Assembly: GCF_007991735.1 (NCBI RefSeq)
Contig: NZ_BJYX01000004.1
Span: 1-64,000 of the forward strand
Length of the DNA stretch: 64,000 nucleotides
DNA from: Terrabacter aerolatus
Lineage (GTDB): Bacteria; Actinomycetota; Actinomycetes; Actinomycetales; Dermatophilaceae
Direction: 5' to 3'
In this document: piece after piece, positions 1 through 64,000 of the stretch
Layout: every line of letters begins with the position of its first letter
How positions within the stretch are numbered: the stretch's first letter is position 1
Program-made: the position numbers and the translations under genes
Notes under the pieces: generated by a model
Told to the model about the DNA's origin: nothing
What the model saw: only the letters and a program-made list of their open reading frames with translations
The model's database searches: none

Positions 1-22
1 GGGGGTCGCCGATACTGGCCGG

Positions 23-775
23 ATGCAGCTGCTCGTTCCCGGCCGCTCAGGCCTGCCCGCCCTGGCACACCTCGACACGGCCTCGCTGGCGACCGCGTAT
101 GCCGCCCCGGCCGGGTCGTGGGTGCGCTGCAACATGGTCACCTCGCTCGACGGCGCTGCGACGGGCGCCGACGGGAGGTCCGGATCGATCAACAACGACG
201 CGGACCACGTCGTGTTCGAGATGCTCCGGGCGCTCAGCCACGTCGTCGTCGTCGGGGCGGGAACCATCCGCGCGGAGGGCTATCCCCCACTGTCCGTCGC
301 AGACTCGCTCGTCGAGACCCGGCGCGGCCTCGGCCTGCCCGACGCGCTGCCCCTCGTCGCCGTCAGCAACCGTGGCGACGTGCCGCCGACGCTGAGCGGC
401 TGCCGCGACGGTCGGGCCCTGCTGGCGGTCCCGGCCTCGGCCCCGGGCCTCGCCGCGGCGCGGCGAGACCTGGGCGACGACAACGTCATCGTCTGCGGGG
501 ACGCCGAGCTCGACGTCGCGGCCCTCGTCTCCGCCCTGGGCGAGCGGGGCTGGAGCCACGTCCTGACCGAGGGAGGACCGAGCCTGCTCGCCTCCTTCCT
601 CGCGGCCGACCAGCTCGACGAGCTCTGCTTCTCGATCACGCCACAGGTCGTCGGGGGCGAGCACCCCCGCCCCGTGGGGCCCCACGGCACCCCGGTCGAC
701 CTCGACATCGAGCTGCTCGTCGAGCAGGACGGCACCCTGATGGGCCGCTGGCTCGTGCGTCGCGACGCGTCGTGA
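23..775 (+). CDS. RibD C-terminal-domain (DHFR-fold) reductase
   Basis: A stand-alone RibD_C/dihydrofolate-reductase-fold protein of 250 residues without the N-terminal deaminase domain of bifunctional RibD. Visible family signatures are the N-terminal substrate segment 'CNMVTSLDGAATG', the 'VVVGAGTIRAEGY' NADPH-binding loop and the C-terminal 'LTEGGPSLLASFL' motif. It should be a soluble NAD(P)H-dependent reductase of a pteridine or pyrimidine-type substrate. The equivalent M. tuberculosis gene (Rv2671) is known to act as an alternative dihydrofolate reductase. No Shine-Dalgarno sequence precedes the ATG; GATACT lies 6 bases upstream, compatible with a leaderless message. Family assignment is secure; the substrate is not. 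Confidence 0.85.
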   Translation: MQLLVPGRSGLPALAHLDTASLATAYAAPAGSWVRCNMVTSLDGAATGADGRSGSINNDADHVVFEMLRALSHVVVVGAGTIRAEGYPPLSVADSLVETRRGLGLPDALPLVAVSNRGDVPPTLSGCRDGRALLAVPASAPGLAAARRDLGDDNVIVCGDAELDVAALVSALGERGWSHVLTEGGPSLLASFLAADQLDELCFSITPQVVGGEHPRPVGPHGTPVDLDIELLVEQDGTLMGRWLVRRDAS

Positions 776-795
776 CCTGACCGCGGACGGGATGC

Positions 796-1998
796 TCAGC
801 GGCCCTCGACGAAGGCGCGGAGCACCCGCTCCCAGCGCTCGGGGTCGTAGTTCCACTCCCGACAGTGCCGGGCGGTGTCCCAGCGCTCGAACCCCACGAG
901 GTCGGGACGGCGCCCCGCGAGGGCGACGGCCGGACCGATCGGCACGAAGTCGTCGCCGTCGGAGGCGATGACGAGCATCGGGTGACGCAGCTCGTCCGCC
1001 CGGGCGACCCAGTCGGTGCGCGCGACGTCGATCGGCTCACGCACGCCGACGAGCCGACGGCTGCGGCGCGACCCCAGCAGGTCGGTGGCCACGCGCACGA
1101 GCGGCCCTGGCATCCGGTGCAGGCGACCGTGGTGGCGCAGCACGACCCCCCAGTCGATGACGGGCGAGTCGAGCACCACCCCGACGACCCGGCTCGACAG
1201 GGGTGACCGGTCCAGCGTCTGCAGCACGATCGCACCACCCATCGACCACCCGAGCAGGAGGATGCGCCGCGCACCGTGCGACACGGCATACCCCATCGCC
1301 GCCTCGACGTCGCGCCACTCCGAGAGCCCGAGGTTGTAGCGGCCGTCGGGCCCGCGTGGGGCGTCGCGGTCGTTGCGGTAGGACACGAGCAGGCTCGTCC
1401 ACCCCGCCTCGCGCAGGACGGGCACGGCGCGGAGCGTCTCCTCCCGCCGGGCACCCCGACCGTGCACGAGCACGGCCCAGTCGCCACCGGCCGACCCGCC
1501 GTCGGGACGCACCAGCCACGCGGGCAGCGGTCCGACGTCGGACAGGATGCTGACGTCCTCGTCGGGCAGCTCGAGACTGACCGAGGGCCGGTCCCAGTAG
1601 TAGTACTGGTTCCAGCGTGCGGGTCCGACCTCGAGCACGCCGCGGTCGACGGCGAGGAGCCGTCGCGTCACCGACACGGCGTCCGTCCGGACGATGTCGC
1701 CCACGCGCACGTGACCCGCTCCCCCGTCGAGCCACACGCCGTAGCGCCCGGGAACGGCCGTCTCCGGGGTCAGGCCGAAGGTGACCGTCCCCGCGTCGTG
1801 ACGCAGGATCTCGACGTCGTCGGGCTGCAGCTCGTCCGGGGTGATGACCTTGCGGGCGAAGTAGGCGGCCGCAGCGACGGTCCCGCCGGCCACGCCCACG
1901 ACGGAGCCGGTGCCCGCGGCGGCCGCCACGAGCACCGGACGCGAGACGAGTCGGCGCACCTGCACGCGCTCATCGTCGCAAAGGAGCTCGGGCGGCAC
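796..1998 (-). CDS. Alpha/beta hydrolase with N-terminal membrane anchor
   Basis: About 400 residues. After a short basic N-terminus comes a hydrophobic Ala/Val-rich stretch (roughly residues 20-45), likely a membrane anchor or uncleaved signal. The C-terminal half is an alpha/beta hydrolase: nucleophile elbow 'GWSMGG', an acid within 'ASDGDDFVP' and a likely catalytic His in 'TARHCREWN'. The substrate is unknown. It converges on the reductase upstream with only about 20 bases between stops. The GTG at 1998 gives the longest reading; a GTG about 11 codons downstream is an equally plausible start because neither has a clear ribosome-binding site. Confidence 0.8.
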   Translation of the reverse strand: MPPELLCDDERVQVRRLVSRPVLVAAAAGTGSVVGVAGGTVAAAAYFARKVITPDELQPDDVEILRHDAGTVTFGLTPETAVPGRYGVWLDGGAGHVRVGDIVRTDAVSVTRRLLAVDRGVLEVGPARWNQYYYWDRPSVSLELPDEDVSILSDVGPLPAWLVRPDGGSAGGDWAVLVHGRGARREETLRAVPVLREAGWTSLLVSYRNDRDAPRGPDGRYNLGLSEWRDVEAAMGYAVSHGARRILLLGWSMGGAIVLQTLDRSPLSSRVVGVVLDSPVIDWGVVLRHHGRLHRMPGPLVRVATDLLGSRRSRRLVGVREPIDVARTDWVARADELRHPMLVIASDGDDFVPIGPAVALAGRRPDLVGFERWDTARHCREWNYDPERWERVLRAFVEGR

Positions 1999-2048
1999 GT
2001 CACCGGCTCGCCGGGCACAAACCCGGCCCGCGTGGCGTTGGTGTGGAC

Positions 2049-2504
2049 ATGAGCCATCGCGACGCCTCGAGCACCTCCGACAAGCCGTATGCCGTCCAGC
2101 GCACCGACGAGGAGTGGCGCGCCATCCTGTCGCCCGCCGAGTACCAGGTGCTGCGACAGGCCGGCACCGAGCCGGCCTTCCGCGGCGAGTACACCGACAC
2201 GAAGACCCAGGGTGTCTACTCCTGCCGCGCCTGCGGCACCGAGCTGTTCCGCAGCGACACGAAGTTCGAGTCGCACTGCGGGTGGCCGTCCTTCTACTCC
2301 CCCCTCGCCGGTGACACGGTCGAGTACATCGAGGACCGCGCCTTCGGGATGAAGCGCGTCGAGGTGCGCTGCGCCAACTGCGGCTCCCACCTCGGCCACG
2401 TCTTCGAGGGTGAGGGCTACGACACCCCGACGGACCAGCGCTACTGCATCAACTCCATCTCGCTGCGACTCCAGCCGGACGACGACACGGCACCCCAGGC
2501 CTGA
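2049..2504 (+). CDS. msrB: Peptide-methionine (R)-S-oxide reductase MsrB
   Basis: MsrB reduces the R-epimer of methionine sulfoxide in proteins, using thioredoxin for recycling. The 151-residue length fits the family. Two CxxC zinc-site pairs are visible ('CRAC' and 'CANC'), together with 'HCGWPSFY', 'GSHLGHVF' and the C-terminal 'RYCINSISL' carrying the catalytic cysteine. ATG at 2049 is chosen; an in-frame GTG lies two codons upstream. There is no evident Shine-Dalgarno sequence. It is a cytosolic repair enzyme next to heme-biosynthesis genes, as in mycobacteria. Confidence 0.95.
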   Translation: MSHRDASSTSDKPYAVQRTDEEWRAILSPAEYQVLRQAGTEPAFRGEYTDTKTQGVYSCRACGTELFRSDTKFESHCGWPSFYSPLAGDTVEYIEDRAFGMKRVEVRCANCGSHLGHVFEGEGYDTPTDQRYCINSISLRLQPDDDTAPQA

Positions 2505-2567
2505 CGTCCGTCGCCGGCCGACCCCGCCGACCCCACCGACCCCGCTGCGGCGACGGGTCTCCTCGCC

Positions 2568-2573
2568 TAGATT
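2568..2573 (+). promoter_or_regulatory. -10 box (TAGATT) of a probable leaderless promoter
   Basis: TAGATT matches the actinobacterial TAnnnT -10 consensus and ends 6 bases before the ATG of the DUF1707 gene, so transcription is expected to start at or next to the start codon. Confidence 0.55.
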
Positions 2574-2579
2574 CGTCCC

Positions 2580-2984
2580 ATGGAGGACGACGGCGACATC
2601 CGCATCGGCACCGCCGAGCGCGAGGAGGCCCTGGCCGCGCTGGCCGAGCACCACGCGGCCGGTCGCCTCGACGCCGACGAGTACGAGGACCGGCGCGGTC
2701 GGGCCACGGACGCGATCGTCCGGCGCGAGCTGACCTCGCTCTTCACCGATCTGCCGGAGCCGCGGCCGGCCCTCCGCCCCGTGGCCGCGCCGGGCGCAGG
2801 CGTGACGCGGGCGCCGAACCCGGGCGGGACGGCGCCGGGGAGGTCGGCTCGGAGCAGGATCGGCCGCACGCTCGTCAGCCTGTCGCCGTTCATCGCCCTC
2901 GCAGCCTTCTTCACCACGAAGAGCTGGCTCGCGTTCCTGCTCGTGCCGATCATCGCGATCATGGCCAGGGCGCTCGACGACTGA
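2580..2984 (+). CDS. DUF1707 domain membrane protein
   Basis: A 134-residue protein with an N-terminal DUF1707 domain (roughly residues 6-55, including 'IGTAEREEALAALAEHHAAG' and 'LDADEYEDRR'), a Pro/Gly/Arg-rich linker, and two hydrophobic segments near the C-terminus (about residues 97-108 and 112-127), so it is membrane-bound. DUF1707 is an actinobacterial domain often found in small membrane proteins and beside regulators; its function is not established. No Shine-Dalgarno sequence is present; the -10-like TAGATT sits just before the start. Confidence 0.85.
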   Translation: MEDDGDIRIGTAEREEALAALAEHHAAGRLDADEYEDRRGRATDAIVRRELTSLFTDLPEPRPALRPVAAPGAGVTRAPNPGGTAPGRSARSRIGRTLVSLSPFIALAAFFTTKSWLAFLLVPIIAIMARALDD

Positions 2985-3009
2985 GCGCGCCCGCGTCCTC
3001 GGGCGGGTG

Positions 3010-3711
3010 TCAGCGCAGGTTGGCGACGAGCTCGGCGGGCTCGACCTTCGGACCGGTGAAGAACGGGATCTCCTCACGCACGTGCATGCGCGCCCGGGAG
3101 GCGCGCAGCTCGCGCATGAGGTCGACGATGCGGTGAAGCTCGTCGGCTTCGAAGGCCAGGAGCCACTCGTAGTCGCCGAGGGCGAAGGACGCGATGGTGT
3201 TGGCCCGCACGTCCGGGAAGTCCCGGGCCATCTGGCCGTGCTCACGCAGCAGGTCGCGGCGCTCGCCGTCCTCGAGGAGGTACCACTCGTAGGAGCGGAC
3301 GAAGGGGTAGACGCAGATGTACTTGCGGGCGACCTCGTCGGCCATGAAGGCGGGGATGTGGCTCTTGTTGAACTCGGCCGGACGATGCAGCGCCGCATTG
3401 CTCCAGACCGGCTCGAGGTGCTGACCGAGCTCGGTGCGCAGGAGCCGGTGGTAGGCCGACTGGAGCTGCTCGATCGTCTCGGCGTGCCACCACACCATGA
3501 AGTCGGCGTCGCCACGCAGGCCGGCCACGTCGTAGAGGCCCCGCACCACGACGCCCTCCTCGGCGAGGTCGGCCAGGAACGCCTCGAGCTCGGCCGTGAC
3601 CTTGCCGCGGTCGTCGCCGAGCGGCGTGACGCTGCTGAACACCGACCACATGCAGTAGCGGATGGTGTCGTTGATCTCTCGCATCTGGGCCGGGGTCAGG
3701 CGCTCGCTCAT
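3010..3711 (-). CDS. hemQ: Coproheme decarboxylase HemQ (ChdC)
   Basis: Chlorite-dismutase-family protein of 233 residues, the size of actinobacterial HemQ. It catalyses the last step of the coproporphyrin-dependent heme pathway, the peroxide-dependent oxidative decarboxylation of coproheme to heme b. Visible signatures are 'FMVWWHAET', '[16 protein letters not shown]', which carries the conserved Tyr-containing segment of HemQ, and '[12 protein letters not shown]'-like helices. It lies 31 bases downstream of hemY on the same strand, so the two are probably co-transcribed. GATGAT lies 6 bases before the ATG, which could also permit an internal leaderless start. Family assignment is firm. Confidence 0.95.
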
Positions 3712-3742
3712 GGGTCCATCATCCCCCGTGCTCCGGAGGCTC

Positions 3743-5125
3743 TCACCCGGGGGTCACGACGGCACGGGCCGCCGATCGCCCCGAGGCGATGCACGCCGGG
3801 ATCCCGACGCCGTCGTAGGCCGCGCCGCACAGTGCGAGCCCCTCGGGCAGCAGGCGGGTGGGAGCCAGACGCGCACGGTGCCCCACGGCATACTGCGGCA
3901 GCCCCCCGCCCCAGCGCTGCACGTGGGTGGCGACGGGATCGGGCAAGCCCGGCCCGAGAACGGTCCTCAGGTCCGCGAGCGCGACGTCGACGAGGTCGTC
4001 GTCCGGCCGCTGGAGGCCGGCCTCCTCGCGGTGGCGCCCGACGGAGGCCCGGAGGAACGTCCGGTCGGCGTGCGCGGCGGCGAGCCAGGGCCACTTCACC
4101 GTGCTGAAGGTCGACGCCTTGATCGTCAGCGCCTCGGTGGGGGGCACGAGGAAGCCGCTGCCGTCGAGCACGGCCGGCGCGGGACCGTCGAGGGCGAGGG
4201 TCACGATGGCCATCGAGGCGTACTCCAGGGCGCCGAGAGCGGCGGCTGCGGCAGGGGCCACGTCACGCAGGAGACGGGACGCCGGGGCCGCCGGGGCCGC
4301 GAGGACGACGGCGTCGAAGCGCTCGTCGACGACGGCGGTCGTGGGTCCGGTCGAGACGACCCATCCCGCCCCGTCGCGACGGAGCGTGCGGGCCATCGCA
4401 GACGTTCGGATCTGCACGCCTGCGGCGAGAAGCCGGCGCTCGAGCACCTCGGGCAGCGTCCCGAGACCACCGGTGAGGGTGGCGAAGACGGGACGGCCGG
4501 CCTGCGGCCCGCTCGCCGCGGCGACCGCAGCGGCCCGGGCGACGTCGAGCAGCGGGCGTCCGTCGTGCGCCGCGGCCGCGAGCGCCGGCACGGCCAGCTC
4601 CGCCGAGATCTCTCGCGAGTGGCCGGCGTACACCCCGGCCAGCAGCGGCTCGACGAGTCGGTCGGTCACGGCCGCACCGAGCCGGGCATCGACGAGATCG
4701 CCCACCGAGAGGTCGCCCGTCACGGGACCCGTGACGATCTCGTGGGCGAGACGGTCGACCTCCTCGTCCGTGAGGAGCCCCCGCACCGACGACGGGTCCG
4801 ACGGCACGCCCATGAGGGTCCCGCGCGGCATCGCCCAGCGCCTCCCCCTCGAGACGATGGAGGCGCCGGCCGGACCGGGGTGCGTGACGAGGTCGTCGAC
4901 GCCGAGCTCGTCGAAGAGGGCCAGAGCCTCGGGGCGACGGGCCAGCACCGACTCGGCCCCGACGTCGATGCGGACGCCCCCGACGTCCTCGAGACGGAGC
5001 TTCCCGCCGAGCCGGTCCGAGCCCTCGAGGACGGTGACGGTGACGTCGCCATCGATCCGGCACAGCTCCCAGGCGGCCGCGAGGCCGCTGATCCCGCCAC
5101 CGATGACTGCGACCGACCTGACCAT
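3743..5125 (-). CDS. hemY: Coproporphyrinogen III oxidase (CgoX/HemY, FAD-dependent)
   Basis: A 460-residue flavoprotein of the protoporphyrinogen-oxidase family. The N-terminal dinucleotide-binding motif is '[17 protein letters not shown]', followed by the family '[10 protein letters not shown]' segment. The C-terminus '[18 protein letters not shown]' is the second FAD-binding region. In actinobacteria this enzyme oxidises coproporphyrinogen III to coproporphyrin III, acting with HemQ, encoded immediately downstream, and with ferrochelatase, encoded near 48 kb. The gene is divergent from the DedA gene with a 67-base intergenic region. Confidence 0.93.
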
Positions 5126-5192
5126 GTGGCCACTCTTTCACCCGGAGGCCGGCGGTTTGTCCGTGGCCCGGCCCCTGAGGGAGGCTGGGCGC

Positions 5193-5852
5193 ATGGGTAC
5201 CCCCGCGCTGCTCGTCGCCCAGCCAACCGCGGAGCTGTCCGGTCTCGTCGGGATCGCCTACCGCGTCATCCAGCGGCTCGGTGAGTGGGGTGTCGCCGCC
5301 CTGACCTTCCTCGAGACCGTCGTCCCCCCGATCCCCAGCGAGGTCGTGCTCCCGCTCGCCGGATTCATCGCCCGCCAGGGCGGGCTCGACCTGACGCTGC
5401 TGGTGGTCACGAGCACGATCGGCTCGTACGTCGGAGCGCTCGCCCTCTACCTGTTGGCGGCTCGTCTCGGACAGGAGCGGGCCGTCGACGTGATGGGCCG
5501 TCTGCCTCTCGTCGACCGCGACGACTTCGTGCGCGCGACGGAGTGGTTCACCGACCACGGCCGGCGCTCGGTCTTCTTCGGCCGGCTCGTGCCCGGGGTG
5601 CGCAGCCTCGTGTCGCTGCCGGCGGGTGCGGTCCGCATGCCGCTCGCGCGGTTCTCGGTCCTCACCGTCGCGGGAAGCGCCGTCTGGAACGGGCTGCTCA
5701 TCGGGCTCGGCTGGCTGCTCGGCTCCCGCTACGAGCTCGTCGACCAGTACTCGTCGGTGCTCGACTGGGTCGTCAGGGGCGCGGTGCTCGCGCTCCTCGG
5801 CTGGCTCGTGGTGCGCCGGGTGCGCCGCGGGCGCGAGGCACGCAGCAGCTGA
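5193..5852 (+). CDS. DedA family membrane protein
   Basis: A 219-residue polytopic membrane protein of the DedA/SNARE-associated family. Characteristic stretches are 'FLETVVPPIPSEVVLPLAGF' near the N-terminus and 'FFGRLVPGVRSLVSLPAGAV' in the middle, with hydrophobic helices at roughly 23-45, 55-80, 145-175 and 190-210. DedA proteins act in membrane lipid and proton-motive-force homeostasis; several work as undecaprenyl-phosphate or phospholipid transporters, and the substrate cannot be read here. The ATG at 5193 is preceded by GGGAGG at good spacing, which favours it over upstream in-frame possibilities. Confidence 0.9.
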   Translation: MGTPALLVAQPTAELSGLVGIAYRVIQRLGEWGVAALTFLETVVPPIPSEVVLPLAGFIARQGGLDLTLLVVTSTIGSYVGALALYLLAARLGQERAVDVMGRLPLVDRDDFVRATEWFTDHGRRSVFFGRLVPGVRSLVSLPAGAVRMPLARFSVLTVAGSAVWNGLLIGLGWLLGSRYELVDQYSSVLDWVVRGAVLALLGWLVVRRVRRGREARSS

Positions 5853-6005
5853 GGCGTCATGGGGACCGCGGCCACGGTCCCGCGGACTACGACCGCAACG
5901 ATCGGGACCGCCCGCGTGTCTTCACAGACAAGCACGTCGCCACTACTCCCGCGGGCCCGGGACCGTCCCGTTCCGGCGCGGAGGCGACCCGTCGGAAGGC
6001 CTGCC

Positions 6006-7265
6006 ATGACCGCTGCGTCCCACCTGCCACCGCTGCCGCGTCTGACGTCCCGACCCCCTGCGCGACGGCGGCTCCTCCCCGTGCTCCTCGTGGTCGCGGC
6101 CGTCCTCGCGCTCTCGATCCCGTTGGGCCTCAGAGCGCTCCACGGGTCCTCGTCCTCCTCAGGAGCGTCATCGGGCGGCTCGTCGGCGAGTGAGGTGAGT
6201 CCCGGGGCGCTCACCCGCGACGGGGCAGTGGCTCCGGGTGCCGGCAGGCAGACCGACGCGAACGCGGGGGCGGGGGTCAAGGCCCCCGCCGACGCCGGCG
6301 CCGTCCCGGGGGCCGGCCTGGGCTCGGTCACGGTCGTGGAGACGAAGATCGCCCGGTCGGCCTGGCTCGGGATCAAGGTCGGCGACCTCACGGGATCGGC
6401 GGCCCGCGTCCGCGTCGTCGCCACCGACGTCGGCGGGCAGGTGACGTCCGAGAACGTCGTCACCGCGGTCGACCCGACAGGCGGACCGGTGGGCGGACCG
6501 ATGGGGCCGGGCGGCGTCGACCCGAGCTCCGGGGCGAGCTCCTCGGGTTCCACGGGTTCCTCGGGATCCCTGAGCCCCTCGAGCTCCGTCATCGGGCTCG
6601 ACGAGGCGCGGCTCGTCATCAGCGTGCCGGCCAAGACCCTCGACGACGTGCTGACCAGGCTGTCGGCGATCGGGACGGTGAGCTACCGCTCGTCCCAGTC
6701 GCAGGACGTCACCGACACCTACATCGACACCAAGGCCCGCATCCAGCCCATGCGTGACGGGATCGACAGGGTGCGTGCGCTGCTCGCCAAGACGACCGAC
6801 CTCCAGCAGGTCATCACCCTCGAGAGCGAGCTGAGCCGTCGTCAGGCCGACCTGGACTCTCTCGAGCAGCGCCTCGCTCAGCTGGACGCGATGACGACGA
6901 TGAGCGACGTGACGGTGGCGCTCTGGACCGATGCGACGACGCCCGTGGCGACCCAGGACGGCGTCCCCGGCGGTCTGCGCACGGCCTGGGACGGCCTGCT
7001 CGGCTCGGTCACCGTCATCGTCACCGGCCTGGCCGTGCTGCTGCCGTGGCTCGTCCTGCTCGTGCCGATCGCCCTGCTCGGCCTGCGGCTGCGGCGCCGG
7101 CGGGGCGTGGGTGTGCCGTCCGCCACCTCCGCGGTGCCCGCGACCTCTCCAGCCGTCGCCGTTCCGACCGTCCAGCCCGCCACGCCGTCCGCCGCGACGA
7201 CAGCGTCCGGCCCCGGGCCGTCGGCGGGCGCCGGGGTCTCCGGCCCGTCCTCGTCGGACGACTGA
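6006..7265 (+). CDS. DUF4349 domain lipoprotein/membrane protein
   Basis: A 419-residue envelope protein. A basic N-terminus is followed by a transmembrane or signal segment (about residues 20-42) and a Ser/Gly/Ala-rich low-complexity stretch. The DUF4349 domain follows with 'SAWLGIKVGDL', 'VTSENVVTAVDP', 'ARLVISVPAKTLDDVL' and 'DTYIDTKARIQ'. A coiled-coil helix pair (about 275-315) precedes a C-terminal transmembrane helix ending 'RLRRRRG' and an Ala/Pro/Ser-rich tail. The ATG at 6006 has GGAAGG upstream; a longer reading back to 5859 adds no recognisable domain. Function is unknown; DUF4349 proteins are predicted cell-envelope proteins. Confidence 0.82.
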   Translation: MTAASHLPPLPRLTSRPPARRRLLPVLLVVAAVLALSIPLGLRALHGSSSSSGASSGGSSASEVSPGALTRDGAVAPGAGRQTDANAGAGVKAPADAGAVPGAGLGSVTVVETKIARSAWLGIKVGDLTGSAARVRVVATDVGGQVTSENVVTAVDPTGGPVGGPMGPGGVDPSSGASSSGSTGSSGSLSPSSSVIGLDEARLVISVPAKTLDDVLTRLSAIGTVSYRSSQSQDVTDTYIDTKARIQPMRDGIDRVRALLAKTTDLQQVITLESELSRRQADLDSLEQRLAQLDAMTTMSDVTVALWTDATTPVATQDGVPGGLRTAWDGLLGSVTVIVTGLAVLLPWLVLLVPIALLGLRLRRRRGVGVPSATSAVPATSPAVAVPTVQPATPSAATTASGPGPSAGAGVSGPSSSDD

Positions 7266-7291
7266 GCGGCGTGACGGTGCCGGCGGCTCGG

Positions 7292-8974
7292 TCAGCGACC
7301 GAGCCGCTGGCGCAGCAGGTCGGCGACCTGGCGCACCTCACGCACGTGGAGGGCGTGGGCGATGCCGACGTAGATGACGCCGAAGACGAGCCCGACGAGA
7401 CCGATCTCGAGGGCGCTGGCGAACATCCGCTTGAGGTCCGACGACGAGCTGTCGATGGCCGCCCCGGTGATGGGGTGCAGCACGAGGGTGACCCCCGACG
7501 CGACGAGTCCGGCGACGGTCGCGGCGACGCCGACGCGCGCCGTGGTGACGATGCCGCTCGAGAGGCCGAGTGGCCCGGTGCGTCGTCGAAGGAGGTACAG
7601 GCCCACCGCAGAGCTCACGACGTTGCCGACGGTCTGGCCCATCGCCATGATCCCGATGGCCCAGACCGGGTTGACGAAGAGCGTCACGACACCGGCGAGC
7701 GCGCTGATACCGGTGAGCAGGGCCTGCATCACGACGGTCGGCTTGCCGTCCTCGAGCGCGAAGAACATCCGGTAGCAGAGCAGGTCGAGGCCGAACGGCA
7801 CGAGTCCGAGGATCATGATGATCAGGACGCTGCCGGAGACCTCGACCGAGCGCGTGTCGATGCCCGGGTTGAGCAGCGCGACGATGGGGTTGGCGAGCAC
7901 GATGACGGCCACCATGATCGGCACGTTGGCCACGAGGGGCATCGTCAGCCCCGTGCGGAAGTCGCGCCGCAGGCTCGCCGTGTCACCAGCGGCCGCCGCT
8001 GCCGAGAAGCGCGGGAAGAGCGCCGTGATGATCGAGACCGTGACGAAGGCGTGCGGCAGCATGAAGAGCGTGAAGGCGATGCCGTAGGCCGCCGGCCCGC
8101 GCGCCGCCTGCTCCAGTCCGAGCGACTGCGCGGAGGCGGTGGCGTTGTTGAGCACGCCCTGGCTGATGAAGAAGCCGATCTGCGAGACCGCCAGACCCGC
8201 GAACGCCCACAGGGCCAGCCGGCTGACCCCGCCGAGCCCGACGCCGCGCAGACCCCAGCGGGGGCGGTAGTGGAATCCGGTCCGTCGCAGGGCCGGCACG
8301 AGCGAGAGCGCCTGGACCACGACGGAGAGCGTCGCCGACCCCGCGAAGAGCCAGATCATCGGCCCGGTCCACTCGGACGGGGCGCGGGGGCGCTGGTGTC
8401 CCCCGGCCCCGTCGTCCGGGCGCCCGAAGACGATGAGGAAGAGGACGAGGCCGGCGACCGCGACGACGTTGGCGATGAAGGGGGCCCACGCGAACGCGCC
8501 GAACCGGCCCCGCGCGTTGAGGATCTGGCCGAGCAGCGCGAAGAGGCCGTAGAAGAAGATCTGCGGCAGGCAGATGAGGGAGAAGGCGAGGGCGAGATCC
8601 TTGAACTGCGGAGAGGAGTTGCGCGCCAGCAGCCACACGAACCCGCCGGCGCCGGCCATGACGACGACGGTGATGACCGCCATTCCGGCGAGGGCGACCG
8701 TGATGACGCGGTCGGTGAACTCCTGGCCGCCGTCCTCGAGCTTCATGGCCCGCGCCAGCGACGGGATGAGGACCGCGTTGAGGATGCCGCCGGCCGCGAG
8801 GACGTAGAGCACGTTGGGCAGGGTGTTCGCGAGGGAGAACGCGTCACCGGCCAGCTGTGCTCCGATGATGGCGGTCAGCAGGCCGTTGCGCACCACACCG
8901 AGCACGCGTGAGGCCACGGACCCCCCGAGCATGGTGAGGCTGGAGCGTGCGACCGACGGAGCCGCTGTCGTCAT
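7292..8974 (-). CDS. murJ: Murein lipid II flippase MurJ (MviN)
   Basis: A 560-residue polytopic membrane protein of the MurJ/MviN family (MOP superfamily) with about 14 hydrophobic helices. The conserved N-terminal segment '[19 protein letters not shown]' followed by '[10 protein letters not shown]' is diagnostic. MurJ flips lipid II across the cytoplasmic membrane for peptidoglycan synthesis. The gene lacks the long cytoplasmic pseudokinase extension seen in mycobacterial MviN. Its ATG overlaps the TGA of hemE by 4 bases, so it is probably translated by coupling to hemE. An upstream in-frame extension that runs antisense through hemE is rejected because it has no hydrophobic character. Confidence 0.88.
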
Positions 8975-10023
8975 CGGCGGCTCGAGCACTCGTGGACGAG
9001 CTCGGTCACCCGCGTCAGCACGTCGGGGTCGACACTGGGCAGCACTCCGTGGCCCAGGTTGAAGATGTGGCCGGGAGCGAGCCGGCCCTCCTCGACGATC
9101 TCGCGCACACGACGCTCGAGGACGTCCCACGGCGCGAACAGCAGGGCTGGATCGAGGTTGCCCTGGACGGCATACGTCGGCCCGAGCCGCTCGACGGCAT
9201 CGGTGAGCGACACCCGGTAGTCGACCCCGACCACCTCGGCGCCGGCCTGACCCATGAGGGCCAGCAGCTCGCCCGTGCCCACCCCGAAGTGGATGCGCGG
9301 CACGTCGAGGTCCGCGACGGCGCCGAGCGCGACGGCGGAGTGCGGCATGGCCCGCGCGGCGTAGTCGGCCCTGGACAGGGCGCCGGCCCACGAGTCGAAG
9401 AGCTGGACGGCACTCGCCCCGGCCTGGGCCTGCACGCGCAGGAACTCGCCGGAGATCTGGGCGAGCCGGGCACAGAGGGCGTCCCACAGGCCCGGGTCGC
9501 CGTGCATGAGCGCCTTGGTCTTCTCGTGGTTCTTCGAGGGACCGCCCTCGACGAGGTAGGAGGCGAGGGTGAAGGGAGCGCCGGCGAAACCGATGAGGGG
9601 GATGTCGCCGAGCTCGCGCACCAGCTGCTGGACGGCCTCGGTGACGAAGGGCACGTGCTGGGGTGTCAGCGGGACGAGCTGGTCGAGGTCCGCCGCGGAG
9701 CGGATCGGCCGCGCCACGACCGGGCCGACGCCGGGGACGATGTCGAGGTCGACGCCGATCGCCTTGAGGGGGACGACGATGTCGCTGAAGAAGATGGCGG
9801 CGTCGACGCCGTGGCGGCGCACCGGCTGCAGCGTGATCTCCGTGACGAGGTCGGGGCGCATGCATGACTCGAGCATCGGGATGCCCTCACGGACGGCGCG
9901 GTACTCGGGCAGCGACCGGCCGGCCTGACGCATGAACCACACCGGGGTCCGGGTGACCGACTCGCGGCGCGCCGCGCGGACGAGGTCGCTCTGGCGGGTG
10001 GATGGCGGGGCAGGGGTCGGCAC
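8971..10023 (-). CDS. hemE: Uroporphyrinogen decarboxylase
   Basis: A 350-residue HemE that converts uroporphyrinogen III to coproporphyrinogen III, the last step shared by all heme routes. The diagnostic '[16 protein letters not shown]' motif is at residues 27-42 and '[20 protein letters not shown]' in the middle. '[16 protein letters not shown]' near the end is the family C-terminal signature. The GTG start has CAGGAT 6 bases upstream rather than a ribosome-binding site. It overlaps murJ by 4 bases downstream. Divergent from the DUF3000 gene. Confidence 0.96.
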
Positions 10024-10118
10024 CGGTCAATCCTGCCACGGGGGGCGGGGGGCCCCGCGCCACGCGCGTCCGGCGCGCCCTGAGGACAGATCGCCCGACT
10101 CCGGCATACCCTCATCTG

Positions 10119-10703
10119 GTGCACACGCGAACGTTGCCGGGCAACCACGGCGCGGTCTTCGCACGGACGCTCAGCGCCCTGCGAGACGTCCGTCTGCGCT
10201 CCGAGGTGCGCCTGACCGAGGTGCCGGCCCCGACGCGCATCGCGCCGTACGCCGCCGCCCTGACCGCCGACGTCATCGACATCGCCGACCCCGACGACGA
10301 CCTGGCCACCGGGCGGTTCGTCGTGCTCCACGACCCGGCGGCCCCCGAGACGTGGGACGGGCAGTGGCGCATCGTCACCTTCGCCCGGGCCGAGCTCGAG
10401 CCCGAGCTGGCCGGCGACCCCATGCTCGGGGCGGTCGGCTGGTCCTGGCTCACCGACTCCCTCACCCACCGCGACCTCGGCTGGACGGCCGAGGCGGGCA
10501 CGGTCACGCGCGTCGTCAGCGAGAGCTTCGCCGGCCTGGCCGACCGCGAGGCCAGCGTCGAGATGGAGATCCGTGCGTCGTGGACGCCGGCGGCCGGGGA
10601 CGTCGCCGACCACCTGCGCGCCTGGGCCGACATGCTGTGCACCATCGCCGGCATCCCTCCCCTGCCCGACGGTGTCGTCCCCCTCCCGGGGCAGCGACGG
10701 TGA
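10119..10703 (+). CDS. DUF3000 family protein
   Basis: A 194-residue protein of the actinobacterial DUF3000 family. Visible segments are 'RIAPYAAALTADV', 'GRFVVLHDPAAPETWDGQWR' and 'GAVGWSWLTDSL', which recur in annotated members. No catalytic motif is obvious. The GTG at 10119 is chosen because the upstream in-frame stretch is the hemE promoter region. The stop overlaps the RNase D start by 4 bases (GTGA), so the two are translationally coupled. The same DUF3000-RNase D pair occurs in mycobacteria (Rv2680-Rv2681). Function is unknown; the pairing suggests an RNA-related role, which is inference. Confidence 0.85.
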   Translation: MHTRTLPGNHGAVFARTLSALRDVRLRSEVRLTEVPAPTRIAPYAAALTADVIDIADPDDDLATGRFVVLHDPAAPETWDGQWRIVTFARAELEPELAGDPMLGAVGWSWLTDSLTHRDLGWTAEAGTVTRVVSESFAGLADREASVEMEIRASWTPAAGDVADHLRAWADMLCTIAGIPPLPDGVVPLPGQRR

Positions 10704-12007
10704 CGGCAGAGCCGGACGAGCCCACCGAGGACCTCGACGTCGCCGACGACCTCGCACCAGATCTCGCACCTGACCTCGTCCCCGATCTCGTCCCCGATCT
10801 CGTCCCCCTGACGCACCCGCGCGACGGCGTGCCCGACGTCGTCGTCGACGAGCGCACCCTGATGCGTGCCGCTGAGGCCATCGGTGCGGGCACCGGCCCG
10901 GTGGGCATCGACGCCGAGCGCGCCTCGGGCTACCGCTACGGCCAGCGCGCCTACCTCGTCCAGATCCGGCGAGAGGGCTCCGGCTCGTGGCTCATCGACC
11001 CCATCGCCTGTCCCGACCTGTCTCCCGTCGGCGAGGCCATCGGCGATGCCGAGTGGATCCTGCACGCCGCCACCCAGGACCTCCCCTGCCTGGCCGAGGT
11101 GGGACTGCGTCCGCAGTCGCTCTTCGACACCGAGCTGGGCGGCCGCCTGGCCGGGCTCCCCCGCGTCGGCCTCGGGGCCATGGTCGAGCACTACCTCGGC
11201 CTCCAGCTCGCCAAGGAGCACTCCGCGGTCGACTGGTCGGTGCGTCCCCTCCCGGAGCCGTGGCTGCGGTATGCCGCCCTCGACGTCGAGGTGCTCGTCG
11301 ACCTCCGTGACGCGGTGGCCGCCGAGCTCACCGCGCAGGGCAAGATCGCCTGGGCCACGGAGGAGTTCGAGCACCTGCTCGACTTCACCGGTCCCGAGCC
11401 ACGGGTCGACCCGTGGCGTCGCACGTCCGGCATGCACAAGGTCCGGGGCCGTCGTGGCCTCGCCATCGTGCGCGAGCTGTGGCTGTGGCGCGACGCGATG
11501 GCGCAGCAGCGCGACACCTCGCCCGGTCGGATCCTGCCCGACGCCGCGATCAGCGAGATCGCCATCGCCAACCAGCGCGCGACCAAGCCGCCCCGCACGG
11601 TCGGGTCAGCCGAGCCGAGGCTCGCCCGCTCGGTGCGGCGCCACCAGGAGGCGATCATCGAGGTCGTCGCGCACGCCCTGGAGCTGCCCGAGACCGACCT
11701 GCCCGTGCTGTCGCTGCCGCCGAGCGGCCCTCCGCCACCCAAGGCCTGGGGCGACCGTGACCCCGTGGCGGCTGCCCGCCTCGCGCGCTCGCGCGAGCTG
11801 CTCGGCGCCGTCTCGGAGGAGCTGGCGGTTCCCGTCGAGAACCTCCTGACGCCTGACCTGCTGCGCCGCTTCCTCTGGGAGGGACCGGCCGCACCGACGA
11901 CGGCCGACGTGGCCCAGGCCCTGGCCGCCATGGGCGCCCGACGGTGGCAGACGACGATCACGGCCCCGCTGATCTCCCTGGCCTGCGGCGAGAACCCGCC
12001 TGCCTGA
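10700..12007 (+). CDS. Ribonuclease D-like 3'-5' exonuclease with HRDC domain
   Basis: A 435-residue protein with a DEDD-type 3'-5' exonuclease domain: 'VGIDAERASGYRYGQRAYLV' contains the D-x-E motif, 'ILHAATQDLPCL' the second Asp motif, and 'YAALDVEVLVDLRDAV' the Y-x3-D motif III. An HRDC domain follows (about residues 245-330). Expected role: trimming of tRNA or other structured RNA 3' ends. The N-terminus carries five 12-base coding repeats giving DLAP/DLVP tetrapeptides (residues 17-36). Its GTG start overlaps the DUF3000 stop. Confidence 0.9.
   Translation: MTAEPDEPTEDLDVADDLAPDLAPDLVPDLVPDLVPLTHPRDGVPDVVVDERTLMRAAEAIGAGTGPVGIDAERASGYRYGQRAYLVQIRREGSGSWLIDPIACPDLSPVGEAIGDAEWILHAATQDLPCLAEVGLRPQSLFDTELGGRLAGLPRVGLGAMVEHYLGLQLAKEHSAVDWSVRPLPEPWLRYAALDVEVLVDLRDAVAAELTAQGKIAWATEEFEHLLDFTGPEPRVDPWRRTSGMHKVRGRRGLAIVRELWLWRDAMAQQRDTSPGRILPDAAISEIAIANQRATKPPRTVGSAEPRLARSVRRHQEAIIEVVAHALELPETDLPVLSLPPSGPPPPKAWGDRDPVAAARLARSRELLGAVSEELAVPVENLLTPDLLRRFLWEGPAAPTTADVAQALAAMGARRWQTTITAPLISLACGENPPA
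10748..10807 (+). repeat. In-frame 12-bp tandem repeat (DLAP/DLVP x5)
   Basis: Five consecutive 12-base units encode DLAP, DLAP, DLVP, DLVP, DLVP near the N-terminus of the RNase D-like protein. The length is a multiple of three, so unit gain or loss keeps the frame. Confidence 0.85.
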
Positions 12008-12038
12008 CGGTTCGTGAGGATGGTCACCCGGACGTCCG

Positions 12039-12067
12039 TTGGCCCGGAAGTTACCGAGAAGTAGTAT
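12039..12067 (+). promoter_or_regulatory. Predicted sigma-70-type promoter of fadA-fadB
   Basis: TTGGCC (12039-12044) and TAGTAT (12062-12067) are separated by 17 bases, the canonical spacing. Transcription would start near 12075, leaving about 90 bases of leader before the fadA GTG, which has its own ribosome-binding site (GGGAGG). I found no clear operator, although the spacer is the only AT-richer stretch in the gap. Confidence 0.55.
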
Positions 12068-12164
12068 CGAGGAGGCCGCGTCCTGTCGCGGCCCGACGCC
12101 GGTGTCCACGCCGGCCCGTCGACCCTGATCCACCACGATCACCCTCGATCCACTGGGAGGCACT

Positions 12165-13394
12165 GTGCCCCGCGCACTACATGAGGTCGTCTTCGTCGAC
12201 GGCGTCCGGACGCCGTTCGGCAAGGCCGGCGACAAGGGCATGTATGCCCAGACCCGCGCCGACGACCTCGTCATCCGGTGCATCCGCGAGCTGCTGCACC
12301 GCAACCCCAACCTGCCCAAGGACAAGGTCGAGGAGGTCGCCATCGCCGCGACCACCCAGATCGGCGACCAGGGCCTCACCCTCGGCCGAACGGCCGCGCT
12401 GCTCTCGGGACTGCCCGACACGACCCCCGGCTACTCCGTCGACCGCATGTGCGCCGGCGCGATGACGGCCGTCACCAACACCGCCAGCTCGATCGCGTTC
12501 GGCGCCTACGACATCGCCATCGCCGGCGGCGTCGAGCACATGGGCCGCCACCCCATGGGTGAGGGCGTCGACCCGAACCCGCGCATCGTGTCCGAGCGGA
12601 TCGTCGACCCCGACGCGCTCGTCATGGGCAAGACGGCCGAGAACCTCCACGACCGCTTCCCGCAGCTGACGAAGGAGCGCTCCGACGCCTTCGCCGTCGG
12701 CAGCCAGGACAAGCTCGCTCGCGCCTATGCCGAGGGCAAGATCCAGCGCGACCTCGTCACCGTGGCCACGCGCCACGCCGAGAAGGGCTGGGGCCTGGCG
12801 ACGGCCGACGAGCCGCCGCGCCCCGGCACGACCGTCGAGGACCTGGGACAGCTCAAGACCCCGTTCCGCGCCCACGGCAACGTCACCGCCGGGAACGCCG
12901 CCGGCCTCAACGACGGCGCCACGGCCTGCCTGCTCGCCTCCGAGCAGGCAGCCGGCGACCTCGGCCTGCCCGTCCGGATGCGCCTCGTCTCCTTCTCCTT
13001 CGTCGGGGTCGAGCCCGAGGTCATGGGCGTCGGGCCGGTGCCGGCCACCGAGAAGGCCCTGGCCAAGGCCGGACTGACCATCGAGGACATCGGCCTCTTC
13101 GAGCTCAACGAGGCCTTCGCCGTGCAGGTGCTCGCCTTCCTCGACCACTTCGGCATCGCCGACGACGACCCCCGCGTCAACGAGTACGGCGGCGCCATCG
13201 CCACCGGACACCCCCTCGCCAGCTCCGGGGTCCGCCTCATGACCCAGCTCGCGCGCCAGTTCGAGGAGCACCCCGAGGTGCGCTACGGCCTGACCGCGAT
13301 GTGCATCGGCATCGGTATGGGCGGCGCCGTCATCTGGGAGAACCCGCACCACGAGGACTACGTCGCCTCGATCGAGAAGGAGGACGTCGCGTGA
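12165..13394 (+). CDS. fadA: Acetyl-CoA C-acyltransferase (3-ketoacyl-CoA thiolase)
   Basis: A 409-residue thiolase that cleaves 3-ketoacyl-CoA in the last step of fatty-acid beta-oxidation. The acylated cysteine is in 'DRMCAGAMTAVTNT' (about residue 92), the substrate His in 'ELNEAFAVQ'/'GGAIATGHPLASSG', and the second cysteine in 'MCIGIGMGG'. The GTG at 12165 follows GGGAGG at ideal spacing. Its stop overlaps the fadB start by 4 bases (GTGA), so alpha and beta subunits of the multienzyme complex are made in a coupled way. Confidence 0.94.
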   Translation: MPRALHEVVFVDGVRTPFGKAGDKGMYAQTRADDLVIRCIRELLHRNPNLPKDKVEEVAIAATTQIGDQGLTLGRTAALLSGLPDTTPGYSVDRMCAGAMTAVTNTASSIAFGAYDIAIAGGVEHMGRHPMGEGVDPNPRIVSERIVDPDALVMGKTAENLHDRFPQLTKERSDAFAVGSQDKLARAYAEGKIQRDLVTVATRHAEKGWGLATADEPPRPGTTVEDLGQLKTPFRAHGNVTAGNAAGLNDGATACLLASEQAAGDLGLPVRMRLVSFSFVGVEPEVMGVGPVPATEKALAKAGLTIEDIGLFELNEAFAVQVLAFLDHFGIADDDPRVNEYGGAIATGHPLASSGVRLMTQLARQFEEHPEVRYGLTAMCIGIGMGGAVIWENPHHEDYVASIEKEDVA

Positions 13395-15520
13395 CCGCCA
13401 CGACCGAGAAGCCCACGGCTGCAGCCGATTTCGCGAGCGAGGTCGTGACCCGTACGCCCGTCCACGACATCGACCTCCCGGGTGGCGGCGGCAGGCTCGC
13501 CCTCATCACCCTCGACAACGGGTTCGACCACACGAAGCCCAACACCTTCGGCCCGCAGTCGATCGCCGGTCTCGCCCAGACGGTCGCGCGCCTGCGGGAG
13601 CGGGCCGAGGCCGGCGAGATCGTCGCCGTCGCCGTCACGGGCAAGCCGTTCATCTTCGCCGTCGGCGCCGACCTCACCGGCGTGCCGTTCATCGGCGCAC
13701 GCGACCAGGCGCTCGAGATCGCCCGGGCCGGCCACGCGGCATACGCCGCCTTCTCCGACCTGCCGGTCCCGACGTTCGCCTTCGTCAACGGCGCCGCCAT
13801 GGGCGGCGGTGTCGAGCTGGCCCTGTCGGCCACCTACCGGACGATGAGCGCCGGGGTGCCCGCCGTCGCGCTGCCCGAGGTCTTCCTCGGCCTCGTCCCC
13901 GGCTGGGGCGGGTGCTGGATGCTGCCCAACCTCGTCGGCATCGACAAGGCCCTCACCGTCGTCATCGACAACCCGCTGAGCCAGAACCGGATGCTCAAGG
14001 GCACCCAGGCCTACGAGCTCGGGATGGCCGACGCGCTGCTCGAGCCGGCCGACTTCCTCGAGGAGTCGATCGCCTGGGCCGCACGCGTCCTGTCCGGCGA
14101 GGTCACCGTCGAGCGACCCGAGGTCGACCGCGACGAGACCACCTGGAACGCCGCGATCGCCAAGGCCCGAGGCCTCGCCGACGTCAAGACCGGGCGCCAG
14201 GCCAGGAGCCCGTATGCCGCCCTCGACCTGCTCGCTGCCGCGCGCACCGCGACCCGCGAGGAGGGCTTCGCGGCCGAGGACGAGGTCCTCGCCGACCTGC
14301 TCATGAGCGACGAGCTGCGGGCCGGGCTCTACGCCTTCGACCTCGTGCAGAAGCGCGCCAAGCGCCCCGCCGGTGCCCCCGACAAGGCGCTCGCCCGACC
14401 CGTCACGAAGGTCGGCATCGTCGGCGCCGGCCTCATGGCCAGCCAGCTCGCGCTGCTCTTCATCCAGCGCCTCCAGGTGCCCGTCGTCCTGACCGACGTC
14501 GACGACGAGCGTGTCGCCAAGGGTGTCGGCTACGTCCACGCCGAGCTCGACAAGCTCGCGGGCAAGGGCCGTCTGAACCCCGACCGGCTGAACCGCTACA
14601 AGGCTCTCGTCTCCGGCTCCAAGAGCAAGGACGGCTTCGCCGACGCCGACTTCGTCATCGAGGCGGTCTTCGAGGAGATGTCGGTCAAGCAGCAGGTCTT
14701 CGCCGAGGTCGAGGCCGTCGTGTCGGCGGAGTGCGTGCTCGCGACGAACACCTCGAGCCTGTCGATCGCCGAGATGGCCGGGGCGCTCCAGCACCCGGAG
14801 CGCGTCGTCGGCTTCCACTTCTTCAACCCGGTGGCCGTCATGCCGCTCCTCGAGATCATCCCCGGCGAGCGCACCGACGACCCCACTCTGGCAACGGCCT
14901 TCGCCGTCGGCAAGGCACTGAAGAAGACGTCCATCCGGGCCGCGGACCGGCCGTCGTTCATCGTGAACCGGCTGCTCGGCCGCTTCATGGGTGAGGCCGC
15001 CAAGATCCTCGACGAGGGCACGCCGATCGAGGTCGTCGACCGCGCCTTCGCCGGCCTGGCCCCGATGCCGCCGTTCGTCCTCATCGGGCTCGTGGGGCCG
15101 GCGATCGCGCTGCACAACGGTGAGACGCTCGTGAAGGCGTTCCCCGACCGCTTCTACGCCTCGCCGACACTCCAGCGCATCGTCGCGGCGGGCAAGCGCG
15201 GCTTCTACGACCTCAGCTCCGGCCGGCCGGTGCTCGACCCCGAGGTCGCCGAGCTCATCGAGAAGCCGTCCGAGCCGGTGATCCTCGACCTGGCCCAGGT
15301 GCGCCAGCGGGTGCTGACGGTCCTCGCCGACGAGTCGCGCCGGATGCTCGACGAGGGCGTCGCCCAGGCGCCGATGGACATCGACCTCGCCATGATCACC
15401 GGCGCCGGCTTCCAGTTCTGGAACGGCGGCATCACGCCCCTGCTCGACCGCACGGGCGTCGCCGAGGCCGTGACGGGCTCGCGCTTCCTCCCGGCCGGGG
15501 TGGCCAACGCGCCCGCCTGA
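13391..15520 (+). CDS. fadB: Fatty-acid oxidation complex alpha subunit (enoyl-CoA hydratase/3-hydroxyacyl-CoA dehydrogenase)
   Basis: A 709-residue bifunctional protein. Residues about 20-200 are an enoyl-CoA hydratase (crotonase) fold with the oxyanion segments 'FAVGADLTG' and 'NGAAMGGGVELAL'. Residues about 335-520 form the NAD-binding 3-hydroxyacyl-CoA dehydrogenase domain ('KVGIVGAGLMASQLALL', 'NTSSLSIAEMA', 'GFHFFNPVAVMPLLEI'). C-terminal 3HCDH domains follow. The glycine motif reads GAGLMA instead of GxGxMG, a variant I believe also occurs in other actinobacterial FadB proteins. It catalyses hydration and NAD-dependent oxidation in beta-oxidation and should associate with the FadA encoded just upstream. 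Confidence 0.93.
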   Translation: MTATTEKPTAAADFASEVVTRTPVHDIDLPGGGGRLALITLDNGFDHTKPNTFGPQSIAGLAQTVARLRERAEAGEIVAVAVTGKPFIFAVGADLTGVPFIGARDQALEIARAGHAAYAAFSDLPVPTFAFVNGAAMGGGVELALSATYRTMSAGVPAVALPEVFLGLVPGWGGCWMLPNLVGIDKALTVVIDNPLSQNRMLKGTQAYELGMADALLEPADFLEESIAWAARVLSGEVTVERPEVDRDETTWNAAIAKARGLADVKTGRQARSPYAALDLLAAARTATREEGFAAEDEVLADLLMSDELRAGLYAFDLVQKRAKRPAGAPDKALARPVTKVGIVGAGLMASQLALLFIQRLQVPVVLTDVDDERVAKGVGYVHAELDKLAGKGRLNPDRLNRYKALVSGSKSKDGFADADFVIEAVFEEMSVKQQVFAEVEAVVSAECVLATNTSSLSIAEMAGALQHPERVVGFHFFNPVAVMPLLEIIPGERTDDPTLATAFAVGKALKKTSIRAADRPSFIVNRLLGRFMGEAAKILDEGTPIEVVDRAFAGLAPMPPFVLIGLVGPAIALHNGETLVKAFPDRFYASPTLQRIVAAGKRGFYDLSSGRPVLDPEVAELIEKPSEPVILDLAQVRQRVLTVLADESRRMLDEGVAQAPMDIDLAMITGAGFQFWNGGITPLLDRTGVAEAVTGSRFLPAGVANAPA

Positions 15521-15572
15521 CCGGTCACGGTCGCCCCGGTGGCGACCACCCGGCATACGTCAGATGCCACCG

Positions 15573-15609
15573 CGAGGCCACGGACCCACCCGACGGGTCC
15601 GTGGCCTCG
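15573..15609 (+). terminator. Hairpin terminator after fadB
   Basis: A perfect 15-bp stem (arms 15573-15587 and 15595-15609, 7-base loop) lies 50 bases after the fadB stop. No T-run follows, as is usual in high-GC actinobacteria. Confidence 0.7.
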
Positions 15610-15625
15610 CCGCGGCGGGGGCGAT

Positions 15626-15653
15626 TTGCCATAACTCATATATGAGTTAGCCT
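15626..15653 (+). promoter_or_regulatory. Predicted promoter of the HTH-MurA gene (-35 TTGCCA, -10 TAGCCT)
   Basis: TTGCCA (15626-15631), 16-base spacer and TAGCCT (15648-15653, TAnnnT). The -10 ends 7 bases before the GTG start at 15661, so the message is probably leaderless. The palindrome at 15632-15649 fills the spacer and overlaps the first two bases of the -10. Confidence 0.55.
15632..15649. promoter_or_regulatory. 18-bp perfect palindrome, probable operator
   Basis: TAACTCATATATGAGTTA reads the same on both strands. It is strikingly AT-rich for this chromosome and lies between the predicted -35 and -10 of a gene whose product begins with an XRE-type helix-turn-helix, so autorepression by that product is the simplest reading. 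This is inference from position and symmetry. Confidence 0.7.
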
Positions 15654-15660
15654 CGAAGCC

Positions 15661-17190
15661 GTGTCTCAGACCTACCTGACCCGGATCGGCGGACTCATCC
15701 GCGACGCGCGACGCCACAAGGGGATGACCCAGTCGGACCTCGCCGAGCTGCTCGGCACGTCCCAGGGCGCCGTGACCCGCATCGAGCAGGGCAAGCAGAA
15801 CCTCAGCCTCGACATGCTCGCCAAGATCGGTGACGCGCTCGACTCCGAGTTCGTCTCCCTCGGCCACTCCGGCCCGCAGCACCTGCGCATCGTCGGCGGC
15901 CAGAAGCTCACCGGCTCCATCGACGTCAAGACCTCGAAGAACGCGGCCGTCGCGCTGCTCTGCGCCGCCCTGCTCAACCGGGGCCGCACGACCCTGCGCA
16001 GCCTGGCCCGCATCGAGGAGGTCAACCGGATCCTCGAGGTCCTCGCCTCGATCGGCGTCCGGACCCGGTGGCTGCCCGACAGCAGCGACCTCGAGATCAT
16101 CCCGCCCGCCGAGCTCAACCTCGACGACATCGACGTCGCGGCGGCCCGCCGCACGCGCACCGTCATCATGTTCCTCGGGCCGCTGCTCCACGAGCACGAC
16201 AGCTTCCAGCTCCCGTATGCCGGTGGCTGCGACCTCGGCACCCGTACCGTCGAGCCGCACCTGGCCGCCCTGCGGTCCTTCGGTCTCGAGGTGACCGCGA
16301 CGCACGGCTTCTACGAGGCGCGCTCGGACCGCTCGGTCAATCCCGAGCGGGCCATCGTGCTCACCGAGCGCGGCGACACCGTCACCGAGAACGTCCTCAT
16401 GGCGGCCGCCCGTCACGCGGGTACGACGGTCATCCGCAACGCGAGCCCCAACTACATGGTCCAGGACCTCTGCTTCTTCCTCGAGAAGCTGGGCGTGCGC
16501 ATCGACGGCATCGGTACGACGACGCTGACCGTCCACGGCGTCGCCGAGATCGACGTCGACGTCGAGTACTCCCCCAGCGAGGACCCCATCGAGGCGATGA
16601 GCCTCATCGCGGCCGCCGTCGTCACCGACAGCGCCATCACGATCCGCCGCGTGCCCATCGAGTTCATCGAGATCGAGCTCGCCACGCTCGACGGCATGGG
16701 AATGAAGTACAACCTCAGCGGTGAGTACACCTCGGCCAACGGCAAGACCCGCCTCGTCGACCTCACGACGATCCCCGGCCCGCTGCAGGCACCGACCGAC
16801 AAGATCCACCCGATGCCCTTCCCCGGGCTCAACATCGACAACCTGCCCTTCTTCGCGCTCATCGGCGCCGTCGCCGAGGGCAGCACGATGATCCACGACT
16901 GGGTCTACGAGAACCGCGCCATCTACCTCACCGAGCTGACGAAGGTCGGCGCGAAGGTGCAGCTGCTCGACCCGCACCGCGTCATCGTCGAGGGCCCGAC
17001 CCGGTGGCGCGCGGCCGAGGTCATGTGTCCTCCCGCGCTGCGTCCCGGTGTCGTGGTGCTGCTCGCGATGCTCGCGGCCCCGGGCACCTCGGTGCTGCGC
17101 AACGTCTACGTCATCAACCGCGGCTACGAGGACCTCGCCGAGCGCCTCAACGCCCTCGGCGCGACCATCGAGGTCTTCCGCGACATCTGA
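15661..17190 (+). CDS. XRE helix-turn-helix fused to a MurA-like enolpyruvyl transferase
   Basis: A 509-residue fusion. Residues about 6-62 are an XRE/Cro HTH ('GMTQSDLAELLGTSQGAVTR'). From about residue 73 onward it resembles UDP-GlcNAc 1-carboxyvinyltransferase (MurA, EPSP-synthase fold). Residues matching MurA active-site positions appear kept: K93-N94 ('SKNAAVALL', E. coli K22-N23), C190 and R195 in 'GGCDLGTRTVEPH' (C115 loop), D393 in 'FPGLNIDNLPFF' (D305 region), 'YENR' at 416-419 and 'RGYE' from R487. It could therefore be an active enzyme, an enolpyruvyl-transferase-fold sensor, or both. The C115-loop downstream sequence departs from the usual ARPVDLH. GTG at 15661 is supported by a -10 box 7 bases upstream. 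It is probably not the housekeeping MurA, which lacks an HTH. Confidence 0.88.
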   Translation: MSQTYLTRIGGLIRDARRHKGMTQSDLAELLGTSQGAVTRIEQGKQNLSLDMLAKIGDALDSEFVSLGHSGPQHLRIVGGQKLTGSIDVKTSKNAAVALLCAALLNRGRTTLRSLARIEEVNRILEVLASIGVRTRWLPDSSDLEIIPPAELNLDDIDVAAARRTRTVIMFLGPLLHEHDSFQLPYAGGCDLGTRTVEPHLAALRSFGLEVTATHGFYEARSDRSVNPERAIVLTERGDTVTENVLMAAARHAGTTVIRNASPNYMVQDLCFFLEKLGVRIDGIGTTTLTVHGVAEIDVDVEYSPSEDPIEAMSLIAAAVVTDSAITIRRVPIEFIEIELATLDGMGMKYNLSGEYTSANGKTRLVDLTTIPGPLQAPTDKIHPMPFPGLNIDNLPFFALIGAVAEGSTMIHDWVYENRAIYLTELTKVGAKVQLLDPHRVIVEGPTRWRAAEVMCPPALRPGVVVLLAMLAAPGTSVLRNVYVINRGYEDLAERLNALGATIEVFRDI

Positions 17191-17226
17191 TCCACGCCCG
17201 GCAGGCGATGCTGCCGATGACGTGCC

Positions 17227-17278
17227 GGATGGTGCTGCCGCCGGTGGGGCGATGACCCCACCGGAGGCAGCACCATCC
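17227..17278 (+). terminator. Long 23-bp hairpin terminator after the HTH-MurA gene
   Basis: Arms 17227-17249 and 17256-17278 pair at 22 of 23 positions with a 6-base loop, 36 bases after the stop codon. The exceptional stem length makes an insulating transcription terminator likely. Confidence 0.75.
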
Positions 17279-17395
17279 GCAGCACCATCGCGACGGCACA
17301 GTGGGATTCGGGGCGCGAAACCGTGCGGACGGTCTCCACATGAGATCGGCGCTTTTGTGTTCGGTGAGCACACAGGCGTTCCTGGCGCGCGTACC

Positions 17396-17401
17396 TAGTC
17401 T
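17396..17401 (+). promoter_or_regulatory. -10 box (TAGTCT), probable leaderless promoter
   Basis: TAGTCT fits TAnnnT and ends 6 bases before the ATG of the 3-hydroxybutyrate dehydrogenase gene; no Shine-Dalgarno sequence is present. Confidence 0.55.
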
Positions 17402-17407
17402 TCCCGC

Positions 17408-18229
17408 ATGCCCGACGCCCGCAACGACGCCCGCGACGACGCCCCGGACTCCCCTCTCGGAGCTCCCTCGGCGGTCAACCTCGCCATCGACCTCACCGGC
17501 CGCACCGCCCTCGTCACCGGAGCCGCCAGCGGCATCGGGGCGAGCGTCGCCCGGGCTCTGGCCGGCGCCGGCGCCCGGGTGCACGCCGTCGACCGGGACG
17601 CCGACGGCCTCGCGTCCATGGCCGAGGGCTACGACCTCGACACCGTCACTGCAGACCTCGCCGACCTCGACTCGCTTGCGCAGCTGCCGACCGACATCGA
17701 CATCCTCGTCAACAACGCGGGCATCCAGCACGTGAGCCCCATCGAGGGCTTCCCCGTCGACCGGTTCGAGTTCATCCTCGACCTGATGCTCGTGTCGCCG
17801 TTCCGTCTGATCCGGCAGAGCCTGCCCCACATGTACGAGCGGGGCTGGGGTCGGGTCATCAACATCTCCAGCGTCCACGGCCTGCGGGCCAGCGCCTTCA
17901 AGTCGGCCTACGTCACGGCCAAGCACGGTCTCGAGGGCCTGTCGAAGGTCGTGGCCCTCGAGGGCGGCCCCCACGGCGTCACGTCGACATGCATCAACCC
18001 GGCCTACGTCCGGACCCCGCTCGTCGAGGCCCAGATCGCCGACCAGGCCCGGACCCACGGCATCCCCGAGTCCGAGGTCGTCGAGAAGGTCATGCTCGCG
18101 CCGGTCGCCGTCAAGCGTCTCGTCGAGCCGGACGAGGTCGCGGCCCTGGCGCTCTTCCTCTGCGGGCCGGCCTCCGGCTCGGTCACCGGCACGTCCTTCT
18201 CCATGGACGGCGGCTGGACCGCCCACTGA
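17408..18229 (+). CDS. 3-hydroxybutyrate dehydrogenase-type SDR
   Basis: A 273-residue short-chain dehydrogenase. An unusual N-terminal leader of about 28 Asp/Ala/Pro-rich residues precedes the Rossmann start 'ALVTGAASGIGASVARAL'. 'LVNNAGIQHVSPIEGFP' and 'INISSVHGLRASAFKSAYVTAKHGLEG' contain the NNAG and Ser/Tyr/Lys catalytic motifs; IQHV and VHGL are the family pattern of D-3-hydroxybutyrate dehydrogenases. It would oxidise 3-hydroxybutyrate to acetoacetate with NAD+, feeding carbon to thiolases. The regulator gene downstream begins 52 bases later and has its own promoter. Confidence 0.85.
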   Translation: MPDARNDARDDAPDSPLGAPSAVNLAIDLTGRTALVTGAASGIGASVARALAGAGARVHAVDRDADGLASMAEGYDLDTVTADLADLDSLAQLPTDIDILVNNAGIQHVSPIEGFPVDRFEFILDLMLVSPFRLIRQSLPHMYERGWGRVINISSVHGLRASAFKSAYVTAKHGLEGLSKVVALEGGPHGVTSTCINPAYVRTPLVEAQIADQARTHGIPESEVVEKVMLAPVAVKRLVEPDEVAALALFLCGPASGSVTGTSFSMDGGWTAH

Positions 18230-18268
18230 CCACGAGCTCCGCGCGCCCACCAACCGACTCGACCCGCC

Positions 18269-18274
18269 TAGGAT
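18269..18274 (+). promoter_or_regulatory. -10 box (TAGGAT), probable leaderless promoter
   Basis: TAGGAT ends 7 bases before the GTG start of the GAF/PucR-type regulator, in the shared context GCCTAG. Confidence 0.55.
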
Positions 18275-18281
18275 CTGCCCC

Positions 18282-20144
18282 GTGGTCACCCGCAGCGAGA
18301 CGTCGACAGCCGACCAGGTCATCCACCTGCTCCAGCTGTTGGCGGCGGACGCCTCGGTCGCCGAGGTCGCTGCTGCGGAGGCCCCGGCCGAGGCCCGGGA
18401 CCTCGCCCTGCGGATCACCGGCGCACGCGAGGTCCACCAGCACCGCGAGGCCGGGCTCGCCGCCCTCCTCGACACCGCGCGGGAGCTGGCCACCGAGAGC
18501 GACCCGGGGTCCGTCCTCGACGCCATCGTGCGCCGGGCCCGGCGACTCGTCGGGACCGACCTCGCCTACCTCACCCTCTACGATCCCGAGGCCGGCGACA
18601 CCTTCATGCGCGCCACCGACGGTTCCGTCTCGGCCGTCTTCCAGTCGGTGCGGCTCGCGCTCGGTGCGGGGCTCGGTGGCCTCGTCGCCTCGACGCACAA
18701 GCCGTACTGGACCGCCGACTACTGGGCCGACGAGCGCTTCCGGCACACGACGGACATCGACGGTGCGGTCGGCGAGGAGGGCATCATCGCGATCTGCGGC
18801 ACACCGCTCATCGTGGAGAAGCACTTCGTCGGGGTCCTCTTCGCGGCCAACCGGTCCTCGCGCCCCTTCACCCGCGAGGAGGTGGGCCTGCTCGGCAACC
18901 TCGCCACGCTGGCCGCGGTCACCCTCGTGCAGACCCGCGCGCTGGCCGACGCCGAGAACGCGCTCGCAGCGCTGTCCGACGCCCACGAGACCGTCCGGCA
19001 CTACGCCGACGGCGTCGAGAAGGCCGCCGCCGCCCACGACCGCTTCGCCTCGCTCGTGCTGGGCGGCGGCGGGGTCGACGACATCACCCACGCCCTGGCC
19101 GAGCTCCTCGGCGGCTGGGCGGTCCTCGTCGACGAGAACGGCACACGCAACAGCGCAGCGGGACCGGCGCCGGAGCCAGACGCGTCGGGGCACGACCCCG
19201 TCGCCGCCGTCGACGCCATGCCGGGGCTCGGGACGGGGCGACTCGTCGAGCGCGACGGCATCTATGCCGTGGCCGTGACGGCGGCCCGCGAGCGCCTCGG
19301 CACGATCTACGTCGGCGGGCTGACCCTGGAGGACTCGGACCAGCGGACCGTCGAGCGGGCCGGGGTGGTCACCGCACTCGTGCTCCTCTTCGAGCGCCAG
19401 GCGGCCGACGCGCGCCAGTCCGCTCGCAACCGCCTCGTCAGCGACCTCGTCAGCCGGCGCGGGTCGCGCGAGGAGCGGCTCGCGCTGGCCCGGACCGTCG
19501 GCTTCGACCCGCAGAGGCCGTTCAGCCTGCTCGTCCTCCGGGGTGACGACCCCAGCGGTCACCGGGCGCTGCTCATCTCGGCCAGCGCGGCCACCGGCGA
19601 GGCCTCGGTCGTCGGCGCGCACGACGGTGACGTCGTCGCCCTCGTGCCGGGGCTCGACGCCGACGGCCTGGCCCGCGCGGTCGCTGCGCGCATCGGCAAG
19701 CGCACCTGCGTGACGGTCGCCGGGGTCGGACCGGTGAGCGACGTCGACGCCATCGCCGAGGCCCACGAGGAGGGGCATCGGACCGTCGGTGCCCTCATCG
19801 CCCTCGGCCACCGCGGCAAGGGCGCTGCCGCCACCCAGCTCGGCTTCGCCGGACTCATCGTGGGCTCCGACCCCGACGTCGACGACTACGTCCGGAAGCT
19901 CCTGGGTCCCGTGCTCGACTACGACGAACGGCGCGGGACCGACCTCGTCGGCACCCTCGCGGCCTACTTCGCGGCCGGTGGCAGTCCCCGCCACGCGGCA
20001 GGGACGCTCCACGTGCACGTCAACACCGTCTCGCAGCGGCTCGAGCGCATCGCAGCCCTCCTCGGGGAGTCGTGGCAGCACCCCGACCACGCGCTCGAGC
20101 TGCAGATCGCCCTGCGCCTGCGCGCCCTGCAGGCGCCGGCCTGA
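18282..20144 (+). CDS. GAF domain / PucR-type helix-turn-helix transcriptional regulator
   Basis: A 620-residue regulator. A GAF domain occupies about residues 55-215 ('TARELATESDPGSVLDAIVRRA...GTDLAYLTLYDP'), a poorly defined middle region follows, and the C-terminus carries the PucR/CdaR-type HTH ('TLAAYFAAGGSPRHAAGTLH', 'VHVNTVSQRLERIAALLG', about residues 550-610). Such proteins sense a small molecule through the GAF module and usually control adjacent catabolic genes. The natural target here is the upstream 3-hydroxybutyrate dehydrogenase gene, which is inference from adjacency. Confidence 0.87.
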   Translation: MVTRSETSTADQVIHLLQLLAADASVAEVAAAEAPAEARDLALRITGAREVHQHREAGLAALLDTARELATESDPGSVLDAIVRRARRLVGTDLAYLTLYDPEAGDTFMRATDGSVSAVFQSVRLALGAGLGGLVASTHKPYWTADYWADERFRHTTDIDGAVGEEGIIAICGTPLIVEKHFVGVLFAANRSSRPFTREEVGLLGNLATLAAVTLVQTRALADAENALAALSDAHETVRHYADGVEKAAAAHDRFASLVLGGGGVDDITHALAELLGGWAVLVDENGTRNSAAGPAPEPDASGHDPVAAVDAMPGLGTGRLVERDGIYAVAVTAARERLGTIYVGGLTLEDSDQRTVERAGVVTALVLLFERQAADARQSARNRLVSDLVSRRGSREERLALARTVGFDPQRPFSLLVLRGDDPSGHRALLISASAATGEASVVGAHDGDVVALVPGLDADGLARAVAARIGKRTCVTVAGVGPVSDVDAIAEAHEEGHRTVGALIALGHRGKGAAATQLGFAGLIVGSDPDVDDYVRKLLGPVLDYDERRGTDLVGTLAAYFAAGGSPRHAAGTLHVHVNTVSQRLERIAALLGESWQHPDHALELQIALRLRALQAPA

Positions 20145-20190
20145 CCGGCCTGACCCGCGGCCGAAACGTGACGGTCAGCGCGTCTGGTCG

Positions 20191-21120
20191 TCAGCCGGCG
20201 AGCAGGCGGTCGACGGCGTCGGCGACGGCGGTGACGCCCCGGTCACCGAGGATGACGTCGTAGTGGTTCGCGTCGACCCGGGTCGCCCGGACACCCTCCG
20301 GCACCCCGAGTGCCGCCAGCCGCGTCTCGTCGTAGAGCCCCTGCGGCTCGTCGAGCAGCCCCCTCTCGGCCCAGACCAGCTCGGCTCGCACGCCCTGACC
20401 CACCGCGACCCGGAGTCCTGCGTGGGTCTCCCGGTCGGCCATGACGTCGGCGCCGTCGGCACGGACGGCCTCGAGGACGCACGTGCTGCGCCACCGGCCG
20501 TCGGCGCCATCCTGGACGAGGTCGTGCTCGATGTAGCCCCGGGCCGCCTTTCCGCCGGGACCGTGCAGCACCGGCCCGAGGGCCGGGTGGCCGGACCAGA
20601 AGCCGAGGTATGCCGCGGGGTCGGCGAAACGCATCGACAACCGGTCCATGGCCGGCCCGATCACCGACTGCAGGGCCGCGTCGACGTCGAGCTCGTCGGG
20701 GACCGGGAAGGCGAGGCCGCCGTCGACCAGCACCGCCGCCGGGAAGCGCTCCGGGTGGCGGGCTGCGGCCAGGGCGGCGACGAAGGCGCCCATGGAGTGC
20801 CCGACGAGCACGGGGGCCGAGCCGAACACCGTGGCCATGGACGTCAGGTCCGCGACGTGGGCGCCGAGCCCGTACGGACCCGGGGCCGACCGGCTGTCCC
20901 CGCGGCCGCGCAGGTCCGGGGCGAGGAAGCGGACGCTGCCGGGCCCGTGGCGCCGCCCGACCTCGTCGGCGACGCGGGCCCAGGACAAGCCGTTCGCGGT
21001 GATGCCGTGCACCGCCAGCACGACGGGAGCGTCGGCGGCGGGCGCCCCCAGGCTGAGGTCGTGGATGGCGAGACTGCCCTCGGGGAGCTCGATGACGAAG
21101 GCGGACGGTGTGGTGCTCAT
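20191..21120 (-). CDS. Alpha/beta hydrolase
   Basis: A 309-residue hydrolase with the oxyanion segment 'VLAVHGITANGLSW', 'LAPDLRGRGDS' and the nucleophile elbow 'LVGHSMGAFVAAL'. 'DANHYDVIL' near the C-terminus holds the probable catalytic His. The start is set at the ATG at 21120, where similarity to hydrolases begins; the in-frame upstream stretch overlaps livM antisense or out of frame. It lies 40 bases after livM on the same strand, so it may be the last gene of the importer operon and act on the imported compound or its ester. The substrate is unknown. Confidence 0.85.
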   Translation of the reverse strand: MSTTPSAFVIELPEGSLAIHDLSLGAPAADAPVVLAVHGITANGLSWARVADEVGRRHGPGSVRFLAPDLRGRGDSRSAPGPYGLGAHVADLTSMATVFGSAPVLVGHSMGAFVAALAAARHPERFPAAVLVDGGLAFPVPDELDVDAALQSVIGPAMDRLSMRFADPAAYLGFWSGHPALGPVLHGPGGKAARGYIEHDLVQDGADGRWRSTCVLEAVRADGADVMADRETHAGLRVAVGQGVRAELVWAERGLLDEPQGLYDETRLAALGVPEGVRATRVDANHYDVILGDRGVTAVADAVDRLLAG

Positions 21121-21160
21121 CGGGACCCTGACCTCCGGATCAGTCTGCCGCCCAGGCCGG

Positions 21161-22297
21161 TCAGGCCCGACGGCGCGAAGTAGACGACGGCGCGAAGTAG
21201 ACGACGGCGACGAAGAACGCGCCGAGGATGAAGAGCGGCTGCGAGAGCACCTGACGCACGACGTCGGGCAGGCCCTGCAGGAACGCGGCGTTGCTGACCT
21301 CGACGAGGCGGGCGTCGGCATAGGTGTAGAGCACTCCGCCGAGGAGGGCGCCCCAGCGGCTGCCCGCTCCCCCGAGCACGACCATGACGAGCAGGGACAG
21401 CGTGAACTCGGACGTGGTCAGGTGGGGGTTCGAGCCGCCGAGAACGAGGGCGTGCACGACGCCACCGAGGGCGCCGAGGAACGAGCCCGCGACGAGGGCG
21501 AGGAGCTTGACGCGGTAGGTGCCGAACCCGAGCACCGCGGCGCGCTGCTCGTTCTCCCGCACGGCGGCCATGGCGTGCCCCGCGCGGGACCGCACGAGGA
21601 CGGCGACGGCCACCCACGTGACGACGACGAGGGCGAGCGCCAACCAGTACCGGTACGGCGCGTTGGCGACACCGACGAGCAGGTCGGGCACCGCGTCGCG
21701 GTCCAACGGTCGACCCTCCTCGCCGCCCGTCACTCCCCCGGGGTTGCGCATGACGATGATCGAGGCGGCCTGGGCGAACGCCAGCGTCACCATGGCGAAG
21801 GCGATGCCGCCGACCCGCAGCGCCACGGCGCCGACCACGAGGGCCAGGAGCGTCGACAGGCCCAGGGCTGCGAGCACCGCCACCGGGAGCGGCAGCGCCC
21901 AGGTCGAGAGCGAGACCGTGAGCAGGTAGCTGCCGGCAGCCACGAAGAGGGCGTGCCCGAAGGAGAGCAGACCGGTGCGCCCGAAGAGGACGTCGTAGCT
22001 CAGGGCGATGCCGCCGACGACGAGACACGTGGCCAGCAGCTGCAGCGAACCGGGGCCGTTGACACGGTCCGGCAGGACTCCGGGCAGCTCGACCGCGACG
22101 TAGGGAAGGTAGGCGAGGACCGCGAGCCCGACCAGTGGCGCGAGGATGCGGAGCAGACGGCCCGGGCCGCGGGCCGGGCTGGTCGGCTCCCCCAGCGTCA
22201 CCGGCGGGGTGCCGGTCGTGTCGTCACCGACGAGGTCCTCGCCTGCGGGGCGTACCCCCGCAGGATGGTCGGTCACGTGGTCGGTGGGCGACGTCAT
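21161..22297 (-). CDS. livM: Branched-chain amino acid-type ABC permease LivM, C-terminus apparently frameshifted
   Basis: A 378-residue permease of the LivM family with about 9-10 hydrophobic helices. Signatures are 'LSYDVLFGRTGLLSFGHALF' and 'VVMVVLGGAGSRWGALLGG'-type EAA-loop residues near the C-terminus. A Pro/Gly/Thr-rich N-terminal tail of about 45 residues is unusual. The reading ends 'VVYFAPSSTSRRRA' at a 17-bp tandem duplication; another frame of the same strand continues 'VVYFAPSGLTGLGGRLIRRS', which matches the usual family ending. The ATG overlaps the livH stop by 4 bases. The membrane core is intact, so function may be kept. Confidence 0.9.
   Translation of the reverse strand: MTSPTDHVTDHPAGVRPAGEDLVGDDTTGTPPVTLGEPTSPARGPGRLLRILAPLVGLAVLAYLPYVAVELPGVLPDRVNGPGSLQLLATCLVVGGIALSYDVLFGRTGLLSFGHALFVAAGSYLLTVSLSTWALPLPVAVLAALGLSTLLALVVGAVALRVGGIAFAMVTLAFAQAASIIVMRNPGGVTGGEEGRPLDRDAVPDLLVGVANAPYRYWLALALVVVTWVAVAVLVRSRAGHAMAAVRENEQRAAVLGFGTYRVKLLALVAGSFLGALGGVVHALVLGGSNPHLTTSEFTLSLLVMVVLGGAGSRWGALLGGVLYTYADARLVEVSNAAFLQGLPDVVRQVLSQPLFILGAFFVAVVYFAPSSTSRRRA
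21169..21202. repeat. 17-bp tandem duplication at the 3' end of livM
   Basis: GACGGCGCGAAGTAGAC occurs twice back to back (21169-21185 and 21186-21202), followed by a partial third match. 17 is not a multiple of three, so the extra copy shifts the reading frame of the livM C-terminus. Confidence 0.9.
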
Positions 22298-23178
22298 GCC
22301 GTCGCTCCCTTCAGCGAGGTCGGTCGGAGCAGGAGCACCAGGGCGAGCAGGAGCACGACGGACAGGTCGCCGACCCCGGTCGCCGCGTAGTAGTTCGCGA
22401 GCTGCTGCACGAGCCCCACGGCCACGGCGGCGACCGCGGTTCCGGTCAGGGAGCCCATGCCGCCGATGACGACGACGATGAAGGCGTAGATGAGCAGCGA
22501 CCCGCCCTGCGCCGGCGACACCGCCCCGGCGTACTGCGAGTAGAGCGCGCCGGCCAGGGCCGCCGCGGCCCCGCCGAGCGCGAAGACCACGGTGAATGTG
22601 CGGTGGACGTCGATGCCCAACGCCTCGACCATGGTGCGGTTCTCGACACCGGCCCGGATGACGAGCCCGAGGCGCGTCAGGTGCAGCAGGGCCAGGAGGC
22701 CGACGAAGAGCACGCCGGCGACGAGGACGTAGACGAAGCGGTCGTCGGGCAACCGAGCGCCCAGCATGTCGGTCGTCCCACCGATCCAGGCGGGCGACTC
22801 GACAGCCCGAGGGTCGGAGCCCCAGATCCCTTGTGCGGCAGCGACGCCCGCGAGCGAGAGGCCTACCGTGACGAGCACCTGCTGGATGTGGTGACGATAG
22901 AGCGGCCGGATGAGCACGACCTCGACGACGCGGCCGACGACGGCTCCGACACACACGGCCACGAGGACACCCACGAGGAGTCTGAGGACGACGGGCCAGC
23001 CAGCGGGCAGCGCTCCCATCGTCAGCCACGCGGCATACGCCCCCGCGGTGATGAAGGCGCCGTGCGCGAAGTTGAGCACGCCCATGAGCCCGTAGATGAG
23101 GCTGAGTCCGCTGGCGGCGATGAAGTAGAGCGCTCCGAGGCCGAGGCCCGTCACGATGAGCAGGACGAGGTCGCTCAT
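22294..23178 (-). CDS. livH: Branched-chain amino acid-type ABC permease LivH
   Basis: A 294-residue LivH-family permease with about eight hydrophobic helices. Family signatures are 'AASGLSLIYGLMGVLNFAHG' at residues about 21-40 and 'FALGGAAAALAGALYSQYAG' in the second half. It forms the transmembrane channel with LivM. Both ends overlap neighbours by 4 bases (livF upstream, livM downstream), showing tight translational coupling in the importer operon. Confidence 0.93.
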   Translation of the reverse strand: MSDLVLLIVTGLGLGALYFIAASGLSLIYGLMGVLNFAHGAFITAGAYAAWLTMGALPAGWPVVLRLLVGVLVAVCVGAVVGRVVEVVLIRPLYRHHIQQVLVTVGLSLAGVAAAQGIWGSDPRAVESPAWIGGTTDMLGARLPDDRFVYVLVAGVLFVGLLALLHLTRLGLVIRAGVENRTMVEALGIDVHRTFTVVFALGGAAAALAGALYSQYAGAVSPAQGGSLLIYAFIVVVIGGMGSLTGTAVAAVAVGLVQQLANYYAATGVGDLSVVLLLALVLLLRPTSLKGATA

Positions 23179-23927
23179 GCGGCCCCCTCCCGCCGCATCG
23201 AGACACCGAGCAGCTCGCGCGTCAGGTCGACGTCGGCGACGAGGTCCGCTGCCGCGCCCCGGTGCACCACGGCGCCGGCGTCGAGGACGACGACCCGGTC
23301 GGCGATGCGCCGCACGAGGGGCAGGTTCTGCTCGACGAGCAGGACGGGCCTCGTTCGCGCCACCTCGGCGAGCACGTCGGCGACCTCGGTGACGAGCTTG
23401 GGAGCCAGACCCTTGGTCGGCTCGTCGACGAGCAGGAGGGCGTTCTCGCGCAGGAGCACCCGCGCGAGCGACACCATCTGCTGCTGGCCACCTGACAGGG
23501 TGCCGGCCCGCTGCCCACGACGCGTCACGAGGTCGGGGAAGAGCCGCCCGACCACCGGCGCGTCGGCACCCTGGTCCGGCGCGACGAGCCGGAGGTTCTC
23601 GTCGACGGTGAGGCCGCCGAAGACCTCTCGGTCCTCCGGGACGTAGCCGATGCCGGACCGCACGATCCGCGACGTGGCCATCGTCTGGATCTCGCTGCCC
23701 CGCAGCATGATGCGACCGGACCTGGGCGCGAGGCCGATGATCGCCTTGAGCGTCGTCGTCTTGCCCACTCCGTTGCGCCCCAGCAGTGCGGTGACACCCG
23801 TGGCCGCCACTTCGAACGAGACGCCCTGCAGGATGTGCGAGCCGCCGTAGCGGACGTGGACGTCGTCGAGCTCCAGGACCGGCGCGGACACGGCCGCACC
23901 ACGGCTCTCCGGTTGCTGAGCGGTCAC
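23175..23927 (-). CDS. livF: ABC transporter ATP-binding protein LivF
   Basis: A 250-residue ATPase. Walker A is 'LLGRNGVGKTT', the ABC signature 'LSGGQQQMVSLAR', Walker B 'LLLVDEPTKGLAP' and the switch His in 'LLVEQNL' context. The short LivF length and 'RSGIGYVPEDREVFGGLTV' are typical of this subfamily. It energises transport together with LivG. It overlaps livG by 4 bases at a GTG start (GTGA) and livH by 4 bases. Confidence 0.93.
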   Translation of the reverse strand: MTAQQPESRGAAVSAPVLELDDVHVRYGGSHILQGVSFEVAATGVTALLGRNGVGKTTTLKAIIGLAPRSGRIMLRGSEIQTMATSRIVRSGIGYVPEDREVFGGLTVDENLRLVAPDQGADAPVVGRLFPDLVTRRGQRAGTLSGGQQQMVSLARVLLRENALLLVDEPTKGLAPKLVTEVADVLAEVARTRPVLLVEQNLPLVRRIADRVVVLDAGAVVHRGAAADLVADVDLTRELLGVSMRREGAA

Positions 23928-24658
23928 AGTGCTTCTCCCAGATAGGCCTGCTGGACTCGCTCGTCGGCGGTCACCTCGGTGGGGGCACCGACCGCGAGCA
24001 GCTGCCCGTGGTGCAGCACGGCGACGCGGTCGGCGAGCCCCAGGACGACATGCATGTGGTGCTCGACCATGGCCACGGCCACGCCGGCGTCGCGCACCTC
24101 ACCGATGATCTCGGTCAGGCCGTCCACGTCCTCGGCAGAGACGCCCGCCATCGGCTCGTCGAGGAGCAGCACCGCCGGCTCCGAGGCCAGGGCCATGGCG
24201 AGCTCGAGCTTGCGACGGTCCCCGTGCGAGAGGTCACGCGCGAGTGTCCGGGAGCGGCCCGGCATACGCACCCGGCCCAGGAGCTCGTCGATGACGTGGG
24301 TCGTCGACGACCCGGCCCCGCGGAACGGCGAGAAGGACGCCGTCCCCGCTGCCTGCACCGCAAGACGCACGTTCTCCCCCGCGGTGAGTCCGTCGAAGAG
24401 GGCCGACGTCTGGAACGACCGGGCCAGCCCCATCCGGGCACGCCGAGTGGCACTCGCCTGCGTGACGTCCTTGTCCCTCAGGCTGATCCGGCCACTGGAC
24501 GGTCGGGTCACCCCGCTCAGGATGTTGACGAACGATGACTTGCCCGCCCCGTTGGGGCCGATGATGCCGACGAGCTCACCGGCCCCCACGGTGAGGGAGA
24601 CGTCCTCGAGGATCTGGGCGCCACCGACCTTCCAGCCGACGGCCTCTGCGCTGATCAC
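23924..24658 (-). CDS. livG: ABC transporter ATP-binding protein LivG
   Basis: A 244-residue ATPase with Walker A 'IIGPNGAGKSSFVN', signature 'LSHGDRRKLELAMALAS' (S-H-G-D form common in LivG), Walker B 'VLLLDEPMAGVSAED' and 'ARMGLARSFQTSALFDGLT'. It is the second ATPase of the importer. The GTG start lies 16 bases after the stop of the substrate-binding protein gene. Confidence 0.93.
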   Translation of the reverse strand: MISAEAVGWKVGGAQILEDVSLTVGAGELVGIIGPNGAGKSSFVNILSGVTRPSSGRISLRDKDVTQASATRRARMGLARSFQTSALFDGLTAGENVRLAVQAAGTASFSPFRGAGSSTTHVIDELLGRVRMPGRSRTLARDLSHGDRRKLELAMALASEPAVLLLDEPMAGVSAEDVDGLTEIIGEVRDAGVAVAMVEHHMHVVLGLADRVAVLHHGQLLAVGAPTEVTADERVQQAYLGEAL

Positions 24659-24674
24659 GACGGAGGGTGTCCGA

Positions 24675-25895
24675 TCACTTGAAGGGCGTCACGGGCGGTG
24701 CCACGGCGTCGGCACCGAGCGTGTCGACGAGCTGCGGGACGACGTTGCTGCCGTCCTTCTTCAGCGTGGCCGTGAACATCGGCTGCAGGAGGGCGTGGTC
24801 CTCTGCGCGGATCTCGAGCGAACCCTTGGGACCGTCGAACTTCCACCCTTCGAGCGAGGTGACCATCTTCTCGACGTCGCCCCCACCCGCCTCGAGAGCG
24901 TGCACGATCATCTGCCCCGCGACGAACCCGTCGTTGGTGAAGAGGTCGACCGTGGCGCCCTGCTTCTTCAGCCCGGCGTCGAGCGCCCGGTAGGCCGCGT
25001 TGTCGGCGGCGCCCTCGAAGAAGTGGGACAGGAAGTTGATCTTCGTCGCGACCGCGCCGAAGAGCGCGTGCGTCGCCTTGATGTCGAGCCCGGTGACGAC
25101 CTTGGTGGAGTCGAAGACGCCCTGCTGGCCCAGCGTGGTCCACATGGACGTGGCGTTGGCGCCGGCCCACGCGACGAAGAGCAGGTCCGGTGAGCCGTCC
25201 TTGACCTTGGTCGCGAACGGGGTCAGGTCGGTCGCGGCCGCCGGCACCTCGACGGAGGTCACGGTTGCGCCCTTCGCCCCGAGGATGGCGGTCACCGCGG
25301 CGACGTTGGCCTTGCCGAAGGCGCTGTCCTGCGCGAGCACCGTCACCTTCTTGCCCTTGACGTCACCGAGGATGCTGCCGGCGGTCGCGACGTCCTGGTA
25401 GGTCTGGCGACCCGATCGGAACGTGTAGCGGTTGGCGCCCGTCACCGCATCGGCGGCCGCCGGACCGGAGATGAAGAGGATCTTGTTGTCCTTCGCGAGG
25501 GGCGCGACCTGCAGCGCCACCCCGCTCGAGGTGGAGCCGGCGATGATCTTGTTGCCCTGCCCGATGAGGTCGGTGGCCGAGGCGACGGCCTTGGCGGGGT
25601 CGCCCGCGTCGTCCTGCTCGGTGATCTGGATCTGGTGTCCGGCGACCGCGCCGGTGCCCTTGGTGGCGTAGTCGATGCCGGCCGTGAGGCCCTGTCGGTA
25701 CTGAGCGCCGTAGGTGGCGAGCGGGCCGGACTTCGAGTAGACGAGTCCCACCTTGTACGGGGCCCCGGCGCCGCCGGAGGCGCCTCCCGCGCCGTTGTCG
25801 GCAGCCGGTGCACCGGGCTGGCCGGGTGAGCCGCAGGCCGCGACCGACAGCGTGATCATGACGCTCGCGAGCGCGAGACTCCACCGCTTGGACAC
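24675..25895 (-). CDS. ABC transporter substrate-binding lipoprotein (LivJ/LivK family)
   Basis: A 406-residue periplasmic-binding-protein-type lipoprotein. The N-terminus has a short basic start, a hydrophobic helix and the lipobox 'LSVAAC' with the lipidated Cys about residue 20, followed by a Gly/Ala linker. The body shows type-I fold segments 'YKVGLVYSKSGPLATYGAQY' and 'IIAGSTSSGVALQVAPLAKD'. The GTG at 25895 has GGAGG 7 bases upstream, which rules against the longer in-frame reading to 25958. Ligand could be branched-chain amino acids, but related importers take amides, urea or aromatic acids, so the substrate is open. Confidence 0.92.
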   Translation of the reverse strand: MSKRWSLALASVMITLSVAACGSPGQPGAPAADNGAGGASGGAGAPYKVGLVYSKSGPLATYGAQYRQGLTAGIDYATKGTGAVAGHQIQITEQDDAGDPAKAVASATDLIGQGNKIIAGSTSSGVALQVAPLAKDNKILFISGPAAADAVTGANRYTFRSGRQTYQDVATAGSILGDVKGKKVTVLAQDSAFGKANVAAVTAILGAKGATVTSVEVPAAATDLTPFATKVKDGSPDLLFVAWAGANATSMWTTLGQQGVFDSTKVVTGLDIKATHALFGAVATKINFLSHFFEGAADNAAYRALDAGLKKQGATVDLFTNDGFVAGQMIVHALEAGGGDVEKMVTSLEGWKFDGPKGSLEIRAEDHALLQPMFTATLKKDGSNVVPQLVDTLGADAVAPPVTPFK

Positions 25896-26088
25896 CGATG
25901 TCCTCCACCTCTGGCGGGCGCTCGCGCCTTTGCTGCAACGAGATCCGTTGACGCCCAACCGTTTCGGCGAAAGTAGTTCAGCCCCTCACGGTCGCCGGTG
26001 GGATCGGCCACCACAAAGAGGGCGTCTGCATGTGCCTCGCGCCCACCACCGGCCCGAACGTCAGGTCCCGAACGCGCTGGCGTCGGGG

Positions 26089-26115
26089 TGTCACAGGACG
26101 CCGCGCTGTCTCGTC
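26089..26115 (+). promoter_or_regulatory. ECF41-type promoter (TGTCACA-N16-CGTC)
   Basis: TGTCACA (26089-26095), 16 bases, then CGTC (26112-26115), about 40 bases before the epimerase ATG. This matches the promoter consensus described for ECF41 sigma factors, and the second gene of the operon encodes a sigma factor with all ECF41 hallmarks, implying autoregulation. Confidence 0.75.
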
Positions 26116-26153
26116 CTAGGGGTGTACGCAGTCGACGAGGCGAGGAGCACGTG

Positions 26154-27119
26154 ATGAGGGTTCTGGTGGCAGGAGCGACCGGTGCGATGGGTCGCCAGCT
26201 GGTGCCGCGGCTGGTGCGGGCCGGGCACGAGGTCCACGGCATGACACGCAGCGAGTCGAAGCAGGCTCTCCTCCGGCAGCTCGGCGCCCTGCCGGTCGTG
26301 GCGGACGCCCTGGACCCCGACCAGGTGGGGCGAGCCGTCGCCGCCGCCGAACCGGACGTGGTGGTGCACCAGCTGACCTCGATCGGCCCGATGGACCTGC
26401 GCCACTTCGACCGGGCCTTCACGATGACCAACCGGCTCCGGACCGAGGGCACCGACAACCTCCTCTCGGCGTCCCGGGCAGCCGGGGTGAGGCGTTTCGT
26501 CGCGCAGAGCTTCTTCGCCGCCTACGACCGGGTCGGCGGCGGCGTGAAGTCCGAGGAGGATCCGTTCGGCACGGCACCAGCCGCGGGGATGCACCAGACC
26601 GTCGGAGCCATCCGGCACCTCGAGGAGCAGGTGCTCGCGGCCTCGTGGACGCAGGGCCTCGTGCTGAGGTACGGCGGGTTCTACGGCCCCCACACCTCTC
26701 TCGGACCCGACGGAGAACAGACCGAGGCGGTCCGGCGACGCACGTTCCCGGTGGTCGGCGACGGTGGCGGCATCTGGTCGTTCATCCACATCGGCGACGC
26801 GGCCGACGCCACGGTGGCGGCCGTCGAGCGCGGCGCACCCGGTGTCTACAACGTCGTCGACGACGAGCCGGCGAGCGTGGCGACGTGGCTGCCGCTCCTG
26901 GCGCAGTCGCTCGGCGCGAAGCCTCCCCTGCGCGTGCCCCGGCTGGTGGCGAGGCTGCTGGCGGGCGAGACTGGCGCCGTGATGATGACCGAGCTCCGGG
27001 GCGCGTCCAACGCCAAGGCTCGCCGCGACCTGGCCTGGTCCCCGGAGCACGCCAGCTGGCGCGAGGGCTTCCGCGAGCTCGGCGCCCAGGTGCGCGCCGG
27101 GAGTGGTGCGGCGGCGTGA
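26154..27119 (+). CDS. NAD(P)-dependent epimerase/dehydratase (ECF41-associated)
   Basis: A 321-residue extended SDR with the N-terminal NAD(P)-binding motif 'VLVAGATGAMGRQLVPRL' and an atypical SDR substrate domain ('RFVAQSFFAAYDRVGGG', 'LVLRYGGFYGP'). The epimerase class is one of the three enzyme types (carboxymuconolactone decarboxylase, oxidoreductase, epimerase) routinely encoded beside ECF41 sigma factors. The ATG at 26154 has GAGGAG at good spacing. The stop overlaps the sigma-factor start by 4 bases. The natural substrate is unknown. Confidence 0.88.
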   Translation: MRVLVAGATGAMGRQLVPRLVRAGHEVHGMTRSESKQALLRQLGALPVVADALDPDQVGRAVAAAEPDVVVHQLTSIGPMDLRHFDRAFTMTNRLRTEGTDNLLSASRAAGVRRFVAQSFFAAYDRVGGGVKSEEDPFGTAPAAGMHQTVGAIRHLEEQVLAASWTQGLVLRYGGFYGPHTSLGPDGEQTEAVRRRTFPVVGDGGGIWSFIHIGDAADATVAAVERGAPGVYNVVDDEPASVATWLPLLAQSLGAKPPLRVPRLVARLLAGETGAVMMTELRGASNAKARRDLAWSPEHASWREGFRELGAQVRAGSGAAA

Positions 27120-28093
27120 CCCACGAGACCGGGTCTCGGGAACCGGCTGCCGACCGGGAGCAGCTGCTGGCCGACGTGCGCCCCGTGGCCTTCGGCATCG
27201 CCTACCGGATGCTCGGAAGCGTCAGCGAGGCCGAGGACGTCGTCCAGGAGGCGTTGATCCGAGTGCACGGCGCGCTCGAGTCGGGAGAGCAGATCTCGTC
27301 CCCGCGGGCGTTCACCGCCACCGTGACGACGCGCCTCGCCATGGACGAGCTCCGCTCGGCGCGCGTGCGCCGTGAGCGGTACGTCGGGGACTGGCTGCCG
27401 GAACCCCTCCTCACCGGGGGCCAGGGCGCCGCCCAGGACCCTGCCCGACAGGCGGAGACCGCCGACTCCCTGTCGATGGCGCTGCTCGTGCTGCTGGAGA
27501 CCCTGTCACCCGAGCAGCGCGCGGTCCTGCTGCTGCACGACGTCTTCGGCTACGGCTACGGCGAGGTCGCGACGATCGTGGGCAAGGGCGAGGCCAACGT
27601 GCGCCAGCTCGCGGTCCGCGCGCGACGCCACGTGCAGGACCGCCGGCCCCGGTTCACGACGAGTCCGGAACGGCAGAGCGAGCTGGCGAGCCGCTTCTTC
27701 ACGGCAGCCCGGACGGGCGACCTCGCCGGCCTCGAGTCCCTGCTCGCCCATGACGTCGAGCTCGTCGGCGACGGCGGCGGCAAGGCGCCGTCGCTCGCCC
27801 GCGCGCAGCGCGGCCGCAGCCGGGTCGCGCACACCCTCACCAACTGGCTGCGTGCACTTCGCCGCCTGCCCGAGATGGAGATCCGTCCCACCGAGGTCAA
27901 CGGCGACCCGGGCGCGACCTTCCTCGTCGAGGGTCGGCTGCTCGCGGTCTGGGCCCTCGACATCAGGGACGGCGAGGTCGCAGGCGTCCGGGCGATCGTC
28001 AACCCGGACAAGCTCGTGCACCTCGGCCCGGTGGGTGACGCCAACGCCCTCATCCGCCGGCTCGGTGGCGGTGGTGCACGCGCCGCCGACTGA
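27116..28093 (+). CDS. ECF41-family RNA polymerase sigma factor with SnoaL-like C-terminal domain
   Basis: A 325-residue sigma factor (SigJ-like). Sigma region 2 covers about residues 14-80 ('IAYRMLGSVSEAEDVVQEAL'), region 4 about 115-170 ('LSPEQRAVLLLHDVFGYGY'), and a fused SnoaL-like domain the last 150 residues. The three ECF41 signature motifs are all present: WLPEP (93-97), DGGGK (219-223) and NPDKL (296-300). In this group the C-terminal extension replaces an anti-sigma factor and tunes activity. It is translationally coupled to the epimerase gene and shares its promoter at 26089-26115. The inducing signal is unknown. Confidence 0.92.
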   Translation: MTHETGSREPAADREQLLADVRPVAFGIAYRMLGSVSEAEDVVQEALIRVHGALESGEQISSPRAFTATVTTRLAMDELRSARVRRERYVGDWLPEPLLTGGQGAAQDPARQAETADSLSMALLVLLETLSPEQRAVLLLHDVFGYGYGEVATIVGKGEANVRQLAVRARRHVQDRRPRFTTSPERQSELASRFFTAARTGDLAGLESLLAHDVELVGDGGGKAPSLARAQRGRSRVAHTLTNWLRALRRLPEMEIRPTEVNGDPGATFLVEGRLLAVWALDIRDGEVAGVRAIVNPDKLVHLGPVGDANALIRRLGGGGARAAD

Positions 28094-28200
28094 GGTGCGG
28101 CCTGTGACCGCTGCCGGGACGACCTGGTGGTGTCAGGGGTCGTGATGACGTCGCCGCGCCGGCCTGGCCAGGCACTCTGCGCGCGCCGGACCAGCGAGGT

Positions 28201-28491
28201 TCAGCGCCGGTCGGCGACGACCCACGACGCCGTCGCGCTCACCGCGGCGACGACGAGGACCGAGGGCCACGCGCCGATCTTCTTCGCCAGCACGTGCGAC
28301 GCGCCGAACCCGCCGAGGTAGACGGCCGCGAGCCCCGCGGCTCCGGCTCCCCCGGCCTTGACGACCCACGTGCGCCCGGCGTAGAGGCCGGCCGCACCGA
28401 GCACGATGCCACCCAGGGGCCGGACACCGCTCTCGCGGGCGGCGACGTAGCCACCGACGAGCCCGAGGGCGGCGATCGGGGCTGTCGTCAC
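28201..28491 (-). CDS. Small hydrophobic membrane protein, unknown
   Basis: A 96-residue Gly/Ala-rich protein with three to four hydrophobic segments and a short charged C-terminus 'VVADRR'. I do not recognise a family. The GTG at 28491 is assumed. It converges with the sigma-factor gene and lies about 100 bases downstream of dxs on the same strand, so it could be read through from dxs. A TAGGAT box lies near 28522-28527 on this strand about 30 bases before the start, compatible with a short-leader promoter. Confidence 0.6.
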   Translation of the reverse strand: MTTAPIAALGLVGGYVAARESGVRPLGGIVLGAAGLYAGRTWVVKAGGAGAAGLAAVYLGGFGASHVLAKKIGAWPSVLVVAAVSATASWVVADRR

Positions 28492-28591
28492 ATCGCTTAC
28501 GTGCGTAGCTGCATGCCCTCGATCCTAGGCAGGCGTGCTGTGCGAGGGCTGGGCGGAGCCCCTCGCCGACCGGTGGCCGGGCGAGCGGCGC

Positions 28592-30457
28592 TCAGAGGCG
28601 CTTCTCGAGGTCGAGCACGACCTGGTCGGCCGTGAGCCCGAGCTCCTCGAGGATCTGGACCCGGGACGCGTGGTCGAGGAAGCGCTTCGGTATGCCGTAG
28701 GTGTGCACCGGCACGTCGACGCCGGCGTCGCGCAGGGCGAGCGTCACCGCCGCCCCGACACCACCGCTGACGAGGTTGTCCTCGATGACCGCCACGGCGG
28801 CGGCCCGACGGGCGAGCCCGACGACGTCGTCGCTGACGGGGATGACCCAGCGGGGGTCGACGACCCGTACCGAGCGGCCGTGCGCGGCGATCTTCTCGCC
28901 CGCCTCGATGGCGAGCCCGGCGAACGCGCCCACGCCCACGACGAGCAGGTCGACCTCGTCGCCGGAGTTCTCGAAGAGCACGTCGACGTCCCCGACCGCA
29001 CGCACGGCGGTCACGGGGTCGGCCACGTCGCCCTTCGGGAAGCGGATGACCGTCGGCCCGTCCGAGACGTCGACGGCCTCACGCAGCTGCTTGCGCACCT
29101 GCTCGCCGTCGCGCGGCGCGGCCAGCCGCAGGCCCGGGACGATGGAGGTGAGCGTCATGTCCCACATGCCGTTGTGCGACGCCCCGTCGCTGCCGGTCAC
29201 GCCGGCCCGGTCGAGGATGAACGTGACGCCCGCGTGGTGCAGCGCACAGTCCATGAGCAGCTGGTCGAAGGCGCGGTTGAGGAACGTCGCGTAGACCGCC
29301 ACGACCGGGTGCAGCCCCGAGTAGGAGAGCCCCGAGGCCATCGTCACCGCGTGCTGCTCCGCGATGCCGACGTCGAAGACGCGGTCGGGGTACGCGGCGG
29401 CGAAACCGTCGAGACCGACCGGGATGAGCATGGCCGCGGTGAGGGCCACGACGTCGGGGCGGTCCCGGCCGATCGCCACCATCTCGTCGTTGAACTCGTC
29501 GGTCCAGATGCGGCCGCCGACCTCGAAGGGCAGCCCCGTCTCGGGGTTGATCTTGCCGACGCTGTGGAACTGGTCGGCGTCGTCGTCGATGGCGGGCTGG
29601 TAGCCGCGGCCCTTCTGGGTGATGACGTGCACGATGACCGGCCCGCCGAAGTCCTTGGCCTTGCTCAGCGCCCGCTCGAGCGCCTGCTCGTCGTGCCCGT
29701 CGACCGGGCCGAGGTACTTCAGGCCCAGGTCCTCGAACATGCCCTGCGGCGCGACGATGTCCTTGATGCCCTTCTTGACGCCGTGCAGCGTCTCGAACAT
29801 CGCGCCTCCGACGACCGGCGTCCGGGCGAGCGAGCGCTTGCCCCAGTCGAGGAACCGCTCGTAGCCACGGGTCGTGCGCAGGGTGGCGAGGTGGTCGGCG
29901 AGACCGCCGATCGTCGGCGCGTAGGAGCGCTCGTTGTCGTTGACGACGATGACGAGGGGCAGCGTCTTGTCGACGGCGATGTTGTTGATGGCCTCCCAGG
30001 CCATGCCGCCGGTCAGGGCTCCGTCGCCGATGACCGCGACCGTGTGACGGTCGCTCTCGCCGCTGAGGCGCCGTCCCTTGGCGATGCCGTCGGCCCACGA
30101 GAGCGCCGTCGAGGCGTGGGAGTTCTCCACGACGTCGTGCTCGGACTCGCTGCGGCTCGGGTAGCCGGACAGGCCGCCCTTCTTCTTGAGCTTGCTGAAG
30201 TCCTGGCGCCCGGTGAGGAGCTTGTGGACGTACGACTGGTGCCCGGTGTCGAAGACGAGCGTGTCGCGGGGCGATTCGAAGACCCGGTGCAGGGCGATCG
30301 TCAGCTCGACGACCCCGAGGTTGGGGCCGAGGTGTCCGCCGGTCTTGGAGACCTCGGCGACGAGGAAGGTGCGGATCTCCTCCGCCAGCGCCGGCAGCTG
30401 GTCCGCCGGCAGCGCCTTGAGCGCCGCGGGGCTCGTGATCGTCTCCAGCAGGGCCAC
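28592..30457 (-). CDS. dxs: 1-deoxy-D-xylulose-5-phosphate synthase
   Basis: A 621-residue thiamine-diphosphate enzyme that condenses pyruvate and glyceraldehyde-3-phosphate, the entry step of the MEP isoprenoid pathway. Visible signatures: '[16 protein letters not shown]' and '[10 protein letters not shown]' (catalytic His), the ThDP/Mg motif '[17 protein letters not shown]', and the transketolase C-terminal part '[15 protein letters not shown]'. The GTG at 30457 is preceded by GAGAGG and begins with the usual 'ALLETI' start; the longer reading to 30493 adds 12 unconserved residues. Confidence 0.95.
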
Positions 30458-30578
30458 GCTGTGTCGTCCTCTCGGGGGTCGGTGCTCACCCACACGGTGG
30501 GTCGGTCGAGTCTACGGGTCAACGATGGGGCGCTCCCAACAGTGCGCGCAGCACGCTGTCGACCTCGTCACACGACCT

Positions 30579-30974
30579 TCACAACCGGGGCGCGAAGACC
30601 TTGCCCTGAAGGGCCTCGTGCAGCAGCCGCGCCGAGCGCGAGGCGGCCATGAGTCGGATGCCCTCGGCCTCGATCTGCCCGAGGATCTCGGTCAGCGCCT
30701 CGGCCGGCACGTGCGGGCCGATCGCGACGCGCGCCTCGCGCCACGCGTCGCGCATGGCGACGACCTGCCCGTCGATGTGCCGGCCGGCCAGCCAGGCGAG
30801 CGCGATGGGGTGACGCCGCCACCCGGCATACGCCCGGTAGTCCGGGGGGCACTGGTCGAGGAGCCAGAGCACGGCCCGCTCCTCCCAGCCCGGCGTGTGC
30901 GCCGGGGGGACGCCGGGCGGCCACCCAGGAGGGGTGTGTCCGGTCGCGGCGGGAGGCGGGGACTGCATGCTCAC
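30579..30974 (-). CDS. Conserved hypothetical protein next to dxs
   Basis: A 131-residue soluble protein with a Pro-rich N-terminus and a helical body ('WLLDQCPPDYRAYAGWRRHP', 'GQVVAMRDAWREARV', 'ILGQIEAEGIRLMAASRSAR'). I do not know a function. It sits upstream of dxs on the same strand with a 121-base gap and shares a 25-base intergenic region with the divergent VOC gene. Two ATG codons near the start (30974 and 30968) are both possible. Confidence 0.65.
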   Translation of the reverse strand: MSMQSPPPAATGHTPPGWPPGVPPAHTPGWEERAVLWLLDQCPPDYRAYAGWRRHPIALAWLAGRHIDGQVVAMRDAWREARVAIGPHVPAEALTEILGQIEAEGIRLMAASRSARLLHEALQGKVFAPRL

Positions 30975-30987
30975 AGTCTGCCTCGCC

Positions 30988-30993
30988 TAGTCT
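30988..30993 (+). promoter_or_regulatory. -10 box (TAGTCT), probable leaderless promoter
   Basis: GCCTAGTCT ends 6 bases before the ATG of the VOC protein gene; no Shine-Dalgarno sequence is present. The same core (CTAGTCT) precedes the 3-hydroxybutyrate dehydrogenase gene. Confidence 0.55.
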
Positions 30994-30999
30994 CGGACC

Positions 31000-31767
31000 A
31001 TGACGACGGTCAGCTGGGTCACGGCCTTCCTCGACCTGCCGCCGGACGTCCACGAGGCCGGCACCCGCTTCTGGTCGGCGGTGACGGCGTATGCCGTGTC
31101 ACCCCCTCGAGGGGCCGAGGCCGAGTTCACCACCCTGCTCCCACCCGTCGGCGACCCGTTCCTCAAGATCCAGCGCACGACGGGAGACGGCCCCACCACC
31201 CCCGGCCTGCACCTCGACCTGCACGTGACCTCGGCGGCCGCCTCGACCGAACGGGCCGAGGGGCTGGGTGCCCGGGTGGTGCACCGTTCGGAGCACGGCT
31301 ACGTCGTGCTGCACTCGCCCGGAGGCTTCACGTTCTGCTTCGTGCACGAGCCGCTGTCGGACCGGCCGTGGCCGACGCGCTGGCCCCAGGAGCACGAGAG
31401 CGTCGTCGACCAGGTGTGTCTCGACATCCCCGCGGAGCACTACGAGGTCGAGTGCGCCTTCTGGTCGGCGCTGACCGGGTGGCCGGTCAGGGGCTCGGTG
31501 AGCCGGCCGGAGTTCCGCCACCTCGTGCGACCCGACGGCATCCCGCTCCGGTTGCTGCTCCAGCGGCTCGGCCCGTCGCCCGACGGGCCGGTCACCGGTC
31601 ACCTCGACCTCGCCTGCGACGACCGACCCACCGAGGTGGCGCGGCACGTGGGCCTCGGCGCGACCGTGGTGGCCGACCACGGCGGCGGCTGGACGACGCT
31701 GCGCGACCCGGCCGGCGCGTCCTACTGCATCACCGACCGCGACCCGCGCTCCGGTCTCGGCCGCTGA
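31000..31767 (+). CDS. Two-domain VOC (glyoxalase-like) protein
   Basis: A 255-residue protein made of two vicinal-oxygen-chelate modules (about 1-115 and 128-250). Each module ends with a similar pattern: 'VVLHSPGGFTFCFVHE' in the first and 'TTLRDPAGASYCITDRDP' in the second. Both begin with a segment around 'ARFWSAVTAY' or 'CAFWSALTGW'. Such single-chain two-module VOC proteins act as glyoxalases, dioxygenases or drug-binding proteins; nothing here fixes the substrate. Confidence 0.82.
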   Translation: MTTVSWVTAFLDLPPDVHEAGTRFWSAVTAYAVSPPRGAEAEFTTLLPPVGDPFLKIQRTTGDGPTTPGLHLDLHVTSAAASTERAEGLGARVVHRSEHGYVVLHSPGGFTFCFVHEPLSDRPWPTRWPQEHESVVDQVCLDIPAEHYEVECAFWSALTGWPVRGSVSRPEFRHLVRPDGIPLRLLLQRLGPSPDGPVTGHLDLACDDRPTEVARHVGLGATVVADHGGGWTTLRDPAGASYCITDRDPRSGLGR

Positions 31768-31771
31768 CACC

Positions 31772-31807
31772 GGGCTGCGGGGGCTGCGGGGGCTGCGGGG
31801 GCTGCGG
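31772..31807 (+). repeat. 9-bp tandem repeat, four copies (GGGCTGCGG)
   Basis: Four exact copies of GGGCTGCGG run head to tail between the stops of two convergent genes. It is noncoding and G-rich on this strand, so it may be variable in copy number and form unusual secondary structure. Confidence 0.85.
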
Positions 31808-31839
31808 GGAAGGCGGGGCTGGAGGCGCGAGCGGGCGAG

Positions 31840-33180
31840 TCACCAGTTCGGCTCGTGCCGCGGCGCACGCGGCAGGCAGTGACGCTCGGGGTGGATGACG
31901 TAGACGATGCCTCCGCTGTGCGGCACCCAGACGTTCTCGAACTGCTCGCGGTCGTAGACGCCGCGCACCTGGGCGTTGTCACGGACGAGGTGCGAGGCGG
32001 GGTCGTTGCACACGACGTCGCCCGAGCGGGTGAAGCCCACGACGACCATGAGGTGACCGTTCGTGCCGTAGCCCGCTCCGTCGAGCTCGCCCTTGGCGAA
32101 GGAGACCGACGTGACGAGCGGGATGCCTGCCGCGATGAACTCCTCCGCCTCGGTCAACGAGCGCAGCCGCGTGACGAAGGCACGCATCCGCGGACGGCTG
32201 GCGGCGTACGCGGCGTTGAACGGCCAGTTGCCCGCGCCGTCGTAGGTGTAGTCGTAGACGTTGCGCGCAGCGAAGTCCACCTGCGGATCCGTCTCTGCCG
32301 GCAGGGCTTCGGTCACCCAGGCCGTCTCGTCGCGGCGCGGTCCGGCCCCCCAGTAGGCGAGGACCATCGAGGTCGAGGTCGGCGAACACCACGCCTCGCC
32401 GCCGTTGTCCCACTGCGGGAAGTGGCCGATGTGCGTCTCCTGCGAGAAGGTCGGCACGTCGAGGACCCGGCCACGGGCACGTCCGAGCGGGCTGCGCGGC
32501 ACGTGCTCGGTGTCGGGCAGGGCCGACGCCATGGCGCCGACCGACCGCAGCCGGGGCGTCTCCCGGGTGCCGGTGGGCCGCATCAGCCGGACGACGAGCT
32601 GCCACGCGTCGAGCACGTGCCCCGTGCGGGTAGCGAGGGTGTCGGTGTAGACCGTCGCGACCGCGTCGCCCTGCCCGCCCACCGAGGTGCGGTGGATGGC
32701 CCCGCCCTGGGCCGGGTCGTGGCGGCACCAGCGACCGAGCACGTACTCCTTGGTGGCTGCCCCGGCACTCGTCCCGCGCACGCAGACCTCGACCCACGAC
32801 CCGCCCGGCGTGTCGGCGTTCCACGACGACACGAGCTCGGTGAGCCCGAAACCGGGTCGAACGACGGGCGACACCCAGGTGGCGACGTCGTAGCTCCGGG
32901 AGGTCGCGCTCGGGTCGAACGGGTCCACGTGGTCGCGCCGGCCGTCGAACGGACCAACGGTGATCTGGCGACCGCTCCACTCGCGGTAGGCCACGTGCCG
33001 GTCCGAGGTGTCGGACGACCCCGGCGCGGACTGCGCGGACTGCACGAACTGCGCGGACTGCACGGACTGCGCGGAGGCCGGCCCGGTGCCGGCGGTGCCC
33101 ACGAGGGCGGCACCGGTGGCCGACGCGAGGACGACGCGGCGGCTCGGGTAGCCGCTGCTGGGGACGAGGGATCGCGACAT
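31840..33180 (-). CDS. Secreted C39-like cysteine peptidase family protein
   Basis: A 446-residue exported protein. The N-terminus has a twin-arginine-type signal ('SRRVVLASATGAALVGTAG' ending at an ASA site), then a Gln/Ser/Ala repeat (SAQSVQSAQFVQSAQSA) encoded by imperfect 12-24 base repeats. A beta-rich N-terminal domain precedes the C39-like domain with 'FPQWDNGGEAWCSPTSTSMV' (candidate nucleophile Cys) and 'GHLMVVVGFTRSGDVVCNDP' (candidate His/Asp). The family is peptidase_C39_2; the substrate is unknown. A paralogue without a signal lies directly upstream. Confidence 0.85.
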   Translation of the reverse strand: MSRSLVPSSGYPSRRVVLASATGAALVGTAGTGPASAQSVQSAQFVQSAQSAPGSSDTSDRHVAYREWSGRQITVGPFDGRRDHVDPFDPSATSRSYDVATWVSPVVRPGFGLTELVSSWNADTPGGSWVEVCVRGTSAGAATKEYVLGRWCRHDPAQGGAIHRTSVGGQGDAVATVYTDTLATRTGHVLDAWQLVVRLMRPTGTRETPRLRSVGAMASALPDTEHVPRSPLGRARGRVLDVPTFSQETHIGHFPQWDNGGEAWCSPTSTSMVLAYWGAGPRRDETAWVTEALPAETDPQVDFAARNVYDYTYDGAGNWPFNAAYAASRPRMRAFVTRLRSLTEAEEFIAAGIPLVTSVSFAKGELDGAGYGTNGHLMVVVGFTRSGDVVCNDPASHLVRDNAQVRGVYDREQFENVWVPHSGGIVYVIHPERHCLPRAPRHEPNW

Positions 33181-33309
33181 GGCACACCTTCCGGACGGGG
33201 CTGGGCGCGGTCAGTCAACACCGCGTCGTCCGTCCTAGGGGGCTGGCGTGGCAACAATTCTCGCGATGTGGCCGACTCCCGGAAAGAATTTACAGCCGCT
33301 TGACCACCG

Positions 33310-34461
33310 TCAGACCCAGTTGGGCTCCGACGGCGGTGCGGGCAGGGCCACGTCCCGCGGGTGCATGACGTAGGCCAGGCCGCCGTCGCTGCCCAGCCAC
33401 ACCCGCTCGAACTGCTCCCGCGCATAGACGGTCCGGACCTCGTCGTTGCTGGCGATGCGGTGCGAGTTCGGGTCGTTGCTGACGACGTCACCCTCCGCGG
33501 TGAAGCCGACGATCGTGAGCAGGTGCCCGCTGGTCGCGTATCCGGCTCCGTCGAGCTCGTCCTCGCGGAAGGTCACCGACACGACGAGCGGCACCCCCGC
33601 CGCGACGAACGCCTCGGCCTCCCCCAGGTCGCGCAGCCTCGTCACGTAGGCGCGCAGGCCGCGGGAGCCGGCGTAGGCCGTGTTGAACGCCCAGTTGCCG
33701 GCGCCGCCGTAGGCGCGGTCGAAGACCCGTCGCACGGCGTGGACCACCTCGGGGTCGACGGCGTGCCCGACCCAGGCCACCTCGTCGGGCTCGGGACCCC
33801 GGCCCCAGTGCTCGAGCAGCATCGTCGTCGACGTCGGCGAGCACCACGACTGTCCGCCGTTGTCCCACTCGGGGAAGGTGTCGACGTGCAGCCGCTGGGA
33901 GTGCGGCGGGACCGCCACCTCGCTCCCTCGCCCCACACCCCGCACGCTCGTCGGCTCGTCCGGCCGGATGTCGAAACGGGACGCCGCCCCCGCCACGAGC
34001 GTCACCGTGGGCCAGACGATCTCGTCGCACGGCAGCGCAAGAGCCGTCAGCCTCAGCTGCCAACGCTCGACCCCGTGGCCGGGCGCCGCCAGCCAGGTGT
34101 CGGTCTCGACCCGGCCCGACTCGAGGTGCTGGTCGCGCACCGTCGTGCGGGTGACGGGCGACTCGCCCGTCGGGTCGTCCTCCGCCCACCGGGCGAAGGT
34201 GAACCAGGGCCCCCACACGTCCTCCTCGCCGACGCGGCCCTCGACGAGGAGCCACGTGCCCGCGGGCGTCCTCGCGTTCCACGACGGGATGAGCTCCGTT
34301 GCCGCGAAAGGCAACTCGACGACCGGTGACTCCCAGACCCGTGACGCGAAGGTGACCGCTACGGCTCCCTCGACGTGCACGTCGGTGTGGTCCACGTCAG
34401 CCCCGGGTGACCAGTCGAAACCGGACTCCCAGACGGTCAGGATCGCGTGTCGCTCGGTCAC
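33310..34461 (-). CDS. C39-like cysteine peptidase family protein, paralogue without signal peptide
   Basis: A 383-residue protein related over most of its length to its downstream neighbour: 'FPEWDNGGQSWCSPTSTTML', 'GAGNWAFNTAYAGSRGLRAY' and 'GHLLTIVGFTAEGDVVSNDP' correspond to segments there. Cys, His and Asp candidates are conserved. No signal peptide or membrane helix is seen from the GTG at 34461, so it appears cytosolic unless the start is misplaced. CATGCT ends 6 bases before the GTG. The pair most likely arose by tandem duplication. Confidence 0.82.
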   Translation of the reverse strand: MTERHAILTVWESGFDWSPGADVDHTDVHVEGAVAVTFASRVWESPVVELPFAATELIPSWNARTPAGTWLLVEGRVGEEDVWGPWFTFARWAEDDPTGESPVTRTTVRDQHLESGRVETDTWLAAPGHGVERWQLRLTALALPCDEIVWPTVTLVAGAASRFDIRPDEPTSVRGVGRGSEVAVPPHSQRLHVDTFPEWDNGGQSWCSPTSTTMLLEHWGRGPEPDEVAWVGHAVDPEVVHAVRRVFDRAYGGAGNWAFNTAYAGSRGLRAYVTRLRDLGEAEAFVAAGVPLVVSVTFREDELDGAGYATSGHLLTIVGFTAEGDVVSNDPNSHRIASNDEVRTVYAREQFERVWLGSDGGLAYVMHPRDVALPAPPSEPNWV

Positions 34462-34484
34462 GCGACGAGCATGCCATCCGCCCG

Positions 34485-34593
34485 CGTATGCCGTCCGGCC
34501 GGGTCCGAGCGACGACCCACCGCCCGACGAGCCACCGCGAGACGGCTCACCACGGGAGGGCGCGGTCGCGCCCGAGCGGGCGGACGGCATACG
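34485..34593. repeat. Inverted pair of the 13-mer CGTATGCCGTCCG
   Basis: CGTATGCCGTCCG at 34485-34497 and its exact reverse complement at 34581-34593 flank 83 bases of noncoding sequence between the peptidase gene start and the aconitase terminator. Two more exact intergenic copies lie at 46479-46491 and 51332-51344. Confidence 0.85.
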
Positions 34594-34619
34594 CCCCCGG
34601 CCGACCGGACCCGGGACGC

Positions 34620-34664
34620 CGACGGGCCCCGCACGACGCGAGAGGCGGCGTGCGGGGCCCGTCG
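34620..34664 (-). terminator. Hairpin terminator downstream of aconitase
   Basis: A perfect 15-bp GC-rich stem (34620-34634 with 34650-34664) and a 15-base loop, 20 bases beyond the aconitase stop on the minus strand. Confidence 0.7.
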
Positions 34665-34684
34665 GACTGACCGGTGATGCAGCG

Positions 34685-37489
<2,805 letters not shown>

Positions 37490-37531
37490 GTCGGGCTCCT
37501 TCCAGCAACACTGATGTCACGGTGCTCGATT

Positions 37532-37549
37532 TATCTTGACGTCAAGATA
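37532..37549. promoter_or_regulatory. 18-bp perfect palindrome upstream of aconitase, probable operator
   Basis: TATCTTGACGTCAAGATA is a perfect inverted repeat in an AT-rich island 43 bases before the acnA start. It contains TTGACG on the acnA strand, which could be the -35 element. A dimeric repressor bound here would block aconitase transcription. Aconitase repressors such as the TetR-type AcnR are known in corynebacteria, but no regulator gene lies beside it here. Confidence 0.7.
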
Positions 37550-37634
37550 TATCTAACCACATGGGCTCCGCCCTGTCAGTCCCTCCCCTACCCGTCCATC
37601 CTCGTCCCCGTTCGCGTTCCTGTCGCCCTCGGTC

Positions 37635-38060
37635 TCACGCCGGCGCCGCCTCGCCGACGGACTGCTCCAGGGCCGCCCGGAAGGACGGGTCGAGCTCGGA
37701 CTTGGCGCCGGCGGCGGTGTCGAACCACACGTAGGTGATGACGCAGGTCGCCGCGAGCAGCGGCTCCTCGCCGCGACGCCAGATCTCGTGCCGGAGCGAG
37801 AAGGACGACGTGCCGAGCCGGTCGACGGACACCCGGATGTCCGCGTGGTCGAGGGGCTTGAGGCTCGCGGTCCAGTCGATCTCAGCGTGGCGCACGAGAC
37901 CGAGGCGGCCGTGATCGGTGAACCAGTAGGGGCCGTAGCCCACGCTCTCGAGGAAGGCCATCTTCGCGTCCTCGCACCACGTCAGGTAGTGCGAGTTGAA
38001 GACGACACCCGCGAGGTCGATCTCGGAGAACTTCACGGCCACGGGATAGCTGAACGACAT
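37635..38060 (-). CDS. Acyl-CoA thioesterase (4HBT hotdog fold)
   Basis: A 141-residue hotdog-fold thioesterase. 'FSEIDLAGVVFNSHYLTWCEDA' matches the 4-hydroxybenzoyl-CoA thioesterase pattern with the active-site Asp, followed by 'LVRHAEIDWTASLKPLDHADI'. It would hydrolyse an acyl-CoA thioester in the cytosol. The ATG at 38060 begins at the conserved domain; GACGAT ends 6 bases before it. The next gene upstream on this strand ends 49 bases away. Confidence 0.88.
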   Translation of the reverse strand: MSFSYPVAVKFSEIDLAGVVFNSHYLTWCEDAKMAFLESVGYGPYWFTDHGRLGLVRHAEIDWTASLKPLDHADIRVSVDRLGTSSFSLRHEIWRRGEEPLLAATCVITYVWFDTAAGAKSELDPSFRAALEQSVGEAAPA

Positions 38061-38109
38061 GGTCCCATCGTCTCGTGCCCGGGACGCGCCCCCCACAGGC
38101 CCCCTGCCG

Positions 38110-39369
38110 TCAGGCCTCGCGGGGCTCCAGCACGGCGATGCACTCGACGTGGTGGGTCATCGGGAAGGCGTCCCAGGCCTCGAGCGACACGAGCCCGTAG
38201 CCGTGCCCCGCGGCGGCCTTGACGTCCCTGGCCAGGGCCGAGGGGTCGCAGGCGACGTAGACGACCCGCCGCGGCGACATCCGGGCGAGCAGCGCCATGA
38301 CGTCCTTGCCCGCCCCGGTGCGCGGCGGGTCGAGCACCGCGAGGTCGGCGGTGACGTCCTGCCCGACGAGGGAGCGCAGCTCGCGGTCGACGCGGTTGGC
38401 GCGCCACTCGACGTTGTCGAGGTGCTCGGTGTTGGTCGTGCCGTTCTCGACGGCGCCCCGGTCACCCTCCACCCCGAGGACGAAACCGTCGGGCGCGACG
38501 AGCTCGCCCAGGCGCATGGTGAACAGGCCCGAGCCGGCATACAGGTCGACGACACGGTCGCCGGGCCGAGCGCCGAGGAGGGCGGTGACGCGGGACAGGA
38601 ACGTGGAGGCCGCCCCGGGGTGCACCTGCCAGAAACCCCGTGCCGAGACGACGTACTCACCCTCCCAGTCACCGTCGCGGGCGAGCTCGCCGACGAGCCC
38701 GCCGCTCGCGGCCGCGCCCTCCGGCGCGGGCAGCGGGACGAGCACCGGCTCGTCCGGGTGCGCTGCGTCGACGACGTCGACCGACTCGAGGTCGGGCCAC
38801 TCGGTGTCGAGCACTCCCGAGTCGATGACCCCGCGGGTCGCGATGAGGCAGTCCTCGACGGGCACGACGTCCCGGGAGCGGTGTCCGCGCAGACCGGCAC
38901 GGCCGGACCCGTCGACGGCGAACTCGACCCGGGTGCGCCAGCGCAGCCCGTCCTCGTCGCCGGGCACGGGGTGCACGTCGACCTCGACGTCGAGACCGGC
39001 CACGCGCGCGAACTGCTCGCGCACGACCGCGGCCTTGAGCTCGCGCTGCGTCCCGAGCGACGCGTGCTGGAAGTCGCACCCGCCGCAGAGGCCGGGGGCG
39101 GCATACGGGCATGGCGCGGGGACACGGCCGGGCGCGCCCTCGAGCACCTCGACGGCGTCGGCGCGCACGAAGCTGTCACCCACCCTGCCCTCGGTGACCC
39201 GGGCGACGACGCGCTCTCCGGGCAGCGTGTGGCGCACGAAGAGGACCTGGCCGTCGTGGCGGGCCACGCAGTGGCCGCCGTGGGCGACGGGCCCGACGTC
39301 CACGGTCCACTCCTGGCCCACGAGTGACTCGCCGCCGGCGGCCCGCTCACGGGTCTGGCGCGCGCTCAC
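38110..39369 (-). CDS. TRAM-domain class I SAM-dependent RNA methyltransferase (RumA/TrmA-type)
   Basis: A 419-residue RNA uracil-C5 methyltransferase-type protein. An N-terminal TRAM domain (about 12-70) is followed by an iron-sulfur-type cysteine cluster 'CPYAAPGLCGGCDFQH', the SAM motif 'VVDLYAGSGLFTMRL', the 'LDPPRTGAGKDV' motif and the catalytic Cys segment 'VVYVACDPSALARDV'. It likely methylates a uridine in rRNA or tRNA. The GTG start overlaps the stop of the upstream permease gene (GTGA). The pairing with the permease is the same in mycobacteria (Rv2689c-Rv2690c). Confidence 0.9.
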   Translation of the reverse strand: MSARQTRERAAGGESLVGQEWTVDVGPVAHGGHCVARHDGQVLFVRHTLPGERVVARVTEGRVGDSFVRADAVEVLEGAPGRVPAPCPYAAPGLCGGCDFQHASLGTQRELKAAVVREQFARVAGLDVEVDVHPVPGDEDGLRWRTRVEFAVDGSGRAGLRGHRSRDVVPVEDCLIATRGVIDSGVLDTEWPDLESVDVVDAAHPDEPVLVPLPAPEGAAASGGLVGELARDGDWEGEYVVSARGFWQVHPGAASTFLSRVTALLGARPGDRVVDLYAGSGLFTMRLGELVAPDGFVLGVEGDRGAVENGTTNTEHLDNVEWRANRVDRELRSLVGQDVTADLAVLDPPRTGAGKDVMALLARMSPRRVVYVACDPSALARDVKAAAGHGYGLVSLEAWDAFPMTHHVECIAVLEPREA

Positions 39370-41375
39370 AGGGCACCTCCGCGCACGGACCCGCTGATCG
39401 GCGGCTCGTCGATCCAGTCGCGCTCGGCGCCCTCGGACGACTGGAGCTGCCAGGGCACGCTGACGACCATGACGCCGGGGGTGAAGAGCAGGCGCGCCTT
39501 GAGGCGCAGGGCGCTCTGGTTGTGCAGGATCTGCTCCCACCACTTCCCGAGGACGTACTCGGGGAGGTAGACCGTCACGATGTCGCGCGGGTTGCCGCTG
39601 CGGATCGAGCGCACGTAGTCGAGGATCGGCTTGGTGATCTGGCGGTAGGGCGAGCTCAGCACCTTGAGCGGGACGGGGATGTCGCGCCGGTCCCACTCGT
39701 CGAGCAGGGACTGGGTCTCGTCGGGGTCGACGTCGACGGTGACGGCCTCGAGGTAGGAGGGGCGGCTGGCCCGGGCGTACGCGAGCGCACGCATCGTCGG
39801 CTTGTGCACCTTGGAGATGCAGACGATGGCGTGCACGTGGCTCGGGAGCATCGGCCGCTCGACGTCCCAGTCGATGGCGAGCTCGTCGCGGACGCGGTTG
39901 TAGTGCTTCTTGATGCCGAGCATGAGCACGAAGAGGACGACCATCGCGAGGATGGCGTACTTGGCGCCCGCCTGGAACTTGGTGATGAGGACGACGACGA
40001 GGACGGTGGCCGACATCGCTGCGCCGACCGCGTTGATGATGCGGGAGCGCTGCATGCGGGCGCGCTCCTTGGCGTTGCGCTCGAGCCGGAGGTTGCGCGT
40101 CCAGTGCCGCACCATGCCGATCTGGCTCGTCGTGAACGAGACGAACACCCCGACGATGTAGAGCTGGATGAGGGCCGTCACCTCGGCCTTGAAGACGATG
40201 ACGAGGACGATGGCAGCCCCGGCGAGGATGAGGATGCCGTTGCTGAACGCGAGCCGGTCGCCGCGCGTGTGCATCTGGCGGGGCAGGTAGCCGTCCCGCG
40301 CGAGGATCGAGCCGAGCACCGGGAAGCCGTTGAAGGCCGTGTTGGCGGCGAGCACGAGGATGAGACCGGTGACGATCGAGACGAAGACGACGCCGACCGG
40401 GAAGTGCGCGAAGACCGACTCGGCGAGCTGGCCGATCGCCGTGTGCTGCACGTACGAGTCGCCGACCGGCTGGCCGTTGCGCAGCAGCTGCGCACCCGGG
40501 TCGTCGGCGATCTTCACGCCGGTCCACTGGCCGAGGGTGATGATCGAGCCGAGCATGACGACCGACAGCGTGCCCATGAGCAGCAGGGTCGTGGCGGCGT
40601 TGTCGCTCTTGGGCTTCTTGAAGGCCGGCACGCCGTTGCTGATGGCCTCGACGCCGGTCAGCGCCGCGCAGCCCGAGGAGAAGGCCCGGAGCAGCAGGAA
40701 CGCCGCGGCGATTCCGGTGAGGCCCTGACCCTCCTCCGGCTTGAGCGTCAGGCCGGCGCTCTCGGCCGGTGTCAGCGTGCCGGTGAAGTGCTGGACGAAC
40801 CCGTAGACGCCCATGCCGATGATCGCGAGCATGAAGGCGTAGACGGGCACGGCGAAGGCCTTGCCGGACTCGCGGACGCCGCGCAGGTTCATGGCGGTCA
40901 GGAACGCGATGAGCGCGACGGCGACGATGACCTCGTGGCCCCGGACGAAGCCGAGCACGGTGGCGGCGTTCTGCACGCCGGAGGAGATCGACACGGCGAC
41001 GGTCAGCACGTAGTCGACGAGCAGCGCGCTGGCCACGGTGAGTCCGGCGCGCGGGCCGAGGTTGACCGTCGCGACCTCGTAGTCGCCGCCGCCGGAGGGG
41101 TAGGCGTGCACGTTCTGGCGGTAGGAGGCCACGACGACGACCATGACGAGCACGACGGCCACGGTGATCTGCCAGCTGTGCGTCGCGACGAACGCACCGC
41201 CGGCGAGGCCGAGCATGAGCAGGATCTCGTCCGGGGCGTAGGCCACCGACGAGAGGGCGTCGCTCGCGAAGATCGGCAGCGCGAGCCGTTTGGGCAGCAG
41301 CGTCTCGCCGAGCTTGTCGCTGCGCATCGCACGACCGAGCAGGAGGCGCTTGAACAGCGAACCGGTACCGGGCAC
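39366..41375 (-). CDS. APC-superfamily permease, probable KimA-like potassium importer
   Basis: A 669-residue membrane protein with about 12 helices over the first 460 residues and a C-terminal cytosolic domain of about 200 residues. The start 'LPIFASDALSSVAYAPDEIL' and 'SYRQNVHAYPSGGGDYEVA' are typical of this APC branch, to which the potassium importer KimA belongs. The gene faces two TrkA-type potassium regulatory genes across a 156-base divergent region, which supports a potassium role; an amino-acid substrate remains possible. GTG at 41375 is preferred because TACAGT ends 6 bases before it; a longer reading to 41408 adds 11 unconserved residues. Confidence 0.85.
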   Translation of the reverse strand: MPGTGSLFKRLLLGRAMRSDKLGETLLPKRLALPIFASDALSSVAYAPDEILLMLGLAGGAFVATHSWQITVAVVLVMVVVVASYRQNVHAYPSGGGDYEVATVNLGPRAGLTVASALLVDYVLTVAVSISSGVQNAATVLGFVRGHEVIVAVALIAFLTAMNLRGVRESGKAFAVPVYAFMLAIIGMGVYGFVQHFTGTLTPAESAGLTLKPEEGQGLTGIAAAFLLLRAFSSGCAALTGVEAISNGVPAFKKPKSDNAATTLLLMGTLSVVMLGSIITLGQWTGVKIADDPGAQLLRNGQPVGDSYVQHTAIGQLAESVFAHFPVGVVFVSIVTGLILVLAANTAFNGFPVLGSILARDGYLPRQMHTRGDRLAFSNGILILAGAAIVLVIVFKAEVTALIQLYIVGVFVSFTTSQIGMVRHWTRNLRLERNAKERARMQRSRIINAVGAAMSATVLVVVLITKFQAGAKYAILAMVVLFVLMLGIKKHYNRVRDELAIDWDVERPMLPSHVHAIVCISKVHKPTMRALAYARASRPSYLEAVTVDVDPDETQSLLDEWDRRDIPVPLKVLSSPYRQITKPILDYVRSIRSGNPRDIVTVYLPEYVLGKWWEQILHNQSALRLKARLLFTPGVMVVSVPWQLQSSEGAERDWIDEPPISGSVRGGAL

Positions 41376-41381
41376 GACGAC

Positions 41382-41387
41382 ACTGTA
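41382..41387 (-). promoter_or_regulatory. -10 box (TACAGT) of the permease gene, probable leaderless
   Basis: On the minus strand TACAGT (TAnnnT) ends 6 bases before the GTG at 41375. No ribosome-binding site is present. Confidence 0.5.
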
Positions 41388-41518
41388 TGACGGATCGGCA
41401 CCCCGCACCGACCCACTCCGGACAGCGCGGAGAGCACCCCGAGAAGGTATGCCGTCACGGCCGTTTCACGGGCTGGGCGCCCTGCGCGGCCCGCGGGGTC
41501 GGCGACCCCGTCACGGTG

Positions 41519-41524
41519 TAGCGT
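41519..41524 (+). promoter_or_regulatory. -10 box (TAGCGT) of the first TrkA gene, probable leaderless
   Basis: TAGCGT ends 7 bases before the GTG at 41532. Upstream, GGGGTC-ggc-GACCCC (41495-41509) is a short inverted repeat where the -35 would be, a possible regulatory site. Confidence 0.5.
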
Positions 41525-41531
41525 CGCGTCC

Positions 41532-42194
41532 GTGCACTTCGTCATCATGGGATGCGGCCGCGTCGGGTCGACCCTCGCCCGCACCCTGGGCCGAGGCGGC
41601 CACGACGTGGCGATCATCGACGCCGACGCCTCGGCGTTCCGCCGCCTGGGCACCTCCTTCGAGGGCCAGACCGTCACCGGCATCGGCTTCGACCGCGACA
41701 CCCTCATCGCCGCCGGCATCCGCGAGGCCTACGCCTTCGCGGCCGTCAGCAGCGGCGACAACTCCAACATCCTCGCCGCCCGCGTGGCGCGCGAGACGTT
41801 CGGCGTCGAGCACGTCGCGGCCCGCATCTACGACCCGCAGCGCGCCATGGTCTACCAGCGGCTCGGCATCCCGACCGTGGCCACCGTGCGCTGGACCTCG
41901 GACCAGATGATCCAGCGGCTGCTGCCCCAGGGGGCCGTGCCCGAGCTCACCGACCCCAGCGGCAAGATCGTCATCGCCGAGGTCCCCCTCGACGAGGGCT
42001 GGGTCGGTCGCCACCTGACGGAGGTCGAGGAGCAGACCGGCGCCCGCGTCGCCTACGTCACCCGTCTCGGCGAGGGCACCCTCCCCCGGCCCGACATGGT
42101 CGTCCAGCAGGGCGACCTCGTGCACCTCACCGTCCCGCGAGACGACCTCGCTCGCGTCGAGCGGCTCTGCGACCAGGCCCCGGCCCCCCACTGA
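41532..42194 (+). CDS. TrkA-type potassium channel/transporter regulatory protein (CeoB-like)
   Basis: A 220-residue RCK protein: TrkA_N Rossmann domain with 'VIMGCGRVGSTLARTLGRGG' and the acidic 'AIIDAD' strand end, then a TrkA_C domain (about 135-215). It binds NAD(H) or nucleotides and gates a potassium transporter at the membrane. It is followed after 23 bases by a second TrkA gene, the arrangement known as ceoB-ceoC in mycobacteria. Confidence 0.92.
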   Translation: MHFVIMGCGRVGSTLARTLGRGGHDVAIIDADASAFRRLGTSFEGQTVTGIGFDRDTLIAAGIREAYAFAAVSSGDNSNILAARVARETFGVEHVAARIYDPQRAMVYQRLGIPTVATVRWTSDQMIQRLLPQGAVPELTDPSGKIVIAEVPLDEGWVGRHLTEVEEQTGARVAYVTRLGEGTLPRPDMVVQQGDLVHLTVPRDDLARVERLCDQAPAPH

Positions 42195-42217
42195 CCGGCA
42201 CAGGAGAAGAATCCCCC

Positions 42218-42907
42218 ATGCGCGTCGTCATCGCCGGAGCCGGAAGCGTCGGCCGGTCCATCGCCCGTGAGCTGCTCGGCAACGGGCACCAGGTGCTGCT
42301 CATCGACAAGGACGCCGACGACGTCCAGGCCTCCCGCGTGCCCGAGGCGTCGTGGCTGCTCGCCGACGCCTGCGAGCTGGCCGCCCTCGAGGAGGCCCGG
42401 CTCGAGGAGTCCGACGTGTGTGTCGCCGCAACCGGCGACGACAAGGCCAACCTCGTGCTCTCGCTGCTCGCCAAGACCGAGTTCGGCGTCCCCCGCACGG
42501 TCGCGCGCGTCAACAACCCGAAGAACGAGTGGATGTTCGACGAGTCGTGGGGCGTCGACGTGGCCGTGTCGACCCCGCGCCTCATGACGGCGCTCATCGA
42601 GGAGGCCGTGAGCATCGGCGACCTCGTGCGCATCTTCGAGTTCCAGCAGGGGCGCGCCTCCATGGTCGAGATCACCCTGCCCGAGGGCAGCCCCTTCGCC
42701 GGTCGCCGCGTCGGTGACGTCGACTGGCCCACCGACACCGTGCTCGTCGCGATCATCCGCGAGGAGCGACCGCTCGCACCGACGCCGGACGACGCCATCG
42801 AAGCGGGTGACGAGCTGCTCTTCATCACCACGACCGAGCAGGAGGACCGCCTGCAGGACCTCGTGGCCCCCGGCGAGCGGCACCACGCCGGAGACGCCGA
42901 CAGCTGA
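42218..42907 (+). CDS. TrkA-type potassium channel/transporter regulatory protein (CeoC-like)
   Basis: A 229-residue RCK protein with the Rossmann motif 'VVIAGAGSVGRSIARELLGNG', 'LLIDKD', and a C-terminal TrkA_C domain ('GSPFAGRRVGDVDWPTDTVL'). The ATG at 42218 has GGAGAAG at good spacing. It probably forms a hetero-ring with the upstream TrkA protein and regulates the permease encoded divergently. Confidence 0.92.
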   Translation: MRVVIAGAGSVGRSIARELLGNGHQVLLIDKDADDVQASRVPEASWLLADACELAALEEARLEESDVCVAATGDDKANLVLSLLAKTEFGVPRTVARVNNPKNEWMFDESWGVDVAVSTPRLMTALIEEAVSIGDLVRIFEFQQGRASMVEITLPEGSPFAGRRVGDVDWPTDTVLVAIIREERPLAPTPDDAIEAGDELLFITTTEQEDRLQDLVAPGERHHAGDADS

Positions 42908-42969
42908 GCCGGCTCGGGCGGCCGGATCCTGTTCCGGTCGCGACCCGTGGCTCTGCCGCCCTGGAGGGG

Positions 42970-43692
42970 TCAGGCCGTGCGGTTGGGGTCGATCGGCGTG
43001 TGCCCGCGCAGCAGGATCGCGCCCATCGCCGTGATGCCGAGGAGGTAGGCCGGCCAGCCCAGCACGACCTTGGCAACCCCGAGGGCCGCGACCTGCTCGG
43101 CGAGGTAGAGCGGCACCATGATCGCGAGCCGCACGACGTTGAGGGCGATCAGGACCCACGCCAGTCGCGCCGCGACGGTGACGATGCCGGGGTGCCGCCG
43201 CCACCAGGTGGGGTTCTCCGCGAAGGCCTCGGGCTCGGCGACCCCCACGACGAAGCCGAAGAGGGGCCACCGCGTCAGGTTCGTCACGAGCAGGAGCACG
43301 AGCAGGCCCGCGTTCTGCAGCATCCCCGGCAGGAAGGCGTCCTCGGCCTTGCCCGACCGGAGGGCGAAGAAGGCCGAGATGGCCACTCCCGCGGCGGCAT
43401 ACGCGATGAACCGGGGGTCCTGGCGCTGCACGAGCCGCACCACGAGCAGGACCGCGACGCAGACCCCGGCGACGACCAGGGCCGTGCGGAGGTTCTCGGT
43501 GCGCGCCCACACCAGGGCGAAGGCGAGGGTGGGCACGGCCGACTCGACGGCGCCCCTCCAGCCGCCGAGGGCCTCGGACAGCTTGTCGCGCAGCAGCTCC
43601 TCGACCGTGTCGTAGCGCCGCAGGTCGGCCTCGGAGCGCACGACGCCGTCGGCGTCGCCCGCGCCCGGAACGCTGGCGTCGACGTCAGCCAT
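42970..43692 (-). CDS. DUF3159 family membrane protein
   Basis: A 240-residue actinobacterial DUF3159 protein with six or so hydrophobic helices starting about residue 48. The N-terminal 'TVEELLRDKLSEALGGWRG' and 'ESAVPTLAFALVW' are the family start. Function is unknown. It overlaps the upstream OB-fold gene by 8 bases. The order DUF3159-OB protein-DUF3710-dut is conserved in actinobacteria (M. tuberculosis Rv2693c-Rv2697c region). Confidence 0.88.
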   Translation of the reverse strand: MADVDASVPGAGDADGVVRSEADLRRYDTVEELLRDKLSEALGGWRGAVESAVPTLAFALVWARTENLRTALVVAGVCVAVLLVVRLVQRQDPRFIAYAAAGVAISAFFALRSGKAEDAFLPGMLQNAGLLVLLLVTNLTRWPLFGFVVGVAEPEAFAENPTWWRRHPGIVTVAARLAWVLIALNVVRLAIMVPLYLAEQVAALGVAKVVLGWPAYLLGITAMGAILLRGHTPIDPNRTA

Positions 43693-44080
43693 GCGCCTGC
43701 CCCGGGCGGCCGACGATCTCGTAGGCGGGGTTGAACATCGTCATGACCTTGCGCCGGTTGGTGATGCGGCCGGTGGCGCGCACCTTGATGCCGGGGACGA
43801 TGCCGGCGATGCGACGCCGTCCGAGCCAGACGAGGTGGAGCGACTCGGTGCCGTCCCAGACCTCGACGTCGAGGGCGGGAGTCTCCTCGCGGGGACGCAG
43901 CGTCACCGAACGCACCTCGCCGCACACGGTCACGGTGGTGCGCTGGGGGGCCTCGCCGATGTGGACGACTCCGACGAGGTCGGAGGACTCGCGCCGGAGC
44001 TCGGCGGCCTCGATCTCGTGCGCCGAGCGCGTCAGGCGCTCGGTGAGGCGCCGCAGGGCGCCGGGCTGGCCCGTGGTCAC
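43685..44080 (-). CDS. OB-fold nucleic-acid-binding domain protein
   Basis: A 131-residue protein. After a helical N-terminus ('ALRRLTERLTRSAHEIEAAE') comes an OB-fold beta-barrel region ('VTVCGEVRSVTLRP', 'LDVEVWDGTESLHLVWLGRR', 'IKVRATGRITNRR'). The family is annotated as OB-fold nucleic-acid binding, but no partner is known. GTG at 44080 is chosen at the point where conservation begins. It overlaps the DUF3159 gene by 8 bases. Confidence 0.82.
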   Translation of the reverse strand: MTTGQPGALRRLTERLTRSAHEIEAAELRRESSDLVGVVHIGEAPQRTTVTVCGEVRSVTLRPREETPALDVEVWDGTESLHLVWLGRRRIAGIVPGIKVRATGRITNRRKVMTMFNPAYEIVGRPGQAHG

Positions 44081-44171
44081 GCGCGCACCCCGCCTCGACG
44101 CACCCGCCGGTGCACCCCTCGGTGCACGGGTCGGGTGGTGACGGGGCGAGACGGCTGACCCGGGCCGGTCA

Positions 44172-44966
44172 TCAGCGAACCTCGGTGATCTCGGGGCCGC
44201 GCTCGAACGGGTTGAGGTCCGGGCCACCCTCGGCGCCGTCCGCCTCGGTGCCGTCGGCCTGGACGCCACCCTCGGCGTCGGGCAGGCGCAGCGGCAGCAG
44301 CTCGCGCGGCGGCATCGCCTCGTCGCCGCGGTCGATGACGGCGGTGCGGATGACGTCGTGGACGCCCTCGGCAGCAGTGGGCTCGATGGCGGCGCGCCCG
44401 GAGACGACGGCCCGCAGGAACCAGCGGGGCCCGTCGACACCGACGAAGCGTGCGGGCATGAAGACGGTTCGGCCGTCGGGGTCGGCCTGGGGCATGCGGG
44501 TCAGCAGCTCCTCGCCGAACTCGCCCGTGAGCACCTCGGCCGTGCCCCCCGCGTCGACGATGCTCGCGGCGATCTCGTTGCGGATGTCGATCCACACGCC
44601 CTCGGTGCGGGGCGCGGCGAAGGCCTGCAGCTGCACGGCGGACTCGCCGATGACGGCGGTGACGCCCGTGATCTGCTGCTCCTGCTCGTTGACCTCGAGG
44701 CGCAGCTCCATGCCCTGCTGCCCGCGCAGCCAGATGGCGCCGAGGTTGAGGTAGTCGCTGTCGTCGTCGACCTCGGTGCGGTCGAACGGACCGGACGAGC
44801 GGTCGGAGCCGGCGCCGGCGCCGGCGTCCGTGCCCTCGGTGTCACCGTGCGCCTCGCGCGTGACCTCGTCCTGCTCGTCGCGGTCGAGACCGTCGTCGGT
44901 CAGGTCTGCGTCCGCCGCGGCGGCGTCCGGGCGGTCCTTCGACTTGCCCCGGCTGAAGAGTCCCAC
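44172..44966 (-). CDS. DUF3710 family protein
   Basis: A 264-residue actinobacterial DUF3710 protein. A charged, Asp/Glu-rich low-complexity stretch (about 8-60) precedes a conserved core with 'DYLNLGAIWLRGQQGMELRL', 'LQAFAAPRTEGVWIDIRNEI' and 'RFVGVDGPRWFLRAVVSG'. Function is unknown. The GTG at 44966 follows an AAAGGA-like ribosome-binding site. Its conserved place next to dut hints at nucleotide or DNA metabolism only by association. Confidence 0.87.
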   Translation of the reverse strand: MGLFSRGKSKDRPDAAAADADLTDDGLDRDEQDEVTREAHGDTEGTDAGAGAGSDRSSGPFDRTEVDDDSDYLNLGAIWLRGQQGMELRLEVNEQEQQITGVTAVIGESAVQLQAFAAPRTEGVWIDIRNEIAASIVDAGGTAEVLTGEFGEELLTRMPQADPDGRTVFMPARFVGVDGPRWFLRAVVSGRAAIEPTAAEGVHDVIRTAVIDRGDEAMPPRELLPLRLPDAEGGVQADGTEADGAEGGPDLNPFERGPEITEVR

Positions 44967-45066
44967 GTCATTCCGTCCTTTGAGTCCTGCTGCCCGGCGG
45001 GCGTCGTGCCCGGGCGGGGAGGTGGTCGCGGCGCCGACGCAGCGCCCGGCGAACCGTATCCGATGA

Positions 45067-45564
45067 TCACGCCTCGCTGGGCGTCTCCCCCGATGTCGGC
45101 GAGGCGGAGCCCCCGGGACCGAAGCCACCGGTGGATCCGTGTCCAGTGTCCCCCCGTACGGTCTCGTCGAGCGAATCGACCTCGACGAAGTGCACGCGTT
45201 CGACGCGCTGGACCACGAGCTGGGCGATCCGGTCGCCGCGGCGGACCGTGAAGGGCTCGCGCGGGTCGAGGTTGACGAGGTTGACGAGGATCTCGCCGCG
45301 GTAGCCCTCGTCGACGGTCCCGGGGGCGTTGACGATCGAGATGCCGTGGCGGGCCGCGAGCCCCGACCGGGGGTGCACGAACCCGGCGTGACCCGCAGGC
45401 AGGGCGAGCGCCACGCCGGTCGGCACGAGCACACGCTCGCCGGGCTCGATCGTCACGTCGACCCGCGCGCACAGGTCGGCCCCGGCATCGCCCGGATGGG
45501 CGTAGGCGGGCAGCGGCAGGTCCGGCTCGAGCAGTCGGACCGGGACGGCACAAGGGTCGGTCAC
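45067..45564 (-). CDS. dut: dUTP diphosphatase
   Basis: A 165-residue trimeric-type dUTPase that hydrolyses dUTP to dUMP and pyrophosphate, keeping uracil out of DNA and supplying thymidylate synthesis. All five family motifs are visible: '[12 protein letters not shown]', 'PTGVALALP', '[18 protein letters not shown]', '[16 protein letters not shown]' and the C-terminal Gly-rich '[12 protein letters not shown]'. The GTG at 45564 is supported by TAGGGT 8 bases upstream. A thymidine kinase gene lies near 51.5 kb. Confidence 0.95.
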
Positions 45565-45572
45565 GAGGACCG

Positions 45573-45578
45573 ACCCTA
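45573..45578 (-). promoter_or_regulatory. -10 box (TAGGGT) of dut, probable near-leaderless promoter
   Basis: On the minus strand TAGGGT ends 8 bases before the dut GTG, so transcription should begin at or within a base or two of the start codon. Confidence 0.45.
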
Positions 45579-45617
45579 CTGGCTCCAGGCGGTGTGGCTG
45601 CCTGGTCGGAGACGCGC

Positions 45618-45917
45618 TCAGGCCGCGCACTCCGTGCAGATCATCATGCCGTTGCTCTCCTTGGCGAGCTGGCTGCGGTGGTGGACGAGGAAGCAGCGTC
45701 CACAGGTGAACTCGTCGGCCTGCTTGGGCAGGACGCGGACCGACAGCTCCTCGCCGGAGAGGTCGGCGCCGGGAAGCTCGAAGCCCTCGGCCTGCTCGGT
45801 CTCGTCGACGTCCACGCTGGACGACGTCTTGTCGACCCGACGTGACTTCAGCTCCTCGATGGAGTCCTCGTTCAGGTCGTCGTCTGTCTTGCGTGGCGCG
45901 TCGTAATCAGTTGCCAT
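45618..45917 (-). CDS. DUF4193 zinc-ribbon-like protein
   Basis: A 99-residue actinobacterial DUF4193 protein. The N-terminal half is acidic and probably disordered ('[15 protein letters not shown]'). The C-terminal half carries two CxxC pairs, 'CGRC' and 'CTEC', about 25 residues apart with '[10 protein letters not shown]' between, which indicates a zinc ribbon. Function is unknown. The usual neighbour DUF3093 between this gene and dut is absent here. An inverted repeat lies about 90 bases upstream. Confidence 0.88.
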
Positions 45918-46263
45918 CTCGTTGTCTCACTTCTACTTGTGATGCGCCTTGCGGTCTGTGACGCGGAGAACGCTCGCGAGGCCCTGCTTGTTCCCGGGAT
46001 CCCCATACCGCCGTCGGTATCACGACGGCGACGAGACATGTCCGCTGGCGCGTATGGTGCCCGATCCCCAACGCGTTGTCACGTCGCCCGAGCCAAGGCC
46101 TGAGACACGGGCGGGACGCACCTCCCACACCTGCCGTTTTCGGACCAAGAGTTCACCAGCGCTTTGCCTTGTTCCGACCCCCGCGGGTGCACATTGGTGG
46201 TCCTACGGCGCGGTAGGGTCTCCGGACTCGACCGATCACGACCCAGGCCCGGAGGTGGCACCC
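45918..46263. other. 346-base divergent intergenic region
   Basis: No gene is supported here. It separates the DUF4193 gene (minus) from a small plus-strand gene. It contains the inverted repeat ATACCG-ccgt-CGGTAT (46005-46020), a TAGGGT box (46214-46219) about 45 bases before the plus-strand ATG, and several AT-richer patches that could be promoters on either strand. I see no riboswitch fold I can name. Confidence 0.6.
46005..46020. promoter_or_regulatory. Inverted repeat ATACCG-N4-CGGTAT upstream of DUF4193
   Basis: Two 6-base arms with a 4-base spacer, 88 bases before the DUF4193 ATG. It looks like a dimer-binding site; nothing in the window identifies the regulator. Confidence 0.4.
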
Positions 46264-46449
46264 ATGACCGAGTTCGTCGACCAGATCAGGCAACGTGTCA
46301 ACGACGCGCTGGGCGACCTAGCCGACGCACAGAGCGCGGGCGACGACTACCGGGTGCAGGTGCACACCGGTGAGCTGGAGTCCTTCGCCCGGCTGGCTGC
46401 CGAGAACGGCATCCGCGTCCCTGAGCTCGAGCCGTTCCAGGCGGCCTGA
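46264..46449 (+). CDS. Small conserved hypothetical protein (61 residues)
   Basis: A 61-residue acidic helical protein ('MTEFVDQIRQRVNDALGDLA', 'VHTGELESFARLAAENGI'). The ATG has GGAGG 9 bases upstream, which supports expression from this start over longer in-frame readings. I recognise no domain. It is monocistronic: a perfect hairpin terminator follows. Confidence 0.75.
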   Translation: MTEFVDQIRQRVNDALGDLADAQSAGDDYRVQVHTGELESFARLAAENGIRVPELEPFQAA

Positions 46450-46478
46450 GCCGGTCCCCGGCACCACCCATCCGCGGA

Positions 46479-46491
46479 CGTATGCCGTCCG
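46479..46491 (+). repeat. Intergenic copy of the 13-mer CGTATGCCGTCCG
   Basis: Exact copy of the element at 34485. Its flanks make GCGGAC-n7-GTCCGC, a short inverted repeat reminiscent of REP-type elements. It lies between the small gene and the terminator hairpin. Confidence 0.8.
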
Positions 46492-46509
46492 CTCCACGAG
46501 GACGACGAG

Positions 46510-46538
46510 CGCCCCACCCGGCACGGCCGGGTGGGGCG
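46510..46538. terminator. Bidirectional hairpin terminator between convergent genes
   Basis: A perfect 13-bp stem (46510-46522 with 46526-46538) and a 3-base loop between the stop of the small gene and the stop of the inositol-phosphatase gene on the other strand. Confidence 0.8.
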
Positions 46539-46566
46539 TCGCTCGTGCGCCGCGAGCCCCGGGAGC

Positions 46567-47454
46567 TCAGCGCGGGGTGTCGTCCCCGGACACGAAGAGG
46601 CTGCGGACCTGCTCCACGAGGGCCGGGCCGGCCGCGACGGTGAGGGCCTTGCCGGGAGCCCGGCGCGCGACGTCCTCGCCCGACCCGACGACGACTCCCC
46701 CGGCCTCCTCGACGACGAGCCACCCGGCCGCGAGGTCCCAGGCGTTGAGGCCCGTCTCGGCGTAGGCGTCGACCGAACCCTGGGCCACCCGCACGAGGTC
46801 GAGCGCGGCGCTGCCGATGCGCCTGATGTCACGCACGAGGGGCAGGACCCGCAGCAGGACCTCGGCCTGACGCGCCCGCACCTCGGCGTCGTAGCCGAAG
46901 CCGGTGGCCAGGAGGGTGCGCCCCAGCCGGTCCTCCGCCGACACGGACAGCCGGGACGGGGCGACCTCGCCAGACGAGTCCTCGGGACTGGTCCAGGCGC
47001 CCGTCCCGCGGCCCGCGTGGTGGACGAGGCGCAGCGACGGGTCGGCGACCGCTCCGGCGACCGGGGTCCAGCCGCCCTGGACGTGCGGGTCACCGACCAC
47101 GACGGCGACGGACACGGCATACGCGGGCACCTCGTAGAGGTAGTTGACGGTGCCGTCGATGGGGTCGAGCACCCACGTCAGGCCCGACGTGCCTGCGACG
47201 TCGGCGCCCTCCTCGCCCAGGATGCCGTCGTCCGGGCGGGCCGACTGGATGAGCCTGTGCAGCAGCTCCTCCGACCGACGGTCCATGACCGTGACGACGT
47301 CGGTCTCGCTCGACTTCGTCGCCGAGACGCCCACCCCCGCGGGGCGCTCGTCACGGATGAAGCGGGCCGCCTCGGTGGCGAAGCCGATGCAGAGCCGCTC
47401 GAGCTCGGCGACGGTGATGCCGGCGGGCAGGACGGGGACTGGATGGGTGCTCAT
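46567..47454 (-). CDS. Inositol monophosphatase family protein
   Basis: A 295-residue Li+-sensitive phosphatase-family enzyme. The metal-binding motifs are 'GILGEEGAD', 'WVLDPIDGTVNYLYEVP' (the WxxDPIDGT motif) and 'NAWDLAAGWLVVEEAGG'. It hydrolyses inositol monophosphate or a related sugar phosphate; in actinobacteria this supplies inositol for phosphatidylinositol. Only 7 bases separate its ATG from the hemH stop, so the two are probably co-transcribed. Confidence 0.9.
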   Translation of the reverse strand: MSTHPVPVLPAGITVAELERLCIGFATEAARFIRDERPAGVGVSATKSSETDVVTVMDRRSEELLHRLIQSARPDDGILGEEGADVAGTSGLTWVLDPIDGTVNYLYEVPAYAVSVAVVVGDPHVQGGWTPVAGAVADPSLRLVHHAGRGTGAWTSPEDSSGEVAPSRLSVSAEDRLGRTLLATGFGYDAEVRARQAEVLLRVLPLVRDIRRIGSAALDLVRVAQGSVDAYAETGLNAWDLAAGWLVVEEAGGVVVGSGEDVARRAPGKALTVAAGPALVEQVRSLFVSGDDTPR

Positions 47455-47461
47455 CGGGGCC

Positions 47462-48601
47462 TCAGTCGCTGCCGCACAGGGCGGGACGCGCCCGGCGCAG
47501 GTTGGGGCAGCACCCCGGCGCGCACACCGAGGGCATGCGCCCCTCGAACTGCGGGACGTCCTCACCGCGGGCCTCGGCGGCCCGTTCGAGCAGCGCGTCG
47601 ACGAGGTCTCGCACGAAGACGGAGTCGGTGCCCACGGTCGGGACGCGGACGTGCGTCAGGCCCAGCTCGTCGGCGGTCTCCTGCGCCTCGGTGTCGAGGT
47701 CGTAGACGACCTCCATGTGGTCGCTGACGAAACCGATCGGCGCCGTCACGACCGTGCGCACGCCGGCGGCGGCCAGCTCGCGCATCCGGTCGTTGACGTC
47801 CGGCTCGAGCCACGGCTGGCTGGGCGGCCCGGAGCGCGAGCAGAAGACGAGCTCGCCGGTCAGGTCGCGGCCGAGGACCCGGTTGGCCTCCTCGGTCAGC
47901 CGGGACGCCAGGGCCAGGTGCTGGCGCTGGTAGAGGTTGCCCTCGCCGTCGCCCGGGCCCGACGTGTCGTCCATGGCGTCCGGGATGGAGTGGGTGACGA
48001 AGAGCAGGGCGACCTCGGAGTCCGGCGCGCCGTCGAGGGCCCGCAGGGACCGCACGAGCTCGCCGGCGTTGGCCTCGGCGAAGCCCGGGCGGCGGGCGTA
48101 CTGCGCGACCTTGTCGATCTGCAGCTCGATGCCCTCCTCGGCGACCGCGGCGGCGGCGTCCGCGAGGTTCTCGCGGTACTGCCGGCACGACGAGTAGCAG
48201 GAGTAGGCGCTCGTCGTCAGCGCCACGACGCGACGGTGCCCGGCGGCGTGGGACTCGCGCAGGGCGTCGTCGATGAACGGCGCGCTGTTGCGGTTGCCCC
48301 ACACGATCGGGGTGTCGATGCCGCGCGAGTCGAGCTCGGCGCGCAGGGCGGCGATGAGGGCGCGGTTCTGGTCGTTGATCGGGCTGCGGCCACCGAAATG
48401 GTGGTAGTGCTCACCGACCGCCTCGAGGCGCTCGTCCGGGATGCCGCGACCGGCCGTGACCCGGCGCAGGAAGGGCATGACCTCGTCGGGCGCCTCGGGT
48501 CCGCCGAAGCCGAGCAGCAGCACGGCGTCGTACGGCTCGAGCGGTGGACGCACGGCGGGGGCCTCGGTGGGGTCGGGGGTCGGTGCTGCGTCTGGTGTCA
48601 T
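47462..48601 (-). CDS. hemH: Ferrochelatase (coproporphyrin ferrochelatase CpfC)
   Basis: A 379-residue ferrochelatase that inserts ferrous iron into the porphyrin; with HemQ present in the window the substrate should be coproporphyrin III. Visible: 'YDAVLLLGFGGPEAPDEVMP', 'YHHFGGRSPIND', 'LFVTHSIPDAM' with the catalytic His, and 'GFVSDHMEVVYDLD'. The C-terminus 'CAPGCCPNLRRARPALCG' provides the clustered cysteines that bind a [2Fe-2S] centre in actinobacterial ferrochelatases. ATG at 48601 follows GGCGGAG; a longer reading upstream runs antisense to other genes and is rejected. Confidence 0.95.
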   Translation of the reverse strand: MTPDAAPTPDPTEAPAVRPPLEPYDAVLLLGFGGPEAPDEVMPFLRRVTAGRGIPDERLEAVGEHYHHFGGRSPINDQNRALIAALRAELDSRGIDTPIVWGNRNSAPFIDDALRESHAAGHRRVVALTTSAYSCYSSCRQYRENLADAAAAVAEEGIELQIDKVAQYARRPGFAEANAGELVRSLRALDGAPDSEVALLFVTHSIPDAMDDTSGPGDGEGNLYQRQHLALASRLTEEANRVLGRDLTGELVFCSRSGPPSQPWLEPDVNDRMRELAAAGVRTVVTAPIGFVSDHMEVVYDLDTEAQETADELGLTHVRVPTVGTDSVFVRDLVDALLERAAEARGEDVPQFEGRMPSVCAPGCCPNLRRARPALCGSD

Positions 48602-48678
48602 GTCTCCGCCGTCGGTGGTCGAGGGATGGGTGGGACGAAACAGGAATCGAGAGGGTGCGGATGGGTTCGCCGCACGGG

Positions 48679-49314
48679 CTACAGGGGATTGGAGCGCAGC
48701 GGTGTCGGGGCGTTGAGGTGCAGGCGCACGGCGATCATGCGCAGGGCGAAGACGACCCCGGCCGCCGTCCAGAGCACCCAGTCCTGCAGCGATCCGAGCT
48801 GTGCCGCGACGACGACGACCACCGACCCGAGCATGGCGGGGACGGCATACAGCTCGCGGCGCAGCACCTCGGGGACCTGACCCGCGAGCACGTCGCGCAC
48901 GACGCCTCCGCCGACGGCGGTGATGACACCGACGAGCACCGCGGCGACGGGTGAGACCCCCGGCGTGGTCACGGCCTTGAGGCTGCCCGCGACGGCGAAG
49001 GCCCCGAGGCCGGCCGCGTCGAGGACGCGGACGAACCTCGTGATGCGCTCGACGCCGGGGTGGAAGAGGAACGTGACGAGTCCGCCGAGGGCAGCCGCCG
49101 TCAGCAGGCGCCAGTCGCTGATCCCCACGGGCGGGATGTCCCCGATGAGCAGGTCGCGCACGATGCCGCCACCGAGGGCCGCGGCACAGGCGAGCACGAG
49201 GACGCCGAAGAGGTCGAAGCGCTTCTTCACGGCGACCAGCCCTCCGGAGAGCGCGAAGACGAACACGCCGACGAGGTCGAGGGCGAGCTGCGCGGACGCG
49301 AAGGAGGTAGGCAT
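48679..49314 (-). CDS. TRIC cation channel family protein
   Basis: A 211-residue membrane protein made of two repeats of the TRIC/UPF0126 module. The repeat signatures 'AALGGGIVRDLLIGDIPPVG' and 'TAVGGGVVRDVLAGQVPEVL' each contain the GGGxxRD motif. Prokaryotic TRIC proteins form trimeric potassium-permeable channels. Its ATG lies 162 bases from the divergent sepH gene; hemH starts 77 bases after its stop on the same strand. Confidence 0.9.
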   Translation of the reverse strand: MPTSFASAQLALDLVGVFVFALSGGLVAVKKRFDLFGVLVLACAAALGGGIVRDLLIGDIPPVGISDWRLLTAAALGGLVTFLFHPGVERITRFVRVLDAAGLGAFAVAGSLKAVTTPGVSPVAAVLVGVITAVGGGVVRDVLAGQVPEVLRRELYAVPAMLGSVVVVVAAQLGSLQDWVLWTAAGVVFALRMIAVRLHLNAPTPLRSNPL

Positions 49315-49476
49315 GCCAGAGCAAACGGTACCTGTGCGGCGTGGGCGCTTTGGCGAGCACCCGGCCCGGTGGCATGCTCGTCTGCACGACGCACCGGCGA
49401 GCACGTCACGCGGCCACCCGGGGTGTCGGCGCAGACCAGGCACGACCACGCAGACTCGGCACCGGGAGACCCACCC

Positions 49477-51249
49477 ATGCAGCACCTCAGGCTCGTCGGC
49501 GTCCACGAGGACGGAATGCACCTGCTGCTGGCCGACGACGAGGGCAGCCGCTTCTCCGTCCCGCTCGACGAGGCGCTCCGTGCCGCCGTGCGACGCGACC
49601 GGCCACGGCTCGGTCAGCTCCAGATCGAGGTCTCGGGCGGTCTGCGCCCCAAGGACGTCCAGGCCATGATCCGCGCCGGACTCACCGCCGAGGAGGTCGC
49701 CGAGCGCGCCGGGTGGACGGTGGAGAAGGTGCACCGCTACGAGGGTCCGATCCTCGCCGAGCGCGAGCACGTCGCCGGCCTGGCCCGACAGGTCCGGCTG
49801 CGTCCCCGGGGCGGGTCGCACGGCGGCGCCCCCACGCTCGACGCCCGGGTGTCCGAGCGGCTGCGCACGCGTCAGATCGACGCCGACGGCGCCCGATGGG
49901 ACTCCCGACGCACCGACAAGGGCGCCTGGACCGTGCTGCTGCTCTTCAACGCCGGCGGGCGCGAACGCGAGGCGGCCTGGCACTTCGACCCGCTCGCCCG
50001 CACCGTGTCGGCCGTCGACGACGAGGCCCGATGGCTGAGCGAGGACGAGGACCAGCAGGCACCGGGCCCCATCCCCGCCCCGCACCTCGCCGCGTCGAAC
50101 CGCCCGAGCCGCGTCTACGACGTCGAGGCCGAGGGGGGCGTCGGCGCGTCGGCGACGCGTCGCCGGGACGGGGAGACCCGACGGCGGGACGGCGAGAGCG
50201 GTCGGCGCGACGGCCAGACCGGTCGGCGTGAGGTCGAGACCGGCCGACGCGACGGCGAGACCGTCGATCTCATGGCGGCCATGCGCGAGCGCAGCACCCA
50301 GCGCGGGCGGCGGCGCCGACCGCGGTCCACCGAGGTCCCCGGGCTCGACGAGGCCCCGGAGGAGGCCCTGCCCCTGCAGGAGCTGGCGGCCGACCCCCGC
50401 GACGAGCTGCCTCCCCCGGCCCACACGCACCCCGAGGACGACCCCGAGGTCGTCAAGACCGGCACCCTCGAGGAGCGCGTGGGGGTCGAGGCCGCCCAGC
50501 GACGGGTGCGCCGGACCGAGCCCACGCAGCCCGTTCGTCAGGCCGCGGAGCAGCCCCAGCCCACGGAGCCCGACCCTGCCCGCGCCGCGACCGCTGCGGC
50601 CCACGCCGACGTCGACGACAAGCTCGACGACAAGCTCGACGACGACCTCGACGACGGCCTCGATGACGGCCTCGATGACGGGCTCGATGACGGGCTGGAC
50701 GACGATGTCGACGACGTTCTCGACGACGTTCTCGACGAGGAGGCTGACGACGACACGCTCCGCGGCGACCCTGCCTCCCGTGACGGGGCCGTCGGCGACC
50801 CCGCCGCCGAGGAGGACGACGACGACGAGCCTGCCCGCAGGGCTCGTGAGGACGTCGCCCGGCCGGCCACCTCGTCCGACGGGCCGGCCGTGCGCGACCT
50901 GTCCATCGACGACGAGCCGCGTGCCGACCATCCAGTGGAGTCCGACCACGCCCACGACGAGGACCCGCCCCTTCGACCGGCGGCCCGTCGACGGCCGGAC
51001 CAGCGTCCGGCGACTCGTGTCCCGTCCGATCGTCGTCCCGGTGGCGCCGGAGCGCCGCGGGCCGGGTCGCCCCTCCCGTCCGGCTCCTCCGCAGGTGAGG
51101 ACGGCGACGACGTCGTCGAGCAGCGCGTGCCGGCGACCCGCGCCAAGCCGGCACCTCGCCCGCCCCGGCCGGCTCCCCCGGCCCGCAAGTCCGGGCGTCC
51201 GAGCGTGCCGAGCTGGGACGACATCATGTTCGGCCGCAAGAACGACTGA
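49477..51249 (+). CDS. sepH: Septation protein SepH (DUF3071)
   Basis: A 590-residue SepH homologue. The conserved N-terminal DUF3071 domain covers about residues 1-175 ('LRLVGVHEDGMHLLLADDEG', an HTH-like 'AGLTAEEVAERAGWTVEKVH', 'WTVLLLFNAGGREREAAWHF'). SepH stimulates FtsZ assembly in actinobacterial division. The rest is disordered, with five heptapeptide units of the RRDGETx type (residues 229-263) and ten DDxL tetrapeptides (380-419), and ends with a conserved-looking 'SVPSWDDIMFGRKND'. Length varies among species because of this linker. Confidence 0.88.
   Translation: MQHLRLVGVHEDGMHLLLADDEGSRFSVPLDEALRAAVRRDRPRLGQLQIEVSGGLRPKDVQAMIRAGLTAEEVAERAGWTVEKVHRYEGPILAEREHVAGLARQVRLRPRGGSHGGAPTLDARVSERLRTRQIDADGARWDSRRTDKGAWTVLLLFNAGGREREAAWHFDPLARTVSAVDDEARWLSEDEDQQAPGPIPAPHLAASNRPSRVYDVEAEGGVGASATRRRDGETRRRDGESGRRDGQTGRREVETGRRDGETVDLMAAMRERSTQRGRRRRPRSTEVPGLDEAPEEALPLQELAADPRDELPPPAHTHPEDDPEVVKTGTLEERVGVEAAQRRVRRTEPTQPVRQAAEQPQPTEPDPARAATAAAHADVDDKLDDKLDDDLDDGLDDGLDDGLDDGLDDDVDDVLDDVLDEEADDDTLRGDPASRDGAVGDPAAEEDDDDEPARRAREDVARPATSSDGPAVRDLSIDDEPRADHPVESDHAHDEDPPLRPAARRRPDQRPATRVPSDRRPGGAGAPRAGSPLPSGSSAGEDGDDVVEQRVPATRAKPAPRPPRPAPPARKSGRPSVPSWDDIMFGRKND
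50161..50265 (+). repeat. 21-bp in-frame repeats (five RRDGETx units) in sepH
   Basis: Five consecutive 21-base units encode heptapeptides such as RRDGETR, RRDGESG, RRDGQTG, RREVETG and RRDGETV. The region is basic, in contrast to the acidic repeat further downstream. Confidence 0.8.
50614..50733 (+). repeat. 12-bp in-frame repeats (ten DDxL units) in sepH
   Basis: Ten consecutive 12-base units encode DDKL, DDKL, DDDL, DDGL (four times), DDDV, DDVL, DDVL. It is strongly acidic and likely length-polymorphic between strains. Confidence 0.85.
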
Positions 51250-51331
51250 GCGCCCGCGCTCGACCACCCGGCTGCACCACGCCGGGACCGACCGATGGCC
51301 GGCACCACGCCGGCCGCTGCGCGGGACCGGA

Positions 51332-51344
51332 CGGACGGCATACG
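51332..51344 (-). repeat. Intergenic copy of the 13-mer CGTATGCCGTCCG (minus strand)
   Basis: Exact reverse-complement copy, 15 bases beyond the thymidine kinase stop and between convergent genes. Confidence 0.8.
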
Positions 51345-51358
51345 CCCTCGGGGTCGGC

Positions 51359-52051
51359 TCAGTCGGCCTGGGTGATCGGCAGCGGCGGCAGCGGGCACAC
51401 GTCGAGGTCGAAGGGCAGCACCTCGGGTGAGACCGCGGCGGCCTTGGCGGCGTGCGAGGTCATCCGGCGCATGTAGTGGCGCCGGCAGAGCACCTCGTAC
51501 TCCACGATGCCGGCGGTCCCCGGCTTCGTATCCCCGACGACGACCTGCTCGCCCTCGACGACCATGACACCGTCCATGACGCGGGCGTTGGTCGTGGCCC
51601 GCCGACCGCACCAGCACAGGGCCTCGACCTGGAGCACCTGGACCTTGTCGGCCAGCTCGATGAGTCGCTTGCTGCCGGGAAAGAGCTCCGTGCGGAAGTC
51701 GGCGGTGATGCCGAAGGCGAAGACGTCGACGTCCATCTCGTCGACGATGCGCGCCAGCTGCTCGACCTGCTCACCGGTGTAGAACTGGGCCTCGTCGCAG
51801 ATGAGGTAGTCGATGCGGTTGCCGGCCGTGGCACGCCCGACGATGGCCTCCCAGAAGTCGAGGTCGTCACCGACCTCCAGGGCGCCCGTCGACAGACCGA
51901 GGCGTGAGCTGAGGACGTTGCTCCCGGCCCGGTCCATCTTGGTGAAGATCAGACCGACCCTCCCCCGCGCGCCGTGGTTGTGATCCATCTGGAGGGCGAG
52001 GGTCGACTTGCCGCAGTCCATGGTTCCGGAGAAGAAGACGAGCTCAGCCAC
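51359..52051 (-). CDS. tdk: Thymidine kinase
   Basis: A 230-residue TK1-like kinase that phosphorylates thymidine in the salvage pathway. P-loop 'FFSGTMDCGKSTLALQM', the 'DYLICDEAQFY' Walker B-like motif, and zinc-binding cysteines in 'CWCGRRATTNARV' and 'CRRHYMRR' are visible. The GTG start lies just after the phosphodiesterase gene's stop. Together with dut it serves dTMP supply. Confidence 0.94.
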   Translation of the reverse strand: MAELVFFSGTMDCGKSTLALQMDHNHGARGRVGLIFTKMDRAGSNVLSSRLGLSTGALEVGDDLDFWEAIVGRATAGNRIDYLICDEAQFYTGEQVEQLARIVDEMDVDVFAFGITADFRTELFPGSKRLIELADKVQVLQVEALCWCGRRATTNARVMDGVMVVEGEQVVVGDTKPGTAGIVEYEVLCRRHYMRRMTSHAAKAAAVSPEVLPFDLDVCPLPPLPITQAD

Positions 52052-52062
52052 GAGGCACCACC

Positions 52063-53220
52063 CTAGGCTCCCCGGCGAGGTGGCACCACGACCACCGGCA
52101 CCGCGAGTTCCGCGTCGCTCGTCGAGCCGTGCAGGCCGAGCAGCGCGACGACCTCCCGACGCATGAGGCCCGAGTGCACGACGGCGAGCGAGCCGTCCAT
52201 GACGACCACGAGGTCGCCGATGCGTCCCTCGACACCGGAGCGCACGGGTCCGAACCAGCCCTCGTCGACCGCTCGCTCGCGGGTGAGGATGCGAGCGCGG
52301 TCCCCGAGGCGAACGGTCCAGGCCGAGCCGACGTCACCGTCCGCCCCGGGCTCGGTGTAGAGCTGCAGGTTGCGCGGCTCGCCGCCGAGGTGGCGCACGC
52401 CGGCCATGAGGGCCGGCTCGTTCACGAGGTCGATGCGGTCGTGGAAGGGCACGTCGACCATGCCGTGGTCGGCGGTGACGACGATCGACGTGTCGTCGGG
52501 CACCCGGGCCGCGAGCCGTCGCAGCGCCGCGTCGACCGACTCCACCTCGTCGCCCCACTGCCAGGACTGGCACCCGTGCACGTGACCGACCTTGTCGACC
52601 TCGCCCCAGTAGAGGTAGACGAGCGCTCGCGGTGTCGCGCGCACCGCCGCGACGGCGGCGTCGACCCGGTCCTCGAGCGAACGCGCCGCCCGGAACCGGC
52701 CTCCGCGCAGGGCGGCGAGGGTCAGCCCCGACCCGTCGAAGTAGTGCGGCCCGACCATCGTCACGCTGACGCCGGCGTTCTCGGCCGCCTCGAAGACGGT
52801 CTCGTTGGGCTGCCAGGCACGCGGGTCGGGCCCGTCCTCCCACGAGAGCTCGTTGAGCAGGCGGTCGGTCGCCGGGTCGAGCACCTGCATGCCGACGAGA
52901 CCGTGCGACCCCGGCGGCAGTCCGGTGCCGAACGTGCCCATCGACGTGGCCGTCGTCGTGGGGAAGCCGCACGGCACCCGGTGTGCGCTGCCCAGCAGGC
53001 TGCGCAGGAAGGGTGCGTGGCCGCTGCGCTGGCGCAGCAGGTCGTGGCCGAGCCCGTCGACGAGCACGACGACGGTGCGCGGCACCGAGGGCAGGTCGAA
53101 GACGTCGCGCCCGGCATACGACCGGACTCCCAACCGGTCGGCGATCGACGGGAGGACCGAGGCCAGGGTGCCTGCGGACCAGTCGGTCGGCGCAGCGTCG
53201 GAGGTCAGGTCGGGAGCCAC
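52063..53220 (-). CDS. Alkaline phosphatase/nucleotide pyrophosphatase superfamily protein
   Basis: A 385-residue phosphodiesterase of the alkaline-phosphatase superfamily. Metal and nucleophile segments are 'VVLVDGLGHDLL', 'CGFPTTTATSMGTFGTGLPP' (Thr/Ser nucleophile region), 'YWGEVDKVGHVHGC' and 'VVTADHGMVDVP'. No signal peptide is apparent, so it is probably cytosolic, unlike many secreted members. Its start is 10 bases from the DUF5998 stop upstream, so they form an operon. The substrate is unknown. Confidence 0.9.
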   Translation of the reverse strand: MAPDLTSDAAPTDWSAGTLASVLPSIADRLGVRSYAGRDVFDLPSVPRTVVVLVDGLGHDLLRQRSGHAPFLRSLLGSAHRVPCGFPTTTATSMGTFGTGLPPGSHGLVGMQVLDPATDRLLNELSWEDGPDPRAWQPNETVFEAAENAGVSVTMVGPHYFDGSGLTLAALRGGRFRAARSLEDRVDAAVAAVRATPRALVYLYWGEVDKVGHVHGCQSWQWGDEVESVDAALRRLAARVPDDTSIVVTADHGMVDVPFHDRIDLVNEPALMAGVRHLGGEPRNLQLYTEPGADGDVGSAWTVRLGDRARILTRERAVDEGWFGPVRSGVEGRIGDLVVVMDGSLAVVHSGLMRREVVALLGLHGSTSDAELAVPVVVVPPRRGA

Positions 53221-53230
53221 GGCCGTCGGA

Positions 53231-53830
53231 TCAGTGGGCCGTGCCGCCGCCGATGCTCGCCGAGAGCACGCGGGCGAAGTGCATGGCCCGGCCCACGGCG
53301 TCCTCGCCGTCGGCGGCGGAGCTGATGCGCAGCGAGATGTCGTCGGAGGCGATGGTGCCCTCGAAGCCGTGGTCGGCCGCGCAGTCGGGATCCCCGCACG
53401 CGGCGGGGATCATGTCGAGGCGGCTCACGGCGCCCCACCCGAGCGTCAGCGTGAGGTCTCGACCGTGCGTGCCGGGGGTGAACGTGTCGGGCTGCGCCAC
53501 GACGTGGGTCAGCATGACGCCGCGCACGGCCGCGAGCGGCACCGTCTCGGTCGTGGCGGTCGCCATGAGCTTGTCCTCGGACTCGGCGTGGTCGTCGGCG
53601 TGCGCGATGACGAGGCGCAGTGGCGTGACGACGAGGACGGTCACGTGGCGGCGCACCGTCTCGTGGTCGAAGGTCGTCTCCTGGTGCACGAGGTGCGCGA
53701 CGACCTCGTCGTCGGCGATGGCCGACTCGACGACGTCGCAGACGAGCGAGGGGTAGTAGCCGGCACGGGTGATCGCCTCGGTGAGGTCTTCGGGAAGGGC
53801 CCGGCCGGTGCCCGGGATGGCGCGTCGCAT
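53231..53830 (-). CDS. DUF5998 family protein
   Basis: A 199-residue actinobacterial protein of the DUF5998 family. Segments: 'LPEDLTEAITRAGYYPSLVC', 'VVTPLRLVIAHADDHAE', 'VPLAAVRGVMLTHVV' and 'GDPDCAADHGFEGTIASDDI'. It has a PH-like or beta-rich look but no known function. AAGGAT ends 6 bases before the ATG. It is followed closely by the phosphodiesterase gene, the usual neighbour in related genomes. Confidence 0.82.
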   Translation of the reverse strand: MRRAIPGTGRALPEDLTEAITRAGYYPSLVCDVVESAIADDEVVAHLVHQETTFDHETVRRHVTVLVVTPLRLVIAHADDHAESEDKLMATATTETVPLAAVRGVMLTHVVAQPDTFTPGTHGRDLTLTLGWGAVSRLDMIPAACGDPDCAADHGFEGTIASDDISLRISSAADGEDAVGRAMHFARVLSASIGGGTAH

Positions 53831-53888
53831 GGACCCATCCTTGCACCAGCGCGGCCGGCTCCCCTCCCGGCCGTCCCCACCGTGCCGG

Positions 53889-56588
53889 TCACGTCATCCG
53901 TCGGCGGCCCGGATCCTTGCGCACGAGAGCCGGCCGGACGACGACCTCGGCGCCGAGCACGTCGACGCCCCCGGTCCAGGCGTTGACCGGGTTGAGCTCG
54001 ACCGACGACAGCTCCGGGTGGTCGTCGGCCAGCACGGAGAGCCGGGCGATGAGGTCGGCGAGAGCTGCTCGGTGCACCGGCGCCGCGCCACGGTGCCCGC
54101 TGAGCAGCGGCGCGGCCTTGACCCCGTCGATGAGGTCCGTGACGTCGACGTCGGTGAGGGGCGGGATGCGGTGGGCGACGTCCCCGAGCAGCTCGGTCGG
54201 CGGTCCGGCGACGGAGAAGCTGACGACGGGGCCGAAGAGCGGGTCCTCACTCGCGCGGATGACGCAGGAGACACCGGGCACGGCCATGCGCTGCACGACG
54301 AAGCGGTCGGCGCCCAGCGGCCCCAGGCGCTGGGTGAGCGAGGCGTACGCGTCGCGCACCGCCTCGGCGTCGACGAGGTCGCCGCGCACACCGACGAGAC
54401 CCGGCTGGTGGCGCACGACGGGCGAGGTGGACTTGAGGATGACGGGGAAGGTCAGCTCCGTGCCGGCGGCGACGGCGGCGTCGACGCCCGAGACCTCCAC
54501 CGCGGGCCACACGCGTATGCCGTAGGCCCCGAGCAGCTCGCGGGCCTCCTCTCGCGTCAGCGCCCGCCCGTCGGGGCTGTCCGCGAGGAAGCCGTCGATG
54601 AGCGCCTCGGCCCGGAGCCGGTCGATGCCCACGGGCGCCACCTGGGTGCCACGGTCGCGCTGGCGCCACATGGCATACCTCGTGACCGCGTTGAGCGCGC
54701 GGATGCCGTCCTCGGGCATCGAGTAGGCGGGCACCGACCGACGCACGCCGTCCTGCTCGTAGGACAGGTCGTCGCCGACCCCACGCATACCGAGGAACGT
54801 TGCGACACAGGGCTTCTCGTGATCGGCGACGATGTTGCGAACCGCTTGGTGCACCTCCTCGTCCTGCGTGACGAGCGGCGGGATGAACGCCGCCACGACG
54901 CTGTCGACCTCCGGGTCGGCGAAGGCGGCGTCCAGCGCCGCCGCGAACTCCTCGGCCGACGCCTGGGGCGGCAGCGACACCGGCCCGTGGGTGACCCGGA
55001 GGCCCCAGCTGACGCAGGCGCTCGCGCTCAGCGCCCCGAGGGCGTCGGAGTTGCCGACGATGGCGACGCGGTCGCCCTTGGGCAACGGCTGGTGCAGCGT
55101 CAGCTGCGCGACGTCGAAGAGCTGGTGCACGTTCTCGACCCGGATGACGCCGGCCTGGCGCAGGAGGGCGTCGAAGGCCTGTGGCGGCACGTTGGTGACG
55201 CGAGTGCGGTGGCCGGGAGGCGCGGCGAAGCTCGAGACGCCCGAGCTGACGACGACGACCGGCTTGACCGCGGCGAGCGCCCGCGCGATGCGCGAGAACT
55301 TGCGGGGGTTGCCCATCGACTCGAGGTAGAGCCCGACCGTGTCGGTCTCAGGGTCGTCGATCCAGTACTGCATGAGGTCGTTGCCCGACACGTCGACGCG
55401 GTTGCCGGCCGAGGCGAAGACGGAGATCCCGAGGCCGCGTCGGGCCGCCGAGGCGAGCACGGCCACGCCGAGCGCGCCGCTCTGCGCGAAGAGGCCCAGG
55501 CGCCCCGACTCGGGGATGACCGAGGCGAGGGTCGCGTTGAGCCGCACCGACGGGTCGTTGTTGATGAGGCCGAAGCTGTTGGGCCCGACGATGCGCATGC
55601 CCGCCCGGCGCACCCGGCGGCGCAGCTTCTCCTGCAGGCGGATCCCCTCCTCGCCGGCCTCGGCGAAGCCCGCCGACAGCACCAGGAGGGCCTTGACCCC
55701 GGCCTTGCCGCAGTCCTTGACGACCTCGATGGCCTGCGCGGCGGGGACGACGACGACGGCGAGGTCGACGGGCTGCGGCACGTCGTGGATGGTCGGGTAG
55801 GCCGTCAGCCCCTGGATCCGGTCGGCCACCCGGTGGATGGGGTAGAGCTCGCCCTGGAAGCCCGCCGCGAGGATGTTGCGCATGACGAGGGCGCCGATGG
55901 ACTCCTCACGGCGGCTCGCGCCGATGACGGCGACCCGCTCGGGGAAGAGGATCGTGTGCATGCTCCGCGCCTCGGCGCGGTGCTCGCGCGAGAGCTGGAC
56001 CGCCTTGCTCTGCTCGGTGGGCGAGATGTCGAAGGACACCTCGACGACGCCGTCCTCGATGTGGTGGGTGACCTCGTAGCCCGCCTCCTTGAAGACGGTG
56101 AGCATCTTGCGGTTCTGCGGGAGGACCTCGGCCACGAACCGGTTGATGCCCATCTCCTGGGCGATGGCCGCCAGGTGCTCGAGCATGACCGACCCGATGC
56201 CCTTGCCCTGGTAGTGGTCCGAGATGTTGAAGGCGACCTCGGCCGACCTGGGGTCGATGCGGTCGTAGCGGCCGATCCCGATGATCTCGCTGTCGAGGGT
56301 CGCCACGAGCGCCACCCGGTCGTGGTGGTCGACGTGCGTGAACCGGTGGATGTCGCGGTCGCTCAGCTCGCGCAGCGGCGCGAAGAAGCGGAGGTAGATC
56401 GACTCGGCGGACTGCAGGCTGTGGAAGTGCCGGATGCCCTCCGCGTCCTCGGGGGTGATGGGGCGCACGTGGGCGACCGTGCCGTCGCGCAGGACGACAT
56501 CGGCCTCCCACTCGACCGGGGCCCCGGTGGCCCGCGCCGAGATCCGCTGGGTCACACCGGTGTCGTCGTCGAGCTCGCCACCCTCCAT
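53889..56588 (-). CDS. GNAT acetyltransferase fused to an acyl-CoA synthetase (NDP-forming)-like protein
   Basis: An 899-residue fusion. Residues about 30-190 are a GNAT acetyltransferase ('HVRPITPEDAEGIRHFHSLQ', acetyl-CoA loop 'HYQGKGIGSVMLEHL'). Then comes a CoA-binding domain ('VAVIGASRREESIGALVMRN'), a succinyl-CoA-ligase-like domain ('GLFAQSGALGVAVL') and a C-terminal ATP-grasp domain (about 690-890). This composition is that of Pat-type protein lysine acetyltransferases, which inactivate acyl-CoA synthetases, but the GNAT domain is N-terminal as in actinobacterial forms rather than C-terminal as in Salmonella Pat. Whether the synthetase half is active cannot be judged here. Confidence 0.88.
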   Translation of the reverse strand: MEGGELDDDTGVTQRISARATGAPVEWEADVVLRDGTVAHVRPITPEDAEGIRHFHSLQSAESIYLRFFAPLRELSDRDIHRFTHVDHHDRVALVATLDSEIIGIGRYDRIDPRSAEVAFNISDHYQGKGIGSVMLEHLAAIAQEMGINRFVAEVLPQNRKMLTVFKEAGYEVTHHIEDGVVEVSFDISPTEQSKAVQLSREHRAEARSMHTILFPERVAVIGASRREESIGALVMRNILAAGFQGELYPIHRVADRIQGLTAYPTIHDVPQPVDLAVVVVPAAQAIEVVKDCGKAGVKALLVLSAGFAEAGEEGIRLQEKLRRRVRRAGMRIVGPNSFGLINNDPSVRLNATLASVIPESGRLGLFAQSGALGVAVLASAARRGLGISVFASAGNRVDVSGNDLMQYWIDDPETDTVGLYLESMGNPRKFSRIARALAAVKPVVVVSSGVSSFAAPPGHRTRVTNVPPQAFDALLRQAGVIRVENVHQLFDVAQLTLHQPLPKGDRVAIVGNSDALGALSASACVSWGLRVTHGPVSLPPQASAEEFAAALDAAFADPEVDSVVAAFIPPLVTQDEEVHQAVRNIVADHEKPCVATFLGMRGVGDDLSYEQDGVRRSVPAYSMPEDGIRALNAVTRYAMWRQRDRGTQVAPVGIDRLRAEALIDGFLADSPDGRALTREEARELLGAYGIRVWPAVEVSGVDAAVAAGTELTFPVILKSTSPVVRHQPGLVGVRGDLVDAEAVRDAYASLTQRLGPLGADRFVVQRMAVPGVSCVIRASEDPLFGPVVSFSVAGPPTELLGDVAHRIPPLTDVDVTDLIDGVKAAPLLSGHRGAAPVHRAALADLIARLSVLADDHPELSSVELNPVNAWTGGVDVLGAEVVVRPALVRKDPGRRRMT

Positions 56589-56643
56589 GGGGTCATCGTG
56601 TCACGCCGGGCTCCGCGACCCCGGGAGATGGGAGTCTGGTCGC

Positions 56644-57264
56644 ATGGAGTTCACCGAGGTCGTCCGCTCCCGACGCATGGTCCGCCGCTACGACCCCGAC
56701 CGGCCGGTTGCCCGTGACGTGGTGCAGCGCTGCCTCGCCAACGCGGTCCGCTCCCCCAGTGCCGGGTTCAGCCAGGGCTGGGACTTCCTCGTGCTCACGA
56801 CGCCGGAGGAGCGCGAGGCCTTCTGGGCGGCCACGACGGAACCGGGCGCCGCGAGCGATGCGTGGCTCGACGGCATACGTGCTGCCCCCGTGCTCGTCGT
56901 GTGCCTCTCGCACAAGGACGCCTACCTCGACCGGTACGCGGCGCCCGACAAGGGCTGGACCGACCGGGACGAGGCGCGCTGGCCGGTCCCCTACTGGGAC
57001 GTCGACACCGGCATGGCCTCGCTCCTCATCCTGCTGACCGCCACCGACGAGGGGCTGGGGAGCCTCTTCTTCGGGGTGCCCCCGGAGCGCCACGACGCCG
57101 TCCGCGCCGCCTTCGACGTCCCCGCGAGCCGCACGATCGTCGGGGTCGTGTCGCTGGGGTATGCCGTCCCGGGACCCAGGAGCCCGAGCCTGCGCCGGCA
57201 CCGGCGCACCGGTGACGAGGTGGCCCACTGGGGCCGTTTCGGCGTGGCAGGTGAGAAGGCGTGA
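56644..57264 (+). CDS. Nitroreductase family protein
   Basis: A 206-residue FMN-dependent nitroreductase-family enzyme. The start 'FTEVVRSRRMVRRYDPDRPV' and 'ANAVRSPSAGFSQGWDFLVL' are the FMN-binding signatures; 'GMASLLILLTATDEGLGSLF' follows. It would reduce nitro or quinone compounds, or an F420/FMN-linked substrate, with NAD(P)H. GAGTCT ends 6 bases before the ATG and no ribosome-binding site is seen. Confidence 0.87.
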   Translation: MEFTEVVRSRRMVRRYDPDRPVARDVVQRCLANAVRSPSAGFSQGWDFLVLTTPEEREAFWAATTEPGAASDAWLDGIRAAPVLVVCLSHKDAYLDRYAAPDKGWTDRDEARWPVPYWDVDTGMASLLILLTATDEGLGSLFFGVPPERHDAVRAAFDVPASRTIVGVVSLGYAVPGPRSPSLRRHRRTGDEVAHWGRFGVAGEKA

Positions 57265-57320
57265 GCCGCCTGCGCGAAGATGGGGTGTTCACCCGCTAGC
57301 GGCAAGGAGCACCACCCGGC

Positions 57321-59864
57321 ATGGCCCGTGGAAAGACCCCCCCGCCTCCACCGGAGGACTTCGAGGAGAAGATCGTCGGCATCGACGTCGAGGAGGAGAT
57401 GCAGAACGCCTTCCTCGAGTACTCCTACAGCGTCATCTACAGCCGGGCGCTGCCCGACGCCCGGGACGGGCTCAAGCCCGTCCAGCGCCGGATCCTCTAC
57501 GGCGCCAACGAGCTGGGCCTGCGTCCCGACCGCGGGCACGTCAAGAGCCAGCGCGTGGTCGGCGAGGTGATGGGCAAGTACCACCCGCACGGCGACCAGG
57601 CGATCTACGACGCCCTCGTGCGCATGGCCCAGCCCTTCACCCTGCGCCTGCCCCTCGTCGACGGCCACGGCAACTTCGGCTCCCTCGACGACGGCCCGGC
57701 CGCGGCGAGGTACACCGAGGCACGGATGGCCAGCGCCGCCCTGCTCATGGTGGCCGGGCTCGACGAGGACACCGTCGACTTCGTCCCCAACTACGACGAC
57801 ACCCAGCTGCAACCGGGCGTGCTGCCCGCGGCATACCCCAACCTGCTCGTCAACGGCGCGGCCGGCATCGCCGTCGGCATGGCCACGAACATGCCCCCGC
57901 ACAACCTCGTCGAGGTCATCGGCGCCGCGCGGCACCTCATCGCCAACCCGACGTGCTCGCTCGAGGACCTCATGAAGTTCGTCCCGGGGCCCGACCTGCC
58001 CTGCGGCGGCAAGATCGTCGGGCTCGAGGGCATCCGCGACGCCTACCTCACCGGCCGGGGCAGCTTCCGCACCCGGGCCACGGCCCGCATCGAGTCGATC
58101 ACCCCGCGCCGCAAGGGCATCATCGTCACCGAGCTGCCCTACCTCGTCGGGCCCGAGAAGGTCATCGACAAGGTCAAGGACCTCGTCCAGGGCAAGAAGC
58201 TGCAGGGCATCGCCGACCTCAAGGACCTCTCCGACCGCGCCCACGGCCTGCGGCTCGTCATCGAGATCAAGAACGGCTTCAACCCCGACGCCGTGCTCGA
58301 GCAGCTGTACAAGCTGACGCCGATGGAGGAGAACTTCGGCATCAACAACGTCGCCCTCGTCGAGGGCCAGCCGCGCACCATGGGCCTCAAGCAGCTGCTC
58401 CAGGTCTACGTCGACTTCCGCACCGACGTCGTGCGCCGCCGCACCGCCCACCGGCTCGCCAAGCGCGAGGAGCGCCTGCACCTCGTCGAGGGCCTGCTCA
58501 TCGCCATCGTCGACATCGACGAGGTCATCCAGGTCATCCGCGGCTCCGACGACGCCGGCACGGCCCGCGCACGGCTCATGGAGGTCTTCGACCTCTCTGA
58601 GGCGCAGGCGACCTACATCCTCGACCTCCAGCTGCGCCGCCTCACGAAGTTCTCCCGCATCGAGCTCGAGAACGAGAAGAGCGAGCTCGAGCGCGCCATC
58701 GAGGAGCTGCGGGCCCTGCTCGACAACGAGAAGCTGCTGCTCAAGCTCGTGTCGACCGAGCTCGCCGACGTCGCCAAGGCGCACGGCACGCCGCGACGCA
58801 CCGTGCTGCTCGAGAGCTCGGGCGCCAACGCGACCGCGACGTCCGCCTCACCGCTCGAGATCGCCGACGACCCGTGCTGGGTGCTGCTCAGCTCGACCGG
58901 GCTGCTGGCTCGCACCGGCACCGCCGAGCCGGTCACCGCCGAGGGATCCCGCTCGAAGCACGACGTCGTCATCGGCTCGGTGCGCACGACGGCGCGGGGT
59001 GAGTTCGGCCTCGTCACGAGCGCCGGCCGGATGGTGCGGCTCTCGGCGCTCGACCTGCCGACGCTCCCGCCCACGAACGGGGCGCCCAGCCTCTCGGGAG
59101 GCGCGCCGCTCGCGGCCTACGTCGACCTGGGCAAGGGCGAGGAACCGGTGACCATCGTGCCCATCGGCGCGGACGCGCCCGTCTTCGCCCTCGGCACGGC
59201 CGCCGGCGTCGTCAAGCGCGTCACCTCCGAGGCCCCGAAGAGCAACGACTGGGACGTCATCAGCCTCAAGGACGGCGACCGCGTCGTCGGGGCGGCCGTC
59301 GCCGACCGCGAGGACCTCGACCTCGTCTTCGTGACCAGCGACGCCCAGCTGCTGCGTTTCGCCGCGAGGTCCGTGCGCCCGCAGGGCCGCTCGGCCGGCG
59401 GCATGGCCGGCATCAAGCTCGCGCCCGGTGCACGGGTGGTGTTCTTCGGAGTCGCCGACCCCTCGCGTGACGGTGTGGTCGTCACGTCCTCCGGCTCGTC
59501 GGGTGCCCTGCCGGGCACCGAGGGCGGCTCCCTCAAGGTGACGCCGTATGCCGAGTACCCGGCCAAGGGTCGCGCCACCGGAGGCGTCCGCTGCCACCGC
59601 TTCCTCCGCGGTGAGGACACGCTCGTCCTCGCCTTCGCCGGCAACCAGCCGGCGAGGGCGGCGGCCGCCAACGGGGTCGCCATCGAGCTGCCACCAGCGG
59701 ACGGTCGACGTGACGGGTCCGGTGTGGCGACCACCGCCGTCATCGCCCACGTGGCCGGCCCGCCTGCCGACGGCCAGCAGTCGACGGCCTCCGCGCCCGA
59801 CGTCGAGACCGGCGTCAGCGGCCCCGGGCCGGTCGACGACAGCCCGGAAGGCGGTCCCGCGTGA
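57321..59864 (+). CDS. parC: DNA topoisomerase IV (type IIA) subunit A
   Basis: An 847-residue GyrA/ParC-family protein. The breakage-reunion domain has 'RALPDARDGLKPVQRRILYG', 'GKYHPHGDQAIYDALVRMAQ' and the catalytic Tyr131 in 'AARYTEARM'; 'NLLVNGAAGIAVGMATNMPP' follows. The C-terminal beta-propeller repeats occupy about 510-810. At the quinolone-contact position (Ser83 of E. coli GyrA) there is Gln93. I call it the ParC-type second enzyme of actinobacteria rather than gyrase because no gyrB neighbour or GyrA-box pattern is seen; gyrA remains possible. The ATG follows AAGGAG. Confidence 0.85.
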   Translation: MARGKTPPPPPEDFEEKIVGIDVEEEMQNAFLEYSYSVIYSRALPDARDGLKPVQRRILYGANELGLRPDRGHVKSQRVVGEVMGKYHPHGDQAIYDALVRMAQPFTLRLPLVDGHGNFGSLDDGPAAARYTEARMASAALLMVAGLDEDTVDFVPNYDDTQLQPGVLPAAYPNLLVNGAAGIAVGMATNMPPHNLVEVIGAARHLIANPTCSLEDLMKFVPGPDLPCGGKIVGLEGIRDAYLTGRGSFRTRATARIESITPRRKGIIVTELPYLVGPEKVIDKVKDLVQGKKLQGIADLKDLSDRAHGLRLVIEIKNGFNPDAVLEQLYKLTPMEENFGINNVALVEGQPRTMGLKQLLQVYVDFRTDVVRRRTAHRLAKREERLHLVEGLLIAIVDIDEVIQVIRGSDDAGTARARLMEVFDLSEAQATYILDLQLRRLTKFSRIELENEKSELERAIEELRALLDNEKLLLKLVSTELADVAKAHGTPRRTVLLESSGANATATSASPLEIADDPCWVLLSSTGLLARTGTAEPVTAEGSRSKHDVVIGSVRTTARGEFGLVTSAGRMVRLSALDLPTLPPTNGAPSLSGGAPLAAYVDLGKGEEPVTIVPIGADAPVFALGTAAGVVKRVTSEAPKSNDWDVISLKDGDRVVGAAVADREDLDLVFVTSDAQLLRFAARSVRPQGRSAGGMAGIKLAPGARVVFFGVADPSRDGVVVTSSGSSGALPGTEGGSLKVTPYAEYPAKGRATGGVRCHRFLRGEDTLVLAFAGNQPARAAAANGVAIELPPADGRRDGSGVATTAVIAHVAGPPADGQQSTASAPDVETGVSGPGPVDDSPEGGPA

Positions 59865-61111
59865 GCACGTCGGGCGGCGGCGGCAAGGCCGCTCGACGAG
59901 CCGCGGCCGCGGCCGGAGCGGCCGCCTCGGCGACGGTGGCGTCGGTCGTCGACGCCGTGACGGGTGCCGTGAGCGCCACCATGACCAGCACGGGGAGTGA
60001 TGGCTCGGCTTCCGAGGCCTCGGCCGACAGGTCCACCGCAGAGGGCATCGTCGGGAGCACCGACGTGACGGCTGACGTGACGGCTGACGAGAGCACGGCG
60101 GAAACGGCCCGCGAGGTGGCGGCCGCAGGACCCGAGCACGCCGAGCATCCGGCCACGACCGGCTACGGCACCCCGGCATCCGGTGCCTGCTCGGTCCAGT
60201 GGGATCACGACGGCACGAGTGCCTACGGCACCGCGGCCACCGCGACGTTCTTCGTCATCGTCGAGCAGTCCGGGCCATGGGGTCGCGACGCGGCTCGTGA
60301 GTCCCATCTCGACCGCGAGCTCGGGGCCGAGCTCGACGCCCGGACGAGCCGGGCCGGTGGTCGCTTCATGCTGATGCGCCGTCCCGGAGGGCATCCGGCC
60401 CACGAGGGTCCCCGCACCGTCCTCGTGGCCCACGCCGGCGCCCGGCCCGAGGACGCCTGGCTCCTCACGGCCGAGGTCGACGAGGTCGGGGACCTGCTCG
60501 GGCTCGACTGGGGAGCCCTCTCCCGGGGTAGCCGTTCCCTCGTGCAGGCTTCGCTGCTCGGCTCGCGTCCCGGCCCGGCGACGCTCCTGGTCTGCACGAA
60601 CGGCCGCCGCGACGTGTGCTGCGCCGTCCGCGGGCGACCGCTGGCCGCGCATGCTGCCCGCCTCGCCCCGGGGCGTGCGTGGGAGGTGTCGCACACGGGC
60701 GGCCACCGCTTCGCCCCGACCGCGGTCCTGCTCCCGTGGGGCCAGACGCTCGCCCGCGTCGACGAACGGGCGTCGGAGTGGGTGCTCTCCGCGAGCGAGA
60801 CGGGTCATCTGCCGGCCGAGCTGCTCGGGCCGCTGCACGACCGGGGGCGCTCCGGTGTGCCCGCCGCCTCCCAGTGCGCCGAGTCGCACGTCCGCGCGGA
60901 GATCGGGGAGACCCGGCTCGCTGCGCTGTGGGCCGACCTCCCGGAGCAGGGCGAGGACGGCTGGGAGGTCATCGTCACGCACGCGGACGGGCGGCGGTGG
61001 CGGGTCGGCGTCTCGCGCGAGCCGGTCGGTCACCAGCGGCCCGAGTCCTGCGGGAAGAAGGCCATCGAGGTCCTCGAGCACCGGGCCACGATCCTCGAGG
61101 CGTGGTTCTAG
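59861..61111 (+). CDS. Sucrase/ferredoxin-like family protein with Ala-rich N-terminal extension
   Basis: A 416-residue protein. Residues about 108-415 match the sucrase/ferredoxin-like (thioredoxin-like ferredoxin) family: 'VIVEQSGPWGRDAARESHLD', 'LLVCTNGRRDVCCAVRGRPL', 'VSHTGGHRFAPTAVLLPWG' and a C-terminal 'ESCGKK'. The cysteines at CTNGRRDVCC suggest a [2Fe-2S] site. The first about 105 residues are Ala/Ser/Thr-rich low complexity and not typical of the family, so an internal start is possible; the GTG at 59861 is favoured by the 4-base overlap with the parC stop. Function is unknown. Confidence 0.8.
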   Translation: MSTSGGGGKAARRAAAAAGAAASATVASVVDAVTGAVSATMTSTGSDGSASEASADRSTAEGIVGSTDVTADVTADESTAETAREVAAAGPEHAEHPATTGYGTPASGACSVQWDHDGTSAYGTAATATFFVIVEQSGPWGRDAARESHLDRELGAELDARTSRAGGRFMLMRRPGGHPAHEGPRTVLVAHAGARPEDAWLLTAEVDEVGDLLGLDWGALSRGSRSLVQASLLGSRPGPATLLVCTNGRRDVCCAVRGRPLAAHAARLAPGRAWEVSHTGGHRFAPTAVLLPWGQTLARVDERASEWVLSASETGHLPAELLGPLHDRGRSGVPAASQCAESHVRAEIGETRLAALWADLPEQGEDGWEVIVTHADGRRWRVGVSREPVGHQRPESCGKKAIEVLEHRATILEAWF

Positions 61112-61130
61112 GACGTGAGCGGGGCGCCGG

Positions 61131-61970
61131 TCACCACGGCTTCGGGACGGTCTGCGAGCTGTCACCGGGGACCGTGCCGTCGGTGCCCTGCTGCTGTTGC
61201 TCCTGGTTGCGCTCGATGGTGTTCTGGCGCTGCTGCTCCTTGAGGTAGTCCTGCTGCTCCTGGCTCGGGGTGTTGCCCGGGTCCGGCGTCGGGTCCGCCG
61301 GCTGGCTGGGCTGCGCCTGCGGTGCACTCGGCTGGGGCTGGCCCTGGGGCGGCGCATCGGCGTTCTTCTGCTCCATACGCTGCTGCGCCTGCTGCAGCTG
61401 CTGGCCGGTCCGGCCGCCCTCGGGGGCGTCGCACAGCGGCGGCCGTTCCTTGGTGATCGTGATGCCCTTGTCGTAGTACTGCTTCCACTCGTCGGTGCGC
61501 TCGCGCGCCTTCGCCGCGTCGCCCAGGGCCTCGTAGGTCAGCCCGAGGTTGACCCGCACCTTGCAGTCGTCGATGCCGCCCTTGGGGACCTGCGCGAAGG
61601 CCTGCTCGAACCACGGGCGGGCGAGCTCGAAGTGCCCCGAGAGCACGTGCGCGTCACCGATGGCGAAGGGCGATCGGAACTGCTCGACGACGTTGACCCA
61701 GCCCTGGCGTTCGCCCCAGACGAGGGTCCGCGGCTCGTCGCCGGCGGTGTAAGCGTCCAGGGTCTGAGCATGCACGAGGTTGAGGGAGACCAGGCGCGCC
61801 GCGACGAGGACGAGCAGGACGACGACCGGCGCCGACGCCAGGAGCAGCCGTCTCCGCCGCCGGCGCAGGTGAGGGGGCAGGGGACGCCGGCCGCCCAACC
61901 CCAGCCGTCGGCGGACGCCCGCCTCCGGAACCGGCTCCGCGCGATCGATGCGGTCCTCGAGCAGGGTCAT
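61131..61970 (-). CDS. TPR-like membrane protein of the VWA operon
   Basis: A 279-residue protein: a basic cytosolic N-terminus ('RRRRRRLLL'), one transmembrane helix (about 44-62), a tetratricopeptide-like helical region ('HFELARPWFEQAFAQVPKGG', 'VNLGLTYEALGDAAKARER') and a Gln/Pro-rich disordered tail. It is the last gene of the VWA operon and overlaps the upstream VWA gene by 4 bases. Such genes recall the BatC-type partner in aerotolerance (Bat) operons; function is unproven. Confidence 0.75.
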   Translation of the reverse strand: MTLLEDRIDRAEPVPEAGVRRRLGLGGRRPLPPHLRRRRRRLLLASAPVVVLLVLVAARLVSLNLVHAQTLDAYTAGDEPRTLVWGERQGWVNVVEQFRSPFAIGDAHVLSGHFELARPWFEQAFAQVPKGGIDDCKVRVNLGLTYEALGDAAKARERTDEWKQYYDKGITITKERPPLCDAPEGGRTGQQLQQAQQRMEQKNADAPPQGQPQPSAPQAQPSQPADPTPDPGNTPSQEQQDYLKEQQRQNTIERNQEQQQQGTDGTVPGDSSQTVPKPW

Positions 61971-62977
61971 GGGCGCATCTCCCTGCGACGACGGGTCTGC
62001 ACCAGCGCGGTGACGCCGGCGCCGAGCTCCCAGGCGGCGATCCCCGCCACCCCGATGAGCAGCGGCCAGTACAGCTCGCGGCGGGCCATGACCTTCTGCC
62101 TCTCGATCTGCTCGCTCGTGCCGAACTTCTCGAGGTCGATGCCGTCGACGACAGGGCCGATGCCGTCGCCGGCGGCGCGGTGGACGTAGGTCAGTCCGAG
62201 CTGGTCCCCGATGGAGCGCAACGTGGCCTCGCTGACGACCGACCGGGCGTCCTCCCCGGTGGCGGGGTCCTTGATGTAGTCGTTCGTCGTGTCGAACCGC
62301 GACCGCGTGGCCTTCATCCGGCCTCCTTCGGTCGTGCCGTAGCCGAGCACCGCGCCACCGTTGACGAGCCGCTTGTCGATGTCGAAGGGCGCCGGCGGCT
62401 CGGAGGCTGTCTGCTCCCCGTCGCCGAAGTAGAAGACGACGCGACCACGCTCAGGGGTGCGCTGGTCGGCCTGCTCGAGGAGCGCCTTGAGGCGGTCGTT
62501 GGCCTCGCTGACCGACGTGCCGCGCGAGACCTCGTAGGACTCGGGCAGCAGGGTCTCGACGGCCGCGTCGAGGGCCGTGGTGTCGGTCGTCAGCGGTAGG
62601 CGTACCCGCGCCGCCTGGTCGAACGTCACGACCGAGTAGCGGGCGCCGGGCAGGGCCGCGGCGATCGCCGAGATGTCGGACGAGACCCCCTCGATCCGCG
62701 GACGGGCGTCGCCGTAGTCCTCGGCGATGATGCTGCTCGTCGTGTCGACGACGAAGTAGACGTTGAGGTTGGCGGCCGTCGTGTCGACCTGCTCCCCCGG
62801 CACGGCCGGCCGGAACGCGGCGGTCCCGAGCAGCAGCACCGCGACGGTCAGGCGCCAGTGCGTGGCCCGCGACTCGTCGGGAAGCGACCGGGACGAGGGA
62901 TTCCACCAGACAGCAGCGAGGGCCGCGACCACGACGACGAGCAGGACGGGCCAGGGCGCCACGGGGAGCAGGCTCAC
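61967..62977 (-). CDS. VWA domain membrane protein (second of pair)
   Basis: A 336-residue protein with two N-terminal hydrophobic helices ('VLLVVVVAALAAVWW', 'TVAVLLLGTAAF'), a von Willebrand A domain (about 70-270) and a C-terminal transmembrane helix. The MIDAS motif is 'VVDTTSSI', that is DxTxS rather than the usual DxSxS. It is translationally coupled to both neighbours by 4-base overlaps. It is likely a BatB-like component of a MoxR-associated complex. Confidence 0.8.
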   Translation of the reverse strand: MSLLPVAPWPVLLVVVVAALAAVWWNPSSRSLPDESRATHWRLTVAVLLLGTAAFRPAVPGEQVDTTAANLNVYFVVDTTSSIIAEDYGDARPRIEGVSSDISAIAAALPGARYSVVTFDQAARVRLPLTTDTTALDAAVETLLPESYEVSRGTSVSEANDRLKALLEQADQRTPERGRVVFYFGDGEQTASEPPAPFDIDKRLVNGGAVLGYGTTEGGRMKATRSRFDTTNDYIKDPATGEDARSVVSEATLRSIGDQLGLTYVHRAAGDGIGPVVDGIDLEKFGTSEQIERQKVMARRELYWPLLIGVAGIAAWELGAGVTALVQTRRRREMRP

Positions 62978-63963
62978 GACGCCCACCTCCGCGTGGCGCC
63001 GATGACCCCGACGAGGCCGATGCCCGCCAGGGTGATCGGAAGGGTCGGGTCGTCGGAGTGGAGCGAGCGCGAGGCGGAGTCGATGAGGGTGGCCTCCTGG
63101 GCCTCCACCGAGCCGACGATGTCCTTGATGGCGGACTGGTCGCTCATGGCGAAGTACCGGCCGCCCGTGCTCGTGACGATCGTCCGCATGTCCGCGGCCT
63201 CCTGGTCGGGGCCGTCCTCCTCCGGGTTCAGCCCGTACACCCGCACGCCCTTGGTCCGCGCGAGCGCGGCCGCTTCGCCCAGGTCGATGATGGGTCGACC
63301 GGCGAGGTGGTTGTCCGTGGCGAAGACGACCGAGCGGGCCCGTTGCAGGTCGACCTTGTCGAAGCTCGAGACGCACGTCGCCAGCCCGTCGCCGATGAGC
63401 GAGGTGCCGCGGCCGTTGAAGGTGCCCGCGAAGAACGAGTCGTAGGCCGGGTCGCCGGTGAGCGCACGTCCCGCCGCGTCGAGCTCCTCGTTGATGAAGT
63501 CGTAGTCGTCGGTGAGCGGGAAGACGGTCGCCGCGGAGCTGTTGAAGATGACGAGACCGATGCGCTCGCCCTCGAAGCTCTTGACGAGCGTCTTGAAGGT
63601 CGACACGAGCGTCGCGTCGTAGGCCGCCATCGAGCCGGAGATGTCGAGGCACAGCATGATGTCTCGGCTGCGCGACTGCGGCTTGTCGACGGTCGTGTCG
63701 AGCGGTCGGGCCGCCCCGACGAGGGCCGCTCCGCCGAGCAGCGCCGCGCTGGCGGCGAGCACCGCCATGCGGATGCGGTGGCGGCGCAGCGCCCGGCGGT
63801 ACTCCGGGAGCTCGGTCAGGGCGCCGGAGTTGGCGACCGCCGCCGAAGCGCGAGCCTGCCGGCGCGACATGAGGCGGTACACGGCATACGCCAGCGCGAG
63901 CGCGAGCAGCGCGCCGACGACGAGGACCCCCGGCCACTTGAGGTCGGGACCGTTCAGCTCCAT
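62974..63963 (-). CDS. VWA domain membrane protein (BatA-like)
   Basis: A 329-residue protein with an N-terminal helix (about 10-30), a second hydrophobic segment (about 66-84), a VWA domain with the canonical MIDAS 'LCLDISGSMAAYD' and a C-terminal transmembrane helix ('PITLAGIGLVGVIGA'). BatA-type proteins work with a MoxR AAA+ ATPase and a DUF58 protein, whose genes would lie to the right of the window. The GTGA overlap couples it to the second VWA gene. Confidence 0.85.
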   Translation of the reverse strand: MELNGPDLKWPGVLVVGALLALALAYAVYRLMSRRQARASAAVANSGALTELPEYRRALRRHRIRMAVLAASAALLGGAALVGAARPLDTTVDKPQSRSRDIMLCLDISGSMAAYDATLVSTFKTLVKSFEGERIGLVIFNSSAATVFPLTDDYDFINEELDAAGRALTGDPAYDSFFAGTFNGRGTSLIGDGLATCVSSFDKVDLQRARSVVFATDNHLAGRPIIDLGEAAALARTKGVRVYGLNPEEDGPDQEAADMRTIVTSTGGRYFAMSDQSAIKDIVGSVEAQEATLIDSASRSLHSDDPTLPITLAGIGLVGVIGATRRWAS

Positions 63964-64000
63964 CGGGCCACCACCTGCTTGGCGACGGTGCCCGCTCCGG
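63954..64000 (-). CDS. C-terminal end of an upstream gene of the VWA operon (partial)
   Basis: The minus strand entering the window reads 'GAGTVAKQVVARWS' and stops at TGA (63956-63954), overlapping the BatA-like gene by 10 bases. The overlap style matches the rest of the operon, so it is probably the end of the preceding gene. Too short to assign. Confidence 0.45.
   Translation of the reverse strand, partial: GAGTVAKQVVARWS

Follow-up and report, generated by a model that had tools for sequence, protein, structure and literature searches.

Is the protein encoded at positions 15661 to 17190 of the window, by which we mean the whole 64,000-nucleotide stretch of Terrabacter aerolatus DNA analysed here, a cell-wall enzyme, a repressor, or both at once? 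Peptidoglycan synthesis begins with MurA, which fosfomycin targets and which is usually portrayed as a plain enzyme under the control of feedback and proteolysis. At this locus a MurA-like domain is fused to an XRE helix-turn-helix (HTH), and a palindrome lies within what would be the promoter of the same gene. The features on which the argument turns are the following:

15626..15631, + strand: -35-like hexamer TTGCCA, read from the sequence and found only in the window's close relatives
15632..15649, no strand assigned: candidate 18-bp palindromic operator TAACTCATATATGAGTTA, from sequence, conservation and co-variation
15648..15653, + strand: -10 box TAGCCT (TAnnnT), read from the sequence; TAnnnT occurs in 131 of 137 rows
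15661..17190, + strand: XRE-HTH/MurA fusion gene, GTG start, 509 aa, from its open reading frame and profile matches
15697..15849, + strand: XRE helix-turn-helix domain, residues 13-63 (Pfam HTH_3, E 2.2e-13)
15763..15786, + strand: recognition helix, residues 35-42, from the structure model; Gly36 varies together with bases 3 and 16 of the operator
15850..15879, + strand: short linker, residues 64-73, from the structure model; residues 65-68 of low confidence
15880..17178, + strand: MurA (UDP-GlcNAc enolpyruvyl transferase) domain, residues 74-506
16228..16230, + strand: Cys190, counterpart by alignment of the catalytic Cys115 of E. coli MurA

That one gene carries both an XRE HTH and a MurA-like transferase, as an earlier note on this DNA had proposed, is borne out by the match to HTH_3 together with an EPSP_synthase Pfam match over residues 79-496 (E 3.2e-45). 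The predicted structure places the HTH helices at residues 2-19, 24-31, 35-42 and 50-60, and with linker residues 65-68 at low confidence it gives no sign of a rigid coupling between the two domains. The same note had listed key MurA residues as kept, and counterparts of K22, N23, C115, R120, D305, N330-R331 and R397-G-Y-E400 were indeed all found; the catalytic and PEP-site residues K22, C115, R120, D305 and R397 are retained in 70/70 orthologues. The UDP-contact loop of MurA, S162-V163-G164, reads G-D-T in 70/70 fusions as against S-V-G in 7/7 canonical MurAs compared, and E188, conserved in those seven, is likewise replaced in 70/70 fusions. The acceptor is therefore deduced from genome content and not from the pocket. 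As regards profiles, the protein scores 329.4 bits with NF006873 (PRK09369, MurA subfamily; cut-off 297), 314.3 bits with TIGR01072 (MurA equivalog), which is under the cut-off of 392.7, and 61.1 bits with TIGR01356 (EPSP synthase AroA), under the cut-off of 287.25. A fold comparison with VIA-align ranked MurA structures best, above NikO (42.2) and AroA (36.9 or less).

Genome content bears directly on whether the enzyme half works. TIGR01072 was searched in 20, 43 and 62 genomes, of which 13, 43 and 59 carry the fusion, and no other MurA was present in 8/13, 30/43 and 39/59 of these; matches were listed only to E 1e-20 in the two larger searches, while the smallest returned further weak matches below 60 bits that are probably AroA. 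Counting G271 once, 76 of 114 distinct fusion-bearing genomes yielded no MurA besides the fusion, many of the genomes being drafts, although the 76 include the single-contig G048, G079, G213, G447 and G494; they also comprise G271, G494 and G507 of a genus with a damaged helix (g22, see below), the HTH-less G464, and G094. MurB occurs in 22/22 fusion-only genomes tested, over the cut-off in 21. Since the fusion is so often the only MurA found and MurB accompanies it, these gene contents indicate that the enzyme half must work. The suggestion in the earlier note that the enzyme "has become" a repressor, if taken to mean a loss of catalysis, is for the same reason (76/114) not supported.

As for a second, HTH-free murA in the genome of the window, which the earlier note had raised as a question, a canonical MurA is present at C2:74505-75755 (L092), in an ATP synthase/cobalamin adenosyltransferase region. 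It has Asp at the Cys115 position, whereas the fusion has Cys; an Asp at that position lowers fosfomycin sensitivity. Both kinds of MurA occur in 8/8 genomes with data from the window's genus. The fusion was detected (E 1e-60 or better) in 137/148 family genomes, a figure that includes G464, which lacks the HTH, and G094, whose gene is split; in 93/296 class genomes (E 1e-150 or better; three split in two frames); and in 4/119 phylum genomes, all four belonging to that class. Genus g21 is the sole genus without it among the 148 family genomes searched (absent from 11/11 g21 genomes) and has two canonical MurAs in 3/3 genomes tested. No shared gene neighbourhood emerged, in that no neighbour family recurred in more than 9 of 21 stretches when open frames of both strands, real or not, were considered.

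The fusion gene is split into two reading frames at G094:C1:1261840-1263365 (L254), and also in G211:C24 and G299:C1; in G094 the split gene is the only MurA found, and a sequencing error, a pseudogene or frameshifting may lie behind it. In G466:C1:2441054-2441990 (L264) it is the canonical murA that is broken into two fragments, the fusion being intact at another place in that genome, and a gene in decay is possible. Decay of a canonical murA at the atp-cobO locus was considered for G466 and rejected, the two fragments not being beside those genes. In G021 (L094, C2:285361-304361) some 6 kb separate the canonical murA from the fusion, and a methylmalonyl-CoA mutase gene lies in the interval.

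Turning to the promoter, the perfect 18-bp palindrome described before the fusion was located at 15632-15649. It had been placed exactly between the -35 and the -10; instead, it ends with the very TA that opens the -10 box TAGCCT, an overlap of two bases, and the spacer from TTGCCA to TAGCCT measures 16 bp. The GTG start follows 11 nt past the end of TAACTCATATATGAGTTA and 7 nt after the -10, the spacing reported earlier, so that a leaderless mRNA is expected from the sequence and the fusion transcript would carry no leader. Perfect palindromes of at least 18 bp are not rare as such in the window (5 observed vs about 1.2 expected), and the significance of TAACTCATATATGAGTTA thus rests on its conservation. 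A second perfect palindrome, the AT-rich TATCTTGACGTCAAGATA at 37532-37549 of the window, precedes by about 40 nt a minus-strand gene (from 37489) for a protein that begins like AcnA aconitase, and looks like the operator of some other regulator.

Conservation was assessed in 70 loci and in the best 80 loci from named genomes (including Terrabacter, Knoellia, Janibacter, Phycicoccus, Ornithinimicrobium, Streptomyces, Kitasatospora and others), with some genomes present in both sets. Among the 144 orthologues with distinct 100-nt upstreams, the last 60 nt of which were scored for CTCANNNNTGAG (core CTCAN4TGAG), the match was exact in 122, had one mismatch in 18 and two or more in 4. The core with at most one mismatch accordingly precedes 140/144 fusion orthologues, which settles in the affirmative whether the palindrome is conserved before orthologues; a few of the one-mismatch matches, as in L015 and L105, are fortuitous and stand at unusual distances. 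Control stretches never held an exact core, and one-mismatch cores appeared there in 0/144 (+60..+120) and 6/143 (-260..-200). Where the operator (at most one mismatch) ends no more than 13 nt from the start codon, as it does in 137 rows, a TAnnnT sharing the operator's final TA is present in 131, with 6 or 7 nt from -10 to start codon in 123 of those 131, and SD-like words precede the fusion in 3/137. No -35 hexamer is conserved across these 137 rows; TTGCC or TTGCG before the operator was seen only in L003-L008, close relatives of the window.

The site also appears to be dedicated to this gene. Searching for further copies of the palindrome, as the earlier note had in mind, gave no second TAACTCATATATGAGTTA, at a tolerance of 3 mismatches, either in the window (100 shuffles gave 0) or in the whole 4.42-Mb genome, where a degenerate form of the palindrome also matches this one site alone. 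A search with TATCTCATATATGAGATA, allowing up to 3 mismatches, in 21 genomes (18 with the fusion and 3 fusion-free) returned exactly one site, directly upstream of the fusion, in 16/18 fusion genomes; none within 3 mismatches was found in the fusion genomes G009 and G213, where the sites before the fusions (L014, L067) differ from the consensus by 4, and none in the 3 fusion-free genomes. A regulon beyond the fusion's own gene was therefore set aside, there being no more sites within 3 mismatches in the window's genome and the 16 fusion genomes; weaker sites elsewhere in these genomes could still exist.

Two kinds of natural variation link the HTH to this site. Residue 36 of the recognition helix is Ser in most rows (TSQSAVNRIE). 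In the final co-variation set of 133 rows with different MurA domains, in which Streptomyces-like rows were thinned and 123 rows have a placed operator, the variant TAACTC..GAGTTA accompanies Gly36 in 19/19 rows vs 4/104 rows without Gly36; for loci fetched after the Gly36 idea arose, the figures are 9/9 vs 2/47. The MurA-domain tree shows 8 changes of residue 36 and 10 of the operator, and an independent-pair test gave only 5 supported pairs, changing the same way in 3.7 on average and the opposite way in 0 (median p 0.125), so that the tree-aware statistics are weak and no more than suggestive. Gly36 is not the whole code, since L011, L071, L201 and L256 lack it and yet have the variant site. 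A contribution of residue 39, as Thr or Gly, seems likely from L011, L201 and L256, which combine Ser36 with Thr39 or Gly39; L071, with Asn39, is the exception.

The other kind of variation is loss. No operator remains in any of the 6 rows, from three lineages, whose HTH is damaged or absent: genus g22 (L078, L248, L249, L254) has the helix MTGTDIEQIE or similar and no palindrome; in G435 (L213) TSQ has changed to TQP in the helix and the palindrome is gone, with both helix and palindrome kept, at one core mismatch, in its congeners L204 and L210; and G464 (L253) has neither an HTH nor a palindrome in 462 nt upstream. All five damaged-helix rows (2 lineages) retain a -10 TAnnnT at 6-7 nt. By comparison, the operator was scored in 124/128 intact-helix rows, the four exceptions being L068 (site distant from the assigned start), L105 (a one-mismatch site overlooked by the scoring), L238 (two mismatches) and L106 (operator absent). 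L106 belongs to a small clade with an intact helix and a decayed operator, of which L015 (from the genome that also appears as L103) and L100 retain a part; no other rows speak as clearly against a strict pairing of helix and operator. The tree test of helix damage against operator loss gave a single supported pair.

These findings allow us to propose, as the quite probable reading of the sequence data, that the fusion is an active MurA that also represses its own gene and thereby keeps its level constant. A dimer of N-terminal XRE domains would bind the palindrome, whose consensus is TATCTCATATNTGAGATA and whose form in the window's clade is TAACTC..GAGTTA. The site overlaps the -10 of the leaderless promoter, and its occupation would block RNA polymerase. 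When MurA protein is plentiful its gene would be shut, and when it is scarce the promoter would open, such that one protein and one site could keep the dose of the first committed peptidoglycan enzyme steady. DNA binding, repression as opposed to activation, and dimerisation are what we infer for the fusion; the computed support consists of the fusion itself, the operator, its conservation, the co-variation, the joint loss, the one site per genome searched, the catalytic residues and the sole-MurA genomes. Of the earlier note's picture, the enzyme that is also a self-controlling DNA-binding protein gains support from an operator that is conserved, co-varying, single-site and co-lost.

This scheme could be extended to a ligand-gated trigger enzyme, in which the state of MurA (UDP-GlcNAc, PEP adduct, UDP-MurNAc) sets DNA binding and the gene senses precursor supply as well as protein dose. 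We regard this as a tentative but real possibility: an enzyme capable of sensing and an HTH share one chain in nearly all operator carriers read, the linker is short in the model, and MurA closes on its substrate. Against it, the linker is of low confidence in the model, with no sign of coupling, and plain concentration feedback accounts for all sequence data. In its boldest form, which we consider conceivable though rather doubtful, a metabolite-gated enzyme-repressor runs the committed peptidoglycan step in a large part of actinobacteria; the catalytic state of MurA would then set the occupancy of one dedicated operator, cell-wall flux would report directly to the gene of the only MurA, and the remodelled UDP loop would be part of the gating.

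Other readings depart from the self-repressing MurA itself. Some XRE regulators are activators, and with no -35 conserved in the set the promoter might need help; that the fusion activates its own promoter is nonetheless unlikely, as the site spans the spacer and the first -10 bases, a repressor position, and the 5 damaged-helix rows (2 lineages) keep their -10 where the gene is the only MurA found, so that the promoter should work without the HTH. It is also quite improbable that the domain has ceased to be a MurA and either transfers enolpyruvyl to some other nucleotide or is a dead sensor. The score under the TIGR01072 cut-off (314.3 vs 392.7 bits), the UDP-contact loop replaced in 70/70 and the canonical MurA of the window's genome would fit such a change, yet the catalytic residues are invariant, MurA structures outrank NikO and AroA as fold matches, and the fusion is the only MurA found in 76/114 genomes, with MurB in 22/22 tested. 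Finally, the palindrome might be the site of another regulator, with the fusion HTH binding elsewhere or vestigial. The pairing of fusion and palindrome does rest on comparison, and BldM-WhiI has been placed upstream of S. venezuelae murA2, probably at this promoter (PMC4125116). A separate regulator, however, would not track the fusion gene so closely: recognition helix and operator bases co-vary, the operator is gone wherever the HTH is damaged or absent (6/6 rows, three lineages), and there is one site per genome in 16 genomes and none in 3 fusion-free ones, all of which makes this reading very improbable.

The Streptomyces gene murA2 (SCO5998; sven5810/vnz_28735) is probably the fusion gene, because aconitase adjoins SCO5998 and also neighbours the fusion in Streptomyces loci: of 55 Streptomyces-titled loci, 26 have the start of an aconitase gene no more than 3 kb from the fusion, and a divergent one lies 0.8-3.2 kb away in 3/3 longer stretches taken as Streptomyces (the aconitase being confirmed by Pfam in one). 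In the literature, a predicted DmdR1 site lies in the interval between SCO5998 (MurA2) and its neighbour, aconitase SCO5999 (PMC12161575), a heterologous screen assigned SCO5998 a SigB-dependent promoter (PMC8346170), BldM-WhiI footprints were mapped upstream of murA2 in S. venezuelae (PMC4125116), and murA2 overexpression failed to reproduce the whiI overexpression phenotype (PMC11005364). The available parts of these four papers treat murA2 as a cell-wall gene or second MurA and mention neither an HTH nor a self-operator for it, and those of PMC12565409, on XRE motifs, mention no HTH-MurA fusion; no description of such a fusion was among the literature matches listed, in a search mostly without subscription journals. 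The published SigB promoter of SCO5998 was sought at the fusion in one locus, L158, which has no aconitase within 3 kb, and was not found there with up to 3 mismatches. In the Streptomyces-like L041, L043, L045, L049 and L057, a stretch like TCACCCGAACGGAC recurs upstream of the operator and is perhaps the published BldM-WhiI site.

Taken together, our findings show that the fusion of enzyme and regulator is real and widespread, and suggest that it is most probably a self-repressing MurA; in many actinobacteria the switch of the gene would thus seem to be built into the sole MurA found. If true, an essential cell-wall enzyme would act as its own repressor with a one-site regulon, offering a clean model of enzyme-level homeostasis; Streptomyces murA2, known from sporulation work, would deserve study as a regulator too, and ligand gating would be the exciting step beyond self-repression.

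With respect to canonical MurA (TIGR01072, NF006873), the fusion adds an N-terminal XRE domain and an operator of its own, and has a rewritten UDP-contact loop and a score under the TIGR01072 cut-off. It resembles XRE autorepressors (HipB, Y4mF antitoxins, C proteins) in its dimer-type palindrome within its own promoter, conserved in 140/144, and in the type of its HTH, which is intact (Pfam HTH_3) with a conserved recognition helix, matches TIGR03070 (type II antitoxin Y4mF) and has C.AhdI, C.BclI and HipB among its PDB matches. It differs from them in scoring under the curated TIGR03070 cut-off (56.3 vs 71.65 bits), in having no recognised toxin or restriction partner and in being fused to MurA. 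PutA, BirA and NadR are trigger enzymes, in which an enzyme with a gene-specific DNA-binding domain exerts feedback on its own pathway. The fusion resembles them in that one chain carries a probable enzyme and a probable gene-specific DNA-binding domain, both deduced from comparison, with ligand control no more than a possible likeness; it differs in being built on another enzyme and fold, with a regulon that is seemingly its own gene alone.
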